This document shows positions 1-64,000 of a DNA stretch of 64,000 bases, piece by piece (positions within the stretch are counted from its first letter, which is position 1; each line of letters starts with the position of its first letter). Position numbers and translations under genes: made by a program. The DNA comes from Sulfolobus islandicus Y.N.15.51. GTDB taxonomy: Archaea > Thermoproteota > Thermoprotei_A > Sulfolobales > Sulfolobaceae. The notes under the pieces are model-generated. The model had not been told where the DNA came from and ran no database searches. It saw only the letters and a program-made list of their open reading frames with translations. Where the stretch lies: the NCBI RefSeq assembly GCF_000022485.1, contig NC_012623.1:2258501-2322500 (forward strand), in the 5' to 3' direction.

Positions 1-546
1 ACCTATACTCTTGTCGCTAGGAACTATTAGTAGCTTTTCTTCCCTAGGGGCTTGAAGCATTTTTCTCATAACTTCATCAGAAGCAAAGTAGGAAATTATG
101 TAACCTATGAAAGAGGTTATAGATATCATTATCAGAATTCCTGCAATTTTCTCTGTATTTACTTGAAATCTCTGTCCTATCTTATATATAGTATACCCTA
201 TCATTACGTCACCTATAAATACTAGGGAACCTCCTATATAAATTAAAATCGGTAAAATAGCACCGAATAGCAATGCTACTATGCCGATAATAAATATGTT
301 AACTCCAGTTGTGCCTATGTATGTATTTATCGTTTTCGATAACTGGAAAAATCCAGTTCTCATTCTTGAAAATCCTATTAGCAATATGCCATATGCGACT
401 AACTCAAATATTAAGACGAAAAAGCTATTAGCCAGTGAGTTTTCTCTCAATATAACTACTTCTGTTACCAAAGCTATAATTATTGCTAAAAAGTAATATA
501 GTGAACCTGTTTTGATGTTTTTTAAAGCTTGAATACTTGATTCCAT
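1..546 (-). CDS. DUF973-like multi-pass membrane protein, C-terminus beyond the window
   Basis: The reverse strand is open from an ATG at 546 to base 1, giving 182 residues starting MESSIQALKNIKTGSLYYFL and continuing past the window edge. Roughly five hydrophobic stretches lie near residues 16-33, 41-58, 82-100, 103-120 and 135-155, so it is an integral membrane protein. The opening pattern (a short amphipathic start, then KIKTGSLYY/F) resembles the DUF973 family common in Sulfolobales, whose function is unknown. No neighbour gives functional context, because the gene runs out of the window on one side and faces IS debris on the other. The reading frame is clear; the family name is from memory. 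Confidence 0.7.
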   Translation of the reverse strand, partial: MESSIQALKNIKTGSLYYFLAIIIALVTEVVILRENSLANSFFVLIFELVAYGILLIGFSRMRTGFFQLSKTINTYIGTTGVNIFIIGIVALLFGAILPILIYIGGSLVFIGDVMIGYTIYKIGQRFQVNTEKIAGILIMISITSFIGYIISYFASDEVMRKMLQAPREEKLLIVPSDKSIG

Positions 547-929
547 AGTTACAGTTTAATTTTAGGGTAAAAATAAGTGACTCATGAGGAAGTTGGTAGT
601 ATAGTCAATGAGATATAATATGTTTCTTGGACTAGGAAAAATACTTTAATCATTTTATGATTTAAGAATCGAAATATCCTACTAAATACTTTAATTTTCT
701 CAGATGCTATGCTATTAAGTTTCTTAAATTCCAAACCGAATAACTAAGAATAAGTTTAACGTAGCTAAAAGATAAAATTTGATAGATATCTCATATTCTA
801 ACCATTAAGCTGTAAATTGTTTTCCTAATCTTCCAAACGTATATAAGAGTATCAATTTTAATAGCTTCACTTTATGAAGTCTAGTCAGCTTAATTAATTT
901 GTAGCTCAGTGACTATACCATAATCTCGT
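547..929. other. AT-rich intergenic stretch, nothing recognised
   Basis: About 380 bases between the membrane gene and the first IS remnant. The stretch is very AT-rich with many stops in all frames. I see no tRNA, no repeat array and no convincing short gene. Confidence 0.5.
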
Positions 930-975
930 GAGAGTGTCCGGAATGTAAAAAACTGAATTTTAATTTTTGAGAATA
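930..975 (+). repeat. Solo, diverged terminus of the IS5-type element
   Basis: The bases from 930 begin GAGAGTGTCCGGAATGTAAA. This matches the inverted-repeat end of the IS5-type elements at 1405 and 50786-52081 (GAGAG..TCC..A.TG.AAA). No transposase follows. It is an orphan end, probably left by deletion of an older copy. Confidence 0.45.
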
Positions 976-1030
976 AATTGATTCTTAGCATTATCTTGGA
1001 TTAAATTGTAGTAATACTTAAGTTATGGGA

Positions 1031-1094
1031 GGAGAGAGTAGTACCATGACACGTACACTAAGACGCATCCCAAACTTAGTGTACTATTCTCTCC
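1031..1094 (+). repeat. Inverted repeat around an ATG; probable relic of a transposase start region
   Basis: GGAGAGAGTA...GTACACTAAG (1031-1060) pairs with the stretch at 1075-1094 apart from a 12-base bulge that contains an ATG at 1045. The same architecture, a long inverted repeat placed over or beside the start codon, occurs in the three ISH3/IS4-like copies (1213-1275, 38878-38940, 53467-53529). A reading frame of about 26 codons follows and is cut by the IS end at 1102. It may be a fourth, mostly deleted member of that family. Confidence 0.4.
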
Positions 1095-1212
1095 CCCCAA
1101 GCGGTAGACCCAAAATCGTATTATGAAAAATAATTCTGACAGAATAATATCGATTCATGATAGATAACAGGATTTATATGAGTATTAAGAATTCAGTTGA
1201 AGAAAAGTTTAA

Positions 1213-1275
1213 GGTGAGGGAGATGTGGTATTACCACGTGAGTAAGTGAGATGGTAACACCCGGTCTCCCTCACC
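1213..1275 (+). repeat. Long inverted repeat straddling the transposase start codon (copy A)
   Basis: GGTGAGGGAGA at 1213-1223 is the exact complement of TCTCCCTCACC at 1265-1275, with further pairing inside. The transposase ATG is at 1251, so the start codon lies within the hairpin. An mRNA through here could hide its start codon. Alternatively the DNA palindrome is a binding site. Confidence 0.7.
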
Positions 1276-1404
1276 AAAATAACATTCAACAAATAGGATA
1301 TAAATTACTTTCCATGCTGAACTTCAAGGGAAAGAAAGGGGAAGAGGTGGCGAGAACCCTCATCTCAGCGTGTTTATGGAACGATTCGGTGGAAAGCAAG
1401 TCGA
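1251..1404 (+). pseudogene. ISH3/IS4-like transposase, N-terminal fragment (copy A)
   Basis: An ATG at 1251 opens a frame of about 51 codons (MVTPGLPHQNN..., then LNFKGKKGEEVARTLISACLW). It is almost identical to the N-terminus of the transposase fragment at 53042-53491. It stops matching at 1405, where the inverted repeat of the IS5-type element begins, so insertion broke the gene. The catalytic region is absent and the fragment is non-functional. Confidence 0.75.
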
Positions 1405-1921
1405 GAGAGTGTCCCAAGTGCAAATAATTGAATAAATCTATGTAAAGGTTTATAGATAATAATTCAAAAGATATCGTGAATTATTGAGAAATTTTGAATT
1501 TTCGCTTGAAGCAAAAAGTCGCGTAATACTTAAAGGGAACCGGGACGATGTAGTATCGATTCACATGAAGCATTGGATAGAATACTACAACGGCCCGGTC
1601 CCCTATGAACATTTATCAGCAAGGCATAAAACACTTGTGAAAATGAACTACATGCTGATCACGTCTGAAGTGCTGTCGCGTCTCTCTGACCTCTTCATAT
1701 TGAGAGCGTTAATAGTTATGATTGTGTGGACGTGCTCCTACAGGGACGTGCGGAGCTACTACGAGTCAGACGTGGTGGTAAGGTGGTTCCTAGGCGAGTA
1801 CAAGTCTAAGTCGGAGATCCATAGGAGGGCAAAGAAATTTAGGGGAGAGGTAAAGACTCTGTTCAAGGAGTACGCCAAGGAGTTGGAGGGGAAGATGAGT
1901 AGACTTGCTGACTACTTACCT
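1405..1921 (+). mobile_element. IS5-type element, 3'-truncated copy
   Basis: The left inverted repeat GAGAGTGTCCCAAGTGCAAA starts at 1405. A TTG-started frame at 1484 encodes MRNFEFSLEAKS... and about 145 residues of the transposase found complete at 50943-51881 (shared WIEYYN.PVPY, YRDV, VVRWFLGE.KSKSE.HRRAKK). The match ends at 1921 (residues LADYLP), where the IS256 end begins. The second half of the gene and the right end are gone, so the IS256 insertion was accompanied or followed by a deletion. GC-richer codons than the 50.9-kb copy show that the two are diverged. Confidence 0.75.
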
Positions 1922-3242
1922 GGGGCTACTGGGTATAGTTGTGTGAGAAAATATGTAAGCAGAAGGTTAAAAGTCTTCATCAAGACTCACCTGGAACCTT
2001 GAAGCGTGGAGTTGTTTGAGATGATATGAGTAATGCCTTATCACCGACATGGGCCTGAACTTCCAACGCGAATTACTTTCATGGATCGAAACGTAGAGAT
2101 AGACCTCCAAGGAGCGAAGAGAGGGAAAGTAACCTCCGAGCTCCTCCTCGAACCTAGCCAGGGTCGAGTTGAAACTCTCCGACGTGTTATTAGTGTAGAG
2201 GTAGTGTCTAATCTCCCTGGGGAAGTTGAGAAAGGAACAATACTTGTCAGCAGCGTCAAGAAGCCTCTTGGCTCGGGCTGGAGAAAAGGGTTGGACAAGT
2301 TGGCTGAGGGACAATATAGCCTTCCTTCCCTCCTCCACCTTCCTGGAGGACTTTAGATCCCTAACTCTAATCATTAGTTCCTCCTTGTCTGGGAGGACCC
2401 TCATGAGGTTCCTAACCATGTGTGTTATACAGAGCTGGTGTTGAGAGGAGGGAAAGAGCGTGGACACGACGCGATCGAGTCCAGAGAAGTCATCGCTCAC
2501 GATTACGTCAACCCTGCTGACTCCCCTGCTTACGAGTCCGCTCAAGAAGGACTTCCAACCGTCCAAGTCCTCCCTATCCCTAACTTCGTAGTCCAAGACG
2601 AACTTATTCCCTTCTAAGTCAACTCCTATGGCAATGTAAATGGCTCTCTCCATGATCGACTCGCTGATTCTGACCTTTACGATTTTCACATCGATATAAA
2701 GGGCTAGGAGATCGTGAGGTAGTTCGCGGCTCTTGTATTCCTTGAGTTTGTTGGATATTCTCTCGGCAACCCGATTCATTACGATCTCACTATACGGTAT
2801 TCCCTTGGCTGCTAACACGGCCTTGACTTGACTTGGAGTCATGCCTGATAGGCTGCTGGAGGAAGTCCTCGTAATCTGGGCTGGTCCTCTCGTACTTCTC
2901 CGGAAGGATCTTAGGTCTGAAGCCACCCTTTCTGGTTCTCGGTACTCTGAGTCTTAATACTCCGTCTCCGGTTCCCAGATATCTGAAGTAGGTCCCGTTC
3001 TTGTGGTCGTCCTCAACTTCTAGGTAGGCTTCCCTCTCTTCCATCATGGCCTCTTGCAAGATTATCTCCTCTATTTCCCTTAGGCTAACTCCTTCTTTGA
3101 TTGCCTTTCTTATCTTTTCTCTTATTTCTTCCATTACCTTCATGGTATTACTCTCCCTTATGGTATTACCCCTTCCGGGGTTATTTTTACTTTTTGTCAT
3201 TATTTTTCACCTTTTGCTACCACAACTATAACTGGTAGCCCC
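1922..3242 (-). mobile_element. IS256-family element (ISC1332-like), copy 1
   Basis: The ends are GGGGCTACTGGGTATAG at 1922 and, on the other strand, GGGGCTACCAGTTATAG at 3242: imperfect inverted repeats of about 20-25 bases. The length is 1321 bp. Copy 2 (50497-53122), after subtracting its 1296-bp insertion and 4-bp duplication, is 1326 bp; the 5-base difference is a deletion in this copy's transposase. The length resembles ISC1332 of S. solfataricus (name from memory). No target duplication is visible at the flanks. Confidence 0.85.
1967..3200 (-). pseudogene. IS256/mutator-type transposase, frameshifted by a 5-base deletion
   Basis: Translation starts at 3200 (MTKSKNNPGRGN...) and runs in frame to DYEDFLQQ near 2850. 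Compared with copy 2, five bases are missing there (CAGCAG-CTATCAGG instead of CAGCAGCTCGTTCTATCAGG), which throws the frame. The rest continues in another frame from MTPSQVKAVLAAKG to the stop at 1967. The halves together contain the DDE features of IS256 transposases: the first D in ALYIDVKIVKVR, the second D in VSDDFSGLD, the C..H motif in LCITHMVRN and the E in NNTSESFNS. An active enzyme would need to be about 410 residues, so this copy should be dead unless frameshifting rescues it. Confidence 0.85.
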
Positions 3243-3359
3243 ACTAATTCTTTTGTTTCCTGGTGATTTATTCAACCTAGAAAATTCTCTATTTAAACTA
3301 CTAGAAGCACTTATTAATACAATAGATTTATTTTTAAGGAGGTGATTTTGGGTCTACCG

Positions 3360-3549
3360 AGAGAGGCGAGGCTTTTCGCCCCCTTAACCCCTTTTTTGTA
3401 ACATTAAGGTAAGGGAGATGAGGGAGCTTCATTGGAGTTTGGAAAATTGAGATTTGCAAAAATCTTCGTGAATGAAATCTACTTTAATTATCTAATTAGA
3501 GCCAGAGTATTAAAATTAAATGATAAGCAACTATATAGTGATTAGATAG
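3360..3549. other. Short non-coding stretch beside the IS nest
   Basis: It begins with a small hairpin (GGCGAGGCTTTTCGCC near 3367-3382) followed by T-rich sequence, which could end transcription. I find no gene. Confidence 0.35.
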
Positions 3550-3988
3550 TTATGCCTCCTTAGCCAACGTTAAAATCAATTCCCTTAAATCGTCAAATCT
3601 CTTGTTAATTGCCTCAAACCTCTTATCTACATAATCCAATATTTCCTTCTTAGTCTTATCTACGTAATCTATTACCTCCTTTTTATTTTTCTCAGCATAC
3701 TCCATAGCCTCCCTTTCTGCTTTTCTCAGCGTAATCTATAGCCTCTTTAGATTTCCTATCTATAATTTCCATAATACCTCTCCATTCGTTTCTAATATTT
3801 CTTAACTCTGTAAATACGTAATCCATATTCTTACTATTATAATAATTCATTAGAATTAAGTACTCCTGCTCACTCAACCTCTTTCCTTGACAACTCTTCT
3901 CTAGTAAAGTTTTAACGTAATTGCCTAATAATTCTCCCAAAGTCCTATACAATACGTCATCTGCCATATATAAAACCTCGAATTCCAC
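3550..3988 (-). pseudogene. Coiled-coil protein split by a one-base shift in an A-run
   Basis: A frame starting at 3988 (or at the better Met at 3967, MADDVLYRTLGELL) encodes about 90 residues and then hits a stop after AEKSRKGGYGVC. Skipping one base in the AAAA run at 3721-3724 restores a frame that continues with KAEREAMEYAEKNKKE... through a heptad-rich, highly charged coiled coil to a TAA at 3550-3552, giving about 145 residues. The continuation has the same DYAEK/DYVDK repeat style, so one gene was split. It could be a mutation, a sequencing error or a programmed +1 shift on A-rich DNA. The family (small coiled-coil proteins of Sulfolobales) has no function known to me. Confidence 0.65.
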
Positions 3989-3991
3989 AAT

Positions 3992-4552
3992 CTAAACCTT
4001 CATCCAAAAAACCTCATAGTCTCCAGTGAATCTATCCAAATGAAGACCACCAATCTGAGTTTTATATTCATTTATAGCCCTAATCTTGACCTCTCTATAC
4101 TTTCTAATATCAAACCTAACCTCTCTCCAATTAGCTTGCATAGAACCCCATATTAAGTAAAAGTAAGCCTTTGGATATAACTTCTCCATCACTTTACCTA
4201 TTTTAGCGTGATCTGGATGACTATCGAAGGGTATCGGAGAAAGGACTACATCTTTATCATGTAAAAACTCTACTAACGCTTTTTCAACTTCCTTTTCAAT
4301 AACCTTAGAGTCCTCGAAACTCAAGAATGTAATCTCATCTATACCTAAAATCTTACTAGCCCTTAATGCCTCTTGTCTCCTAATCTCAACCAACTCCATA
4401 CTTCCTTTTAATTTCTCGTCTGGAGAACCGTATCTTCCGTCAGTTACTACAACGACACTTACCTTATAACCCCTTTCTTTAAAAATCTGAACAACCCCAC
4501 CACAACACAAAGTCTCATCATCTGGATGGGGTGCAACGATCAAAACTTGCAT
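3992..4552 (-). CDS. PIG-L/LmbE-type zinc deacetylase
   Basis: The Met at 4552 (MQVLIVAPHPDDETL) is the preferred start. The longer frame from 4570 overlaps the upstream gene by 14 bases and adds only MRRDNP. The A-x-HPDDE motif at the N-terminus and FDSHPDH near residue 115 are the two zinc/catalytic motifs of the family, which removes acetyl groups from N-acetylglucosamine-type sugars. About 186 residues is normal. It directly follows a GT4 glycosyltransferase on the same strand, so the pair probably acts on the same N-acetyl-sugar conjugate in glycan or glycolipid synthesis. The substrate is not deducible. Confidence 0.85.
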   Translation of the reverse strand: MQVLIVAPHPDDETLCCGGVVQIFKERGYKVSVVVVTDGRYGSPDEKLKGSMELVEIRRQEALRASKILGIDEITFLSFEDSKVIEKEVEKALVEFLHDKDVVLSPIPFDSHPDHAKIGKVMEKLYPKAYFYLIWGSMQANWREVRFDIRKYREVKIRAINEYKTQIGGLHLDRFTGDYEVFWMKV

Positions 4553-4556
4553 GGGA

Positions 4557-5702
4557 TTATCTCTTCGCAAAGGCTTTTATATCTTCCAATTCTGCTTCAG
4601 CAACCTTATCCCAAGAGGAATATTCCTCTGGAATTGGTACTACTTCTTCGCTCTTGAAATTTGATATTAAATCAGCCAAACCCTTCACGTCATCCTCCCT
4701 TGCCAAATGAACTCCTTTAACGTTTCCATATATTTCCTTCAGGGCTAAAGTATCATAGGCAAATACTGGAGTTCCAAGTGCTAAAGACTCGAGTGTAACA
4801 AGGGAGAAACTGTCGTAATGTGATGGGTAAACTGTAAACATAGCCTTTGCTACAGTATTGTAAAGTTCCTCTTTTTCCTTAAAGCCCACATATTCAACGT
4901 TTACGTCAAGTCTCTTAATTAAGGAAAGGAAATCATCCTTATCTCTCTCATCAACGAATTGACCAATAACATAGAGCTTAACGTCTCTCCTTAATTTTTT
5001 CCATATCAATGGAATTTCAAAAAGTCCCTTTTCCGGCATGAGTCTTGTAAAGTACACAGCGTAATCTTCCTTATCCCTTTCTCTCCTAAACTTCAGTAAA
5101 TCCTCATCAAAGGCGTTGCCAGGATTCGTAACCCTATAGCTTAAGAGCTTATCTAAACTTGAATTTATTAAGGGAACCTTGCTCACAGAAATTGCGAAGT
5201 TCAAGTCACCTCTCTCTATCAATTCCTTCCACTTTACTTCTTCCCTCTTTGATTCTTCCATTGCTTCCTTAAACTTTTTAACCGCTCTACCAGTTATTCC
5301 CCTAAATTTTATTTTGAAAAGTGTTGTCATATCTCGATAAAATGGTTCCAATTGTAGTTGAACCCCTATAGGTGCTGAAGTTATTCTTCTAGCGAGCCTA
5401 ACGTTTTCAGAGGAATTACTATAAACGACTGCAATATCATATCTTTTCGTTTTAAGTCCATTCAAGAATTCCTCAACGCCACTACTCTTTTCTAATAGTT
5501 CAAGAATGTAATCTGGAGTGGAATTTAAGCTCTCTAGTAGGGTGATTAAATCTTTCCTACATGAGTAAAGCCTAACGTTTCGTAAAGAGGGGATTATATC
5601 CACGTTAATATTCCTTGATAATCTCTTCATGATTTCAAGGTTCCTCTTATATCCACCTGTCTTCTCGTTAAGTCCAAAGTCAACAACCGCCAAAACGTTC
5701 AT
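4557..5702 (-). CDS. GT4-family glycosyltransferase
   Basis: 381 residues with a GT-B layout. The N-terminus MNVLAVVDFGLNEKTGGYKR has the Gly-rich acceptor-side loop. The C-terminal half carries YFTRLMPEKGL (typical start of the donor domain, near residue 217) and FTVYPSHYDSFSLVTLESLA near residues 291-310, the E-x7-E-like nucleotide-sugar site of family 4. There is no signal peptide, so it is cytosolic or membrane-associated. Its stop abuts the start of the PIG-L deacetylase, which indicates an operon. Donor and acceptor are unknown. Confidence 0.85.
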   Translation of the reverse strand: MNVLAVVDFGLNEKTGGYKRNLEIMKRLSRNINVDIIPSLRNVRLYSCRKDLITLLESLNSTPDYILELLEKSSGVEEFLNGLKTKRYDIAVVYSNSSENVRLARRITSAPIGVQLQLEPFYRDMTTLFKIKFRGITGRAVKKFKEAMEESKREEVKWKELIERGDLNFAISVSKVPLINSSLDKLLSYRVTNPGNAFDEDLLKFRRERDKEDYAVYFTRLMPEKGLFEIPLIWKKLRRDVKLYVIGQFVDERDKDDFLSLIKRLDVNVEYVGFKEKEELYNTVAKAMFTVYPSHYDSFSLVTLESLALGTPVFAYDTLALKEIYGNVKGVHLAREDDVKGLADLISNFKSEEVVPIPEEYSSWDKVAEAELEDIKAFAKR

Positions 5703-5824
5703 TATCTAATGATTACCGATATAGCCTTTTAAATTATTATAGATTATTGTCTTTAGCATTCAGATTGATAGGAAAATCTTTTAGTTTAATCTGAAGATAA
5801 AACGATAGAATACCCTAAACTTAA

Positions 5825-5834
5825 GATTATAAAA
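5825..5834 (+). promoter_or_regulatory. TATA-like box of the macro-domain gene
   Basis: GATTATAAAA lies 23-32 bases before the ATG at 5857, the usual distance for leaderless crenarchaeal transcripts. Confidence 0.5.
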
Positions 5835-5856
5835 TCCAAAAGAAGATAATGTAATT

Positions 5857-6390
5857 ATGTACAAGAATCCATACGGCCTCGAGATTCATTTAATTAAAGG
5901 TGATATAACGGAAATGGAAGCTGATGCAATAGTCAATGCAGCTAATTCTTACCTTCAACATGGTGGAGGAGTAGCTTATGCAATAGTCAAAAAGGGAGGT
6001 TACGTAATTCAGAAAGAGAGTGACGAATACGTCGAAAAATATGGTCCGGTTCCAGTTGGAGAAGTTGCTGTAACTAGTGCGGGGAAGTTAAAATCTAAGT
6101 ATGTTATTCATACAGTGGGCCCAAGATATGGAATTGAGGGAAAGGATAAGCTTGAATCCGCAATTTTCAAATCATTGTTAAAGGCTGATGAACTTTCGTT
6201 AACCTCAATAGCCTTACCTGCAATCTCAACTGGAATTTACGGCTATCCATATGAGATATGCGCTAGAGTTATGGCAAATATTCTAAAGAATTACAAAGCT
6301 AAGAGTTTAAGAAAAGTTATAGTCTGCCTTTACTCTCAAGATGCATATGACATTTTTAAGAAAGTTTTTGATTCAATTTTGAAAAGCTGA
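5857..6390 (+). CDS. Macro-domain protein (ADP-ribose binding or hydrolysis)
   Basis: 177 residues forming a single macro domain. [16 protein letters not shown] (residues 15-30), HGGGVAYAI (35-43) and [10 protein letters not shown] (near 130) are the ADP-ribose-binding loops. Family members bind ADP-ribose, or remove it or O-acetyl groups from it; the archaeal Af1521 type is the closest analogue I know. The Asn and Gly residues linked to catalysis in MacroD-type enzymes (NAAN, HGGGV) are present, so hydrolase activity is plausible. The gene stands alone with its own TATA-like box. Confidence 0.9.
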
Positions 6391-6441
6391 CTCTTAATTT
6401 CCTAAATACTAATCCCATTTCCAGTTTCATATTGCTTCTTG

Positions 6442-6686
6442 GGCCAAGCTATAGATGCTATTAAGCCGTTAATATAGAGAATGTAGAAAAAATAGACAAA
6501 CCTATTAAATCTAGTGGCAAGAAGCCATGTGAGGGCTGGAGTAAAACCAGAATAATATCCCTTAGTAGGGGAATATCATTAGATGCTATTAAAGAAATTC
6601 TAAATCCACCAGAAGAAGTACTAAAAGCTTGGGAAAAAGCATACAATTATTTGACTAAAATTCTAAGAGAAAAGGAACAGAAATAA
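6442..6686 (+). pseudogene. Remnant of an unidentified gene
   Basis: After a stop at 6462-6464 an open frame without a start codon runs to a TAA at 6684-6686. It includes KTRIISLSRGISLDAIKEIL and a helical Lys/Glu-rich tail. A short piece in another frame just upstream (QAIDAIKPLI) looks like a sister of the later IDAIKEIL, so the gene seems frameshifted and lacks its beginning. I do not recognise the family. Confidence 0.35.
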
Positions 6687-6712
6687 TATAATAAAATCGA
6701 AATATAATACTT

Positions 6713-7768
6713 TTAAGCTAATGCATTTTTTAACACGGGATCTGCTAAATCATATTCACTACTTTCCTTCTTTACAACATAACCCATCTTCTCAAGCTTA
6801 TCCAAATACCTCTTCAACTCAGCGTCGTAAACTACCCTTTTCTTCTTATCCTCTAAATACCTCTTTAGCTCACTCCACCTACTATGACCCTTAGCAATTG
6901 CTTCTATAACAATAACGTAATCCTTCGAGAAGTGACTCAATTCCTCCATTGCAAGTTTACTCGCTATTTCCAATATCTCATCAACTATCTCCCTCTTTAC
7001 TTCTCCAATCTTTACACACCTATAACCAAATTCCGTTAACCAACCAACAATACCGTCAAGTTTACTTACAGCATATTCCAAAACGCTTTCATTAGGTGAA
7101 ATGTTAGCTTGTCTAAATCCCTCCCTCAAGAACTCCAACGATTTCTCGTTACTAAACCTCTTTAACCTAATCTCCTCAACATGCCTACCGTAAAGTGGCG
7201 ATGAGGTGTCATCTATTTTCAAGAAGTCATATAATAATCCAATCTCACTTCCCGTGAGAATAAACGTAACGTTTTTACAGTAGTCATAACAATGGGCTAA
7301 AATTGAGAGGAATACGTTAGCTAACTTTCCCCTTAAATTCTGAGCCTCATCAAAGGCTATAATTACTTTTCCGCTTTCGTCAACTTTATCCATTATTTCT
7401 AAAAGGGATGGTCTATTCTTAGGATCCCATGACAACGATATATTTATACCAAAGAGGGAAATTCCCTTTACGTATTTTAAGACCTCAGCTACCCTTCTCT
7501 CCTTATTTAGCTGAGATAGTACATTTGAAAATATTGTGTAAAGTGATCTATAGGACGTTAAAGGATATCTAACATCGACTAATGCATAAGGTAACTTGCT
7601 CTCATTTAGAAACACTTTGAGAAGTGACGTTTTTCCAATTCTTCTTATTCCAGTGAGTAGGATTATTGACTCATCTTTGGACGATAATAGCTTTTTGAGT
7701 TCTTCTTCCCTATCGAATAAGTCCTCCTTAGTTTCTTTAGGTTTAAAGTCGAAGTAGATTACTAACAC
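6713..7768 (-). CDS. Archaeal P-loop ATPase with C-terminal winged helix (PF01637 type)
   Basis: 351 residues from a GTG at 7768. GIRRIGKTSLL (near 40-50) is the Walker A site, VIIAFDEAQNL (near 134-144) is Walker B, and ILTGSEIGLL is the sensor-like GSE segment. The C-terminal third (HSRWSELKRYLEDKKKR... to YDLADPVLKNAL) is a winged helix of the kind closing these STAND-related archaeal ATPases. The cellular role is unknown; relatives are numerous, variable between strains and often decayed, as with the paralogue at 45473-46543. The start lies inside a palindrome (7764-7793). Confidence 0.85.
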   Translation of the reverse strand: MLVIYFDFKPKETKEDLFDREEELKKLLSSKDESIILLTGIRRIGKTSLLKVFLNESKLPYALVDVRYPLTSYRSLYTIFSNVLSQLNKERRVAEVLKYVKGISLFGINISLSWDPKNRPSLLEIMDKVDESGKVIIAFDEAQNLRGKLANVFLSILAHCYDYCKNVTFILTGSEIGLLYDFLKIDDTSSPLYGRHVEEIRLKRFSNEKSLEFLREGFRQANISPNESVLEYAVSKLDGIVGWLTEFGYRCVKIGEVKREIVDEILEIASKLAMEELSHFSKDYVIVIEAIAKGHSRWSELKRYLEDKKKRVVYDAELKRYLDKLEKMGYVVKKESSEYDLADPVLKNALA

Positions 7769-7793
7769 CCTATTAGTATACTAGCAGGGTGTT
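7764..7793. promoter_or_regulatory. Palindrome at the start of the ATPase gene
   Basis: AACACCCT (7764-7771) is the exact complement of AGGGTGTT (7786-7793), with TAGTATACTA, itself a palindrome, between them. The GTG start codon (7766-7768) lies within the left arm. It could be an operator or an mRNA structure. The paralogous ATPase at 45473 also begins at a perfect palindrome. Confidence 0.5.
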
Positions 7794-8434
7794 ATTAAAA
7801 TGTTTTCTAAATCTGGTAATGTTGAAACCTTTATCTCTCTATCTTAGATCAAGAAAATAAACGCTCCCTAGATAGAACTCTACTATGTTACTTCTATTAT
7901 TTATTAAATTTATTTTGAAAATAGTTCTCTAAGACTCTTAATGAGATTATCAGCGGTAAGTTTAGGTATTAGAGTGTACTATGAGAATCATTTTAAAATG
8001 TGTAATATAAGTCTTTAAAATAAGATAATGTCTTATAAAATTAAGAAAATTCATTTTATATAATTATTTTTCACTATGATATATAGGTATTTGAAACATT
8101 TGAGCTAAATATATATAGTAACTAGAGTGTTAAGTATCATAATCTTATTTAATAGAAATATAAGTATTAACACTACTGCAATATATTAGTTATTACTATG
8201 ATCGCTTGAACGAGTATGGTAATACGATTATTATTGTTATAAATAAATACCTGTCGATAGATTAGTGGAATAAGGCAATATGTTTATGAGATCTTAGTAG
8301 ATTCATTAACTTCCGTGACTAAACTTTTGTAATCATTAATCTTAAAAACTTGACGTACTTGACCTTGTCATAATTTAAAGATGAAAATTATTCATCTAAT
8401 TAAAAAAGTTTGATTAACTTAGATTATGTTATTC
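7794..8434. other. AT-rich intergenic region, nothing recognised
   Basis: About 640 bases of very AT-rich DNA between two reverse-strand genes. All frames are closed. It may hold decayed sequence, because the next gene is itself a remnant. Confidence 0.45.
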
Positions 8435-9328
8435 TTAGCTTCTTCTTCCCAGCAATACCCCTACAACTATGGCAGCAATTACTAATATTATTCCAACTCC
8501 TAATGAACCATAAACTACGGGACTAGTGCTTATAGTTATTACACTTACACTAGGTGGTGCGGGTGGTGCAGATACCGATGAGACTGGTGTTACAGTTGTT
8601 ACAATCGACGTGGTCGTTGTTGTAGTTGAAGTTGTTGTGGTCGTTGTTGTAGTGGTAGATACAGTGGTAGTTGGTAGAACGTTGAATGTGTAGTAAGCTG
8701 TGTAGAAGTGAGGTACGTCAACATACTTGATTCCTCCACCCACACTGTTAGCACTGTAATTTAACATTAATGGTTCAATATATGTTGCATTAATGAATAG
8801 AACATAGGTTTGGCCTGGAGTCAGACTAACCGTATTTATGGTTACCTTATAGGTATTTCCACTTACATGAGAAATGGGTATACTCATAATTGGTCTTGGA
8901 CTTTGCCCATAAATCCATATTTCAGCTACGCCAGTAGCGTTAGGTATCGATACTATTGGATTTGGAACTGTTGGCTTACCGTTAATATAGGTCGGTTCTG
9001 CAAGGACTTGAGTTATATTAAAGGTATAGGTATATGTAGTGCCAGCTGTTATATTTGCTATGAAGTTGGCTAGAGGATCCACTCTGAAGTATCCGTTGTA
9101 TCTATAGAAGGTTGCTCCAGTACTCTTATTCCAATTGTACATATAATATGGCCCAGAACCTATTACTTGACCGTTGGATGATACTGAGTAAGTTCCTAAG
9201 CCTAACCATTGTGGAGGTATGTTTTCAAATATTGATGGTGGTACTATGTAGATGCCCGATAACTCATAAATTGACCATAAACTACTTGTATTGAAGTATA
9301 TCTGTATTTCGTAGGGGTTGTCTGGAGG
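8435..9328 (-). pseudogene. Opp-type solute-binding protein, C-terminal remnant
   Basis: The reverse frame is open from about 9328 ([15 protein letters not shown]...) to a stop at 8435 with no start codon before an internal Met at 9142. It matches the end of an extracellular binding protein. After a beta-rich, Asn-glycosylation-rich region come a Thr-rich stalk (mostly T, near 8600-8660), a short Pro/Ser segment, one hydrophobic anchor and the tail GRRS. The intact protein at 15175-17859 has the same stalk-anchor ending. The N-terminal three quarters are gone, replaced at 9321-9328 by the remnant of a transporter ATPase on the other strand. Confidence 0.75.
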
Positions 9329-9817
9329 TCAAAGACAAAGAGTTGTTGTAGCTAGAGCATTATTATTAAAGCCTAAGTTTATCGTAGCAGATGAGCCAAT
9401 TTCAATGCTTGATGCATCAACTAGAGGCCAAATTTTGGAGTTTATATTGAACGATAAGAATCAAAGGGTACAGCTTACTTATTTATAACCCATGATATCT
9501 CAATAGCCAGTTACGTTTCAGATAGAATCGGAGTAATGTATTTAGGAAAATTAGTTGAGATTGGATCCCCTGAAGAAGTGATAAGTGAACCACTACATCC
9601 CTATACGCAAGCACTATTACAAGCTGTTCCTGTCCCAGATCCAGATGTTGGTGTAAGGGAGCCTAATATCAAGGGTGAAATTCAAAGTCCTCTTGAATTA
9701 CCAAAGGGATGCGTATTCTATAATAGATGCCCGTTCGCAAAAGATATTTGCAAGGAAAAACCCCCAGAGATAAAGAGGATAAAGGGAGATCATTATGTCG
9801 CATGCCATCTGTACTAA
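9321..9817 (+). pseudogene. OppF/DppF-type transporter ATPase, C-terminal remnant with frameshift
   Basis: The frame starts abruptly at the ABC signature [15 protein letters not shown] (9321 on) and continues through the Walker B segment [12 protein letters not shown]. One G is missing from the run at 9466-9468 (relative to an expected ..[13 protein letters not shown]..), so the frame breaks, then resumes as [17 protein letters not shown] and ends with the Opp/Dpp tail CVFYNRCPFAKDIC (Fe-S-like Cys cluster) and the stop at 9817. Walker A is absent. With the facing binding-protein remnant it marks the scar of a deleted second transporter operon. Confidence 0.8.
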
Positions 9818-10508
9818 CCTTACTTTTTCATTACTTTTCTCTCTTCTGTTTTTCTCCTTAACTTTTTCAGGTACTCAATTATTGGGATATCATGGAATTT
9901 TTAGCTCTCTATCAATAAATTTGAATGTGGAAGTTTCGGTTAAGAATTTATCTTATGGCGGGTATAACATTACTATTAAGGAGAGTGGAAGTTCCTATAA
10001 TAATACCTTAGGAATTAAGGTTAATTACAATGGAGGATATTACTATATCGTAAATGCAACAAATAAGGAAATATCAATTACATATTATTTATCTAACTCA
10101 TCAAACATAGGACTACTTGCCCCGTTCTACATACCGCATTTAAATAATGGAACTTTCACCTTTAATGAAAAAATAGTAAATTCAAGTAGCAAGGAAATTG
10201 AAAGTCAGTTATTAACCAATGTTAGCGTTAAGGAGAATCATAGCGTATTAATACTCAACTTTTCAGATTTGAACCTTACAGCTATCCCCACATACTATGT
10301 CAGCCAAAGGATAATTTACGTGAATAATTTCGTTAGCCAAATGCAGAGCAATTACACTAACTCGGGACAAATTTACCTTTATACTGACATATCTTTAGTC
10401 AAAAATGAAACGAATTCTGCCAGCTTAATTATACCAATTATAGTAGTAATTGTTATAGTAGCAACAAGCGGTGTTGGAATGTATAAGTTAAGGAAATCGT
10501 CAAGATAG
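9795..10508 (+). CDS. Secreted, membrane-anchored glycoprotein of unknown function
   Basis: 237 residues. A hydrophobic signal segment (residues about 9-27) is followed by a beta-rich region with many N-x-S/T sequons, and a C-terminal anchor (about residues 211-229, LIIPIIVVIVIVATSG) ends in KLRKSSR. It would sit outside the cytoplasmic membrane. It overlaps the end of the ATPase remnant by 23 bases, so it was probably the last gene of the lost transporter operon. The intact operon also has a small membrane gene after its OppF-type ATPase. I do not recognise the fold. Confidence 0.65.
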   Translation: MSHAICTNLTFSLLFSLLFFSLTFSGTQLLGYHGIFSSLSINLNVEVSVKNLSYGGYNITIKESGSSYNNTLGIKVNYNGGYYYIVNATNKEISITYYLSNSSNIGLLAPFYIPHLNNGTFTFNEKIVNSSSKEIESQLLTNVSVKENHSVLILNFSDLNLTAIPTYYVSQRIIYVNNFVSQMQSNYTNSGQIYLYTDISLVKNETNSASLIIPIIVVIVIVATSGVGMYKLRKSSR

Positions 10509-10674
10509 TTAAAAAAGATAGTGCTTTGTTCAATATTTCAATTTTCTTAGATATTAAGGTCGTTAAGTTTTCTTAAATTCAAAATTAAGCGTTGATTTAA
10601 AAGTAGGTTCCACGTTAACTCAGATAAAAATTAAAGCAATCCACACAGGAAAAAGATAGAGAATTTGTAACTTC

Positions 10675-10854
10675 TTAAAATCTCTCTCCTAAAAACTCCA
10701 TTAAACCTCTTATGCTTACCATTGTACCGGCTATAGCAAGTATCATGGATACTACCAAAACAGATAAGCTTTGAAATGAAGCTCCAATATAATCCAATCC
10801 GATTGCTCCGCTTAACATCGCAAGGCCAACCATTATCTTTAGTATTGACCTCAT
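10675..10854 (-). CDS. Small two-helix membrane protein at the end of the transporter operon
   Basis: A 59-residue frame from an ATG at 10854 (MRSILKIMVGLAMLSGAIGL...) to a TAA at 10675-10677. A longer overlapping frame is a shadow. Two hydrophobic segments (about residues 5-20 and 30-47) predict a small membrane protein. A GGAGGT ribosome-binding sequence at 10862-10867 sits seven to eight bases before the start, as expected for a downstream operon gene. It follows the OppF-type ATPase by about 15 bases. It may be a transporter accessory; the function is unknown. Confidence 0.7.
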   Translation of the reverse strand: MRSILKIMVGLAMLSGAIGLDYIGASFQSLSVLVVSMILAIAGTMVSIRGLMEFLGERF

Positions 10855-10869
10855 TCCATTTAACCTCCA

Positions 10870-11847
10870 TCAATAAAGCCAACATGCCACGTTATGACCT
10901 GGAGAAATTTCCTTTAGCTCCGGTTCTTGTTCCTTGCACTTAGACATCGCAAATGGACATCTTGGGTAGAATACGCATCCCCTCTCCGGCCTAACTATGT
11001 CAACCTTAATTTTTATTTCCTTCATTTTGTCCCTTAGTGAAGGATCTATTCTAGGATATACCTCAATTAGCCCTTGTGTATACGGATGTAATGGGTTTTT
11101 AATAATCTCATTTGAACTTCCTAACTCTACTACCTTTCCTAAATATAACACTGCAATTCTATCAGATATTATTTTAGCTATTGGTAACTCGTGTGTTATA
11201 AACATAAATGAAAAACCTTTACTTTCTCTAGCATCTTTTATTATCTTCAAGATCTCTCCCTTTAATGAAGCATCTAACATTGTAGTAGGTTCGTCTGCAA
11301 CAATGTATTTAGGGTTCACAACTATAGCTCTAGCTATACTTAGTCTCTGTCTTTGTCCACCAGATAACTGATATACCCTATTTTCCAATAGTTCTAGTGG
11401 AAGATCAACTAACCTCATTGCCTCCTCTATTTTTCTATCTATATCAATCTCTTTTTTGTACTTTAATGGCATCGCTAAAACATCATAAACTCTCATTATA
11501 GGATCTATAGATGAATAAGGATCTTGATATATCATTTGAACGTATTTGCTAATATCTTTCAACTTTGCCTTATTTACGTTAATTTCCCTTTTATCAACTC
11601 TAATATAAATATTGCCAGCCGTAGGTTTTTGGAGACCTATTGTCACTCTACCTAACGTAGTTTTACCAGAACCGCTTTCACCTACGACCCCCATAACTTC
11701 CTTTTCTTTTATACTTAACGTTACATTATCCAGCGCTTTAACTATATACTTCTTACTAAATATTCCACTCTTAGTGAAATACACTTTTAGGTTTTCTACT
11801 TTAACTATATAGTCACTAATAGAGCCAACATGCAACCTCATCACCAT
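10870..11847 (-). CDS. Opp/Dpp-type ABC transporter ATPase (OppF-like)
   Basis: 325 residues. GESGSGKTTL (Walker A), [17 protein letters not shown] (signature) and YIVADEPTTMLD (Walker B) are intact, followed by FITHELPIAK and the Opp/Dpp C-terminal tail with CVFYPRCPFAMSKC. It energises uptake by the permease pair just upstream. Its start overlaps the end of the OppD-like ATPase by about 30 bases, which implies translational coupling. In Sulfolobus, Opp-type systems also carry cellobiose and maltose-type sugars, so peptide or oligosaccharide is equally possible. Confidence 0.9.
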   Translation of the reverse strand: MVMRLHVGSISDYIVKVENLKVYFTKSGIFSKKYIVKALDNVTLSIKEKEVMGVVGESGSGKTTLGRVTIGLQKPTAGNIYIRVDKREINVNKAKLKDISKYVQMIYQDPYSSIDPIMRVYDVLAMPLKYKKEIDIDRKIEEAMRLVDLPLELLENRVYQLSGGQRQRLSIARAIVVNPKYIVADEPTTMLDASLKGEILKIIKDARESKGFSFMFITHELPIAKIISDRIAVLYLGKVVELGSSNEIIKNPLHPYTQGLIEVYPRIDPSLRDKMKEIKIKVDIVRPERGCVFYPRCPFAMSKCKEQEPELKEISPGHNVACWLY

Positions 11848-12766
11848 CTGAGAATGCTTTCATTTTAGGTTCTTCCTTAAAGCAAATATCCCTAGCGAAC
11901 GGACATCGAGTATTGAATCTACAACCTACTGGTGGATTTGAGAGGTCTGGCATGGATCCCGGAATCCCCTTTATTATATCTTTATTTAATGTGGCAATTG
12001 ATTCAACAAGTAGTGAAGTATAAGGATGTCTAGGTTTTTTGAATATAACTTCTGATGGCCCACTTTCCATAACTTTACCCGCGTATAGCATATAATCCCT
12101 ATCCGAAATCTCTGAAAGTAAGGCGAGATCATGAGTTATGAAAATTATGGATAAGTTTAACTCTTTCCTTAATTTTTTCAATAGGTTGAGAATATGTTCT
12201 TGAACCATCACATCTAAAGCCGTTGTAGGTTCGTCCGCTATTAGAATCTCCGGATTTAAGGCTAGGGCCATTGCAATGAAAGCCCTTTGTTTTTGACCTC
12301 CAGAAAGTTCATGGGGGTACTTTTCGGCCAATTGTGGATCCATGTTAACCATTTTGAATAACTCCTCAACTCTCTTATCATAATCTCCAGTCCAACCATG
12401 AATACGTAAAACCTCAATTATTTGATCCCTTATCTTAAAAACAGGGGTGAACCCTGACATAGAGCCTTGGAATACCATTGCTATTTTCTTCCATCTATAA
12501 TTTTTTCTAAATGTCTCTTCGTCCAGTTTTAGTATATTTTCACCTTTAAATAGTATCTCTCCACCCTCAATTTTTCCCGGAAAAGGTACAAGTCTCATTA
12601 TGGCATAGCCTATCGTACTCTTTCCAGATCCGCTTTCTCCAGCGAGTCCAATAATTTCTCCCTTATCCAAATACAAGTTAACATCGTCAACAGTTTTTAC
12701 AATACCCCTCTTCGTGTAAAAGTAAACCTTTAAATTTCTTACTTCTAATAACATCTTACCTCTCAC
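11816..12766 (-). CDS. Opp/Dpp-type ABC transporter ATPase (OppD-like)
   Basis: 316 residues with Walker A GESGSGKSTIG, signature HELSGGQKQRAFIAMAL, Walker B ILIADEPTTALD, switch His in FITHDLALL, and the C-terminal oligopeptide-transporter domain with CRFNTRCPFARDIC. It forms the nucleotide-binding heterodimer with the next gene. Its start overlaps the end of the permease gene by 11 bases. All key catalytic residues are present. Confidence 0.9.
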   Translation of the reverse strand: MRGKMLLEVRNLKVYFYTKRGIVKTVDDVNLYLDKGEIIGLAGESGSGKSTIGYAIMRLVPFPGKIEGGEILFKGENILKLDEETFRKNYRWKKIAMVFQGSMSGFTPVFKIRDQIIEVLRIHGWTGDYDKRVEELFKMVNMDPQLAEKYPHELSGGQKQRAFIAMALALNPEILIADEPTTALDVMVQEHILNLLKKLRKELNLSIIFITHDLALLSEISDRDYMLYAGKVMESGPSEVIFKKPRHPYTSLLVESIATLNKDIIKGIPGSMPDLSNPPVGCRFNTRCPFARDICFKEEPKMKAFSDGDEVACWLY

Positions 12767-14108
12767 CTAATGTAACTCTCTCTATTGCGAAACCTATTAG
12801 CACGAAAGGTATTGCGACGATAACAATCATCGCTCCAGGGAACACAACCCACCACCACCATCCGTTAACTTGTGCTTGATAAGTTTCTGCAGCATCTAAA
12901 ATTCCTCCCCAAGTTACTATATTAGCTGGAGCTATTCCTAAAAAGGCTAACGTTTGGGCTAAAAGGATTCCTGCGGGGACACCTAAGGCCATATAAGCTA
13001 CTGTTATTGGTATTAACCTAGGCATAAAGTGTGTAAAGAATACTCTATATGATGGTATTCCAAGTAATTTATCAGCCTCAACAAAACTATTTGACTTTAT
13101 TGATAAAGCCATTGACCTAGCTATTATAGCGTAAAATGGCCAAGACAAGAATGCTATTAGGAGGGCTTCAATTTCCAGATTAGGTTCCGTTACAAATGAG
13201 ACTGCAACTAAAAAGGGAAGAGCTGGCAATGCTAAGAATACTAAGGTAAGCCACTGTATTGCAGAATCCTTGTTCCCACCCAGATAACCAGAAATTCCTC
13301 CAACAAAAATTCCCACGAGTACAGCGACTAGTGAAGTTAATGCACCTATTTCTAACGCATTCGGCAATCCTAAAAGAACCCCTAAATCCAATGGTCTTCC
13401 GAAATAATCAGTTCCCATCAAACCATAGGAATTACCCAATAAGAGCAACCCTGACTTTGTAATGTTCATAGGCGAAGATGACACTATTTCTATCTTAATT
13501 ACATACCTCCCTTGTTCAGTTGTTGTAAAATTGGATTTTGGAGAGTTAAATAGTGCTGATGATAATACAGTGCTATTAACTATATTTGGTGTCTTTCCAG
13601 TAATCGAAGATATATAATTCAAAATATCACCTCTAATACTTGTAAGGTCAAATGGCACATTAAATACTCCATTTGGAACGTTTACCTGTAAGGTATAACC
13701 GTCTGGTTTACTCCAATATATTACTTCCTCAATAGGGGTAATATTGGTTGAGACTATGAAATATACGTTATAGGCCGGTAAGACTTTAGACCAATTGAAT
13801 TGATATGTTATTATTGCTACAAATATATTTTTTGCAGGTGAATATAGGGACATATTTATTGGTGATAACTCCTCCGTTGTGAAATACTTGTTTGGGTAAA
13901 AGATAGATAACCAAGCTGGAGGTACATGTTCCGGATACTGATTCCAAGATGCTGGATTATTCCAAGATGCGTAAACTTTTGCAGGAATAGATATGGCTAT
14001 TCCAGTAAATATAAGTAAAATAATTAAAATTATAAGACCTACCAATCCGATTTTACTAGACAAAAAATCTCTAAGATAAGAGGAAAAACCTACATTTCTT
14101 TTACTCAA
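12756..14108 (-). CDS. Opp/Dpp-type permease (OppC-like) with a large external insertion
   Basis: 450 residues, longer than bacterial OppC (about 300). After the first transmembrane helix (about 20-42) there are roughly 180 hydrophilic, sequon-containing residues predicted to lie outside. Then comes MGTDYFGRPLDLGVLLG, the usual entry to the transport domain, five hydrophobic helices, and the EAA coupling loop in LGIPSYRVFFTHFMPRLIPI. The insertion may contact the anchored binding protein. It is in an operon with OppB-like at 14111, two bases apart. Confidence 0.88.
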   Translation of the reverse strand: MSKRNVGFSSYLRDFLSSKIGLVGLIILIILLIFTGIAISIPAKVYASWNNPASWNQYPEHVPPAWLSIFYPNKYFTTEELSPINMSLYSPAKNIFVAIITYQFNWSKVLPAYNVYFIVSTNITPIEEVIYWSKPDGYTLQVNVPNGVFNVPFDLTSIRGDILNYISSITGKTPNIVNSTVLSSALFNSPKSNFTTTEQGRYVIKIEIVSSSPMNITKSGLLLLGNSYGLMGTDYFGRPLDLGVLLGLPNALEIGALTSLVAVLVGIFVGGISGYLGGNKDSAIQWLTLVFLALPALPFLVAVSFVTEPNLEIEALLIAFLSWPFYAIIARSMALSIKSNSFVEADKLLGIPSYRVFFTHFMPRLIPITVAYMALGVPAGILLAQTLAFLGIAPANIVTWGGILDAAETYQAQVNGWWWWVVFPGAMIVIVAIPFVLIGFAIERVTLGER

Positions 14109-14110
14109 TC

Positions 14111-15157
14111 TTATTCACCTACCTTTATTCTAGGATCCAATAATCCGTAAACTAATTCCCCTAAAAACAATCCAAGTAGCAACACAATTGTCAAAACGTA
14201 GGTTATCCCTAATATCACTGGTAAATCATTTAAGGTTATGGCAACATAAGTTAACAAACCTACCCCAGGCCATTCGAAAACAACCTCTGTGGTTAAACTA
14301 CCTCCTAATGATCCAGCTAGTGCTAAAATAGCTTGTGTGGCAATTGATGGGGAGGCAGAGCGTAAGACATGTCTATACAATATTCTGGAATCTGGTAATC
14401 CTCTAGCCTTCGCTGTAATCACAAAATCTTCCTTCATAATTGATGTAACTAAACTTCTAACAATGTATGCGAATCCTCCGACGTTTACAATAAATATAGT
14501 AATCAATGGTAATGACATATGATATAAAACACTTATTCCATAATCAAATGGATTCTTTGGCGGTGGAACTGAGGTCATTCCTCCAGGTGGGAAAACTTTA
14601 ACTGCATATGCTAAAGCAGCAATTAGGACAAAACCTAACCACCAAGTGGGAATACTAGAGTGTATTACAGCTATTATTGCGATTACCTTCTCCCAGAATT
14701 TAGATTTTGCAGAGAGTAAGCCAATTATAGTCCCAGCTACTATGAATACTATAGTAGCAGTAGTAAATAAGAGAATAGTATTGGGCAAATAATAAGCTAT
14801 AATTGAACTAACCTCTCTAGAACCAGAAGGAGCTTGTAAAAAGTAAGCTGTACCGAAATCGAAACGCATCAAATTATACATTTGGATAAAATATTTATCG
14901 ATAATTGGTTGGTTAAGCCCGTAAGCCGCAATTAAAGATTCCCTATACTTCTCTACTGCAATCTGAATTTGAGTAGAGTTTAGATTATGGGCATTTTTAA
15001 ACAAAGTTTGAGAGAACTGTGCAACTTGAAAATTGATACTCTTAGCTATAACCTCCTGCAATATGGGAAAAGTAAAAATATAAAGAATGGTTAAAGTGGC
15101 TAGAAGAACTGAAAAATAAATAAGTACCTTTTTTATCATATATGTGGTAAAACCCAT
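14111..15157 (-). CDS. Opp/Dpp-type permease (OppB-like)
   Basis: 348 residues. An N-terminal helix precedes an external loop, then five further membrane helices with the ABC coupling loop ITAKARGLPDSRILYRHVL and the conserved P-S-I...EVVFEWPGVGLL region. This is the family organisation of OppB/DppB. It lies between the binding protein and OppC-like genes on the same strand with very short gaps. Confidence 0.9.
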   Translation of the reverse strand: MGFTTYMIKKVLIYFSVLLATLTILYIFTFPILQEVIAKSINFQVAQFSQTLFKNAHNLNSTQIQIAVEKYRESLIAAYGLNQPIIDKYFIQMYNLMRFDFGTAYFLQAPSGSREVSSIIAYYLPNTILLFTTATIVFIVAGTIIGLLSAKSKFWEKVIAIIAVIHSSIPTWWLGFVLIAALAYAVKVFPPGGMTSVPPPKNPFDYGISVLYHMSLPLITIFIVNVGGFAYIVRSLVTSIMKEDFVITAKARGLPDSRILYRHVLRSASPSIATQAILALAGSLGGSLTTEVVFEWPGVGLLTYVAITLNDLPVILGITYVLTIVLLLGLFLGELVYGLLDPRIKVGE

Positions 15158-15174
15158 TATTACTCACTCTTTTA

Positions 15175-17859
15175 TTATCTCCTTCTGAATAATAATACCG
15201 CTAAAGCTATTATTATAATTATTAGGACTACTATTACAGCAATATAGCCAATATTCGAGGCACTAGATACTACTGTACTGACTATAGTACTCACTACAGT
15301 GCTGATTACAGTACTAACTGATGTAGTCGTAGTTGTACTTGTTGTAGTTGTTGTACTTGTTGTAGTGCTCGTAGTAGTTGTTATGGATGGTAATACTACA
15401 AGAGTATATGTTACTGGATTTATTAATATTGAAGTATTACTGTACGCTGATACCGATAGTAGGTATGATCCAGGGGATAATGAAGATGGAACAGTAAAGG
15501 TAAATTGTCCACTAGAATTGGTCATTAATTGATATCCTGATATTATAGAGCCATTTGGATACAGTAATTCTATATTAACTACGGCATTTGGAGTAGGTAT
15601 TGCTGTGGTACTTCCAGCAGGAGTTCCCATTACAGTACCAGTTAAGGTTTGACCAAGTGAAACTGTTGATGGGATGCTTAGTGAAACTGAATACATAGTC
15701 GGTAAGGCTAACGCATTAGATGGAGGAACCAAATGGAAGTAGGGATTCCTTATCAGTTTTGCGTAGGGTGGAGACGCACTCGGATTCCACGCTACCAAGA
15801 TATATGGACCATCACCTATTAATCCATTTCCATAGGTCTTCATGAAGTTAATTGCCGCTTCATATCCAGCTTTTGCTTCTTGTGGAGTTACTAGAGTTAT
15901 ACCGCTTAAGTTCTCTACTATCTGTAAACTCTTAGGTATATATCCAGTAGCTGAGGCATTCTGTAACGCTGAAGTTATATATCCAATATCAGTTGGACTA
16001 ACTAGATTCAGCCAATCAATTCCTTTGGACTGAGCTGCTGCCGTAGACCACGCAGCTTTACCTTGTGCAACAACATCTTTCATACCAACATACATTTGCC
16101 ATGGGAAATAACCTCCGCCAGCTAACGCGTAACCTAGTGGATTGAAAGATCCAAATAAGCTAACTACAGCCTCAGTAGGATCGAAGAACCAATCATTGCC
16201 CCATATTTCTATAGCACTGGAGTTAATTATCTTAAATCCTTTAATAGTCTGTAGTGCTGGAGCATATACTGATGATGCAGTTGAGTCATAAATTGGATTA
16301 CTAGAGTTTAAGGACATCTCGGATGCAACAATATATTCATATATTATGTCAGCAAGAGTTATATTTTGACCATCAGCCCATTTATCGTTATTGAACAGTG
16401 GGGCTAAGTTATATATTACAGCCATTTGCGCAGTAGTATTAGGAGATACCTTAGTTATTTGCTGCGTAGTTGGATTCCACCACAATGCATTTGAAGGTAC
16501 TGATACTACAGCATGTGGAGTTATATTAACTATCTTGTAAGTATAAATGAAAGGTACTGGGTATCCCGAACCTGGTGCTGTTAAAGAGGACGGAGTGAAT
16601 AAAGCGTTTCCTATTTCATCTGTATAGGAATCAGTGAAACCAGCACCGGGATTAGCCGAACCTTGACTTAAGTATCTAACACCTATTGTAACATTAGGAT
16701 AGCTTCCATTCGTTATAGAATAATATGTCTGGAAGCTTAGTAGTGTACTTTGGGCAAAACTTGGATACACACCATTAATGTTAGATAGTGCGTATATTGG
16801 AGTTAGACTCATTCCTAGTCCTATTCTTACTGACATGTTAATACCTAACTCTACAATCTTATTATATATTTGGTAATATTCTTGGGCGCTAGTGAACTGA
16901 CTTTGGGCTATTATCAATGATAGATTGTCAAGCTCATTAGCCTCTTTGAGTAATAATGAGGATTCATACCTAGTATCGTTATACGTACCCATACTTAAGC
17001 CGTAATATGAAGAAAATGGATCAGAAGCCCCTAAAGTACTGTAAAGTCCTAGTGCTAAACCAGAGTCATAATACCCATAAGTCCCACCCCAAGCTTCAAT
17101 TAATATATTCCACGTAGTATTTGCAGGATCGCTACCGTATACTACAGAAATTTCCTTTTGTAAATTCCCTTGAATTTGTTGGACAGTAAAACCTAACTTC
17201 TGTAGTTGAGTTATAAAGTATTGGGCATATTCTCTCCTTACAGTGGCATCAGTTCTGACAAATACGTAAACTGTTATGGGTTTCCCATTATAATACCATT
17301 GTCCATTAATATATTTAGCACCATGAGCAGTTAGAACTTTATAAATGGTTTCATTTGCATAAGTGAAATTATAGTGAACATTAGCGTACTTAGATAGTGT
17401 TTGTTGGAGATGAATCACATCAGGTTCTCCAGCATATAGAGATATAGTTGGTATACCATAACCGTGTAGTATACTATCTACAAAATAGGTTCTATTTACT
17501 ATATAGTTCAGTGCGAATCTAACTTCTTGGAATTGGAATGGGTTAAAACCAAAAGTAGTATTTAATGGATTTACCAGAATGTCATAATAAGTACTCGGTA
17601 GTAAGTAAGCTTTAGCCCCTGGAGGCAAACTTGTATATTCTGATGGAGGTACAGCGTAAGCATAAAAGGCTATTTGCCCATGCTCAAAAGCCAATATACC
17701 GTTGGCGTCATTACCGTTATATGAAATTATTGTTATTGCTGTAGAAGCAGGCGAGGAACTTGCAGATTGTGCTATGGCAAAAATGGGACTGATAGCAGTT
17801 GCAACTAGTATTAAGAGCGAAATTATTTTTTTGTCTTTTATACTTAACACACTATACAC
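15175..17859 (-). CDS. Opp-type solute-binding protein, membrane anchored
   Basis: 894 residues from a GTG at 17859. A signal-like hydrophobic segment (about 10-30) precedes a long SBP_bac_5-type domain (for example WADGQNITLADIIYEYIVAS, the usual hinge-side motif, near 490). A carboxypeptidase-regulatory/Ig-like region (about 730-820) follows, then a Thr/Ser stalk, one transmembrane helix and a FRRR tail. This stalk-and-anchor arrangement is typical of Sulfolobus sugar and peptide receptors, which are glycosylated at the cell surface. It is the first gene of the operon running to 10675 and probably defines the substrate, which cannot be read from sequence alone. Confidence 0.88.
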   Translation of the reverse strand: MYSVLSIKDKKIISLLILVATAISPIFAIAQSASSSPASTAITIISYNGNDANGILAFEHGQIAFYAYAVPPSEYTSLPPGAKAYLLPSTYYDILVNPLNTTFGFNPFQFQEVRFALNYIVNRTYFVDSILHGYGIPTISLYAGEPDVIHLQQTLSKYANVHYNFTYANETIYKVLTAHGAKYINGQWYYNGKPITVYVFVRTDATVRREYAQYFITQLQKLGFTVQQIQGNLQKEISVVYGSDPANTTWNILIEAWGGTYGYYDSGLALGLYSTLGASDPFSSYYGLSMGTYNDTRYESSLLLKEANELDNLSLIIAQSQFTSAQEYYQIYNKIVELGINMSVRIGLGMSLTPIYALSNINGVYPSFAQSTLLSFQTYYSITNGSYPNVTIGVRYLSQGSANPGAGFTDSYTDEIGNALFTPSSLTAPGSGYPVPFIYTYKIVNITPHAVVSVPSNALWWNPTTQQITKVSPNTTAQMAVIYNLAPLFNNDKWADGQNITLADIIYEYIVASEMSLNSSNPIYDSTASSVYAPALQTIKGFKIINSSAIEIWGNDWFFDPTEAVVSLFGSFNPLGYALAGGGYFPWQMYVGMKDVVAQGKAAWSTAAAQSKGIDWLNLVSPTDIGYITSALQNASATGYIPKSLQIVENLSGITLVTPQEAKAGYEAAINFMKTYGNGLIGDGPYILVAWNPSASPPYAKLIRNPYFHLVPPSNALALPTMYSVSLSIPSTVSLGQTLTGTVMGTPAGSTTAIPTPNAVVNIELLYPNGSIISGYQLMTNSSGQFTFTVPSSLSPGSYLLSVSAYSNTSILINPVTYTLVVLPSITTTTSTTTSTTTTTSTTTTTSVSTVISTVVSTIVSTVVSSASNIGYIAVIVVLIIIIIALAVLLFRRR

Positions 17860-17883
17860 CGGATATATTTAGGAATGAGTAAT

Positions 17884-17896
17884 ATAAAAAATCTTT
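17884..17896 (-). promoter_or_regulatory. TATA-like promoter of the transporter operon
   Basis: On the reverse strand a TTTTTTATATTACT-like stretch lies about 25-35 bases before the GTG at 17859. The spacing fits a leaderless crenarchaeal promoter. Confidence 0.4.
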
Positions 17897-17919
17897 TGCA
17901 TACAATGATTCAATCTTGA

Positions 17920-18927
17920 TTATTTACTAATTAACATGATCTCACTCGACATTTTGACAATTTCCATATTAATATCATCTATTTCCCCTACTAACCTGTA
18001 GGGACCAATTCCCAAATCCCTAGTGAATATCCATACTTCTCTGCCCCTCACTGCCACCGCATTTTTAAATAATTTAGTATAACACGTTTCACCTTCATAT
18101 ATATTATCCCTAGTATAACATACTATGGCGAACTCCCTATAATTTTCCACTGCAAACTTTTTATCTAATCTTTTGCCTACGCTTTCATCATATACTTTAA
18201 TTCTTATCTTCGTAATATCAGACTTGAAAACTTCCGATACTTGCCTTAAACTTTCATAATCTGGAATGGGGTCTCCTATTAAAACTCTGTCGACGAATTT
18301 GAACAAGTAATTGGCAGAATCGAATGGTTCTACATACCTTAAAACCTCTAATGTGGTTCTGAGATTAAACTTTGGATTAGAGATAAACGCACCGATCTCT
18401 ATACCTCTTTCCTTAAATATCCTATTTTTCTCTATAAAGATCTCTTTAGATATCCCACTATACAAGACTGGGTAATAGTTGTGGCAAGCCTTAATCCTTT
18501 CAAGATTTGCATTTCTGGCAATAAAGTCTACCTCTTCCTCGCTTATCTCAAATGGGTTTAGCTCAACAGTCATTTGCTTACTCATTTCAACGATTTCCTC
18601 TTTACTAAATCCGTAGTCAGCCCTAACTCCCTTAAAGCCAATTTCCATAAACATTGATAAATTCCTAGGAGATGCGTTCAACTCTTTAAGAATTTGCGGG
18701 TTTATATCCACAAAGGCATAATAGTCCAATTTGTTAGCCTCTTTTAAGATCTCCTTGGCAACACTAAGCGCCTCATTTACCGGAGTCCTCCAATGGGTTC
18801 CGGGACCAATTCCCATGAATATTTCGGAAAATCCCAGATCTCTAACATTTTTCAATAAACTAATTTGCTCATCTTTTATCTCCTTCCAACCTGGGAAGAT
18901 TGAGAAACCGATTCTTCTCTTAGTCAT
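17920..18927 (-). CDS. DUF871/MupG-family protein
   Basis: 335 residues. The N-terminal half looks like the TIM-barrel of the DUF871 family ([10 protein letters not shown]..., [10 protein letters not shown], then [43 protein letters not shown]). The C-terminal half matches its small beta domain ([20 protein letters not shown]). The characterised bacterial relative MupG cleaves MurNAc-6-phosphate-containing sugars from murein recycling. Archaea have no murein, so here the substrate must be another phospho-sugar or ether. It is divergently transcribed from the AlaX operon with only 35 bases between. Confidence 0.75.
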
Positions 18928-18928
18928 A

Positions 18929-18940
18929 CTATATAAAAGG
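18929..18940 (+). promoter_or_regulatory. TATA box of the alaX operon
   Basis: CTATATAAAAGG lies 24-34 bases before the alaX ATG at 18963, consistent with leaderless transcription. It also lies just before the start codon of the divergent DUF871 gene, so initiation on one side may interfere with the other. Confidence 0.6.
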
Positions 18941-18962
18941 CTTTGAGGATAATATATTTGAC

Positions 18963-19415
18963 ATGGATCAAGTTGAGATTCGCACTCACACCGCCTTACA
19001 TGTGGTCAAAGGAGCTGTGAGGAAAGTTTTGGGTGCCAAATGGACTGCAAGCACTTACGTTAATAGCAATCATGGGAGATTAACGGTAAAGTTTGAGAGG
19101 AAACCTAGCGATCAGGAAATGGATAAGGTCTTTGAATTGGCTAACGAGAAGGTTAGAAAAAACCTTCCAATAATAATTGAGGTTTTACCTAGGGAAGAAG
19201 CTGAAAGGAAATATGGAGATGAGATCTACGATCTCTTTCTTATTTCAGCTGAGGTTAGGGAGTTAAGCATTGTGGTAATACCAGATTGGAGTATTAATGC
19301 TTGCAATAAGCAACATACTAAGTTTACCTCTGAGATTGGAGAGATCATCAAGGACTATTGGAGATATAGGAATAGTAAACAGTTACTCGAGATTTCATTT
19401 GACATAAAGTGTTAA
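18963..19415 (+). CDS. alaX: AlaX-type alanyl-tRNA editing protein
   Basis: 150 residues. The zinc-binding editing motifs are intact: HTALH at residues 8-12 and CNKQH near 118-122. AlaX proteins are free-standing relatives of the AlaRS editing domain and hydrolyse Ser-tRNA(Ala) or Gly-tRNA(Ala). The compact length fits the short AlaX form. Its stop overlaps the start of the next gene by about 7 bases, so it is the first gene of a three-gene operon whose other members look like Cas3 relatives; a link between them is not obvious. Confidence 0.88.
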
Positions 19416-20803
19416 GAATGATAGGAAAAGTCCTTGAGCTTTTAAACTGTAAGGAGACTGAGAGGGAAATTAACAGAAGAAAATTTTCAATATGCGATGA
19501 TGTTAACTTCATCTTGAATTTACCCATCGGTTATTTAAAAGATGTAATTTCACCACTTGAAAACTATTTATCAAAACATATGACTAATAACTTTTCAAGA
19601 TTAACTCGCGTAGTTCCTAACGATTATGAGGATACACAACTACATTTCAGTAAATTCTTTTTAAACCTTTACAGTAGCGCAATTTCTGAAATCCCAAGAT
19701 TTAACATCCTTACCTCACTAGTCATCTTAGATGAGTATCGAATGATGCCAGATAAGGCTTTAATTGCTGCAGCTGACGAATTGGCGAGGAATGGCATTAA
19801 CGCAATTTTCTCTACTTCAACACCTTCGGTATTCTTTGAGGAGGAGATAGTAAGTAGATTTAGAAATAGAAGAGTGGTATCTATTTCAATAGTTAATGAA
19901 TATGGGCAAGCGGTTGAGGGTAGGGATTGCGTGAAGAAAGGTGAGGGATATTATCAGTGTAGGGGTAGTTACGAAGTGATTGAATTAATTGAGGATTTTG
20001 ACATTAGGGATTTAGATTATGAGATCATTAAAGGTGAAGAGGTATTTAAGGTAAAGGAACCATTTACGCTTTTCGTAAATTCTTGGGAAAAGGCGTTGAG
20101 ATTATACAGAAAGTTAAGGGAGGAAAGAAATACTGAGGTATGTTTACTTAATAGTAGTGATGAATGCAAAGTGACTATTACACCTAAAATTATGCCTACT
20201 AGGTTTAACGTGGTGAGCGAAATTTCATCATTACCAACTATTGTAGCTAGAAGTGGAATTATTAACGATAAGGATAAGATCTACGTCTGGATTGATAGGG
20301 ATAATTACGATACAGTGACTGAAAGTACTCTTAATCTACTTTCAAATATCAAAGTATGCTTAAAACATCCCTTTGGCTGTAATGGAAAGATGGGATATGC
20401 TAACAAGACGGTCTTAAAGCCTAACATTGATGAAAGGCTTATAAAAAGGCTAAGTGAAATAAGCCACTTAATGGATAGAAGGGAGTTCGAGAAGGTGACA
20501 GAACTCTTCAGTGATTTCGTAACAGTCGATCTATTTACTGATAAAGAGAAAATAACTACAGTACCTCCCGAGTTTGTATACGAGAACAAAAAGAAGATAT
20601 TATACTACGGAAATAGCTGCGTTTACACGTACTTTACTGATGGAGAAAAATGCTCTAAGATAGTTTATAATTGGTTAGAAGGCGGAGGTGTTTCATGGCT
20701 TAAGAGGAATTTAGCAAGGGCTTATAAGAATTACGTTGAGGAAGAAGGAAAAAAGGAGGTATTTTTGGGATTAAAGGCTAAAGACGTGGGAGAATGGATT
20801 TAG
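19409..20803 (+). CDS. Degenerate Cas3'-like superfamily 2 helicase
   Basis: 464 residues (GTG at 19409, or ATG at 19418). The succession of segments follows archaeal Cas3 helicases but with key residues lost. LPIGYLKDV (38-46) stands where Walker A 'PTGxGKT' belongs. [14 protein letters not shown] (62-75) resembles the FSRxIxVLPxRS segment. [10 protein letters not shown] (105-114) is a DExH-like box with R for H. FSTSTP (134-139) replaces [16 protein letters not shown] (222-233) equals the VNTVxxAxxLY motif. [11 protein letters not shown] (273-283) resembles 'PxxxQRxGR'. ATP hydrolysis therefore looks impossible. It overlaps both neighbours. Alternatives are an unrelated Sulfolobales-specific protein or a pseudo-helicase kept for a structural role. 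The Cas3 call is an inference from motif order. Confidence 0.55.
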
Positions 20804-21285
20804 AGAAGTTTAGGAGAGAGTATTATTACGTTGTCCCCATAATCGCCAATAGGATTAAGAAAGATGAGGAGAAAGTTAAAAAGTACATTGAGCTTGCTAT
20901 AATCTTACAGAGCGCAATAGGAAATGAAGTATATACTGCATATTATCTTTACTACATATACGAGGAACTGGGTGATATTGATCTAGGAATTCCGATCGTT
21001 TTGGCAATTGTTAACCATAGAGATGTATGGAAGGCTAGAGCTCTCAGAAGTGTTACAGCGTATAATACGTTAAAGGTATTTGAGGTTAAAGATGATGTAA
21101 AGAGAATAATTGAAAATAAGTTAAGGGAAATTAACATTCCAATAAAAATCGTTATGAAAATATTAAATAATATTGAACCAATACAGATTAGAAAACTATT
21201 TAGCAATTTGTCTATAGTTCACCCAGAAGTGTATAGTCTGATTTTAGGTGTATTTACCTCGATTAAGCAGGGAAATGAGGGTTAG
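20794..21285 (+). CDS. Possible degenerate Cas3''-like (HD domain) protein
   Basis: 163 residues, helical, overlapping the Cas3'-like gene by 10 bases. AIGNEVYTAYYLYYIYEEL (40-58) and IPIVLAIVNHRDVWKARAL (about 68-86) resemble the second half of archaeal Cas3'' HD nucleases, where G-H-E-x-x-S-A and the N-H-H motif bind metal. Here the first His is Asn and the second motif reads NHR. The N-terminal HD motif (L-H-D-x-G-K) is absent. If the relationship is right, the nuclease is dead or remodelled. Taken alone the call would be weak; adjacency to the helicase-like gene raises it. The fallback is a hypothetical helical protein. Confidence 0.45.
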   Translation: MDLEKFRREYYYVVPIIANRIKKDEEKVKKYIELAIILQSAIGNEVYTAYYLYYIYEELGDIDLGIPIVLAIVNHRDVWKARALRSVTAYNTLKVFEVKDDVKRIIENKLREINIPIKIVMKILNNIEPIQIRKLFSNLSIVHPEVYSLILGVFTSIKQGNEG

Positions 21286-21291
21286 AATTCC

Positions 21292-21300
21292 TTTTTATAA
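21292..21300 (+). promoter_or_regulatory. TATA box of the glmS-like gene
   Basis: TTTTTATAA lies 20-28 bases upstream of the ATG at 21320, so this gene probably has its own leaderless promoter despite the short gap after the Cas3''-like gene. Confidence 0.5.
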
Positions 21301-21319
21301 CCAAAACTAAAATTTAAGT

Positions 21320-23074
21320 ATGGGAGGAATTTTCGCTTTCGTATGCAAGGATTCCATTGATGTTTCAATTATTAACAAGGGTTTAAAGAAGTTGATTTAT
21401 AGGGGATATGATAGCGCTGGTATTGCTTACCTTGAAGACGATAGCTTAGTAATAAAGAAAATTTTAGGTAATATCTCAAAGAATGAGATAAGCGTTAGTG
21501 ACAAGGCAAGAGTTGCAATAGGTCACACTAGATATGCGAGTAGGGGTTGGCCAACTTTGGAAAACGCTCACCCACTGACTGATTGTAATGGGAAGATAGC
21601 AGTTGTAATGGACGGTATTCTTGACGATTACGAAAAAATTAGGGAAGATCTGATTGCGAAGGGACATAAATTCGTCTCTACAACTGACGCTGAGGTGATT
21701 CCCCACTTACTTGAGAATTCAACAAACTATCTAAACTCATCATTAAACGTTATGAAAAGGGTAAAGGGCATTTACTCTCTGGTTTTTGTAACCATAGACA
21801 TTGATAAAATATTCGCAATTAACTCTGGCCAACCCTTGATGATAGGTATCACACAAGAGTGTAAATACGTTTCTAGCGATTTACCCTCTTTGAGCGGTTT
21901 TGCTGAGAATGCGATAATAATGCCAGAAAATACTGTGGCAGTAATCTCTTGGAATGATGTGCAAGTGTATAATATTGAAGGTAATGAGGTAAAACCGGAA
22001 ATTAAGAGAGTTAAATACAAGGAGGAGATAGCTGAAAAGGGTGGATTTCCACACTTCATGTTAAAGGAGATATACGATATCCCACAGGCCTTGATAAACT
22101 CATTTAACTCTTTAATGGAGAAGTACCTTTCCTTAGCCTCGATGATACTATATGGTGCTAAAAACGTTTATGTGATAGGTAATGGAACCAGTCTTCATGC
22201 TGGATTAATCTCCACTTACTATTTCTCAGAAATCGGTCTAAATGTTAACGTTGTAAGTGCAGCGGAATTTCCATATTATGCCTTGGAAAACGTAACTACT
22301 GGTTCAGTAATTATTGCCATAAGTCAAAGTGGAGAGACCAGTGATGTTATAAGGAGTGTTAAAATGGCCAAGCAGAGAGGAGCTGTGATATTAGGCATAA
22401 CCAACTCCGTAGGTTCAAGATTGGCATTGGAGTCTAACGTATACCTACCAATAACCGCTGGACCAGAGATGGCTGTGCCTGCAACCAAAACTTTTACCTC
22501 GACTATTGTGGTACTTAAGGTACTTTCACTATATACTGGACTTCACTCCGGGAAAAATAGTAGGAGTGACATTAATTCATTAAAAACCGAGATCGAGGAA
22601 TTGGCTAAACAGCTTGTTACGAGTTTACCGGAAATGGAGAAAGAGGCAGAGAAATTGTCTATTAAACTGGATAAGGAAAGCTTATACGTTTCAAGTAGTG
22701 GGATAAATTATCCCGTAGCATTGGAAGGAGCTTTGAAATTTAAGGAAGCTTCAATGACTCACGCAGAGGGTATGCAGTTGGGAGAGCTCTTGCATGGTCC
22801 AATCGTTCTCACTAATAAAGGTTATCCCGTGATTTTAATAAAACCTGCTGAGGCTGAGGATTTGTACAATAAGGTTGTTAAGTCAATAAGGGAAAGGAGG
22901 GATGTGATTATAACCATTTCTGAAGATGGTGATATGAAGAGTGTAAAGACAATTAGGGATTTGACTCCTATAAGCAATGTAATACCGTTACAGTTATTAG
23001 CTTATAAGCTGGGAGTTAAGAGGGGTTTCCCAATAGACACTCCTCCGGGACTAGTAAAGGCTGTCATAGTTTAA
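21320..23074 (+). CDS. GlmS-like isomerase without the glutaminase nucleophile
   Basis: 584 residues with the GlmS architecture: an N-terminal Ntn glutaminase-like domain (about 1-210) and two SIS sugar-isomerase domains (about 270-580). The protein begins MGGIF where active GlmS begins MCGI, so the catalytic N-terminal Cys is Gly. The oxyanion-hole N-G is D98-G99 (MDGILDDY). Other glutamine-site residues ([21 protein letters not shown]) persist. The SIS sites look intact ([40 protein letters not shown] and the C-terminal [12 protein letters not shown]). It may make glucosamine-6-phosphate with free ammonia, run in the deaminase direction, or use a partner glutaminase. Confidence 0.88.
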
Positions 23075-23109
23075 AAAGTAATAAATTATCCTTTTTCTAT
23101 CTCTATTAT

Positions 23110-23967
23110 ATGACTATTGAAGTTGAGAACTTACAGAAGAAGTTTGACGATAAAGCAGTGCTTAAGGGTGTTAGTTTTACAGTTAGAAGAGGTTCGATTA
23201 CAGGTTTTATTGGGCCAAATGGAGCTGGAAAGACAACTACAATAAAAATACTTGCTGGACTACTAAGAAAGGATGCAGGGAAAGTTAAAGTATTTGGAGA
23301 AGATCCTTGGGATAACCCAAAGGTTATAGAAATGATTTCAGTCATTTTCACCAACTTAATTCATCCTCAAGAGAACACGGTAGGAGAGTATTTGAGGGAT
23401 CTAGGAAATATTTATGGAAAGAGGGAGATAATTAACTATCTAATTGACGAATTCAAGTTGACATCACACCTAAATAAGAAACTCTATCAATTGTCTTCAG
23501 GTTTGGCACAAAGAGTTCAATTGGTTGCCGCTTTGATAAAGGAGGCAGAGTTAATAATAGCTGATGAACCAACTGCAAATTTGGATCCCTCCTTTAGAAT
23601 GGAATTCTATGAGATAGTAAAGAGGCTGAATAGGAAAAATGATGTGACGTTTTTCATTTCGTCCCATATTCTCTCCGAGCTTGAAAAAGTTATAACTGAT
23701 GTAGTATTTATTAACGACGGAAGAATATCATACACTGGTAAGATGAACCAAGCCTTAAGTGGAGTTGGAGAGGAAGAGATTTACGTGATGGTAAATGATT
23801 CTGAAAGGGCCTTGAAGGTATTGGGAGGAATATTGGAGGGACCGTATATTAAGGTTAAAGGTAAACTAAGGGAAATAGTTGACAAGTTGGATGATAGTGG
23901 AATTGAGATTATAAGTATTAGGAGGTCTTCATTGGATGATGCGTTCAAGAAGTTTTCAAATATTTAG
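23110..23967 (+). CDS. ABC transporter ATP-binding protein (CcmA/DRR type)
   Basis: 285 residues. Walker [13 protein letters not shown] (near 38-49), signature [15 protein letters not shown], Walker [14 protein letters not shown] and SSHILSELE (H-loop) are all present. The signature reads LSSG rather than LSGG. The C-terminal 70 residues form the usual accessory domain of export-type ABC-2 systems. It overlaps the next gene, a membrane protein, so the pair likely forms an exporter or membrane-remodelling complex of unknown cargo. Confidence 0.9.
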
Positions 23968-24673
23968 AGTTATATTCAAGGAGAGATATCGACAACCAAC
24001 TCTTGAGTTAGTTATACCAACAATGTTAGTTTCAAACATCTTCATTACTGCATTTTACGCTAGGGGATTATTTAACACTTATGGTTTAGTACTAGCATTC
24101 ATACCTTTAATAAGCGTTTCAGAAACCCTAGCCTTTGCCTTAGCTTTGAGGAATATCATTTTCGTTACTGGGGATCACATCTATAGGGGTTCCATCATAT
24201 CCTTCATAATGATGCCTATAAAGAGAATTAGCTTGTTCTTCTTCACATATTTTTGCGATATCGTATTACCATATTTATTTTGGTTATTCACAACCGAACT
24301 TTACATTTTGCTTTCCGGAATTCCAGTTCCTCAATACTTAATTCTGGTCTACACTGTTGGTTACTTCTTTACTGAAAATATTATACTTTTAACGGCCCTC
24401 TCATTTAAGAGTGGAGGAATAGTGACCCTCCTATCCGGGACAATCTTGGGAATCTTATTCATCTTTGGAGGTATTGCGGGATATTATGGAATAATGACAA
24501 ACTCACCACTGACACCAATAGCAACTATTTCGAATCCATACGTGTTTTTAATTTATGAAGCAATAACCCAAAAACAGGTAACTTACTTGAACGTTGGAAT
24601 TTATAGTGAGGTTATAATATCATTGATACTTTTCTTCGTTTCATTACAAAAATTCAGGATAATGGAGGTGTAA
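23936..24673 (+). CDS. ABC-2-type permease
   Basis: 245 residues with about six hydrophobic helices (near 25-45, 50-72, 90-135 in two, 150-185, 215-240). The short basic N-terminus [20 protein letters not shown] is typical of ABC-2 permeases partnered with the preceding ATPase. The start overlaps the ATPase end by about 30 bases; a later start at the second Met is possible. Substrate unknown. Confidence 0.75.
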
Positions 24674-24677
24674 TGGG

Positions 24678-25226
24678 ATGAAATTCGGACTTCTTACCAC
24701 CATAGGTTTATCCCTATTAGTTCTATCCCTATTATCCATTAATTCACCAATTCACTCATACGTAAGCATTTCAAACCCATATTCCATTAAAATACCTAAT
24801 ATAGCATATGTTAATGCTAGGCTTCTCGAGAACAACAGTAATGTCACAGTTTACGCCAAGCTCGTTCACAATGGAAACGTAGAAAATATTGTTAAATTAC
24901 CTTATTATTTAGAATTGACGCCAGGGATATGGGAGTTCTCCATATATAACGAGACGTTTCCAATAACTTTAACAAAAGTGATAAACGCCACTGTTGTTAA
25001 TAAGTCAAACGGTATAGTATACGTTTATGAATATCAAAAAATAGAGAAATATCAAGAAATAGTGACAACTAAAAATGCCACCTATCCTATTGCTCTCGAA
25101 GTGACAATATACAAGGTTAACATACTTCAATACAAGACAATAGCGGAAATCCTTGGCGTACTCCTATTATTCATTGATATTATCTTATTGGCTTTTAGGT
25201 TTATTAGAGATAATCATAAATTATAG
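24678..25226 (+). CDS. Secreted/membrane protein of the ABC-2 cluster
   Basis: 182 residues. A signal/anchor segment (about 5-22) is followed by a beta-rich external region with several N-x-S/T sequons and a C-terminal transmembrane helix (about 155-175) ending RDNHKL. The gene starts five bases after the permease stop. It is probably an external subunit of the same ABC system. I do not recognise a family. Confidence 0.65.
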   Translation: MKFGLLTTIGLSLLVLSLLSINSPIHSYVSISNPYSIKIPNIAYVNARLLENNSNVTVYAKLVHNGNVENIVKLPYYLELTPGIWEFSIYNETFPITLTKVINATVVNKSNGIVYVYEYQKIEKYQEIVTTKNATYPIALEVTIYKVNILQYKTIAEILGVLLLFIDIILLAFRFIRDNHKL

Positions 25227-25245
25227 ATGAAAGGATTTACTATTC

Positions 25246-25773
25246 ATGATCATTTCCATAGCAGCCCATAGTGAAGAACCAAATTCCGAGCTAGCCGAAA
25301 AGGCTAGAAAGTTCGTAAGGTCAATTAAAGCATGTAATCCAATGTTGCTTTTAGGAGGATATTGGGGATTAATGAAAGTGGTAGTTGATGAGGCGTCAAA
25401 AGAGAACATGAAAACAGTCTTGATATTACCCATTGAGAGGGAAAATGTTATAATTCCTAGAGACGTAATTTCAATAAAATCTAGTTGTGAGTTTAGATGC
25501 AGATCCGTAATCCTTGTTAGGTCTGGTGATATACTAGTTTCATTGGGAGGAGGTGTTGGAACGGAAATAGAAATAATGATTGCTTACGCAATGGGAAAGC
25601 CAATATTTGCATTATCTAATACGGGGTTGAGCACTGACCAATTCGCTAAGGCATTTCCAGAATATATTGACGATAGAAAAGTCATTAAGATAAGGTATTT
25701 TGAGGATCCGGAGGAGATGGCTAAGGAGATTTGCAAGAGTGAGATGAAAAGTGTGAAGACTACTTTCGGCTAA
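25246..25773 (+). CDS. SLOG/LOG-like Rossmann protein (TIGR00725 type)
   Basis: 175 residues. LLLGGYWGLMKVVVDEA (about 35-50) and VSLGGGVGTEIEIMIAYAMG (about 104-122) are the paired glycine-rich motifs of the SLOG superfamily, with GGGVGTE equivalent to the PGGxGTxxE motif of LOG lysine-decarboxylase-like proteins. Such proteins bind nucleotides or release cytokinin-like bases; the archaeal role is unknown. A GAAAGGATT sequence just before the start could be a ribosome-binding site. It converges with the next gene and overlaps it by 14 bases. Confidence 0.75.
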   Translation: MIISIAAHSEEPNSELAEKARKFVRSIKACNPMLLLGGYWGLMKVVVDEASKENMKTVLILPIERENVIIPRDVISIKSSCEFRCRSVILVRSGDILVSLGGGVGTEIEIMIAYAMGKPIFALSNTGLSTDQFAKAFPEYIDDRKVIKIRYFEDPEEMAKEICKSEMKSVKTTFG

Positions 25774-26713
25774 GCTTTCGCAACTGATTCCATAACTCTT
25801 CATCGATAGGTATTCCATCAACGAGCCTTTTCGCTCTTACATTTAACCCGTGTTCACCAGGGAATTCAATTCCTAAAGTTTCCCTCAATTTCTCTATTTC
25901 CTCTCTATACCCTGCAAAGAACGAAGGATTAATACCTATTAATACTTCTCCCTTATTTGGAGGACTTTCAGTATTTAGCACACCTTTGACGTCAGATCCT
26001 AGGGCTGAGCCAGTCAGGAAACTCACTAGACTTTCTAAAACTAACATTAAGAAGAATCCTTTCATTCCACCAATTGGTAATAACCCTCCTCTTAACGCTC
26101 TTTCTGGATCTTCTGTAGGGTTACCATTCTCGTCAACTGCTAAACCCAAAGGGATTTTCTCCTTTCTTCTAAGGGCTTCTATTATTTTACCTCTTGAAGT
26201 TGCTGACAGTGCCATGTCTAGGACTATTGATGGTGGGATACTTATTGAAATTGGAGTAGTTGATAGCACTTTCCTTGAACTTCCTGGCATAACTACTGCA
26301 AGCTCTGCATTGCCAAACATTATTCCAACTAGTCCCCTCTTGCCTAATTTCTCAGTGTAATAACCTAAGAACCCAATGTGAGACGAATTCTTAACTGCTA
26401 TTATCGAAATGGGATCACTCGTAAATTCCCTTTCAACTAACTTAGTCCACAACACAATACCTATACTTGCTTTAGCGTCTATCCACATACTATTTCCGCT
26501 TTGCCTTATGATTTCATATCTTAACCTTTTACTAATTGTTCCAAGTTCTATACCCTTAACTAGGGGAATTAATCTTTGAATACCGTGAGAAGAATGGCCT
26601 CTAAGTTCTGCCTCAACGAAGTGGTCAGCTATTACATCACTATCCTCTACCTCTCTTTCCTTAAGTATTTCAATAATTAACCCTCTTAACTCATCAGCTC
26701 TTACCTTTTTCAT
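25760..26713 (-). CDS. Malate/L-lactate (Ldh2/YlbC) family NAD(P)-dependent dehydrogenase
   Basis: 317 residues. AELRGHSSHGIQRL (near 30-44), with the catalytic His, VKNSSHIGFLGYYTEKL (substrate/cofactor His) and the motif around PTEDPERALRGGLLPIGGMKGFFL are hallmarks of this Rossmann-independent family. The family includes malate, sulfolactate and ureidoglycolate dehydrogenases. Being divergent from a UxaA-type dehydratase and an enolase-superfamily enzyme, it probably oxidises a 2-hydroxy acid in the same pathway. The exact substrate is unknown. Confidence 0.85.
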   Translation of the reverse strand: MKKVRADELRGLIIEILKEREVEDSDVIADHFVEAELRGHSSHGIQRLIPLVKGIELGTISKRLRYEIIRQSGNSMWIDAKASIGIVLWTKLVEREFTSDPISIIAVKNSSHIGFLGYYTEKLGKRGLVGIMFGNAELAVVMPGSSRKVLSTTPISISIPPSIVLDMALSATSRGKIIEALRRKEKIPLGLAVDENGNPTEDPERALRGGLLPIGGMKGFFLMLVLESLVSFLTGSALGSDVKGVLNTESPPNKGEVLIGINPSFFAGYREEIEKLRETLGIEFPGEHGLNVRAKRLVDGIPIDEELWNQLRKLSRK

Positions 26714-26780
26714 AAGCGAGATATTTTATGATAAGTCAAATTTAAGAGTAGTTGAGAAAGATTGTTCTGTATACGGTTAA

Positions 26781-26789
26781 GTATATATG
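26781..26789 (+). promoter_or_regulatory. TATA box of the uxaA-type operon
   Basis: GTATATATG lies 23-31 bases before the ATG at 26812. Confidence 0.5.
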
Positions 26790-26811
26790 CTTTCTTACAT
26801 AATATTAAGAC

Positions 26812-27114
26812 ATGCCACATTTCCTGATTCATAACAAAAACGACAACGTTGGAGTTGCCATAACTGACATTAAAGCTGGGGAAGAGGTGGAAGGAGTATA
26901 CATTGAGGACATGGCAAAAGGACCTAAGATTAATGCAATTAACAACATACCCTTAGGGCATAAGATAGCCTTAAGTAATCTCAAGCAAGGTGATACAGTG
27001 ATAAAGTACGGTAGGCCAATAGGATCTGCTATAAAGGAGATTAAGATTGGAGAACACGTACACGTACATAATATAAAATCTAGCAGGTGGGGAAAATGGA
27101 GAAAAAGCCAGTAA
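26812..27114 (+). CDS. UxaA-family dehydratase, small (SAF domain) subunit
   Basis: 100 residues. The segments AITDIKAGEEVEG and IPLGHKIALSNLKQGDTVIKYGRPIGSAIKEI are those of the SAF domain at the N-terminus of altronate/galactarate dehydratases. HVHVHNIKSSR closes the subunit. In many bacteria this domain is fused to the large part; here it is a separate gene overlapping the large-subunit gene by 28 bases. The same split occurs in sulfolactate sulfo-lyase SuyA/SuyB. The complex probably eliminates water (or sulfite) from a sugar acid or hydroxy acid. Confidence 0.85.
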   Translation: MPHFLIHNKNDNVGVAITDIKAGEEVEGVYIEDMAKGPKINAINNIPLGHKIALSNLKQGDTVIKYGRPIGSAIKEIKIGEHVHVHNIKSSRWGKWRKSQ

Positions 27115-28262
27115 TAAAGGGTTACATTAGGGAAAACGGTAGCGTTGGAGTTAGAAATTACGTAACCGTAATACCGGTAGATGACCTATCTAATTCCGCT
27201 GCAATAGGAGTATCGAAACTAATTAGGGGTACTGTTGCAATTCCTCATCCATATGGTAGGTTACAATTTGGTAAAGACTTAGATTTACTCTTCCACGTTC
27301 TATCTGGGACTGGTGCAAACCCAAACGTAGCTGGAGCAATAGTTATTGGGATTGAGGAGAACTGGGCAAATAAGGTAGCTAATAAAATAGCTGAGACTGG
27401 AAAACCAGTCGAGGTTTTTCCTATTGAGGGAAATGGCGATTTGAGAGTAATTGAAAAGGCGAGTAGAAAGGCAAAGGAGATGGTTCAAGAGGCTAGTGAG
27501 AAACAGAGGACAGAAGTTGATCTATCCTCTTTAGTTATGAGTATTAAGTGTGGGGAGAGCGATACTACGTCTGGTTTGGCATCAAATCCAGCAACTGGGT
27601 ATGCTGTTGATAAGCTGATTGATTACGGTGCAACAGTATTATTCGGAGAAACGTCAGAGTTAACTGGTGCTGAGGACATAGTTGCAAGTAGGATACCGGA
27701 TCCAGTGTTAAGAGAGAAGTTCATGAAGATTTACAAAGAATACGTGGATTTCATTGAAAGTCAAGGAGTCGATTTATTGGGTTCTCAACCAACTGAGGGG
27801 AACATTAAGGGAGGATTGTCGACAATAGAGGAAAAAGCTTTAGGAAATATACAAAAGTTGGGTACTAAACCTATAACTTGCGTGCTAGATTATTTAGACC
27901 CATTAGAAAAGAATTCGTCTAGACTATGTTTCGTTAATACCTCATCTGCTGCAGCAGAGGCAGTTACATTGTTTGCAGCTAAGGGTTCTGTACTTCACTT
28001 GTTCACGACTGGTCAAGGGAATGTTGTTGGGCATCCAATAATTCCCGTTGTTAAGATTTCAGCAAATCCAAAGACTGTTGCGACAATGAGTGAGCATATT
28101 GACGTTGACGTTTCTGACTTACTTCAACTAAAGGTTAGTTTAAGGGAAGCTGGGGAGAGGATATTCAACTATACGATTAGGGTTGCAAATGGCAGGTTAA
28201 CTTCAGCTGAGCTATTACAACACGATGAGTTCTCACCAATAAAGCTTTACATAAGTGCTTGA
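27087..28262 (+). CDS. UxaA/GarD-family dehydratase, large subunit
   Basis: 391 residues. GYIRENGSVGVRNYVTVIPV at the start and IKCGESDTTSGLASNPATGYAVD (about 149-171) are conserved in the altronate/galactarate dehydratase catalytic part. FGETSELTGAE, PTEGNIKGGLSTIEEKALG and the C-terminal TTGQGNVVGHPIIPVVKI segment are also conserved. It pairs with the SAF-domain gene before it and is followed without a gap by an enolase-superfamily gene. The substrate could be an aldonate, aldarate or sulfolactate. Confidence 0.88.
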   Translation: MGKMEKKPVIKGYIRENGSVGVRNYVTVIPVDDLSNSAAIGVSKLIRGTVAIPHPYGRLQFGKDLDLLFHVLSGTGANPNVAGAIVIGIEENWANKVANKIAETGKPVEVFPIEGNGDLRVIEKASRKAKEMVQEASEKQRTEVDLSSLVMSIKCGESDTTSGLASNPATGYAVDKLIDYGATVLFGETSELTGAEDIVASRIPDPVLREKFMKIYKEYVDFIESQGVDLLGSQPTEGNIKGGLSTIEEKALGNIQKLGTKPITCVLDYLDPLEKNSSRLCFVNTSSAAAEAVTLFAAKGSVLHLFTTGQGNVVGHPIIPVVKISANPKTVATMSEHIDVDVSDLLQLKVSLREAGERIFNYTIRVANGRLTSAELLQHDEFSPIKLYISA

Positions 28263-29395
28263 GGATGAAGGTAAAACCTTTTTCTTTATCTATACCCTTT
28301 AATACTAATCCTCCCTCTGATTGGAAGGATACGTGGGATGTGCAACTCTACGTTAAAGTTGAAGATGAAGAAGATTACGGTTGGGGAGAAACATTAGTAG
28401 CGGGGAGCGGAATTATAAACTCTTACCTTTCCATTATAAATGATATAGTAATACCAATTTTGTCTAAAGTAGAATTAACCGAACCAACAGACGTTAGGAC
28501 TATTTTAGAGAAGATTCTTTTTAGTGCTGGAAATTGCGGAGTTGTTTCCGGGGCCATAAGCGCTGTGGAAATGGCATTATGGGGTTTAAAAGCTAGGAAA
28601 AGTAATGTGGAATTGACTAGACTAATTGGTGGTAAAGTTAGAGATTCAGTAAAAGTATACGCTAGTTTTCCCAGATTTGGTAAAATTGATTATATTATTA
28701 TTGCAACTAGAAAATCTATAGAGAGAGGTTTTGATTTAGTTAAGCTTCATCAATCTCCTTCAAGTGTTATAGATGCGGTTAAAGCTATAAGAGGGAATTA
28801 TAAGGAAGTTAAAATAGCGATTGACCTTAATTCTCCTTTTGATAATCTAGATAAGGCTAAGGAGTTCGTGGACAAGGTTCATAAGTATGAGATTGAATGG
28901 GTAGAGGAACCATTATGGCCTCCCAATGATTACGATTTACTTTCCAAGCTTACTGAATTTTCTCCCATACCTATTGCAGCCGGAGAGAATGAATACTCCT
29001 TATACGGTTTTAAGAAAATGATCGAAAGTGGTATAACGTATCTACAACCAGATATTGCTAAGATTGGAGGGGTAAGTAAATTTCTAGAAATATTAGATTT
29101 GGCATCAAAACATAAGGTGAGAGTATTGCCTCACGATAGGCCTGACGCTTCTCCACTGTCCTTGATATACACGTTAAATCTCGGACTAGTAAAGAGCCAA
29201 ATAGAAATGGTGGAGTATACAATTGCGGACTTTCCCAACGACCTATTTTACTCCTTGCCAAAATTCAAAGATGGCTATATATATCCCTCAGAGAACCCTG
29301 AAGTTATAGAGGAAAACATAGAAAAATATGGTTATAAAAATAGGCTCAGAATATTACATTTCAGTGATCTAGAAAGTAAACTAACAAGGAAATAA
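28259..29395 (+). CDS. Enolase-superfamily enzyme (mandelate racemase/sugar-acid dehydratase like)
   Basis: 378 residues. The capping domain (GWGETLVAG near 40-48) precedes the barrel. FDLVKLHQSPS holds the K-x-H catalytic pair, AIDLNS the first metal Asp, WVEEPLWPP the second ligand Glu, AAGENEYSLYGF the third Glu, and VLPHDRPDASPL the catalytic His on the far side. All acid/base and metal residues appear present. The start overlaps the UxaA stop by four bases, so the two act in one pathway. Dehydration or racemisation of a sugar acid is likely; I cannot name the substrate. Confidence 0.85.
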   Translation: MRMKVKPFSLSIPFNTNPPSDWKDTWDVQLYVKVEDEEDYGWGETLVAGSGIINSYLSIINDIVIPILSKVELTEPTDVRTILEKILFSAGNCGVVSGAISAVEMALWGLKARKSNVELTRLIGGKVRDSVKVYASFPRFGKIDYIIIATRKSIERGFDLVKLHQSPSSVIDAVKAIRGNYKEVKIAIDLNSPFDNLDKAKEFVDKVHKYEIEWVEEPLWPPNDYDLLSKLTEFSPIPIAAGENEYSLYGFKKMIESGITYLQPDIAKIGGVSKFLEILDLASKHKVRVLPHDRPDASPLSLIYTLNLGLVKSQIEMVEYTIADFPNDLFYSLPKFKDGYIYPSENPEVIEENIEKYGYKNRLRILHFSDLESKLTRK

Positions 29396-29757
29396 TCCGA
29401 AGAATTTACAAGAAAAGTGTGAAGAAAACCTATACAGTTTTATCTAATTTTGAAGAAATTTAGACATGACCGAGGAAAAGACAATTAAATGGTGATATAT
29501 ATTTGAGCTTAACACCAGTCGCTAATAGTTAGCGAGATTAAACCTCTTTAACCTTTTCCCACTTATATTCGTGTTTACTAGTGGCATAACTTATCCTCAC
29601 TTTTAATTACTTTGGAAACCTGAATGGCCCAATTTACCCCATCATTGATGTATATAATTGGAATATTACGAACAAAAATCTATTAATTAATTTTTTAGTA
29701 AATATGCAAATATTTTTAAATGTTGGAAGAATATCTTTTTCGTTTACTGAGGTACTG
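29396..29757. other. Intergenic stretch with a perfect small hairpin
   Basis: About 360 bases. TCGCTAA TAG TTAGCGA at 29519-29535 is a perfect 7+3+7 inverted repeat, about 125 bases after the enolase-superfamily gene. It could be a regulatory site or a transcript end. Nothing else is recognised. Confidence 0.4.
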
Positions 29758-29934
29758 ATGAGTAATTCCTTCTTCCCTGAACAAATAATTCTTATAATTC
29801 CAACTTTGATAGTTGCCTCTTTAATATTCTATAGATATAAAAAGAAGATCTCCTATAAAAAGTTTTATGACAGTTATCATAAAATTAAGAAATATGAGCT
29901 TTTTATACTCAAGGGAATATTGCCATACCAATAA
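29758..29934 (+). CDS. Small single-helix membrane protein
   Basis: 58 residues if the ATG at 29758 is used (MSNSFFPEQIILIIPTLIVA). The upstream ATG at 29704 adds 18 residues, but a GAGGT sequence at 29749-29753 sits four bases before the later ATG and favours it. One transmembrane helix (about residues 9-25) is followed by a Lys/Tyr-rich cytoplasmic tail. No family is recognised. The gene may be real but is short and isolated. Confidence 0.4.
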   Translation: MSNSFFPEQIILIIPTLIVASLIFYRYKKKISYKKFYDSYHKIKKYELFILKGILPYQ

Positions 29935-29964
29935 TAAGTGCACCATGAGATAAGTACTTCATCT

Positions 29965-31033
29965 TTAATGCTCAAATTTTGAAATTTTGACTTTATAGAT
30001 TATAAATGACACTAACCAAGCTGTTGCAAATGTACCAATTATTATCATCCCAATACTTGACCACCATCGATCACCATTTATTATTGTAATTAGTTCCCAA
30101 AAAGGTCCACTGAAGTTAAATTCTGCTTGAACTACTCCCAAAAATTCCAATGTCCCTATCAAATAAGCTACTAGTATTGATATAGTAGTCATTGTTAGGT
30201 TATACCATAATTTTCTAATTGGATTTCCACTAAAAGCCCAACCGTAAGCTCCGCTCATATAAAATCCATCTGTAGTGTCAATAAGACTCATCCCCGCTGT
30301 AAATAATAAAGGAAATACTAGAAGATTCCATAAGGGTAATTTTAAAAATATCCCTGCTGCAGCTGCAGAAATGGCTAAAAGTGCTGTTTCTGAAGCCGTA
30401 TCGAATCCTAACCCAAACAGTACCCCTATTGGATACATGTAGTGCTGTTTATCTACTACTTTGAACAGCTTGCCGAAAAATCTACTCATAAATCCTCTCT
30501 TTAATAGGAGATCTTGTAGTTTCTTCTCATCCATATTCTTATTCATAGTATATTGATTATAGATTTGATAAATTTCTAATAAAATAACAAAGTTAAGAGA
30601 TCCTATAATGTATAAAAATCCTCCACTTATAAGCGTACCGAGTACGCTACCCATGTTCTCAAGTATCGAAATATTGGAAACGATAAAACGGGTTGCAACT
30701 ATTAAACTAACTGCTAATAATATAACTATTATTGAATGGCCTAACGAAAAGAACAACCCAGTAAATTGTGCTGGTTTCCCCTCTTGAATTAACTTTCTCG
30801 TTGAGTTGTCTATTGCTGCTAGATGATCTGGATCTATAGCATGTCTTAAACCGAAGAAATAAGCTAATACGCCAAGCGTAAAGAAGGTTCCCTTAATCTG
30901 TGATTCCGAAATATTAACGGGAGTATTCCCCACAACTCTTGCAGATACGAGTAACCAGTAAAAGAGAAATCCAGTTATAATTATTTCGCTTATATAAAAT
31001 AGAACTACATTAACTAGAGATTCTTTACCGTTT
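29965..31033 (-). pseudogene. NiCoT-family nickel/cobalt permease, 5' end removed by an IS607 insertion
   Basis: The reverse frame is open from the IS607 end (about 31033) to 29965. A GTG at 30933 is only an internal codon, because the frame upstream encodes another membrane helix (VNVVLFYISEIIITGFLFYW). RHAIDPDHLAAIDN, FSLGHSIIVILL, GLGFDTASETALLA and GMSLIDTTDGFYM are the four signature motifs of NiCoT (HoxN/NixA) metal permeases. The likely original start (MDKWNKGMPSRAESF..., ATG at 32968) lies beyond the 1.9-kb insertion. The coding part is otherwise intact. It may be silent, or expressed from inside the IS as a protein lacking its N-terminus. Confidence 0.8.
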
Positions 31034-31150
31034 GTCCCTACACTTTCATTTCAATCATTTTATGATCATTCATGATCGAGTGTAGGGACTTAGCCCTCAA
31101 CCACCTTATAGGTGGGTCATGGGACTCCTTCGAGCCCAACGGCACGGGGC
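31034..31150 (-). ncRNA. Candidate omega RNA (reRNA) region at the tnpB 3' end
   Basis: Known TnpB systems encode the guide RNA across the end of tnpB and the right end of the element. Here that region contains an 11-bp stem (31034-31044 with 31079-31089). The guide would be the flanking host sequence inside the NiCoT gene. Position follows the family rule; the RNA is not demonstrated and its limits are unknown. Confidence 0.4.
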
Positions 31151-32261
31151 TCACATCTCCAGCTCTCCTCGCTAAGTTGTACAGTGCAACTACATCCCTA
31201 TGCCACTTTTCCTTCCCCTTCTCACAAACACCAACCCTTGGGGCATCGCCCCCATCGGGTTGATAAACAATCTTCAACCCGTGAACTGGGCAAACAGTGG
31301 AAGTATAAGATGGGTTAACTAAGACCACGGGGACACCAAACTCCCTAGCCTTCTCTATGATGACGTTCTTCATTGAGGAAAATGCAGATCTATAAATCCT
31401 CAACCTAAGCTGTTTATCCTTAATATCCTTTATCATATGCTCCGGAGTTCTCCTTGGCAAGTCCTCTAAAACTATGACACTCCTACTTTCAAAAGCTTCA
31501 ATAACGATCAGCTTAGCTAATTTCCTCCTAATGTCTACTTTCTTATCCCTCTCCCTCAGCCTCTTTAACTTCCTCCTCACTTCCCTATCCTTAGTTGACT
31601 TACCAGTGATTGTCAACTTCCTCCTATACTCATAGCCCAGAGTAATTTTCTTAGTGTTAGTCTCTAAAAGCATCGGTTTTCCATCAACTAATACAGAGAC
31701 TGAATTCTCATTTAGATCAACTGGGATGAAACCCTTAGGTTCATAAGGTTTAACATCCTTCTTAAAAATGACGTAGAACTCTACAACATTTCCCTTCATC
31801 AGCCTAAACCTGGCCTCACTCGCAATCAACCAACCCTTATTATAATATCTCCAGAAGATCTTAGGGAAGGTTGGTGAAATGAGAATCCTACTCCTCTTTG
31901 TGGAAATCGAAATCGTGTCGAGGCTGAACTTCCACAGATGATCGTCGAGGTGAATAGTAACTCTCCTCACAGACGGTTTCTCAGTGTAACTTTTACCTCT
32001 CTTCTTCAACTTCTCAAAGCTATCCAACCTCTCGCTTGCATCCTCACAAGCTGTGTAGATGTAGTGTGAGGGTAAGTCCTTATGCTTCTCCCTCTCAGTC
32101 TTGTAAACTCCAGCTTTAATCCTGGTGAAGGAGGTAGTCTTATTTACGAGCCCATAATTTATTGCCTCCTCTAGAACCTCTCTGTACTCCTTCTCGACCT
32201 CCTTAAGTGCTGAGTATGTAGAATAGTCAACCTTAACCCTTAACTTCACTGTCCTCTCCAC
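31038..32261 (-). CDS. tnpB: TnpB RNA-guided nuclease (IS607-type)
   Basis: 407 residues. The RuvC-like catalytic acids are visible: D182 in FIPVDLNENSV, E266 in VIVLEDLPRR and D356 in KWHRDVVALYNLARR. The zinc-ribbon region is atypical: CPVHG near 324-328 and a single Cys in VGVCEKGKEKWHRD, not the usual CxxC...CxxC. TnpB cuts DNA directed by an omega RNA transcribed from the end of the element, preserving the IS at its donor site. The gene overlaps tnpA by 29 bases. It looks full-length. Confidence 0.9.
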   Translation of the reverse strand: MERTVKLRVKVDYSTYSALKEVEKEYREVLEEAINYGLVNKTTSFTRIKAGVYKTEREKHKDLPSHYIYTACEDASERLDSFEKLKKRGKSYTEKPSVRRVTIHLDDHLWKFSLDTISISTKRSRILISPTFPKIFWRYYNKGWLIASEARFRLMKGNVVEFYVIFKKDVKPYEPKGFIPVDLNENSVSVLVDGKPMLLETNTKKITLGYEYRRKLTITGKSTKDREVRRKLKRLRERDKKVDIRRKLAKLIVIEAFESRSVIVLEDLPRRTPEHMIKDIKDKQLRLRIYRSAFSSMKNVIIEKAREFGVPVVLVNPSYTSTVCPVHGLKIVYQPDGGDAPRVGVCEKGKEKWHRDVVALYNLARRAGDVSPVPLGSKESHDPPIRWLRAKSLHSIMNDHKMIEMKV

Positions 32262-32874
32262 TTAACTCACCTATTAACTTTTTTACACCTTGAACTAGGA
32301 GTGTTTTCTTGTGACTCTTCATTCCGTAAATTTTCCCAGCGAATGAGGTAATGATGTAGATTAAGTCCTCAACTAGCTCTTGTGCGTCATCTTTGGGCTC
32401 CTCACCGAAAACTACTTCAATCTTAACTCCCATGGTTGAGAAGAACTCTTCAATGTACTCGAAACAGAACCTTGTTAACCTATCTTTGTGTGTTATTAAT
32501 ACGATGTCGACACTCCTTCCCTCAACAAGTTTGAATAACTTAAGTAATCCTTTTCTTTGTGTGTTTAACCCGCTTGCAATATCTTTCAGTACTTCAACTA
32601 CCTTGTAACCTTTTGCCGTTGCGTAATTTGTTAGGTAGTTTATTTGTCTTTCCAAGTCTTCTCTCTGATCGGTAGAGGAGACCCTTGCATAAATTACAGC
32701 CCTCGTCTCTTCCCTCTTCTCTAAGTACTTCTTTATCTCGCTGTAAGGTATCCTGTACTTCCCTCCTTCAGTTGTTACTGCCCTTATTTTTCCTTCTCTA
32801 ATCCACCGTAGGAGTGTTGAGTATGAGATGCTGAGCAGTTGGCAAGCCTCCTTAGGTCTCAGTAGTCTCTCCAC
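32233..32874 (-). CDS. tnpA: IS607-type serine recombinase (TnpA)
   Basis: 213 residues. A MerR-like helix-turn-helix (LLRPKEACQLLSISYSTLLR..., residues 4-50) precedes the resolvase domain, with the catalytic Ser in VIYARVSSTDQREDLERQI (near 60-79), the reverse of the usual resolvase order and diagnostic for IS607. THKDRLTRFCFE carries the conserved arginines. It mobilises the element through a circular intermediate. Length and motifs are intact. Confidence 0.92.
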   Translation of the reverse strand: MERLLRPKEACQLLSISYSTLLRWIREGKIRAVTTEGGKYRIPYSEIKKYLEKREETRAVIYARVSSTDQREDLERQINYLTNYATAKGYKVVEVLKDIASGLNTQRKGLLKLFKLVEGRSVDIVLITHKDRLTRFCFEYIEEFFSTMGVKIEVVFGEEPKDDAQELVEDLIYIITSFAGKIYGMKSHKKTLLVQGVKKLIGELSGEDSEVKG

Positions 32875-33093
32875 AAAATTGGTTGATAATAAATAAATAT
32901 AAAAAGATTTCTATTAACGTGAGAAAGGATTCAGCCCTAGACGGCATTCCTTTATTCCATTTGTCCATATAATCAGTCTTCCATTAAAATATTTAAACTT
33001 TACTACTAAATCCTTTAGTAATTCATACCAACGTAATTCATACTAATTCTTCAGTAAAAAATGTTTCTTTCATGTATACTTAAACTAACTCAA
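32875..33093. other. Detached 5' end of the NiCoT gene and intergenic DNA
   Basis: On the reverse strand an ATG at 32968 starts MDKWNKGMPSRAESFLT before reaching the IS607 end. This fits the cytoplasmic N-terminus missing from the permease. The rest up to the FadR-type gene is AT-rich with no gene. Confidence 0.45.
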
Positions 33094-33132
33094 ATGGAAA
33101 CACTTATAAGTTTACTATAGAAACATTTCCAT
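33094..33132. promoter_or_regulatory. Operator-like inverted repeat around the TATA box of the FadR-type gene
   Basis: ATGGAAA (33094-33100) and TTTCCAT (33126-33132) are exact complements and flank the TATA-like CTTATAAGTTTA. The second arm touches the ATG at 33133, so the transcript is leaderless. A GntR/FadR dimer binding both arms would block its own promoter, so autoregulation is likely. Confidence 0.6.
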
Positions 33133-33771
33133 ATGTCATTATCACAAATAGCTTACGAGAAAATTCTGGAATACATTATTACTGGCAAATATAAGCCCGG
33201 TAGCACTCTAAAAGAAGAGGAGCTTGCGTCATTACTTAAGATTAGTAGAACCCCAATTAGGGAAGCCTTAGTTAGGTTAGAAAAGGAGGGAGTAATAGTA
33301 AAAAATGGTAAATCATTCACCGTAATACCGTTAACTGAAAGTGATATTCTTCAACTCTACGAGGTTAGAATTAACCTGGAGTCTTTAGCAGCTAAACTAG
33401 CAGCAATAAGAGCTAGCCAAGATGAGATTAACAAGATCATAAACGTTTTAAACGAGATAAAGGTGTCAGTAAATGCTGATCCGTTAACCTTAGCCAACTT
33501 AAACGGTAACTTACATAGAACCATCGCCGAGGCGTCACACAACAAATACATTGTGGATATTTTGGATAGTATTAGATTAAAACTAAAAATTGTTAGGATA
33601 ACCTTGTTTACCAGCTTCCAGAGAAGGGATGATGAGTTTAGGGAACATGAGAGTATAGTAATAGCAATAAAGAATCGCAGTCCAGATTTGGCTTATGATA
33701 TGATGAGAATGCATGAGGAGAAAGTTTTAGAATACGTGAAGCAAAACATTCTACCAGTGTTGTTTAGATAA
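33133..33771 (+). CDS. GntR-family transcription regulator, FadR/FCD type
   Basis: 212 residues. The winged helix (YKPGSTLKEEELASLLKISRTPIREALVRLEKEG, about 20-53) has the GntR recognition signature. The helical FCD effector domain follows, with metal/effector ligands in YEVRINLE, NLHRTIAEASHN and FREHESIVIAI. FCD domains bind small carboxylates. The next gene, a CitE-like lyase, begins 30 bases later, and the sugar-acid genes lie 4 kb upstream, so a carboxylate inducer is probable. Confidence 0.9.
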   Translation: MSLSQIAYEKILEYIITGKYKPGSTLKEEELASLLKISRTPIREALVRLEKEGVIVKNGKSFTVIPLTESDILQLYEVRINLESLAAKLAAIRASQDEINKIINVLNEIKVSVNADPLTLANLNGNLHRTIAEASHNKYIVDILDSIRLKLKIVRITLFTSFQRRDDEFREHESIVIAIKNRSPDLAYDMMRMHEEKVLEYVKQNILPVLFR

Positions 33772-33801
33772 AATTTTATGCTCAATTCTCATTATTAACT
33801 T

Positions 33802-34611
33802 ATGATAAGGAGATCCCAGTTATACGTTCCCGCAATTTCCGAAAAGATGATAAGAAAATCGATTGAACTAAAGGCTGATTCGATAATTTTCGATCTTGAA
33901 GATGCTGTACCTCCAGAGGATAAGGAAAGAGCAAGGGAATTGCTAATTAAACTTGTGAAGGAATTGGATTGGGGTAAGAGGGAGTTATGCGTTAGAGTTA
34001 ACTCTTTACAGCTACTTGACTCCTATAAGGATATTACAAGAATTTCAAAGGACGATAAGATCACGTGTATTGTTATACCTAAGGCTGAAAACGATCTCTC
34101 ATTTCTCCACAAGGCAACTGGGAAATACTTGATACCGTTAATAGAGACTGCAAAGGGTTTAGTTAAGATTGAGGATATAGTTAGGTCTGAAGGTGTTGTC
34201 GCTGTAAGTTATGGTGCTGCTGATCTTTCCTTATCCCTTGGTGGAGACTATAATTTCTATGAAAAGAACGAGTACGTGAAGACTTTAATTGTTAGTGTAG
34301 CTAGGGCTTACGATGTTGACGCCATAGATAAAGTTTACTTCGATTTGAAGAACCTAGATGGATTTAGAAGAGAATGTGAGGAAGCAAAGAAGTTGGGATA
34401 CCTGGGAAAGCAAGTTATTCATCCTTCTCAGATTGACATTGCCAATGAGGTATTTTCCCCAAGCAAGGAGGAAATCGAGTGGGCTAAAAGGGTTATAGAA
34501 GCCTACGAGAAGGGAAAAAGAGAAGGTAAGGGTGCCATAAGGTTAGATGATAAATTAGTTGATTACGTGCATTATAAGATTGCTAAGAGGATAATTGAGT
34601 TCCAGAGCTAG
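33802..34611 (+). CDS. HpcH/HpaI-family (CitE-like) C-C lyase
   Basis: 269 residues. RSQLYVPAISEKMI, DSIIFDLEDAVPPEDKERAR (metal site), LCVRVNS, CIVIPKAE, LIPLIETAKGL (Glu ligand) and VSYGAADLSLSLGG form the ordered motifs of CitE/malyl-CoA lyase-like enzymes. KQVIHPSQIDIANEVFSPS closes the barrel. These enzymes cleave or form malyl-CoA, citramalyl-CoA or free hydroxy acids. The FadR-type regulator just upstream and a convergent hotdog thioesterase suggest a CoA-ester substrate. The 3' end overlaps the thioesterase gene by about 29 bases. Confidence 0.85.
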   Translation: MIRRSQLYVPAISEKMIRKSIELKADSIIFDLEDAVPPEDKERARELLIKLVKELDWGKRELCVRVNSLQLLDSYKDITRISKDDKITCIVIPKAENDLSFLHKATGKYLIPLIETAKGLVKIEDIVRSEGVVAVSYGAADLSLSLGGDYNFYEKNEYVKTLIVSVARAYDVDAIDKVYFDLKNLDGFRRECEEAKKLGYLGKQVIHPSQIDIANEVFSPSKEEIEWAKRVIEAYEKGKREGKGAIRLDDKLVDYVHYKIAKRIIEFQS

Positions 34612-35011
34612 CATCCCTATATACAACCCAAGTACCTAAGGCCTTTGCGCATAAATTACCGTTACCATCATATGCTGATATGTCAACTACTATTAGCCTT
34701 TTTCCCTCACTTATTATTCTAGCTTCTACTATAAATGGACCATCCTTCATTGGCTTCAAAAAGTTTATTTTGAGTTCCACTGTGACTCCATCCTTCACGT
34801 TTTCCAAAGTTCTCACGGCGTAGCTACCTGCATAGTCAACTGCTGAGAATATTATTCCACCGTGTAAAATCCCACCTATTCTAGTCAACTTTTCGTTGAA
34901 ATTAAATTTTAGCCTTGCGTAACCTCTTTCAAGTTTCTCAAACTTGATTCCTATAAAATTGAAAATTTCCTCTTGTTTAAGCATTTCATTTACTTCGCTT
35001 GCCGATAACAT
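34583..35011 (-). CDS. PaaI-like hotdog thioesterase
   Basis: 142 residues. GGILHGGIIFSAVDYAGSYAV (about 45-65) carries the HGG and the acidic residue (D) of PaaI-type acyl-CoA thioesterases, and VELKINFLKPMKDGPFIVEA is the following strand pair. It would hydrolyse an acyl- or hydroxyacyl-CoA in the cytosol. It is convergent with the CitE-like gene, overlapping at the 3' ends. Confidence 0.85.
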   Translation of the reverse strand: MLSASEVNEMLKQEEIFNFIGIKFEKLERGYARLKFNFNEKLTRIGGILHGGIIFSAVDYAGSYAVRTLENVKDGVTVELKINFLKPMKDGPFIVEARIISEGKRLIVVDISAYDGNGNLCAKALGTWVVYRDASSGTQLSS

Positions 35012-35065
35012 GAGAATAAGTTTTCATTCATCATTAAAAAGTTTCTTACATCATGGCGTAAGGGT

Positions 35066-35163
35066 CATTGGACTATACTGTATAGTGGGTCAATTAGTGA
35101 ATACTTTTCATTCTCCTTAAGTATTATTCTCTCATTGATCAACTGTTTCAATGCGTGATTAAA
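35066..35163 (-). pseudogene. C-terminal tail of a winged-helix ATPase
   Basis: On the reverse strand, directly after the IS end at 35164, an open stretch reads FNHALKQLINERIILKEN then KYSLIDPLYSIV and a stop. This is the style of the last 35 residues of archaeal P-loop ATPases (compare the end of the gene at 6713-7768). The remaining part was lost or lies across the IS composite. Confidence 0.45.
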
Positions 35164-35213
35164 CCCTAGACCCCAAATTCATCACCCCGAAAATAATTCA
35201 AGGGAGTTAAAAA

Positions 35214-35870
35214 GTGGATAAAATAATTTAACTAAATATTCTTGCAAAATAGTAATATTATCTTGCAAGAGCAAGATAGTTAGGAGTAAGCGGAAATCTT
35301 CCTTGCTCGTTGTCCCCTTGAGGAGCAAGTATAGTGTATAGATTAACATTGCTAGTACGAAGATGAACAGGCGGAATAGCCAATCCTTGATGAGGTAAAG
35401 ATTAAGAAAGACTTAATCAACTTGTATGATGTTTCTATTGGCGTCCTAACCTTGTCATACCATTTCACAACAATACTCCTATTTACATCTAGGTTTGTCC
35501 CCTTTGCCAAGTACTCCTTTTCCCTACCATGATGCACTATTAGCCTAAATGTCGCTTTCTTACCATTTGACTTTACAGTATAATCTCCATCAAAATTCCT
35601 ATGTATCCCAACCTTACCCACGGGTACTCCAATGATGAAGTTGACAAGTAGTTGATCACGTCTACTGAGTAGAAACCGGCATCTAGTGTTACTAATTCTA
35701 TTTCTAGGCCCAATGCTAGTATTTGTTGTATTAGGCTTTCAACTATCTTTAGTCTAGTCATTCTACGCGCGTGAATGCTAGTGTTAGTGTTTTTCGCTTT
35801 ACTCTTGTGGTTGTTGTTGCGTAATTCCACGCGTAGCCTTTTTCTGACCCTCCTAGTCCTTCTACGGGCG
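35214..35870 (-). pseudogene. ISH3/IS4-like transposase, C-terminal piece (copy C)
   Basis: The reverse strand reads PVEGLGGSEKGYAWNYATTTT (compare PVGGLGSSEEGNSWNYATATT reconstructed from copy B), then LGLEIELVTLDAGFYSVDVINYL, a frame change, GKVGIHRNFDGDYTV..., RTPIETSYKLIKSFLIFTSS, another shift, and LFRLFIFVLAMLIYTLYLLL to a stop near 35214. TLDAGFYS holds a catalytic Asp and PIETSY the Glu of the DDE triad. At least three frameshifts/stops make it dead. Confidence 0.7.
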
Positions 35871-35969
35871 TTCAGTAATAAATCTTTCGCTCAAACTTCA
35901 AGCATAGTACTAGCTAACATTGCCACGTGGGTCCTTTCAACCCACGTGGCGATTCGGGGGAGGGCTTAC
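35871..35969 (-). ncRNA. Candidate structured RNA region in the IS110 element 1 right end
   Basis: A 29-base perfect hairpin (GCCACGTGGG...CCCACGTGGC, 35922-35950) lies in the non-coding DNA after the transposase. IS110-type elements encode bridge RNA in a non-coding end, and in the IS1111 branch it is the transposase-distal end. The solo copy at 43759-43866 keeps the stem with one changed pair. Whether it is transcribed is unknown. Confidence 0.35.
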
Positions 35970-37037
35970 TTATTTAGGCTCATAAGGCCTATTATTATAC
36001 CAAACACTCCAAACAACCCTTGCCAACTTCCTAGCCAAAGCAACATACAACTTCCTACCTTTCAACCTATCCTTGTGTGTCTCATAAAACTTCAACAAAG
36101 TAGGGTTCCTAGAATAACTCCTCATTGCTAAAAAGTAGAACAAGCTACGCAAGTACTTATTACCCCTCTTGGAAATCCCCCTACTTACCACAGCCTTCCC
36201 GCTCCTCTCCACTACGGGATCTAAACCGCAATAAGCAACAAAGGACTCTGGTTTAGGAAAACGCTTAACATCACCAACAATACCAATAATAATACCAGCT
36301 GCAAGCTTCCCAACACCTGGTATCGTTAATAGGACGTGGTCTTGAGGGACTTGCCCTTCAATCATCCTCCTAACCTCCTTCAACCTCTCTTGAATCTCAA
36401 GGAGGTTTTTAGCCAAGATTTTGATCTCCTCAAGCACTATTGGCGTATATTCAAGTTGGTAGAGCTCTTCTCGTGTAAAATCTCCTTTCGCAAGTTTTTC
36501 CAACCTGTCCTTGCTTACCTTATCGTTATCGCTTACTAGGAATAATGCCCTCTTTAGCCTGTTCTTGTATTTCGTCTCTATGTCCTTTAGGAAGAGTGTT
36601 GTCATTTCCTTTAAGGGGTTGTAATCGTACTCCTTAGCCTTGTTAACCATGTTTTCTAATTTTTCTGCGTCGTAAAAATCTGTTTTCTTTCCCCTAAACT
36701 CCTTTTCCCTTGATAACACGTTTGGGCTGACTTGTAGTACTTTTATCCCTTTCTCCTTGAAGTATTGTGAAGGCCTTATTGCGTATACTCCGGTAGGCTC
36801 TAGGACTATTACGCAAGGTTTCATCTTGAGGATTTCCTCATAACCCTTCTTACTGTTCTCGTATCTTCTCACCCTCCCCCTGCTAGTTATTAAATGTTCT
36901 TTTGATATATCTATTCCTATTACCCCTACCTCTTTGTCACACCTATATTCGTGAATTTTATCATAATGTTCAGTCCGACGGTAGGGGTTAGTCACGCCCG
37001 TAGCCGAAGACTTTGCTTCAGAACTCACGTCGACCAT
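35970..37037 (-). CDS. IS110-family transposase (DEDD RuvC plus Transposase_20), element 1
   Basis: 355 residues. GVIGIDISKEHL (first Asp), VIVLEPTGVYA (Glu) and KKTDFYDAEKLENM (two Asp) form the DEDD RuvC-like site. The C-terminal Transposase_20 domain reads LLTIPGVGKLAAGIIIGIVG, SFVAYCGLDP and GISKRGNKYLRSLFY, with conserved Ser/Arg residues. These recombinases insert DNA under the direction of a bridge RNA. The gene is uninterrupted and may be active. It resembles ISC1190/ISC1229 of S. solfataricus (from memory). Confidence 0.9.
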   Translation of the reverse strand: MVDVSSEAKSSATGVTNPYRRTEHYDKIHEYRCDKEVGVIGIDISKEHLITSRGRVRRYENSKKGYEEILKMKPCVIVLEPTGVYAIRPSQYFKEKGIKVLQVSPNVLSREKEFRGKKTDFYDAEKLENMVNKAKEYDYNPLKEMTTLFLKDIETKYKNRLKRALFLVSDNDKVSKDRLEKLAKGDFTREELYQLEYTPIVLEEIKILAKNLLEIQERLKEVRRMIEGQVPQDHVLLTIPGVGKLAAGIIIGIVGDVKRFPKPESFVAYCGLDPVVERSGKAVVSRGISKRGNKYLRSLFYFLAMRSYSRNPTLLKFYETHKDRLKGRKLYVALARKLARVVWSVWYNNRPYEPK

Positions 37038-37082
37038 GTTTCCCCAGTCGAGGAGAGTATTACTCTCCCCGACTAATAAACC

Positions 37083-37304
37083 TATATAGGTTTTCCCTTG
37101 TATTCTATTGATGTCCAGTCTATTGATATTTTTACACGTTTTCTTCCACCTAGTTCCTTAACGGAAATCGTTTTGATCACGTTTAGCATTTGGTCTATTA
37201 CTTGTGGTTGTTCTTCCACGTAGTTTCTAACTGTTTGTGGTGATATGCCAAACTCTTTTGCCTTGTTTTCTACTGAATCTTTTGTTAGTGCTGCTGTTAC
37301 AAGG
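37083..37304 (-). pseudogene. ISH3/IS4-like transposase, middle piece (copy C)
   Basis: The reverse strand reads VTAALTKDSVENKAKEFGIS, PQTVRNYVEEQPQVIDQMLN, then KISIDWTSIEYKGKP. It parallels the copy B fragment (ACLWNDSVESKSRAYGVS, PQTVRNYVEEQGMEVIEKLL, VSIDWTTKTWYGRP). SIDWT holds the first catalytic Asp. It is bounded on both sides by IS110 elements. Confidence 0.75.
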
Positions 37305-37331
37305 CACTACATGCTGACGCCTCTAACAAAC

Positions 37332-38492
37332 CTATGGGGATAACGAGTCTAGCGCGTCTCCCACGTCGAAGTCCTTGACATTAACTTCCTTACCCCTAGG
37401 AATCCTAAAACTCTTCTTGACAACTCCCTTGTAAACACCGTCCTTTATAACATGATAACAAATGCTTGCAAGCTTTCCGGCAAGAGCACAAGTAGCTTGA
37501 GTAACACTCTTCCCCCTAGCAATAAGCCTCTCATAATACCCTTTAAAAGGCTCAAGACCCCTAGCAACCTTGGCAACCAAGTAGAGAGCTCTACGCAAAT
37601 ACTTATTACCCCTAATCATACCGGAGTGAGACTCGCTATCACCACTCTGCTTAGTTTTGGGTGCAAAGCTTGCATAAGCCCTAGCAGCCTTAGAACTGGA
37701 AAAACGGGAAACATCACCGAACTCAGCGTAAATAGTTGCAGCACTAATCAAACCAATCCCGGGGATCTTACTCAACTCAATTACTGGTTTTGGAATCTTG
37801 GAAATTATCATATCCTCAACCTCCTTAATCATTTTCTCCAAGTTTTTTAACAGTTCAACTAATTGTTTTAACGCTAGTTTTTCCGCGTCGTTTAAGTTTC
37901 TCCCTAGTTTTTCTTTTAGTTCCTCCTTCTCTTCCTTGCTTAGTCCCTCCCCCTTTACTAGCTTTTCAAGTAGTTTTCTTCCCTTCTTGTCGAATGGTTG
38001 TATTTTATATCCCGCGAATTCTAATATTTTCCTTATCTCGTTCTTTACTTGTGTTGTCTTCTCTACTAAGCTTTCCCTATATCTCGTTAGTTCTCTTAGC
38101 TCCATTATTTCTCCTGTTGGTATGTATGATCCCTTGATTACTCCGGTCATGTGTGCTACTAGTAACCTTTGTGCGTCGAGTTTGTCTGTCTTTTTCCCTA
38201 GTATTTCTGTTAGGTGTAGTGGGTTTATTACTGTTACCTTGTATCCTTTTTCCGTTAGTTTTTCGTGTAGGTAGAAGTAATATATTCCAGTTGCCTCTAT
38301 TATTCCTTCCTTATATTCTCCTAGGAATTTAATTAGTTCCTCTATTCCCTCGTTGTCGTGGTTGAATTCCTTTACCTCCTTGACGTATACTGCTGATTTT
38401 TCTTGTTCTACTACTAGTTCTCCCTTTGCTGCTGTTAGTTTGCTTTGTGAAATATCAATTGCGAAGGCCTTGTTTGTAACTTTTAATTCCAT
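37332..38492 (-). CDS. IS110-family transposase, element 2
   Basis: 386 residues. FAIDISQSKL (Asp), EGIIEATGIYYFYL (Glu) and KKTDKLDAQRLL (Asp pair) form the DEDD site. A charged coiled coil (about 140-225) joins it to the Transposase_20 domain: LSKIPGIGLISAATIYAEFG, AARAYASFAPKTKQSG and GMIRGNKYLRRALY. The gene is complete with no frameshift. It differs strongly from element 1, so two independent IS110 lineages hit the same host transposon. Confidence 0.9.
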   Translation of the reverse strand: MELKVTNKAFAIDISQSKLTAAKGELVVEQEKSAVYVKEVKEFNHDNEGIEELIKFLGEYKEGIIEATGIYYFYLHEKLTEKGYKVTVINPLHLTEILGKKTDKLDAQRLLVAHMTGVIKGSYIPTGEIMELRELTRYRESLVEKTTQVKNEIRKILEFAGYKIQPFDKKGRKLLEKLVKGEGLSKEEKEELKEKLGRNLNDAEKLALKQLVELLKNLEKMIKEVEDMIISKIPKPVIELSKIPGIGLISAATIYAEFGDVSRFSSSKAARAYASFAPKTKQSGDSESHSGMIRGNKYLRRALYLVAKVARGLEPFKGYYERLIARGKSVTQATCALAGKLASICYHVIKDGVYKGVVKKSFRIPRGKEVNVKDFDVGDALDSLSP

Positions 38493-38780
38493 GCTTGTGT
38501 ATTACGCGTTTCTCGAGATATTTTTTGTTCTCATAATACCTTGTTTTCTTTGCATAGTGTTAAGTGTTTCAGCCCCTAGAGTATTTTGTTACAACCTCCT
38601 ACTCGGGGGTTTTTATCCCCTCTTGTTAGATCGTTCTAGGGGCTTCACAGCTAGCCTTGTAGATGGGGTTTTATCCCCATGTTTTCTATGAGCTTATGTT
38701 GTTTTTCTCCTTACTTGTTTATTTCCTTTTCTCTTGTAATACTTGGTTTTATTCGTTCTCTTGTTTTGCGTGGATTGCCC
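38493..38780 (-). ncRNA. Candidate bridge RNA region in the IS110 element 2 left end
   Basis: The non-coding DNA before the transposase contains nested hairpins. GCCCCTAGA (38572-38580) is the exact complement of TCTAGGGGC (38635-38643). Inside lies GGGG-TTTTTAT-CCCC (about 38605-38619), and just outside is a second GGGGTTTTATCCCC (about 38662-38676). Bridge RNAs of IS110-type elements come from this location and have stem-loops with target- and donor-binding loops. The RNA itself is inferred. Confidence 0.45.
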
Positions 38781-38902
38781 CGTAGGAGGAGGAGTGTTTT
38801 CTTGACTTCTTCTGCCCTTCTTCCCTTGAAGTTTATGATGGAAAATAATTTTTCCTCGATTTGCACACGTATTTTAGGGGAGATGTAGTCTGGTGTTGTC
38901 AA
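38781..38902 (-). pseudogene. ISH3/IS4-like transposase, N-terminal piece (copy C)
   Basis: A TTG at 38902 starts a frame reading TTPDYISPKIRVQIEEKLFS then INFKGRRAEEVKKTLL before leaving the family sequence at the IS110 element 2 boundary. It matches LNFKGKKGEEVARTLI of copies A and B. The frame continues by chance to 38711. Confidence 0.7.
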
Positions 38903-38940
38903 GTGTTTCTCCCCTAAAGTAATACCAGACTACATCTCCC
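38878..38940. repeat. Long inverted repeat at the transposase start (copy C)
   Basis: The 20 bases at 38878-38897 pair with those at 38921-38940 at 19 of 20 positions. The TTG start codon (38900-38902) lies at the edge of the loop. The sequence is unlike the copy A/B hairpin, yet the placement is the same. Confidence 0.75.
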
Positions 38941-39028
38941 TTAACTTTTTCTCTAATTACAAAATTTTCTGGGTTAGAAAAAATTATACAATGCAATTAT
39001 TTTTGTAAAATGAATTTGGGGTCTAAGG

Positions 39029-39885
39029 TTACATTCTGTAGGGATTGAATAAAAAATATCGTCAGTAAGAACTGTAATATATTTTTTACTTTCTAATTTT
39101 ATTTTCTTATCTAAATTTAACAAATCATAATTATTATAATCTAACAAAGAAACATCTTTAGAATTAACCGTAGAGTATATGTAATTTGCTAGGGAAGATT
39201 TTGCGGAGCGTAATGGACCTACTATACAGAGATTATTACCTTCAAGAATAATTGACTTCCCCCATTCAGCTAAATCTACGAAAAAGGGTTCTATATCAGC
39301 TATATTCACTTTATCTCCTAACGGTTTAATATCCTTTTGACTAATGATTTTCTCTGCACTAGCGGGCAGAAGTCTTAATGCGGAGTCAAGCCTGTAATAT
39401 ATTAATTCTTTCCACGTTTCACTTAACTCGCCCCATGCCTTTTTAAAATCTATATCCCTAGGTAAGACTAGTCCTAAAGCATAAGTTATGCTATCCTCTT
39501 TACTTATATCTATTTTAGGAAATGAGGAGTACAATCTCTTTACTCCTAACACAACCTCTAAGATCTTATCTAACTTACCTTGCTTATATAACTCGATTCC
39601 TTCATTTACTAATTTAGGTATGATTGTAAAATAATTTGGCATGGCAACAGTTGAGTACATTAAAATTTTAGATATTACCTTATCATCCTTTATACCATAT
39701 TTATATATCCTCTTAATAGCATCTATATTCTTCATACTTACTGCATTTCCTCTAAAATCTAGACAAGGAGATTGAAGAGATAGTGTATTAACTATTGATA
39801 CTTTACCTAATAAGAGGTCTATTATGTAAGTTCTTCCTTCTATTATACCCCTTCTAATTTCCTTATATTTTATTTTTCCACTCAT
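39029..39885 (-). pseudogene. P-loop ATPase, 3' end cut by transposon copy C
   Basis: The frame starts at 39885 and reads about 285 host residues before running into the IS end at 39028 (the last residues, IHFTKIIALYNFF, are IS-encoded; stop at 38974). CIVGPLRSAKSSLANYIY is a Walker A-like loop (GPLRSAKSS), unusually far from the N-terminus (near residue 223), and KYITVLTDDIFYS looks like Walker B. The first 200 residues are mostly helical and unfamiliar. Its start overlaps the end of a small P-loop gene by 23 bases. Confidence 0.6.
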
Positions 39886-40069
39886 TTAACTCATCAACAC
39901 TGTTGAATTTTTTAGGCAATTCAATAAATTGTATTCCCTCATTTTTATACTTATTATAAAATTTATTTATCAGAGTAGTTTTGCCACTAAAAGGTAGACC
40001 TCCTATAAATACCTTATCTTTATCGCTAAGCATCTCTTCAATGTGCTTTGCTTTGAAAATTCTCCTCAT
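39863..40069 (-). CDS. Small P-loop protein
   Basis: 68 residues. VFIGGLPFSGKTTLINKFYN (about 19-38) is a complete Walker A loop followed by one strand. The remainder of a normal NTPase fold is absent. It may be the detached N-terminal end of a larger ATPase, or the first half of a protein continued by the overlapping frame from 39885, which has its own P-loop. Function unknown. Confidence 0.5.
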   Translation of the reverse strand: MRRIFKAKHIEEMLSDKDKVFIGGLPFSGKTTLINKFYNKYKNEGIQFIELPKKFNSVDELNEWKNKI

Positions 40070-40159
40070 TTAAAATTCATGTTTAAATATAGAATTAAAG
40101 CATTATGGTTAGGTAGTTTAAAGAGTTTTGCAACAAAAGACGATATAAAAAGATTATAA

Positions 40160-40525
40160 ACTATTATTACAGGTTTAGGTGCAAGGTGGGGACTATTAAA
40201 TGAAGAAGCTTTTAGGCAAGGCGTATATGAGATTATAAAGTCTGAGGGAATGGTTGTCAGTAAGGAGCTACTATACGATAAAAATGGGGAAGTTTATGGA
40301 GAGCCATCTGATGTCGAATATGATTTAATAGTAAAGGACGGGAACATAATAATGATAGAAATAACTTCAGCTATAAAAAGAGGAGATCTGCCTGTAATTA
40401 AGAAAAAGAAAGAATTTTACGAGAAAAACAGAAACGTTAAAATATCTAGAGTAATAGTTGTAACACCTTTTATACATGACAAATATCCAGGTAAACTAAA
40501 GGCAATGGGAAAAGATATGGAATAG
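40160..40525 (+). pseudogene. PD-(D/E)XK nuclease-like protein (DUF3782 type), N-terminus missing
   Basis: The open frame begins after a stop at 40157-40159, without a start codon before the internal ATG at 40250. It contains GLGARWGLLNEEAFRQGVYE, GEPSDVEYDLIVKDG and IIMIEITSAIKRGDLPVI. GARWG plus D...EIxS matches the C-terminal nuclease-like domain of an archaeal family with an N-terminal coiled coil. In EITS the usual K of E-x-K is T. The coiled-coil half is gone. Relatives vary between strains and their role is unknown. Confidence 0.6.
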
Positions 40526-40546
40526 ATATAATTAATCCGTAGATTG

Positions 40547-40732
40547 TCACGCCCTTATGGAGATGATATCGTGACGAGAATTCAACATCTCTTCAACAAG
40601 TAAAGCTATGGGAAGCTCTGTTACTTTCAAAGGGTAAATATTAATGTTAACGAAATCATATCCTCTTTCATGTAGGTCATCTTCCACAGTAGAAAAAGCC
40701 TCGATAGTCTCGTAATCTTCAGCAATTCTCAT
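40547..40732 (-). CDS. Short unidentified protein or fragment
   Basis: A 61-residue acidic frame (MRIAEDYETIEAFSTVEDDL...) from 40732. It could be the tail of a small nucleotidyltransferase-type protein, but no motif proves it. It lies among decayed genes, so it may be a remnant. Confidence 0.3.
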   Translation of the reverse strand: MRIAEDYETIEAFSTVEDDLHERGYDFVNINIYPLKVTELPIALLVEEMLNSRHDIISIRA

Positions 40733-40768
40733 GAATATAAATGATCGAATCCAGCTATTTATATCATT

Positions 40769-41331
40769 TTATAATTGTCGGAACTCGTTCTTAAAAACAT
40801 AAGTTATTACCAAAGTGTAGGAAATTAAGAGAATTGACGCAGTTACAACTACTTCCTTCTGACCAACGATTAAACTTAAGTACGAAAGCGTTAAGTTTCC
40901 CAAAGTATTGAACGCGCTTCCTAAAGTTGCAATAAAACCGTTATATGATGCAATAGATTCCTTAGGTATTCTCATTTGGATTATCGGTGATATAAAGGAA
41001 CCGTAAAGAGTAAGTAAAAGCCAGAATAACGCTATGTGAATTATTGAAAAATTGACCGGAGTAAACAATAGGGAAAAACAATACAACGGCAGTTACTAAA
41101 CCCCTAAACAATAACACAACGGTGAGAATATTGCCTTCTTTATACTTCTCTGTGACGAAAAGAGAGATTCCGCTATACAATAGAGAAAGTGAGTAATAGA
41201 TAGTGTAGTTGAGGAGGAATGAAGAGGTTTAGTAAAAGAAGATTAGGAAAACCGGCAAAATTCCGTTTATAAAATTACCTAATATTGTATCAATAAAGGA
41301 GAATAACACAATCCCTCTCCTTCTGGATAAC
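40769..41331 (-). pseudogene. MFS-type transporter, C-terminal remnant
   Basis: Pieces of one hydrophobic protein lie in two frames. RGIVLFSFIDTILGNFINGI is followed by an in-frame stop, then YSGISLFVTEKYKEGNILTV to FFPIV, a shift near 41070, and FTPVNFSIIHIALFWLLLTL to the stop at 40769. SPIIQMRIPKESIASYNGFI resembles the loop before the eleventh helix of MFS transporters. The N-terminal half is missing. Confidence 0.6.
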
Positions 41332-41485
41332 GGAGAAGGTTAGAGAGAAAACTAACTTAGCATTTCCAGTCCCTTTAGGGTATTTTATGAAAAAGATTAT
41401 ATTGGTTAACATCCAAACTTTTACAAAAACTAGAAAAAATCTGGACAGAAACTAGCTCAATAAGTATGAGAGGAAAGTCTTTGCT

Positions 41486-41508
41486 ATGAGAAAATTTTAT
41501 TTTCTCAT
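41486..41508. promoter_or_regulatory. Perfect inverted repeat upstream of the ParA-like gene
   Basis: ATGAGAAAA (41486-41494) and TTTTCTCAT (41500-41508) are exact complements with a 5-base spacer. They lie 18-40 bases before the ATG at 41526, over the expected promoter. This position suits autoregulation or a centromere-like binding site. Confidence 0.55.
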
Positions 41509-41525
41509 TTTGCCACTTATCTATA

Positions 41526-42263
41526 ATGAAGATTAGGGTTAGTATTATAAGTTTAAAAGGAGGTGTAGGGAAGACAACAATAGCATTGAATACTGCATTA
41601 TATCTTTCCAAGAGATATAATGTGTTATATATTGATAAGGATCTACTTTCCATGGGGTCTTTAATTTTAGGATTTAATGGTCTTGGTTTCCATAAAGCAA
41701 TAGTAGAAGGTTTAGGCAACCAGCAATATGAGTATAAGGTTAATAACAACTTAACGTTATTTAAGTTATATAGTGAACCTGTAAATGAGAAAGAGTTACA
41801 TGATAAGATGAAAGACATTGGTGAAAAAGCTAAAAAAGCTTACGTTGATGTTATATCGAAGGGCTATGATGTAATCATAGTAGATTACGGTAGAATTTTC
41901 AGAACTAATGATCCATTAGTGTATGACGAATACGAAATGTTTAAGAAAAATTTCCCTGACTATCTCATAGCTACAGTAGGAATTACTGACGCCATTAGGA
42001 ATGATATTACAAATGTCGTAAAATATTTTTTAGATACAATAAATGGAACTAAAGCAAAACCCCTCGCTTTCGTAATTAACATGGTACCTCCGATAAGTGA
42101 TATTCAGAAAGAAATTGGCCAAATGGCTAGAGAAATTAGTGAGATTGTAAAATGTGATACACTTATCATTCCCTTTAACGAGAAGTTGGTACAATATAGC
42201 AATATAGGAGAAGTGGAAGAAATGCAGAAGTTGGGAAAATTAATAGAGGGAATTTTATATTAG
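41526..42263 (+). CDS. ParA/MinD-type ATPase
   Basis: 245 residues. SLKGGVGKTTIALNTALYL (9-27) is the deviant Walker A with the signature Lys, YIDKDLLSMGS the switch region, and YDVIIVDYGRIF Walker B. ParA/MinD proteins position DNA or complexes by ATP-dependent dimerisation. No ParB or plasmid replication gene is nearby. In an IS-rich zone this suggests the relic of an integrated plasmid. The protein itself looks complete. Confidence 0.85.
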   Translation: MKIRVSIISLKGGVGKTTIALNTALYLSKRYNVLYIDKDLLSMGSLILGFNGLGFHKAIVEGLGNQQYEYKVNNNLTLFKLYSEPVNEKELHDKMKDIGEKAKKAYVDVISKGYDVIIVDYGRIFRTNDPLVYDEYEMFKKNFPDYLIATVGITDAIRNDITNVVKYFLDTINGTKAKPLAFVINMVPPISDIQKEIGQMAREISEIVKCDTLIIPFNEKLVQYSNIGEVEEMQKLGKLIEGILY

Positions 42264-42290
42264 AGATAGCATTCATACTCATTAATAAAA

Positions 42291-42566
42291 ATGTTGTCGA
42301 CACTCGATAACCAATTAAAAGGGCTATATTACGTTAAAGGTAAGGACTTCGAAATAGATTTTTATGACGAAATTAACTCACGTCTGCTGCAAGTGACTTA
42401 CGCTTCAGATAAGATCGAAGAGAGGGAGATAAGATCTCTTCTAAAGGCTGAGGAAATGTTAAGAACTAAGGAGTTAATAGTGATCACTTACGATATTGAG
42501 AGCGAAGAGGAAAGGGAGGGTAAGAAGATAAAACTCATCCCCTTATATAAGTTTTTATTGACCTGA
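42291..42566 (+). pseudogene. DUF4143-type AAA ATPase, C-terminal fragment
   Basis: The frame reads GLYYVKGKDFEIDFYDEINS, LLQVTYASDKIEEREIRSLL, KELIVITYDIE and IKLIPLYKFLL. These are the closing segments of archaeal/bacterial AAA proteins with a C-terminal DUF4143 (nuclease-like) domain, ending 'IPLWKWLL'. The ATPase part is absent. A complementary N-terminal fragment of the same kind lies at 47981-48194. Confidence 0.65.
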
Positions 42567-42660
42567 TTTAGGTAGTCTTCTTTATTTATTATTATGTTAT
42601 TACTCTTCATCGACTCTATAGCTTTAAATTACCATGTATTAAAAAACACTGAAGTATTAA

Positions 42661-43539
42661 TTAAGACAAATCATCATATACTTTTATGAGTGTATGTGTT
42701 CCCTTTTCTCCTAATCCTTTAGCTACTAGGGCATTATAAAGTTGTAGTGTTAGTGCTGTACCAGGTAAAGGTACATTTAACTTATTTGCCGTTTCCAATA
42801 CGTACTTTAGGTCTTTCTTTAAGTGTGCAGCTCTAAATCCTGGTTCGTAATCTCCTTTCATCATTTTCGGCATATAGTATTGCACAGTAAAGGAGTTGGC
42901 AGCACCCGTGGATAGTACTGTGAATAGCTTTTCCATGTCTATTCCCGCCTTTTTAGCTAATGCCATTGCCTCTGCTACCGCTAACATGTTTATTCCAACA
43001 ACTGTCTGATTTAATAGCTTGAGCATTTGCCCATTGCCTACTCCTCCTGCATGAACTATTGTCTTTCCCATGGCCTCAAATATGGGTTTAACCCTTTGAA
43101 AAATCTCATACTTTCCCCCAACCATTATCGTTAAGGTGCCTTCTCTTGCGCCTTTATCACCTCCAGTAACTGGGGCATCTAAGAACTCAATACCGTACTT
43201 GGCTAATCTCTCCGCGAAGTTTCTTGCGTATTCTGGTGAATTTGTACTCATATCAATAACGATTAAGCCTTGATGTACTCCTTGAATCACACCATTAGGT
43301 CCAAAGAGTACTTCCTCAACGTCTGGTGCATCGGTAACCATATCTATTACTACATCTGATTTCTCAGCTACTTCCTTTGGCGTATTTGCGATTGGTATGT
43401 CAAGTTTTGCGAAGAGTTCTGTCTTACTTTTCGTTCTGTTATAGACTATTAATGGGAATCCAGCTTTGTGTATCCTCATTGCCATGGACCCTCCCATTAT
43501 GCCTAGTCCTATAAAACCAACTCTCATACTTGACTCCAC
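42661..43539 (-). CDS. Beta-hydroxyacid dehydrogenase (HIBADH/tartronate semialdehyde reductase family)
   Basis: 292 residues (the Met at residue 5 is an alternative start). VGFIGLGIMGGSMAMRIHKAG is the NAD(P)-binding fold, IDMSTNSPEYARN and DAPVTGGDKGAREGTLTIMV are the substrate motifs, and GNGQMLKLLNQ has the catalytic Lys. Enzymes of this family reduce or oxidise short 3-hydroxy acids such as 3-hydroxyisobutyrate, tartronate semialdehyde or succinic semialdehyde. It appears intact although surrounded by decayed genes. Confidence 0.9.
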   Translation of the reverse strand: MESSMRVGFIGLGIMGGSMAMRIHKAGFPLIVYNRTKSKTELFAKLDIPIANTPKEVAEKSDVVIDMVTDAPDVEEVLFGPNGVIQGVHQGLIVIDMSTNSPEYARNFAERLAKYGIEFLDAPVTGGDKGAREGTLTIMVGGKYEIFQRVKPIFEAMGKTIVHAGGVGNGQMLKLLNQTVVGINMLAVAEAMALAKKAGIDMEKLFTVLSTGAANSFTVQYYMPKMMKGDYEPGFRAAHLKKDLKYVLETANKLNVPLPGTALTLQLYNALVAKGLGEKGTHTLIKVYDDLS

Positions 43540-43758
43540 CGCTTAATAATATTGGTAATAGTCTCTAAAGCTTTGTGGTTGAGAAAAGGTCTCTATTTAT
43601 GTATTGTATTTAATAGATGTTGTTGTATTGCTTTGTTTAATGCTTCAACTTCCTTAGACGTTAGACTCATCGATTTTCCTTAAATTCGAAGAGAAGCGTT
43701 AAATTAAAAGTAAGTTTCACGTTAGTTTCGGTAAAATTGAAATAATTTATAAGGTAGA

Positions 43759-43866
43759 ACCTAAATAGATAAGCCCTCCCCTCAATCACCACGTGGGTTG
43801 AAAGTGCCTACGTGGAAATGTTAGCTGAGACTGTGTTTCAAGTTCGATCGAAAGATTTATTACTTA
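43759..43866 (+). repeat. Solo right end of IS110 element 1 type
   Basis: CTAAATAG.TAAGCCCTCCCC, the hairpin CCACGTGGGTTGAAAG..CC.ACGTGG and GAAAGATTTATTAC follow the right end of IS110 element 1 (35871-35969, other strand) in the same order. No transposase accompanies it. It may be a deletion relic or a small non-autonomous derivative. Confidence 0.65.
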
Positions 43867-43902
43867 GCTCCACACTCTGCTTTTAATTAAATATAAATAT
43901 TG

Positions 43903-44550
43903 TTATATAAATGTCAAAGCAATCCTACCCAAAATAGTTTTCCTACACGTTTTAGGCCTAGTCTTTGTACACTCCAAAAATCCCTCCTCTTCCATTTCAC
44001 TAACTTGTTTTGAAATAGTTGATAAAGTTTTTTGAAGCCTATCAGCCATTATGCTAATCTCAATGGAGTTCTCGAACTTAAACAGTTTCAAGATCTCAGC
44101 CTCACTATCAGTTAGCCTTCTAGGAATTTCCACTGGCAATTCGTACTTTTTGGACATATCCTCTGTATAATTGAAAACCCTAACGTTTAGCCCAAACCTT
44201 TTAGCTAGCATTGCGTAATAGTACAAGACGAAGTTAATTATCCTCATCCCACCAATCAAGTAAAACTCCAAGTTATTTTTACCAGATAATTCATTGGCAA
44301 CTTCATAGAGGATTTCTGCGAAGTCCTTGTTAACGTCAACGTACTTCCACTTATACTTCACGTTTATAATATCTAGAAACTTCTTCACGTCATTTAATGC
44401 ATTATCTGCTTGCTTCCTCCTAAAGTCGTCAATGTTAAACACTCCAATGAGAACTACCTCATCAATGTTATCCCTTCCCCTTTCCGTTATACTTCTAACT
44501 ATGTACTCTGAGGTAAAGCCTAATCCAAATACTAGTGTATTCCCTTCCAC
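43903..44550 (-). CDS. Csa3-like CARF-wHTH regulator
   Basis: 215 residues. The N-terminal half has a Rossmann-like CARF pattern: FGLGFTSEYIVRSITERGRD, VVLIGVF, then FYLIGGMRIINFVLYYYAML, which matches the GGMR-x-x-N segment of Csa3 regulators. The C-terminal part (LTDSEAEILKLFKFENSIEIS to TISKQVSEMEEEGFL) is a winged helix. Csa3 proteins control cas and CRISPR transcription in Sulfolobus and sense cyclic oligoadenylate. No cas gene is adjacent, so this is an orphan regulator whose target lies elsewhere. Confidence 0.7.
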   Translation of the reverse strand: MEGNTLVFGLGFTSEYIVRSITERGRDNIDEVVLIGVFNIDDFRRKQADNALNDVKKFLDIINVKYKWKYVDVNKDFAEILYEVANELSGKNNLEFYLIGGMRIINFVLYYYAMLAKRFGLNVRVFNYTEDMSKKYELPVEIPRRLTDSEAEILKLFKFENSIEISIMADRLQKTLSTISKQVSEMEEEGFLECTKTRPKTCRKTILGRIALTFI

Positions 44551-44735
44551 AGATATATTATTTTATAATAAGTTATAAGTTTGACGAAATGTGAAAAATT
44601 AAGGCGTAGTATTTGCGCCATAACTTCTCTCTTTTGATTGTATAAAGTTGTTACTGTTGTTATAGTCTGTAACACTTTTACGTGACTACTCGTTATTTTT
44701 AATCATTTCTAATCCCCTTAATGCTATTAAGTAAG

Positions 44736-44821
44736 CCGATGCCATATGCCTATTAAAACCCTTATCCTCTCATTAATTCTCGCATCCTTCTCTTCCTCAT
44801 AAGCTTGAACCAAATCTTGCA
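44736..44821 (-). pseudogene. Possible IS630-type transposase N-terminal scrap
   Basis: The reverse strand reads MQDLVQAYEEEKDARINERI then RVLIG before the frame is lost. It recalls the first helices of IS630-type transposases (ISC1048/1078 kind) but is too short to be sure. Confidence 0.25.
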
Positions 44822-45105
44822 TTGTTCAATTTGGAAATACCAGTCTATAAACTTTTCGGAATACTAACGGTGCCCAGAAGTATCGGATGGGGATTATTGG
44901 TTACACTTCCTATGATTATGATAATCTACTGTTTTTATCCAGATCATTACTTGTTATATGATATCATTCTAGACGGAATTTTAGTAGGCCCTTCTCACAT
45001 GCTATTAGACGTATTCACAGAAAGGGAATTTATGTTAAGAGGAATGAGAAGTGGAAAAGATTTGCTCTAGCACACTTCTCCTATGATAATCCTGCATTAA
45101 AAGAG
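44822..45105 (+). pseudogene. DUF1286-like membrane protein, truncated and frameshifted (copy 1)
   Basis: The frame reads FGILTVPRSIGWGLLVTLPM, ILVGPSHMLLDVFTER and then goes wrong. Adding one G to the GGG run at 45024-45026 restores GIYVKRNEKWKRFALAHFSY and DNPALK, the expected DUF1286 continuation. The family has several membrane helices and a PSHMLLD metal-site-like motif (related to YdjM hydrolases). The first half of the protein is missing. The identical error is found in copy 2 at 48529. Confidence 0.6.
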
Positions 45106-45456
45106 GTTAGAGATCATGATCAAGATAATAAGTGAGACCACAAGAGAATATGATGCTAGAAGAGTTGCATTTAGCACAGAAATCCCTAGGATATAAAAAA
45201 AACGTAACCGCAGGACTTGCACTTAATGTAAGGAAGTTTTTCCTTCTTCATAAGACTATAACGCTTCTACGTAACTACTAGTTATTTTATTACAGTATTA
45301 TTTATTATTTTAATAATTATTGAATTTTATCTTAACTTTAAAGTAAATATTTAACGGGAAATTCCACAGCTGTTAATTTAAACCATAACTATCTATTAAG
45401 TTCATAAGAACCATATTACAACGCTATTAAGCTTTTTAACTGTAGTATCACCAGTT

Positions 45457-45473
45457 ACTGTAGTGACTACAGT
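45457..45473. promoter_or_regulatory. Perfect 8+1+8 palindrome at the start of an ATPase gene
   Basis: ACTGTAGT G ACTACAGT occupies 45457-45473, ending on the first base of the TTG start codon. Copies of TGTAGT also occur 20 bases upstream. It could be an operator or an mRNA hairpin hiding the start. The paralogue at 7768 also starts in a palindrome of different sequence. Confidence 0.5.
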
Positions 45474-46543
45474 TGTTATTCGATCTTCACCCTAAGCAGA
45501 ATAGAGAAGAATTATTCGGAAGGGACTATGAAATAGAATATGTTATAAACCAGATACTCTCGGGAAACTGGGTTATAATAGGCGGTCAAAGAGAAATAGG
45601 TAAAACTAGCCTAATGAAAGTTGTTATTAACGAGCTTAGAAAAAAGTATGGTTTTAAAGGGATTTATGTAAGTTTAAGGGGAGTTAGAAGCTTAAATTCT
45701 TTATTGAATTTAATAATTTTAGAATTAAACAAGAGTAAAACTCAGATAAATTTAAGAGTTAGTATTAATTTTGTAGTAGGTTCTGCGGGAATTGAGTTAA
45801 AGAGAAACGCTAAGGCAGCCAATAGTCTAATAGAATTATTTAATTCTATTCAAGAAGAATTTGTTATAGGAATTGATGAGGTTCAGGAAATATCTAAGGC
45901 TAGTAGGCAATTTTTGGATGTTTTAGGTAACGTTTTTTCAACAAACCCTAAAGTCAAGTTCATCTTTACTGGCTCTTATGTGGGTGTTACAAAGACTCTA
46001 ATTAACCCATCTGCTTCATCTCCCCTTCATGGTAGGCCACCAGCTCTACTTAACCTTAAACCTTTTAATGAGGAGTTATCTAAGGGCTTTTTAAGGAAGG
46101 GAATGGAGGAACTTAACGTTAGATTTGATAAAGAAAATGAGGTTGTGAAAAAGTTAGATGGAATAGTAGGCTGGTTAACACTATTCGGCAATTTTTATGC
46201 TATAAGAAGGATGGACTTTAAAGAAGCCTTAAACTTAACGCTAGAAGAGGGAAAAAAGATAATGATAGAAGAATTTAATCATTTCTTAGAGAGCAAAACA
46301 AATAAGCAACTTTATCTTATAGTCATGGAAACTCTCAAGTTCGTAAATAGATGGAAAGACATAAAGAGAGGCGTTGAAATAAAGATGGGAAAAGTAGATG
46401 ATAAGGAATTAAGCTTAGCTTTAGATGCTTTAATTAATGGTAATTTCGTAACTAGAGGAGAAAGGAGAGAGTATACAATCACAGATCCCATATTAAAGGA
46501 TATCGATTTCGAAAAGCTTTCATCTCGAAATGCGTTTATTTAA
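45473..46543 (+). CDS. Archaeal P-loop ATPase with C-terminal winged helix, paralogue
   Basis: 356 residues from a TTG at 45473 (LFDLHPKQNREELFGRDYEI). Walker A is GGQREIGKTSLMK (about 38-50), Walker B is FVIGIDEVQEI (about 130-140), and FIFTGSYVGVTKTL is the sensor segment. LHGRPPALLNLKPFNEELS and LDGIVGWLTLFGNF match the gene at 6713-7768 in order, so they are paralogues. The C-terminal winged helix ends EYTITDPILKDI. The STAND-like role is unknown. The gene is intact within a decayed region. Confidence 0.85.
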   Translation: MLFDLHPKQNREELFGRDYEIEYVINQILSGNWVIIGGQREIGKTSLMKVVINELRKKYGFKGIYVSLRGVRSLNSLLNLIILELNKSKTQINLRVSINFVVGSAGIELKRNAKAANSLIELFNSIQEEFVIGIDEVQEISKASRQFLDVLGNVFSTNPKVKFIFTGSYVGVTKTLINPSASSPLHGRPPALLNLKPFNEELSKGFLRKGMEELNVRFDKENEVVKKLDGIVGWLTLFGNFYAIRRMDFKEALNLTLEEGKKIMIEEFNHFLESKTNKQLYLIVMETLKFVNRWKDIKRGVEIKMGKVDDKELSLALDALINGNFVTRGERREYTITDPILKDIDFEKLSSRNAFI

Positions 46544-46856
46544 GTTAAGATGCGCTTAAACTCTATTTAGCTTATTTTTCTAAACTAGGGACTACTTCAA
46601 AATAATGAAAGCCTAATCAATTCTAAGATTAACTCAGTTTTGTATAATAATAATGATAAAATCTCTTTTTATTTGTAATCTTAATAAAGTGTTTAGAAAA
46701 ATAATTATAACTTTAATGAAACTTAACACTTCTGATCAAAGAATAATCACGTTTTTGTCTTTCTCTAAATAGTAGTAAATCTGATAGTTTTCTAGCTTTT
46801 TAATGGTAGCGATTTTAAACGGAAAAAAGGCTAATGATTTTTCGAAAACACTAACG
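46544..46856. other. Intergenic, nothing recognised
   Basis: About 310 AT-rich bases between convergent genes. No gene, repeat or clear terminator beyond T-runs. Confidence 0.4.
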
Positions 46857-47507
46857 TTAAGTTACTGTAAAGTACCCTAAGACAGTTTGGTTGAGATAGT
46901 CAACAGCTTCTACAGTATAAACCCCCGGTTGAAAGAATGTAAACTTTCCCCCAGATAATGAACTAATAGAGTTTGTTATCCAACACCCGTTAAGAGAAGC
47001 TGAAATTTCAGCATTTAACGTTGCTTGTACTCTTCCGTTGTATATTAATTGTACTTGGTCGCTCAACGGTAATAACTTATACTGTGTAACTGCATAAATA
47101 AGCGGGCAGAAATAGGTTCCCGGTTCATAAAGTGATAAGGGTTTAGCTAAAGATATATTAGAGGTGGTATAATATCCTTTGAACACTTTTAACCCTACAA
47201 GGACTTGAGAGCCACATGGATATGGAGACGGAAGAAGAACACTGCCATTACTCACATTTACGTAAATCGGTTTTGTTCCATTGTAAAATAGTTCTACTAT
47301 AATTCCAACCCCTTCCCCTGGGCTTATTTTTGTTGTATTTAGCTTAAGATAAAGATGAAGGTCTCCAGATGAATATTGGGCTATACGTTCCTCATTAGAA
47401 TGTGTTTTTATAAATAAATTAGAATATATAGTGTGGGCAAAAAACAAAAAAGTAAACATAGATGCTAAAACAATTGTAATTGCTAAAAATGGATATATCA
47501 ACCTCAT
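46857..47507 (-). CDS. Membrane-anchored extracellular protein of unknown function
   Basis: 216 residues. One N-terminal transmembrane segment (about 4-26) is followed by an external beta-rich region with N-x-S/T sequons and four Cys (two pairs possible). ISPGEGVGIIVELFYNGTKP and the closing FTFFQPGVYTVEAVDYLNQT look like Ig/fibronectin-like beta sandwiches. Similar small surface proteins are common in Sulfolobales. No family name is recognised. Confidence 0.6.
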   Translation of the reverse strand: MRLIYPFLAITIVLASMFTFLFFAHTIYSNLFIKTHSNEERIAQYSSGDLHLYLKLNTTKISPGEGVGIIVELFYNGTKPIYVNVSNGSVLLPSPYPCGSQVLVGLKVFKGYYTTSNISLAKPLSLYEPGTYFCPLIYAVTQYKLLPLSDQVQLIYNGRVQATLNAEISASLNGCWITNSISSLSGGKFTFFQPGVYTVEAVDYLNQTVLGYFTVT

Positions 47508-47980
47508 TAAGATCTCATCTACTGATGTCCATTTAAATCTATTCCAACTACTGATTAATAGTTACTTGAGATATTTTATAGAAAATATAAGAATGGTTTT
47601 GTTGATATGTAGTTTGAAATTTTTTACTTCATACTGCTAGAAATTACATAATAAAATTTAGAATATTTTTCTTCTCTTAAACGTCTTCTTAATATTATCC
47701 AGTTCTTAATAAGTACTATTCACTAGACCTGAAATCCTCTTTACATTTAAGATTAATGAAATTTTGAAAATCAGTAAAACTAATAAATTCTCCATATTAG
47801 ATCTTAAGTTTGCCTCATTCAATTTACTAGTTCTACAAGGGCTTAACGATACTCATGATTAATTAATTTTTAATATTTTAATTTCTTATTTTCAAGGTAG
47901 TCTTAAACTTTGGGCGTTTTCCCATAAATGTTATCAGAGCTGCTTTTTGACTTATAAAGATTTGTGGAATATTGCTACAC
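47508..47980. other. Intergenic, nothing recognised
   Basis: About 470 bases, AT-rich, all frames closed. No RNA gene or repeat noticed. Confidence 0.4.
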
Positions 47981-48194
47981 ATGATTAAGGAACAAAACTT
48001 GTGGTGGATTTCTCCAGAGTTAATTAAAGAGAACAAATATTATAGAAAGTATCAAGAATCAAAAGTGAAGCTGGAGGTTACGCTTCCAGCGTCTCTTGAA
48101 CCTTTATCTTTGAATTTCTTATTTGGCTCAAGGCAGGTAGGAAAGTGAGTCAATACTTTTGATAAAAACTGTTAGAGATAAGTTACAAACCTAA
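47981..48194 (+). pseudogene. AAA ATPase (DUF4143 type), N-terminal fragment broken inside Walker A
   Basis: An ATG at 47981 gives MIKEQNLWWISPELIKENKY and LPASLEPLSLNFLFGSRQVG followed by K and a stop at 48146-48148. Shifting frame there yields SILLIKTVRDKL, the continuation of the P-loop helix, up to 48194. The Walker A site itself is thus frameshifted. With the C-terminal fragment at 42291-42566 this may be two halves of one ancestral gene or two separate relics. Confidence 0.6.
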
Positions 48195-48524
48195 GTCTAT
48201 ACACTTTTTGTAACTAGCCTAGTTTTGATTACTTTTAATACCATTAATACAAGCTGAGGTTAATGGCTAAAATTAAGCCCTAACTCTATATTCCTAATTC
48301 TCTCTTAAGTTTATACGTATAATCTTCTAATAGTACCATATTTCATTTTTAGTGAATTTTTTAACTATTTCTTTTAGAGCTTTATTTAAGCCAAGTTATT
48401 ATTTAGTTCGTAAATGGGAATAGCTATGAAACTCTCTTCTCTATTTCTGGATATGTTAAGATTAGATAATTTTTATTTATTACTAAATTTCCATAAAATA
48501 GTAAGTCCAGATCTATTGTCTTAG
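48195..48524. other. Intergenic, nothing recognised
   Basis: About 330 AT-rich bases between two gene relics. Nothing recognisable. Confidence 0.35.
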
Positions 48525-48715
48525 TAGCTTGTTTTGGGGCCTTATTGTTTCAACGCCGGTAATAATAGTATTAAGTATGGGTTACGGTGCGGATGGTCAA
48601 ATCTTGACAGCGTCAATTTGGGAAATTTTAGTCGGTCCATTATACATTTTATTAGACGTATTCACAGAAAGGGAATTTATGTTAAGAGAAACGAGAAGTG
48701 GAGGAGATTCGCAAG
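48525..48715 (+). pseudogene. DUF1286-like membrane protein fragment with the same frameshift (copy 2)
   Basis: The frame reads FWGLIVSTPVIIVLSMGYGA and ILVGPLYILLDVFTER. As in copy 1, one G is missing in the GGG run (48671-48673); with it the text would read GIYVKRNEKWRRFAR. The match ends at 48715, where an IS110 fragment begins on the other strand. The upstream half is also missing. Confidence 0.6.
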
Positions 48716-48905
48716 GGATTAATAATCATCACGTCGTACTCACCCATCAAGCACTTGGCAAGATTAACGTGATAAACTCTAGTACTCTCAATACCTACTT
48801 TACAACCCTTAGACAAGGTCTGCCTTATCTTCTCAAATCCTTGCCTATTATTCGGTAACTCGTAAAATCCACCTTGAAAATACACTACTAGTTTGTCTTT
48901 TGTAT
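48716..48905 (-). pseudogene. IS110-type transposase, N-terminal fragment
   Basis: The reverse strand reads VYFQGGFYELPNNRQGFEKI, CKVGIESTRVYHVNLAKCLM and YDVMIINPL. This is the DEDD-domain segment around the Glu (here GIEST) and the following strand of IS110 transposases. It joins the DUF1286 relic directly at 48715, so insertion plus deletion truncated both. Confidence 0.6.
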
Positions 48906-48919
48906 ATTATTTGGTGCTA

Positions 48920-49010
48920 CTGGGGCCTCCAAATTTTATGTTTTATTCGGGCTTTAAGCCCAAGGAAGTCAACGGCCTACACCCCAGTCAGATCTGTGTA
49001 ATATAGATCT
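48920..49010 (+). repeat. Possible right end of an IS200/IS605-type (TnpB) element
   Basis: CGGGCTTTAAGCCCAAGGAAGTCAAC (about 48949-48974) has a GGGCTT/AAGCCC hairpin followed by an AGGAAGTCAAC-like ending. This recalls the right ends and omega RNA tails of archaeal IS605/IS1341 elements. No tnpB is attached. Recognition is from memory only. Confidence 0.3.
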
Positions 49011-49071
49011 ACTAATATATTTTATATAAGAGGCATGGCATGTAATGCCTATATAGAACGCCACACTCGTT

Positions 49072-49083
49072 GGGGGGGGGGGG
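49072..49083. other. Run of twelve G
   Basis: Twelve consecutive G in a genome this AT-rich is exceptional. It sits at the edge of an IS remnant. It may be a polymerase-slippage site or an assembly error. Confidence 0.8.
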
Positions 49084-49269
49084 AAGAAGGGTTATGGCGT
49101 TAGGTGGAGGATTGAGTCCTTGTTCTCTGCTGTGAAGCGTACTTTTGGGGAATCCGTTATAGCGACAAGTTTTTTAGGGCAAGTGGTTGAGGCCAAGTTC
49201 TGGGCTTACGTGTGGATGGTTTATTTAACGAATTCTGTAGCCGGTAGGGCTCACGGTATTAGGGTATAA
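49081..49269 (+). pseudogene. IS5-type (ISC1058-like) transposase, C-terminal fragment
   Basis: Starting right after the G run, the frame reads KKGYGVRWRIESLFSAVKRT, FGESVIATSFLGQVVEAKFW and VYLTNSVAGRAHGIRV, then stops. The Y-x-x-RW-x-IE-x-x-FS-x-x-KR pattern, with its catalytic Glu, is the final DDE block of IS5/IS4-type transposases. The first two thirds are missing. Confidence 0.6.
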
Positions 49270-49523
49270 GCTTGAGAAGAATATTGAAATAAATATTAAT
49301 TACTAAAAAATTCTCAGTGCAACATATCATGCTTATGAAATAAACTGAAGAGGTAAACAAAGCAATTTTCAAGTAAAAGTTTTTACTCCTGAAGCTTCTT
49401 AACCCTATATAAATTTATTACTGAACGTCCAATTTTTTGTAAGGGCTGGGTAGTTCACTAATACAAGTAATACTTAATATCTGCTAAAAATGATTTTTAA
49501 AGCTGGAACTGAATATTATAAAT
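49270..49523. other. Intergenic with a promoter-like stretch
   Basis: About 250 bases. TTTTTAAAG near 49493-49501 lies about 25-30 bases before the ATG at 49524 and may be its TATA box. Nothing else is seen. Confidence 0.35.
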
Positions 49524-50048
49524 ATGCCAATTATAGTCAGGAAGGTTCATAAAAAGGCTGATGGTAGCACTATTTGGATAAGAGTAGGAGAATCACCCCC
49601 AGTAATAAAAGATGGAAATGTAATTGATGGTGGGTTTTTTATAAGAATCGGTGACGATAAAAGTGATAAAATAATTAGATTATCTGACCAAGAAGCTTTA
49701 GATATAGCATATAGGATAATAGAGGCTTATAGGAGGCATGTTAGGATTTTCACCAAACTGGACGAGCTTTCATATGAACAGTATAAGAAAAGTAAGGAAG
49801 TTGTAAAAGATGAAGAAGAGGATGAAGAAGAAATTGAAAAGATAGAAGAGAAAAGGAATTTAACTCCGGACAAAATTGAGGCTGAATTGATAGATTATTT
49901 AACAGCTGCAGGAGGAGAAACAACCTTAGATAAGGTTAGAGAAGATTTAGGAGAAGAATATGCTGCATACTTAAGAACGATGAAAAATAAGGGAATAATA
50001 ATTGAGGGAACTAGAGTTAAATTAGGTAAAAACTTTAAAAATACTTAG
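49524..50048 (+). CDS. Unidentified protein with C-terminal winged-helix-like domain
   Basis: 174 residues. The N-terminal half (IVRKVHKKADGSTIWIRVGE, then FFIRIGDDKSDKIIRLSDQE) is a compact beta/alpha domain. A highly charged linker (about 97-113, mostly D/E/K) follows. The end (TPDKIEAELIDYLTAAGGET to YLRTMKNKGIIIEGTRVKLG) reads like a winged helix. It is a possible DNA-binding accessory protein of plasmid or viral origin. The gene is intact between IS relics. Confidence 0.6.
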   Translation: MPIIVRKVHKKADGSTIWIRVGESPPVIKDGNVIDGGFFIRIGDDKSDKIIRLSDQEALDIAYRIIEAYRRHVRIFTKLDELSYEQYKKSKEVVKDEEEDEEEIEKIEEKRNLTPDKIEAELIDYLTAAGGETTLDKVREDLGEEYAAYLRTMKNKGIIIEGTRVKLGKNFKNT

Positions 50049-50084
50049 ACGATGAGGGTTTCTTCTCATAAAGTTATCTTATTT

Positions 50085-50149
50085 TTGAATAATTATCTGT
50101 AAACTTATACATAGATTTATTCAATTATTTGCACTTGGGATGCTCTCTC
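50085..50149 (-). repeat. Solo left end of the IS5-type element
   Basis: Read on the reverse strand, GAGAGCATCCCAAGTGCAAA and the following 45 bases match the left end of the element at 50786 (same start, AATAAATCTATGTATAAGTTTA.AGATAAT). The match then stops and no transposase follows. Confidence 0.65.
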
Positions 50150-50372
50150 AACTGTTTTTCGATAAATTCTCTAACTCCTTAAGTCATCCTCAGTGTAAAT
50201 ATCTTCAATATCAAATGGATGTTCACTAATTTCTACTTTAGGAAATTTGTCTTGAATACAACATACAAACATAAGTCTTAGCATTTTCCATGCCTTCTTT
50301 GCTTCTGCATTAGATGTAGTTACTAGTCTCACTTCATCAATGTTTTCTCCCTTTCTTACTTCTTGAACCCCA
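50150..50372 (-). pseudogene. Possible CARF-domain protein, C-terminal remnant
   Basis: The reverse strand encodes VRKGENIDEVRLVTTSNAEA, KKAWKMLRLMF, FPKVEISEHPFDIEDIYTED and a stop at 50171. One base later the frame resumes as GVREFIEKQLRE up to the IS5-type end. The V-x-L-V-T-T-S-N strand followed by a helix and 'P..IEDIYTEDD' resembles CARF or ring-nuclease proteins of type III CRISPR systems. It is cut on one side by transposon copy B and on the other by an IS5-type end. Weak family call. Confidence 0.3.
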
Positions 50373-50496
50373 TCGCGACGACTTGCTCCACGAGGGCCTT
50401 CACGATCTCTTCCTTAGTCATCCCCTTGACTTGAGTGACGAAGGCCAGTAGGAGCACTTTCCCATTAAACTTTGTCGTCGCAGTTGCGTAGTTCCA
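50373..50496 (-). pseudogene. ISH3/IS4-like transposase, central piece (copy B)
   Basis: The reverse strand reads WNYATATTKFNGKVLLLAFV, TQVKGMTKEEIVKALVEQVV and AMGF before the match ends. Placed after GGLGSSEEGNSW from 53129 it gives an uninterrupted family sequence, confirming that IS256 copy 2 inserted here. Confidence 0.7.
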
Positions 50497-50785
50497 GGGG
50501 CTACCAGTTATAGTTGTGGTAGCAAAAGGTGAAAAATAATGACAAAAAGTAAAAATAACCCCGGAAGGGGTAATACCATAAGGGAGAGTAATACCATGAA
50601 GGTAATGGAAGAAATAAGAGAAAAGATAAGAAAGGCAATCAAAGAAGGAGTTAGCCTAAGGGAAATAGAGGAGATAATCTTGCAAGAGGCCATGATGGAA
50701 GAGAGGGAAGCCTACCTAGAAGTTGAGGACGACCACAAGAACGGGACCTACTTCAGATATCTGGGAACCGGAGACGGAGTATTAA

Positions 50786-52081
50786 GAGAGCATCCCAAGT
50801 GTAAATAATTCAATAAATCTATGTATAAGTTTATAGATAATAACTCAAAAGAAAGCATAAACTCTTGAGAAATTTTGAATTTTCACTTGGAGTAAAATCT
50901 TGAGTAATACTTAAAGGGGACCGGGAAGACGTAGTACAAGGATTGGGAGATATGAAACCTTGGATAGAATACTACAATCTCCCGGTCCCCTATGATAAAC
51001 TATCATCAAGGCATAAAACTCTTTTGAAAATGCACTACATACTAATCACCTCAAAAGCACTATCATCACTAGACCTATACATACTTAGAGTACTCATCGT
51101 CATGATAATATGGCAATGCTCCTACAGAGATGTAGAAGCATACTATTACACGGACATTGTAGTAAGATGGTTTCTAGGAGAACGCAAGTCAAAATCCGAA
51201 AACCACAGAAGGGCAAAGAAACTTAGGGGAGAAATAAAGAAAGCATTCAAGGAATACGCAAAAGAACTTGAGGAAAAGCTAAGCAAACTAGAAAACTACT
51301 TGCCAAGTAGTGCCTTATACGGCAAAGTTAACAAACTCTGGGCAATAGATTCCAACATAATCGAAGTACCCTTCGGAAAGAGAAACAAGGAGACATTAAA
51401 GAAAAAGCTAGAACTCAACTTGAGACAAGGAAAGTTTAGGGAAGCAGCAAACTTAATTTACTACTATATGAGGGCTAAGATTCATCGTAGATTTAAGGGT
51501 GAGTTTGCGAAGAAGAGGGGTAGGAGTTTCTTCGGCTTCAAGGTTTTATATGCTATTTCCCCAACCATGATTCTTCACGCAATTCAAGTTGAGTTTGCAA
51601 ACTTTCCCGATAATAAGGTTGGTTTTGGTATGAGTGGTTATAAGGTTGTTGATAGGGGTTTCTTGGGAATGCCCTCAACTTGGATAATTGGTTTTTCTAG
51701 TTTTAGACGTTATGTTGAATTCTTTGGTATTTTCTTGAAGAGGTATTGGAGACCTTACGCTATTAACAAGGATATGGTTGAGGTTTTTGTTTACGTTATT
51801 GGAATAATTTACAATTCCTTGATTTACACTTCCGTGTTAGCAAAAGTTCCGCAAGAGGAATTTGTCAAACTCTCTAGTTAACCCTAGGCTAGGGTTAACT
51901 AGAATAATATGGGGTATGTTTGAAATTCATTTTTTCTCAACTATAAGTTATTTTATATTACAATAAAATATTAATCTTCCCTCATATTGAAAGATATAAT
52001 TGACTTCTATTCTCAACTAGTTATAATATTGTTTTTCTATCACATTATATTTATTGAATTATTTGCATTCTGGACACTCTC
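50786..52081 (+). mobile_element. IS5-type element (ISC1290-like), complete
   Basis: 1296 bp with inverted repeats GAGAGCATCCCAAGTGTAAA (50786) and GAGAGTGTCCAGAATGCAAA (52081, reversed), with AATAATTCAATAAAT shared beyond. TTAA is duplicated at 50782-50785 and 52082-52085, consistent with the YTAR target of IS5-type elements. The length is near ISC1290 (name from memory). Confidence 0.8.
50943..51881 (+). CDS. IS5-type transposase, probably lacking its native start
   Basis: 312 residues from an ATG at 50943. WIEYYNLPVPYDKLSSRHKT, YRDVEAYYYTDIVVRWFLGE and NHRRAKKLRGEIKKAFKEYA form the N-terminal region. NKLWAIDSNIIEVPFG carries the first catalytic Asp, FFGFKVLYAISPTMIL and DRGFLGMPSTWIIGF the middle block with the second Asp, and RRYVEFFGIFLKRY the Glu region. 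The related truncated copy at 1484 begins 28 codons earlier (MRNFEFSLEAKS). Here that stretch has an in-frame TGA, so this copy may be a shortened or weakened transposase. Confidence 0.75.
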   Translation: MGDMKPWIEYYNLPVPYDKLSSRHKTLLKMHYILITSKALSSLDLYILRVLIVMIIWQCSYRDVEAYYYTDIVVRWFLGERKSKSENHRRAKKLRGEIKKAFKEYAKELEEKLSKLENYLPSSALYGKVNKLWAIDSNIIEVPFGKRNKETLKKKLELNLRQGKFREAANLIYYYMRAKIHRRFKGEFAKKRGRSFFGFKVLYAISPTMILHAIQVEFANFPDNKVGFGMSGYKVVDRGFLGMPSTWIIGFSSFRRYVEFFGIFLKRYWRPYAINKDMVEVFVYVIGIIYNSLIYTSVLAKVPQEEFVKLSS

Positions 52082-53128
52082 TTAAGACTGAGAGTACCGA
52101 GAACCAGAAAGGGTGGCTTCAGACCCAAGATCCTTCCGGAGAAGTACGAGAGGACCAGCCCAGATTACGAGGACTTCCTCCAGCAGCTCGTTCTATCAGG
52201 CATGACTCCAAGTCAAGTCAAGGCCGTGTTAGCAGCCAAGGGAATACCGTATAGTGAGATCGTAATGAATCGGGTTGCCGAGAGAATATCCAACAAACTC
52301 AAGGAATACAAGAGCCGCGAACTACCTCACGATCTCCTAGCCCTTTACATCGATGTGAAGATCGTAAAGGTCAGAATCAGCGAGTCGATCATGGAGAGAG
52401 CCATTTACATTGCCATAGGAGTTGACTTAGAAGGGAATAAGTTCGTCTTGGACTACGAAGTTAGGGATAGGGAGGACTTGGACGGTTGGAAGTCCTTCTT
52501 GAGCGGACTCGTAAGCAGGGGAGTCAGCAGGGTTGACGTAATCGTGAGCGATGACTTCTCTGGACTCGATCGCGTCGTGTCCACGCTCTTTCCCTCCTCT
52601 CAACACCAGCTCTGTATAACACACATGGTTAGGAACCTCATGAGGGTCCTCCCAGACAAGGAGGAACTAATGATTAGAGTTAGGGATCTAAAGTCCTCCA
52701 GGAAGGTGGAGGAGGGAAGGAAGGCTATATTGTCCCTCAGCCAACTTGTCCAACCCTTTTCTCCAGCCCGAGCCAAGAGGCTTCTTGACGCTGCTGACAA
52801 GTATTGTTCCTTTCTCAACTTCCCCAGGGAGATTAGACACTACCTCTACACTAATAACACGTCGGAGAGTTTCAACTCGACCCTGGCTAGGTTCGAGGAG
52901 GAGCTCGGAGGTTACTTTCCCTCTCTTCGCTCCTTGGAGGTCTATCTCTACGTTTCGATCCATGAAAGTAATTCGCGTTGGAAGTTCAGGCCCATGTCGG
53001 TGATAAGGCATTACTCATATCATCTCAAACAACTCCACGCTTCAAGGTTCCAGGTGAGTCTTGATGAAGACTTTTAACCTTCTGCTTACATATTTTCTCA
53101 CACAACTATACCCAGTAGCCCCGTTCCA

Positions 53129-53491
53129 AGAGTTTCCCTCCTCCGAACTCCCGAGCCCTCCCACCGGTCTCCCGTACCAGGTCTTGGTTGTCCAGTCTAT
53201 TGAGACGTCTATCTCCTTTACCCCCTTTAATATCTCCAAGGATATCTTCCTGGCGCTTTCCAAGAGTTTCTCAATAACTTCCATCCCTTGCTCCTCCACG
53301 TAATTCCTCACGGTCTGTGGAGACACGCCATACGCCCTCGACTTGCTTTCCACCGAATCGTTCCATAAACACGCTGCGATGAGGGTTCTCGCCACCTCTT
53401 CCCCTTTCTTTCCCTTGAAGTTCAGCATGGAAAGTAATTTATATCCTATTTGTTGTAAGTTGTTTTGGTGAGGGAGTACCGGTGTTACCAT
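53129..53491 (-). pseudogene. ISH3/IS4-like transposase, N-terminal piece (copy B)
   Basis: From the ATG at 53491: MVTPVLPHQNNLQQIGYKLL, SMLNFKGKKGEEVARTLIAA, AYGVSPQTVRNYVEEQGMEV, VSIDWTTKTWYGRPVGGLGS, then the IS256 end. SIDWTT has the first DDE Asp. The central part follows at 50373-50496. The frame runs on to 53042 only by reading into IS256 DNA. Confidence 0.75.
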
Positions 53492-53529
53492 CTCACTTAC
53501 TCACGTGGTAATACCACATCTCCCTCACC
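53467..53529. repeat. Long inverted repeat straddling the transposase start (copy B)
   Basis: GGTGAGGGAG at 53467-53476 pairs with CTCCCTCACC at 53520-53529, and GGTGTTACC with GGTAATACC inside (one mismatch). The start codon (53489-53491) lies at the top of the stem. Confidence 0.75.
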
Positions 53530-53743
53530 TTAAACCTTTCTTCAATTGAATTCTTTATACTCTTATAAATTTCTTTATCTTTTATAAATTCGATATTATC
53601 CTACCAGAAATATTTTTTCTAACATGATTTTGGGTCTACCGTACTAGGTAAAGAAAAGACTCTATTGCTCTCCATGGTGATGTACCTAAAGTAGCTACTA
53701 GTTTAACCATGTTATGAATTAAAAGTTAATTAAATATTTAATT

Positions 53744-54247
53744 TTACTGTTTTTTACCTCTACCTCTGAGGAATAGTACTAAACCAACTAGCAACACGAT
53801 TACACCGATAATAGCTAGAAAGAAACCAAGGCCAGTATATAATGCAACGTTTACCAATGAAGACGCTAATTCTTGACTTAAAACGTATTTCACTGAAATC
53901 GGAGTAGTGAGGTTATTTACCATTATAGTATCGTATTTAGGACTTAATAACGCTATTACATATCCCTTTTCTGCAATTTGTGGTACTGATTGGTTCGTCC
54001 CATTTATTTCTTGTAATATCTTTAACACTTGTCCAGAGCTCGTATTGTAAAGCAATATAGACAACTTAGTGGGGACACCTAAATCTTGTGATGTCCCCGG
54101 TTGTAAAGTAGTTGGAGTTGCTTTACTTATTGAGTTAATCACTTTAATGAGTCCAGATGATGCTAAATATCCTCCAATAAAGAACAGTGCAATGCCTACT
54201 ATTAGTATTATTACCCCTACTATCAGAACTGTTTTACCTATAGCCAT
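53744..54247 (-). CDS. Two-helix membrane protein
   Basis: 167 residues. Helix 1 (about 8-32, VLIVGVIILIVGIALFFIGG) and helix 2 (about 135-160, LGFFLAIIGVIVLLVGLVLF) flank an external domain of about 100 residues with N-x-S/T sequons (YNTSSG, NGTNQS, NNLTTP). The protein ends RGRGKKQ in the cytoplasm. Small archaeal envelope proteins of this shape are common and uncharacterised. It has its own region and no operon partner. Confidence 0.65.
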   Translation of the reverse strand: MAIGKTVLIVGVIILIVGIALFFIGGYLASSGLIKVINSISKATPTTLQPGTSQDLGVPTKLSILLYNTSSGQVLKILQEINGTNQSVPQIAEKGYVIALLSPKYDTIMVNNLTTPISVKYVLSQELASSLVNVALYTGLGFFLAIIGVIVLLVGLVLFLRGRGKKQ

Positions 54248-54288
54248 AATTTAAAAAGTTAAAGGAAACTATTAAGTCTTTTCAAAAG

Positions 54289-55218
54289 TTATACCACGTC
54301 TAAAGGATTAGTGGACACGAACTCGATATTCTTTATAACGTATTTGCTAGCACTTACACTACCGAAACTCTTCAGCTCTTTATGAACCTCGAATATAACT
54401 ATCGAAGGATCACCCAATTGATATAAGCTACCAGGATTTATTGCAATAGTATCGCCTATTTTATCCATTGAGGTACTTTCATGAACGTGACCGTGGAGTG
54501 AAATAAGCGGTTGGAATTCGGTAATTAAATCAAGTACTGCTTTTGAACCAACATGAGATTTCCTTAAACCAACCTTTGCGTTATCCAATTTAGTGTTTAA
54601 AGGAGGCATGTGAAAGTTCATAATTAATCTTTCCTTATCAGCATCCTTAAGTAGAGATTTACCCTTTATGTATAATTCAGAGTCTGGGATTTCCCTATAT
54701 GAATTTCCTATTGGAGAACCATAACCTAATGAGACTATCTGAATTTCCTCCAGATTTATTACATTTTCATTGATCGGTTTACCCCCATAATTCTTAAGAA
54801 TAGACTCAAGTTGTAGAATATCACCATGTGCTGAAGACCAAAATACCCTTTCTAAACGAAACACTTCATCTGCTATTTTAACCCATCTTGACATTTGCTC
54901 AGTTACTTTTTCACTAATTACTTTCTCCAGTTTACTCTTATCGCTCTTTATATCCTCAATTACCTCCTTCTTATCTATTACTATATATTTCCCAGACCTT
55001 AACGCATCTTCATTAAGGTTATTCAAATTAACCTTCTTCCCGTTTAGAAAATACTTTCCTCCAACGTCCTCTACAAACATTATCTCTTTAGCCATCAATC
55101 CCCCACTTACGATGAGAAAGTCGACTTTCCTAGCTTTTGCAATATTTAGTGACCTCTTAAATGAGTACTCTGACCCATGAACATCGGTAAAGAATCCTAT
55201 CTTAAATTTAAAGACCAT
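54289..55218 (-). CDS. Calcineurin-like metallophosphoesterase with altered metal motifs
   Basis: 309 residues. GFFTDVHGSEYSFKRSL supplies the D-x-H of motif I, NFHMPPLNTKL the His of motif IV, LISLHGHVHESTS the GHxH of motif V, and AINPGSLYQLGDPS the usual end. Motif II reads VSGGL where GD is expected, and motif III reads SAHGD instead of GNHD. The middle (about 75-130) is an extra helical insertion. Phosphoesterase activity may therefore be changed or lost. No operon neighbour. Confidence 0.75.
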   Translation of the reverse strand: MVFKFKIGFFTDVHGSEYSFKRSLNIAKARKVDFLIVSGGLMAKEIMFVEDVGGKYFLNGKKVNLNNLNEDALRSGKYIVIDKKEVIEDIKSDKSKLEKVISEKVTEQMSRWVKIADEVFRLERVFWSSAHGDILQLESILKNYGGKPINENVINLEEIQIVSLGYGSPIGNSYREIPDSELYIKGKSLLKDADKERLIMNFHMPPLNTKLDNAKVGLRKSHVGSKAVLDLITEFQPLISLHGHVHESTSMDKIGDTIAINPGSLYQLGDPSIVIFEVHKELKSFGSVSASKYVIKNIEFVSTNPLDVV

Positions 55219-55346
55219 CTTATCTTAAATTTGTAATTACAAATTAAAAAATTAATAGTCCTTTTTCTCCTTCTTTTCCATTACTTCCAGCAAGTAAACC
55301 CACGCTAAAAAACAAGGATCCACTTGCTGTTTTTTCTTTCCCTCAC

Positions 55347-56138
55347 TCACTTTGAAACCCTCCTTAGGAAGTTTTTAACTCTTTCCCATGCGTCTTCAGA
55401 GGCCTCTTTATTGTATGAACGTCCCCTATCGTTAAAGAACGCGTGATAAGCTCCGGGATAAATTTTGAGCTCTAAATCCTTCTTATACTTTATTACAGCG
55501 GAAATTAGATCTGGTAACCCAGCATCTATGGGTGGATCCTCTCCAGCATATAGACCTAATATTGGCCCCTTTATTTTCTGAATTGTCTCCAATGGCTGGG
55601 GATTCCTGCCATAGAAAACTATTGTCCCATCTAATGGTACTTCAGTTGCTAACTGAAATGCTAAACCCCCGCCCATACAGAAGCCCATACTAACTATCTT
55701 TTTAACACCTTGTGAGCTTACATACTCATAAGCCTTAATCGCGTCCTTTATCATCTGTTCCTCTGTCTTTTGTCTATTTAAAACCAATAACTCAGCTACT
55801 CTTTTGCCTTTTTCATCTAACGCTGACATTATTTGCTGATAAGAGTTTGGATCATTCCTCTTTTCTGGTGGTATATTCCATACTTTCATCATTACGTTCT
55901 GGATGTTCTCTTGATTCAGAACGTCCTCATTTCTAGTGTATAATTGTGGAGCAAGTGCCATGTAACCCTCGTTTGCCAACCTTCTTGAAATGTCTTTTAT
56001 ATTGTCGTTAAGACCCCATATTTCATGTATTACTATCACTGCCAATTTAGGATTTTCTGGAGAAGCTAGGAAAGCCCTTATTTTAGCACCCTCTGAATCG
56101 TAAGATATTTCCTTTTCCATATTTACCTTTACCGGCAA
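55347..56138 (-). CDS. Dienelactone hydrolase family protein
   Basis: 263 residues. VIVIHEIWGLNDNIKDISRR is the oxyanion/activation segment with the conserved Glu. GFCMGGGLAFQLA (about 152-164) has the nucleophile Cys, LGLYAGEDPPIDA the Asp and GAYHAFFNDRGRSYN the His, completing the Cys-Asp-His triad of dienelactone hydrolases. It hydrolyses lactones or esters in the cytosol. It lies alone, upstream of nothing obviously related. Confidence 0.9.
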   Translation of the reverse strand: MPVKVNMEKEISYDSEGAKIRAFLASPENPKLAVIVIHEIWGLNDNIKDISRRLANEGYMALAPQLYTRNEDVLNQENIQNVMMKVWNIPPEKRNDPNSYQQIMSALDEKGKRVAELLVLNRQKTEEQMIKDAIKAYEYVSSQGVKKIVSMGFCMGGGLAFQLATEVPLDGTIVFYGRNPQPLETIQKIKGPILGLYAGEDPPIDAGLPDLISAVIKYKKDLELKIYPGAYHAFFNDRGRSYNKEASEDAWERVKNFLRRVSK

Positions 56139-56191
56139 ATGGTTTAAAAGTTAACTATCTATTTTTGTTAGATAAAAAAAAATAAGTAACT

Positions 56192-58024
56192 TTAAATTAA
56201 GCCGGAATATAGCAACAAATCATAAACCATTGCATATGCATTATACGTTCCAGGACCAGTGACGTAGTTCCATCCATAATGGGCTGGGAATGGATTATTT
56301 CCACTAGTTATTGGTATCCAAGCTACCTTACCTACAAAATTACCTAGTGGAGATTCTATTATACCTTGATATGAAATGTGATACAATGCAAAGTTGAGTG
56401 CACCTAATCTGGTACCCGCTAAGGAAACCATTGCAGCAGTCATAGGTGCTGCTCCACTAGTTCCATACCATACGAACAATTGACCGTTGAATACTAAAGG
56501 TAAACCGAAACCGAATTCTGGAATATTATAACCACCAGCAGATACGAATGCGATATCTGGATAAGTCCTAACTACAGTAGGAGTAAATGGAATCAGTGAA
56601 GTTATCTCGTAACTTTGTGCTGGATAAACTACGCTATTACCTCCAGTACTATAATCCCAGCCACTTATTTCCACAATACTGCCATTAGATGATGCATTAA
56701 GGAATACTCCACCAACTGACGTTACATAGGGATCTGACTCAGGGTACCATATAGTATTATATGTTCCTATATGGAAATTAGGAGGAGGATGATCACTTTC
56801 AAATCCCCAATCGCCAGAGGCCGCCAATACGGAAATTCCTTCTGCAGCTGCTTGCATCATTATATTATGAATCATATATAGCATTGCAGGGTAATAAGCT
56901 GCTAGGAAACTTTCTGGAACCGTTACAGAGATTGAAATAACATTAGGATTTATGTAGTTAACCATGTAATAGTACTCATAATAATAGTTTAGTAAATTGC
57001 CCACTAATTGAGGACCACCCACATAGCCGTTGCTGAAGACTATCGTAATGTCAGCTGCTGGTGCAAAGGCACCAGACCATTCTGCATCTAACTCGTTTTC
57101 GCCAGACTGACCTCCAGTAGTGACATTACCAAAATATATAACGTTTAAATGACCAGTTCTAGGTATACCATAAAGTTGCCAGAACAGATAGATATCTGAT
57201 ACATTTATAAAGGACTCAGGAACTCCCTCAATCGCGATGTTACTACCGTTGCCGTTGTAATCGTGTTCATAGGCCATGGTAAAGTTGAAATACTTCCCTA
57301 TTGTCATTGGTGAAATTATGGCCTTTGAAACTAATCCACTTTGAGCTTTAACCATATCTAAATGCCACGCTTGTTTTATCACGTTAACTACCTTGGGATC
57401 TAGACTATCTATCCCAACTACTCCTAATACGTATTTTCCAACGTTGTATGGTAATGAGGGAGTTACATTATTAGAGTAGTAGTAAAATGGTCCAATATCC
57501 TTAATTCCTAGCAGACCAAACCAGTAGAGGTTCTTAAATGGATAGTAGTAAACGTTAATGTAAGTGTGAAATGCATTCTCTACGCTTCCCACGGTTCCAT
57601 TAAATACTAGTATTAGACCATAATTGCCTAAAAATTCTAAGTTATAGGATTTTAGATAGCTTATTAGAGAATTCACATAGGATTTTGAAGGATAGTAGTA
57701 CTCCCTAAACTGAGATGGAGTAAGCCATTTATGAAAGTGTGACGCTTGGAGGTAAGTTTCGTTAAGATATGATTGTAGAGAAGGTAAATTAGTGAAATTT
57801 AAGAGAACTGCTATGTATAGTGGTTGGATGGTGTTGAGAGGTTCTACAAATTCTGATCCTGGAACTATTGAGTATTGTGGAGAAGATGTTTGTATATAGT
57901 AATATTGTTCTTGACTTTGCGCTATAGTTGCTAGGAAAGTCGTAGTACTTAGAACTAATATCAGAAGTAACATTAACAACCTTTTTAACATTACATTTTC
58001 ACTTTCCATAATATGCTTTATCAA
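56192..58024 (-). CDS. S53 (sedolisin/kumamolisin-type) acid protease
   Basis: 610 residues. A signal segment (about 14-35; Met12 is an alternative start) is followed by the S53 propeptide (HFHKWLTPSQFREYYYPS near 96-113) and the catalytic domain. E309 and D313 lie in ENELDAEWSGA, D405 (oxyanion Asp) in SASGDWGFES and the nucleophile S523 in YGTSGAAPM, so the Glu-Asp-Ser set is complete. It is secreted and active at low pH, degrading proteins outside the cell in hot acid. Many N-x-S/T sequons suit a glycosylated exoenzyme. Confidence 0.9.
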   Translation of the reverse strand: MIKHIMESENVMLKRLLMLLLILVLSTTTFLATIAQSQEQYYYIQTSSPQYSIVPGSEFVEPLNTIQPLYIAVLLNFTNLPSLQSYLNETYLQASHFHKWLTPSQFREYYYPSKSYVNSLISYLKSYNLEFLGNYGLILVFNGTVGSVENAFHTYINVYYYPFKNLYWFGLLGIKDIGPFYYYSNNVTPSLPYNVGKYVLGVVGIDSLDPKVVNVIKQAWHLDMVKAQSGLVSKAIISPMTIGKYFNFTMAYEHDYNGNGSNIAIEGVPESFINVSDIYLFWQLYGIPRTGHLNVIYFGNVTTGGQSGENELDAEWSGAFAPAADITIVFSNGYVGGPQLVGNLLNYYYEYYYMVNYINPNVISISVTVPESFLAAYYPAMLYMIHNIMMQAAAEGISVLAASGDWGFESDHPPPNFHIGTYNTIWYPESDPYVTSVGGVFLNASSNGSIVEISGWDYSTGGNSVVYPAQSYEITSLIPFTPTVVRTYPDIAFVSAGGYNIPEFGFGLPLVFNGQLFVWYGTSGAAPMTAAMVSLAGTRLGALNFALYHISYQGIIESPLGNFVGKVAWIPITSGNNPFPAHYGWNYVTGPGTYNAYAMVYDLLLYSGLI

Positions 58025-58055
58025 TCATTTAATATAAACTTTATTCATATTTCAA

Positions 58056-58682
58056 TTATTGTTGATGAACAACATATATTGAATCCCAGAAGGACTTCTC
58101 GTAGTACTGAATAGTGTAAGCAATCCTTCTAAGTCTATCAACTTGGTAATCCTCAACTAATTTAACGATCCTATCCTCCAACTCCTTATAAGAACCTCTG
58201 AATGCATCAAAGAATCCCGTCTCCCTAATCCCAAATCTCTCCTTTATCATATCCCCAAATCTAGTTACAACATTAGCCCATACTGGTAAATTCACAATTC
58301 CAGCAAATAGGAACTCTGAGGGTTTCGCGTAATTAGCTAACCAGGATAAATAGTGAGTGTAGCTTATAGCTTGAGGTGATACATTATATAGTAATGGGTC
58401 CTTTACCTCAATTCCCAACTCATTCATCAGTTTTACTAACTCCTTCAAAGCAGCATAATCTCCATCCACTAATATCTTAAATATATCAAGCTCCTCCATA
58501 TTGGTACTCTTGGATAGACCTATTGCTAATGACCTTAAATCGTGGTTTACAATGTACCATTGGTTTATAACGAAACTATTAACTACCTCCTTTCTCAACA
58601 CCTTCTCCTTTAATAAGGGGTGATTGATTATTTGCCCATTTAATCCTTCTAACTCTTTTCTTATCTGTTCTAGTATATTCAT
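58056..58682 (-). CDS. TenA/PqqC-like helical protein
   Basis: 208 residues, all helical. NILEQIRKELEGLNGQIINH, KEVVNSFVINQWYIVNHDLR and AISYTHYLSWLANYAKPSEF fit the haem-oxygenase-like fold of the TenA/PqqC group. Bacterial TenA hydrolyses thiamine degradation products, but its active-site Cys cannot be assigned here. In Sulfolobales these proteins are uncharacterised. It is divergent from the molybdenum hydroxylase gene, with a shared 120-base promoter region. Confidence 0.65.
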   Translation of the reverse strand: MNILEQIRKELEGLNGQIINHPLLKEKVLRKEVVNSFVINQWYIVNHDLRSLAIGLSKSTNMEELDIFKILVDGDYAALKELVKLMNELGIEVKDPLLYNVSPQAISYTHYLSWLANYAKPSEFLFAGIVNLPVWANVVTRFGDMIKERFGIRETGFFDAFRGSYKELEDRIVKLVEDYQVDRLRRIAYTIQYYEKSFWDSIYVVHQQ

Positions 58683-58770
58683 AACTATAAATTACAAAGC
58701 TAGATTATAAATCATTTTATAAGTTGCTTATATCTAGCCATAATAAATTGCTCCTTCACAGCAGCTAGAT

Positions 58771-58780
58771 AAATTTTTAT
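58771..58780 (+). promoter_or_regulatory. TATA-like box of the molybdenum hydroxylase gene
   Basis: AAATTTTTAT lies 24-33 bases before the ATG at 58804. The tandem GTTAGTTAGTTAAC just after it might be a regulator site. Confidence 0.4.
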
Positions 58781-58803
58781 GTTAGTTAGTTAACAAACAA
58801 GCA

Positions 58804-60900
58804 ATGAGAAGAATAGACGTATATGATCTATTAATAGGAAAGGGTAATTATGTAGATGATATATCATATAAGGGAAGATATGCAGTATTTATCAGAAGTC
58901 CATACCCCCATGCGAGAATAGTTAATATCAATAAAGAAGATGCAGAAAGAAGAGGTGCACTAGTTCTAACTGGTAAAGATTTAGTATCTAGAAGGGTTGA
59001 ATCTGGCGAAAGAGAAGGAGCTAGTTTAACAATTCCATTGATGGCGATAAATAAGGCATTATACGTTGGTCAACCAGTAGCTTTAGTTATTGCAAACGAT
59101 CCTTATGAAGCTACGGATTTAGCAGAATTAGTTCAAGTTCATTATGAACCGTTAGAAGGTATAGGAAGCATCGAAAAAGCACTACAGAACAAAGTAGTAG
59201 TATTTGAGGATTTGAAGACAAACGTAGTAAGAGAACAAACCTTTGAGTTTGGAAAGATTAATACGCAAGGTAGGCACTTAGAATTAGATTTATACTGGTC
59301 TAGAAGTTCTGGAAATCCAATAGAACCTTATGGGGCAATTATAATTCCAACAGATGATGGATTGACCATAATTTCGAATCAGCAAGCAGGGAACGTAGTA
59401 TCCAATGAAATCCAGAAGGCATTAGGAGTTAAAGTAATCCATAAGAACGCTAGGCAAGGAGGAAGTTTTGGTGAGAAGTTCTCTCTAGTCAGATATTTGA
59501 CAGTATTAGGCTTTGCAGCGTTAAAGTTTAATGTACCAATAAAGTGGATTGAAACTAGAACTGAGCATTTGATGGCATCAAACGGAAGTGGACCAGAAAG
59601 GAAATTCAAAATTCACGCCTATTATTCCTCTGATGGAAGAGTAAATAGTTTAGATATCCACATATGGGAAGATGTTGGTGCCTCTAGAGACGCTGGCCAA
59701 CCCTTTAAACCTTTAGGGTTCTTAACGGGACCATATAAGATTGGAGGTATAAGATATACTGGAACCTTAGTTGCCACAAATAAGAACCCAGCTGGAGCAT
59801 TTAGAGGTGCTGGTACGCCACCTCATACATGGGCACTGGAAAGAACAATGGATGCTATAGCTGATGATTTAGGTATTAGTAAGGCTGAAGTGAGAAAAAT
59901 TAATGCAATAGATATCTTTCCCTATGATACTGGATTTGCGTACTACGATTCTGGAAATCCGAAAGGCTTACTAGATTTAGCATTATCAAGAAATGACATC
60001 TTTGCATTGAGGAATAAGAACACTGGAGTAGGCTTAGCATTATCAACTGATCCCAGTACGCCTTCTGGTAGTGAGAGAGTGAAAATTAAGGTTAAGAATA
60101 ACAAAGTTGTAATCGGTTTGGGATTCGGTCCAGAGGGTCAAGGCAACGAGCATTCAGCAGTAGTAATGGCTTCAAGACTATTAGGAATAAGCCCAGATGA
60201 CGTTACATATGAGATTCTAGATAACACTGAATTACTAACATCCTTTGGACCTGGAGGAAGTAGAATGGCGATTTACACTTTTGGAGCAGTTTCTGGAGCG
60301 GTAGAAGAGTTAAAGGCTAGATTGAGGAGGAAGGCTGAAGTTATCCTAAACGATAAGGTCGTTGACTATAGGGATGGGTACTTTATAGGAGAAAATGGAG
60401 GAAAAGTTAGAATTACGTCACTTGAGGGAGAAGAGGTTGACTTCACTTACACATTGCAAGGTAAGTATAGATTCAATGCCTATCCATTCGCCTGTGATTT
60501 GGCAGTAGTTAGAATTGAGGACGGTAAGATAAAGCCAATAAAACACGTGGTTTACATTGACCCTGGAACTCCAATAGATGAGGATTTAGTAAAGGAACAA
60601 GTAATAGGAGGTACTGCAATTGGAATTTCTCTCGCGCTATACGAACGTTACGCATACGATGATAACGCTAACTTATTAACAACCAACTTAGCGGACTACG
60701 GAATGCCAACAGCTGCTGATTTACCAGAGATAGAGGTTAACATAGTTCCAACTCCTTCTCCCTCAACTCCTTATGGAGCTAAGGGAATAGGGGAAATTCC
60801 GGTTGGAATAGCTGCAGCTGCAGTCACTAGCGCTATTGAAGACGTTATAAAGAGAAGGATAAATAGAGTTCCAGTAAGCCTAGAAGGCCTTTTTGAATAA
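58804..60900 (+). CDS. Xanthine oxidase-family molybdenum hydroxylase, large subunit
   Basis: 698 residues. GNYVDDISYKGRYAVFIRSP starts the aldehyde oxidase a/b hammerhead domain, and YVGQPVALVIANDPYEATDL continues it. The Mo-binding domain has NARQGGSFGEKFSL, NPAGAFRGAGTPPHTWALER, GFGPEGQGNEHSAVVMA and YGAKGIGEIPVGIAAAAVT with the catalytic Glu. The AYxCSFR loop of CO dehydrogenase is absent, so it is more likely an aldehyde or heterocycle hydroxylase. The usual FAD and 2Fe-2S subunit genes are not adjacent. The protein is slightly shorter than typical (about 750). Confidence 0.85.
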   Translation: MRRIDVYDLLIGKGNYVDDISYKGRYAVFIRSPYPHARIVNINKEDAERRGALVLTGKDLVSRRVESGEREGASLTIPLMAINKALYVGQPVALVIANDPYEATDLAELVQVHYEPLEGIGSIEKALQNKVVVFEDLKTNVVREQTFEFGKINTQGRHLELDLYWSRSSGNPIEPYGAIIIPTDDGLTIISNQQAGNVVSNEIQKALGVKVIHKNARQGGSFGEKFSLVRYLTVLGFAALKFNVPIKWIETRTEHLMASNGSGPERKFKIHAYYSSDGRVNSLDIHIWEDVGASRDAGQPFKPLGFLTGPYKIGGIRYTGTLVATNKNPAGAFRGAGTPPHTWALERTMDAIADDLGISKAEVRKINAIDIFPYDTGFAYYDSGNPKGLLDLALSRNDIFALRNKNTGVGLALSTDPSTPSGSERVKIKVKNNKVVIGLGFGPEGQGNEHSAVVMASRLLGISPDDVTYEILDNTELLTSFGPGGSRMAIYTFGAVSGAVEELKARLRRKAEVILNDKVVDYRDGYFIGENGGKVRITSLEGEEVDFTYTLQGKYRFNAYPFACDLAVVRIEDGKIKPIKHVVYIDPGTPIDEDLVKEQVIGGTAIGISLALYERYAYDDNANLLTTNLADYGMPTAADLPEIEVNIVPTPSPSTPYGAKGIGEIPVGIAAAAVTSAIEDVIKRRINRVPVSLEGLFE

Positions 60901-60949
60901 GCGCTTTAATTCATTTAAATTTATTTTTGAAACACGAAGAGGTAAACCT

Positions 60950-61435
60950 ATGAATGTAATTTTCGATGTATTAAACGAGATCCATGGGTTTTTTGGTGCA
61001 CTGTGGGCAGGAGCAGCACTACTTAACTTCTTAATTAGACCTCAGGAAAAGAGGCAATTTGAGAGGATAGGGAAATTCTTTCTGATAACGTCAATTATTA
61101 CAATAATAACTGGGATAGTAATTTTTGCCTATATTTACCTAGCCCCTTATCAAGGGAATCTATTCCTAGTCGCTGCAATTCTACGTTCAAGTTTAGATAT
61201 TAGGATAAGGGTCTTCCTAAACTTAGTAGGAGGAGCTTTTGGGTTATTGGCGTTTGGGGCAGGGATTGTTATAAGCAATAGGATAAGACTTATGATACGT
61301 TTTAAGGAGGGAGATACCAGGGTATTGGAATTAAGAAAGAGCGTAAGCAACTTATCTAAAATAAGCTTGATCTTCTTACTCCTCTCATTGGCAATGATGA
61401 TACTAGCTGGTTCAATAGCACAAGTTATAACTTAG
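60950..61435 (+). CDS. Four-helix membrane protein
   Basis: 161 residues starting [26 protein letters not shown] ribosome-binding sequence at 60939-60943 supports this ATG over a frame start at 60893. Four hydrophobic helices (about 12-30, 42-66, 90-115, 135-158), with His12 and other polar residues in helix 1, resemble small DUF2269/CopD-like membrane proteins. It follows the molybdenum enzyme by 50 bases and could be an electron-transfer or assembly partner, but no haem ligands are certain. Confidence 0.6.
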
Positions 61436-61454
61436 AAAGGAAGAAATTCATATT

Positions 61455-63140
61455 ATGGCATTTGGTTATAGATTAGATAGGAACGCAGCAACCTTTAATT
61501 TATGGGCTCCCTATCAAAGAAACGTTAAGTTAAAGATACTAAATAAGGGAATTTATGAGATGGAAAGAGATGAGAAGGGATACTTCACCATTACGTTAAA
61601 TAACGTGAAAGTTGGTGATAGATATAAGTATATTTTAGATGACGGTAGTGAAGTGCCAGATCCGGCTTCAAGGTATCAGCCAGAGGGAGTTCATGGCCAT
61701 TCTGAAATTATTTCACTAGATTTTAAAGGGGATGATGAGAACGGTGTAAAGGTAAAAAGGGAAGATCTTATAATTTATGAACTTCATACAAGTACATTTA
61801 CATCAGAAGGTACTTTTGAAGGAGTGATAAAGAAGCTGGACTACTTAAAAGAACTTGGAGTAACTGCAATAGAAATAATGCCTATTGCACAGTTTCCAGG
61901 GAAAAAGGATTGGGGTTATGATGGAGTTTACTTGTACGCTGTACAGAACTCTTATGGAGGACCAATTGGGTTTAGAAATCTAGTAAATGAGGCTCATAAA
62001 CTCGGATTAGCGATAATATTAGACGTAGTTTATAACCACGTTGGGCCCGAAGGGAATTACATGGCCAAGTTAGGGCCCTATTTCTCAGAGAAATATAAAA
62101 CACCTTGGGGTTTAGCATTTAATTTTGACGATGCTGGAAGTGATGAAGTTAGAAAGTTCATACTAGAAAATGTTGAATATTGGATAAATGAGTCTCACGT
62201 TGATGGATTCAGACTTGATGCTGTTCACGCTATTATTGACAATTCTCCAAAACACATCTTAGAGGATATTGCTGATGTAGTCCACAAATATGGTAAGATT
62301 GTAATAACTGAGAGTGATTTAAATGATCCTAGAGTTGTTAATCCTAAGGAGAAATGTGGATATAATACTGATGCCCAGTGGGTAGATGATTTCCATCATG
62401 CAATCCATGCATTCTTAACTGGTGAGAGGCAAGGTTATTACAGTGATTTCGGTAGTCTAGATGACATAGTTAAATCATATAAAGAAGTCTTCGTATATGA
62501 TGGAAAGTACTCTAATTTTAGAAGAAAAACTCACGGAAAACCGATTGGTGATCTAGATGGTTGTAAGTTCGTAGTTTACATTCAAAATCACGATCAAGTT
62601 GGCAATAGGGGTGGAGGAGAGAGATTAATTAAACTAGTTGATAAGGAGAGTTATAAGATTGCTGCAGCACTCTACATGCTTTCACCATATATTCCGATGA
62701 TCTTTATGGGAGAGGAATACGGTGAGGAAAATCCGTTTTACTACTTTTCCGACTTTTCTGATCCTAAATTAATACAAGGGGTCAGGGAGGGTAGAAAAAG
62801 AGATAATGGTCAAGAGACTGATCCACAGTCAGACTCCACATTTAACGCCTCTAAATTAAGCTGGAAGGTAAATGATGACATTTTTTCATTTTACAAGACT
62901 TTAATAAAAATAAGGAAAGAATACGGTCTAGCCTGTAATAGGAAATTGACCGTTGAAAATGGCAATCATTGGTTAACTGTGAAAGGAAATGGATATTTAG
63001 TAGTTTACGTGTTTTCCCAATCGATAATTGAAATGAAATATAGGGGGACTCTAGTTTTATCCTCCAATAACTCTTTCCCATCACAAATTGCAGAGAATAA
63101 GTATAAATTAGAAAAGGGATTTGCTTTATATAAACTTTAG
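61455..63140 (+). CDS. treZ: Maltooligosyltrehalose trehalohydrolase
   Basis: 561 residues. An N-terminal beta domain (1-90) precedes the GH13 barrel: [13 protein letters not shown] (190-202), [10 protein letters not shown] with nucleophile D255, [10 protein letters not shown] with acid/base E286, and [10 protein letters not shown] with D380. These correspond to D252, E283 and D377 of the S. solfataricus enzyme as I recall it. It releases trehalose from maltooligosyltrehalose made by TreY. With treX next it forms the starch/glycogen-to-trehalose locus, which protects against heat and osmotic stress. The enzyme is cytosolic and looks complete. Confidence 0.95.
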
Positions 63141-63182
63141 GGCAAGAGAGTTTAAAAATTCCTATAAACGACTATACTTTAG

Positions 63183-63272
63183 ATGATAAGTAAAAACAAA
63201 ATTGATGAGGAAGAGAGAAGGAGAAGAGAAGAAGTTAAAAGGTTAGTAATACTCTTATCAATGTTAAGATAA
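63183..63272 (+). CDS. Tiny charged ORF between treZ and treX
   Basis: 29 residues (MISKNKIDEEERRRREEVKR then LVILLSMLR): a basic-acidic helix with a hydrophobic end. A TTTAAAAAT box at 63151-63159 lies about 25-32 bases before the ATG, the leaderless-promoter distance, which supports a real transcript. Function unknown; it could instead be a leader for treX. Confidence 0.35.
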   Translation: MISKNKIDEEERRRREEVKRLVILLSMLR

Positions 63273-63275
63273 AGG

Positions 63276-63285
63276 TTTTTTTAAA
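63276..63285 (+). promoter_or_regulatory. TATA-like box of treX
   Basis: A TTTTTTTAAA stretch lies 24-33 bases before the ATG at 63309. Confidence 0.4.
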
Positions 63286-63308
63286 CTCAAATAATAATAA
63301 ATATCACT

Positions 63309-64000
63309 ATGTCAGTATTCTTCAGAACTAGGGATAGACCTCTACGCCCTGGAGATCCATATCCATTAGGTTCAAATTGGATAGAAGATGAGGATGGAGT
63401 AAATTTTTCCTTATTCTCAGAGAATGCAGAAAAAGTTGAATTACTCCTTTATTCACAAACAAATCAAAAGTATCCAAAGGAGATAATAGAGGTTAAAAAC
63501 AGAACGGGAGATCTTTGGCATATATTAGTCCCAGGGCTGAGACCCGGGCAACTTTACGCATACAAGGTTTATGGTCCGTATAAACCGGCGTTAGGATTGA
63601 GATTTAATCCTAATAAGGTTTTAATAGACCCTTACGCTAAAGCCATAAATGGTAATGTGATTTGGAACGATGCAGTATTTGGTTATAAGATAGGAGACCA
63701 AAATCAAGATTTAAGCTATGACGAGAGGGATTCCAGCGAATATGTACCTAAAAGTGTTGTGATTAACCCATACTTTGAATGGGACGATGAGGATTTCATT
63801 AAGAGGAATAAGGTTCCATTAAAGGATACAGTAATTTATGAAGTTCACGTAAAAGGATTTACAAAACTTAGATTGGATTTGCCGGAAAACATAAGGGGAT
63901 CTTATGAAGGTTTAGCCTCAGAACAAATGATTAGCTATCTCAAAGATTTAGGGATTACTACTGTAGAATTAATGCCGGTTTTTCACTTCATTGATCAAAG
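63309..64000 (+). CDS. treX: Glycogen debranching enzyme, 5' part (window ends)
   Basis: The first 230 residues (MSVFFRTRDRPLRPGDPYPL...) of a GH13 isoamylase/GlgX-type enzyme are present. The N-terminal CBM48-like domain (GVNFSLFSENAEKVELLLYS, LRPGQLYAYKVYGPYKP, FNPNKVLIDPYAKAI) is complete, and the barrel starts at TVIYEVHVKGFTKL and TTVELMPVFHF. It cleaves alpha-1,6 branches of glycogen and feeds TreY/TreZ. The catalytic residues lie beyond the window. The start MSVFF differs slightly from the S. solfataricus enzyme I remember (MALFF). Confidence 0.95.
   Translation, partial: MSVFFRTRDRPLRPGDPYPLGSNWIEDEDGVNFSLFSENAEKVELLLYSQTNQKYPKEIIEVKNRTGDLWHILVPGLRPGQLYAYKVYGPYKPALGLRFNPNKVLIDPYAKAINGNVIWNDAVFGYKIGDQNQDLSYDERDSSEYVPKSVVINPYFEWDDEDFIKRNKVPLKDTVIYEVHVKGFTKLRLDLPENIRGSYEGLASEQMISYLKDLGITTVELMPVFHFIDQ

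Follow-up and report, generated by a model that had tools for sequence, protein, structure and literature searches.

A glutaminase-dead GlmS paralogue of Thermoproteota as a probable glucosamine-6-phosphate deaminase

Relation to described systems

Glutamine:fructose-6-phosphate amidotransferase (GlmS/GFAT; TIGR01135) is the described enzyme whose fold, isomerase active site, and complete order of domains recur in pGlmS, a 584-aa protein of Sulfolobus islandicus Y.N.15.51 encoded at 21320..23074 (+) of the window, the 64,000-nucleotide stretch analysed here. pGlmS departs from GlmS/GFAT by the replacements Cys1 to Gly, Asn98 to Asp, Trp74 to Tyr, and Ala400 to Pro, by loss of the C-terminal Glu608, and by its catabolic gene setting. 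A nucleophile-free GlmS has been engineered in E. coli (C1A; PDB 3ooj), and both sequence and fold searches match it to pGlmS; that protein is a laboratory mutant, whereas in pGlmS the nucleophile was lost naturally and long ago, and N98D and A400P go with the loss. No description of the pGlmS family was found in the open-access literature.

Archaeal GlmD and bacterial NagB-II are SIS-only glucosamine-6-phosphate (GlcN-6-P) deaminases (PDB 2cb0, 2dec, 8eol) that have a two-SIS architecture and a pathway slot in common with pGlmS. The SIS-only homologues fetched for comparison carry the same catalytic Glu, His, and Lys as pGlmS, K503L and A602V are common to both, and Arg599, Asn600, and Glu608 are changed in both. 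Unlike GlmD and NagB-II, pGlmS retains a whole dead glutaminase domain (GATase_6 present), and the fetched proteins form a clade separate from it. pGlmS falls far short of the curated SIS-deaminase cut-offs, with 69.7 of 580 bits for NF041128 and 132.2 of 430 bits for NF046059; the association with GlcNAc-catabolic genes that characterizes SIS-only deaminases is found for pGlmS as well.

Bacterial GlcNAc and chitobiose catabolism (nagA-nagB; the chb operon of L. paracasei with the GH170 enzyme ChbE, PMC12791066) has NagA, a MupG/GH170-family 6-phosphoglycosidase candidate, and a GlcN-6-P deaminase step in common with Sulfolobaceae. Sulfolobaceae differ by the proposed GlmS-derived deaminase and by ABC transporters instead of a PTS.

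A GlmS paralogue without the glutaminase nucleophile

Pfam models assign to pGlmS a glutamine amidotransferase domain (GATase_6) followed by two SIS domains. The N-terminal glutaminase-fold (Ntn/GATase_6) domain, approximately residues 1-236 (21320..22027, +), is kept without its nucleophile, and the SIS domains of the phosphosugar half (22040..23071, +) keep all catalytic residues checked. The predicted structure (mean pLDDT 86.9, pTM 0.65, from a 14-sequence alignment) matches human GFAT and E. coli GlmS full-length in a fold search. The domain assignments and this full-length match bear out the first-pass annotation, which held that the glutaminase fold and both SIS domains persist. Against the NCBIfam glmS model TIGR01135, whose score is blind to the presence of the nucleophile, pGlmS scores 473.8 bits, above the curated equivalog cut-off of 418. 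Because pipelines that use this model name the proteins passing it synthases, pGlmS is probably misannotated widely as a biosynthetic enzyme.

The protein begins MGGIFAF, and MGGIF is invariant among Sulfolobaceae orthologues. Alignment to E. coli GlmS (mature numbering) places a Gly codon (21323..21325, +) at the Ntn nucleophile Cys1 and the Asp codon GAC (21611..21613, +) at the oxyanion residue Asn98, so that Asn98-Gly99 reads Asp-Gly; the initial reading of both substitutions was correct, and Gly and Asp occupy these positions in 51/51 clade members. An upstream Cys-containing N-terminus, considered at first as a sign of a misassigned start, is absent. The start is not misassigned, since an in-frame stop (TAA, 21308-21310) lies four codons upstream of the ATG with no Cys between. 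A TATA-like box about 24 bp 5' of the ATG (21292..21299, +), conserved in three relatives, suggests that pGlmS has its own promoter and a leaderless transcript.

Further changes in the glutaminase domain are Trp74 to Tyr, Thr76 to Ser, His77 to Arg, and His97 to Met, while Arg26, Arg73, His86, Gly99, and Asp123 are unchanged; Arg73 and Asp123 among these belong to the amino-acid pocket. The phosphosugar site keeps Ser303, Ser347, Gln348, Ser349, Thr352, Lys485, Glu488, His504, and Lys603. C1G, W74Y, T76S, H77R, N98D, and the loss of Glu608 are found in 13/13 Sulfolobaceae orthologues. All 51 sequences with C1G and N98D have Pro at 400 and lack Glu608 where that column is covered, whereas the 29 Cys-containing sequences compared have Cys1, Asn98, and Ala400. 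Catalytic SIS residues, including Lys603, Glu488, and His504, are kept across the pGlmS clade, and glutaminase-domain positions conserved there at 95% or more include Arg26, Arg73, Asn84, Asp98, Gly99, Asp123, Glu125, and His129. The residue changes give good support to the earlier prediction that pGlmS should not hydrolyse glutamine.

An ordinary GlmS is encoded elsewhere in the genome (C1:967031-968743; 591 aa), beside a nucleotidyltransferase-like gene. This is the Cys-containing enzyme for which the first-pass annotation had proposed a search; it begins MCGI and retains Asn98, and pGlmS is therefore a paralogue rather than the cell's only synthase. Most other pGlmS-bearing genomes likewise hold a second GlmS-like match. 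The remaining SIS matches in the S. islandicus genome are a 218-aa and a 275-aa protein, and NagB (TIGR00502) has no match anywhere in it. Recycling of MurNAc via MurQ is not supported, as none of the SIS proteins found in this genome looks MurQ-like.

Distribution, phylogeny, and selection

Of 31 Sulfolobaceae genomes, 13, spanning five genera, carry an orthologue of pGlmS (59-97% identity). Both C1G and N98D are present in 51 GlmS-like sequences from Thermoproteota, and this signature extends through the phylum to relatives as distant as approximately 37% identity. Two peptide patterns run across 84,980 GTDB genomes, a scan that sees only fairly close relatives, return 23 loci, all labelled Thermoproteota or their orders.

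In a tree of the SIS half, which excludes the diagnostic glutaminase positions, 37 pGlmS representatives fall on one side of a branch with an SH-aLRT of 99. This single old clade rules out a recent lineage-specific loss, and the family is best explained by a single origin from a GlmS-type synthase. An origin shared with the SIS-only proteins is not seen in this tree, which places them elsewhere, though on a long branch.

Close pGlmS pairs have dN/dS values of approximately 0.09-0.18 in the glutaminase half and 0.03-0.10 in the SIS half, against approximately 0.015-0.05 for the glutaminase half of canonical GlmS pairs. Constraint on the dead domain is thus relaxed relative to working GlmS, yet selection on it is still purifying, and its retention would fit a structural or regulatory role. 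A pseudogene or sequencing error is ruled out by changes conserved in 51 sequences and by dN/dS well below 1. Between the window species and one relative (L016 and L017, the latter from G013), pGlmS shows a synonymous divergence of 0.06 for its glutaminase half and of 0.39 for its SIS half, which suggests recombination within the gene.

Association with amino-sugar catabolism

Within the window, pGlmS lies approximately 2.4 kb from a divergently transcribed gene for a MupG-like (PF19200, GH170-type) 6-phosphoglycosidase candidate (17920..18927, -). Adjoining that gene, in conserved synteny, is an Opp/Dpp-type ABC importer (SBP_bac_5, two permeases, two ATPases; 10870..17859, -), a putative oligosaccharide uptake system; the whole arrangement is mostly kept in the genus. 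The GlcNAc-6-P deacetylase NagA is not adjacent to pGlmS in this genome, being approximately 377 kb away.

NagA is found in 15 of 31 Sulfolobaceae genomes, namely the 13 with pGlmS plus two (G012 and G015) that lack pGlmS and carry a glutaminase-less SIS homologue (Fisher 3e-9 for co-occurrence in the 31 genomes, not corrected for relatedness). MupG_N is present in the same 15 genomes, so that within the family the MupG-like gene and NagA always occur together. In a Thermoproteota sample of 398 genomes, NagA is found in 38/50 with pGlmS versus 25/348 without, counts that are uncorrected for shared ancestry and in which the 50 were chosen by profile score, with residues read for most. Outside Sulfolobaceae, MupG_N occurs in only four of the 398 genomes, all from one distant genus and all (4/4) with NagA and pGlmS, an independent recurrence of the association.

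Proximity is also seen. In about 15 distinct neighbourhoods from several families, NagA lies 15-296 bp from pGlmS, and the partner NagA proteins score over the curated TIGR00221 cut-off. One genome (G027) has pGlmS flanked by NagA (38 bp) and a MupG-like gene (63 bp), and another (G005) has, besides NagA, a NagK-type kinase and a GH116 enzyme within approximately 2 kb. Some neighbourhoods in distant families contain NagA, one of them with a NagK-like kinase, and genes for the PTS components EI, HPr, or EIIB. PTS EI, HPr, sorbose-type EIIB, and SIS_2 proteins lie near pGlmS at four loci of other families (L138, L139, L140, and L147), a hint that archaea may take up amino sugars through a PTS.

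In G015, a SIS-only gene sits directly between NagA and a transporter ATPase; at the matching locus of the S. islandicus genome, NagA, transporter, and GH116-type genes follow a similar order with no SIS gene among them. Either a SIS-only protein encoded in the operon or an unlinked GlmS derivative thus seems to occupy this slot of the pathway.

Twelve of the 50 pGlmS genomes lack NagA, eight of them from a single family (f2) with neutral neighbourhoods where these were read; in such genomes GlcN-6-P must thus come from another source, or pGlmS must have a different role. PIG-L/diacetylchitobiose-type deacetylases fail as substitutes for NagA, 11 of the 12 genomes being without PIG-L as well. 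The window itself encodes a PIG-L deacetylase adjoining a GT4 glycosyltransferase (3992-5702, -), and the closest solved relatives of the deacetylase include diacetylchitobiose deacetylases. The same pair is found near pGlmS and NagA in G027 (L052), and the window pair may belong to amino-sugar metabolism.

Proposed function and alternatives

The first-pass annotation offered ammonia use, GlcN-6-P deamination, and ligand sensing as possible functions. Genomic context strongly favours the second, and pGlmS is probably a catabolic GlcN-6-P deaminase derived from GlmS that completes GlcNAc breakdown where NagB is absent. Its substrate and the direction of its reaction are what we infer, on a background of observed residues, monophyly, selection, gene association, displacement by SIS-only proteins, and absence of NagB. 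Sequence alone does not set the direction, because the kept catalytic residues are common to the synthase and the SIS-only homologues. Loss of Cys1 and Asn98 would remove glutamine hydrolysis, so that the enzyme would lose its drive toward synthesis. GlcN-6-P would then be equilibrated with fructose-6-P and ammonia by the intact SIS half (GlcN-6-P + H2O -> fructose-6-P + NH3), with a net flow to fructose-6-P in cells that NagA supplies.

A full route might begin with import of GlcNAc-containing oligosaccharides and their cleavage by a GH116-type or MupG-like glycosidase, followed by phosphorylation by a broad-specificity hexokinase orthologue, deacetylation by NagA, and deamination by pGlmS. 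The published specificity of S. tokodaii hexokinase reportedly includes GlcNAc. An orthologue is present in the S. islandicus genome (E 1e-100 to 2e2n), and the S. tokodaii protein is described as a broad-specificity enzyme (PMC10465942). In L. paracasei, genetic evidence ties the GH170 family, which includes MupG, to the use of chitobiose, and NagA acts downstream (PMC12791066); by this precedent a phosphorylated chitobiose-type substrate is plausible here.

What the dead domain now does is a more doubtful matter. It is possible, if less than probable, that the former ammonia site and tunnel now let ammonium out or serve as an allosteric site that senses amino acids, making pGlmS a regulated reverse-direction deaminase with its channel reversed. 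This reading rests on the invariant Gly1 and Asp98, the changed Trp74, and the kept Arg73 and Asp123.

Known GlmS enzymes are poor users of exogenous ammonia. This weighs against the idea that pGlmS makes GlcN-6-P from free ammonium as a backup to canonical GlmS when ammonium is high, as do the Cys-containing GlmS in the same genome, the second GlmS-like match in most other pGlmS genomes, the company that pGlmS keeps with catabolic NagA and MupG, and its replacement by a SIS-only, deaminase-like protein in a NagA operon. An ammonia-dependent synthase is accordingly unlikely, even with an intact synthase half, a reaction reversible in principle, and NagA missing from the 12 genomes noted above. 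It is harder still to see pGlmS as a non-catalytic regulatory or partner subunit, acting by binding to canonical GlmS or as a sensor of a sugar phosphate or an amino acid. The kept amino-acid pocket (Arg73 and Asp123) and the persisting purifying selection on the dead domain agree with such a role, yet the isomerase residues, Lys603, Glu488, and His504 among them, are kept clade-wide, the SIS half is more constrained than the dead half, and a stand-alone SIS protein stands in for pGlmS in two genomes. A purely sensory role in particular looks unlikely because every checked catalytic residue of the isomerase site is kept.

The functions of SIS enzymes are diverse, as FrlB and AgaS illustrate. 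This diversity, together with the fact that some pGlmS members have neighbours not tied to GlcNAc, leaves room for a same-fold sugar-phosphate enzyme acting on another substrate, for instance an isomerase, a deglycase, or a deaminase for a different 6-phospho amino sugar such as galactosamine-6-P. Such a reassignment seems about as improbable as the regulatory subunit, given that pGlmS is closest by far to GlmS (TIGR01135, 474 bits) and that its partner deacetylases exceed the curated NagA cut-off.

If pGlmS is indeed a GlcN-6-P deaminase, an enzyme family has reversed its physiological direction by dropping its nitrogen-donor chemistry while retaining the domain. The missing deaminase step of amino-sugar catabolism would then be filled in many Thermoproteota, and the standard glmS annotation would be wrong in dozens of genomes. 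The conserved dead pocket offers a clean natural test of the role of an amidotransferase domain once catalysis is gone.

Neighbouring genes

The first-pass annotation also pointed to two proteins upstream of pGlmS with apparently lost catalytic residues, which is a weak claim. The 464-aa protein at 19409-20803 (+) has weak similarity to a Cas3 helicase core (E 7e-4), with DEYR and STST-like motifs, and appears to lack a Walker A motif. The short AlaX/AlaRS editing-domain-like protein at 18963-19415 (+) has HTALH and CNKQH zinc-type motifs that look intact by eye. The helicase-like protein is conserved at 53-92% in the genus, along with the AlaX-like gene and one for a 163-aa protein that belongs to no known family. 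Any link of pGlmS with these three genes is seen within the genus only; neither upstream gene is linked to it outside the genus in the neighbourhoods read, and the implied connection to neighbouring dead proteins is not supported.

Downstream of pGlmS, a SAF-domain protein and altronate/galactarate dehydratase-like and enolase-superfamily genes (26812-29395, +) are conserved nearby in the genus and probably serve sugar-acid catabolism.
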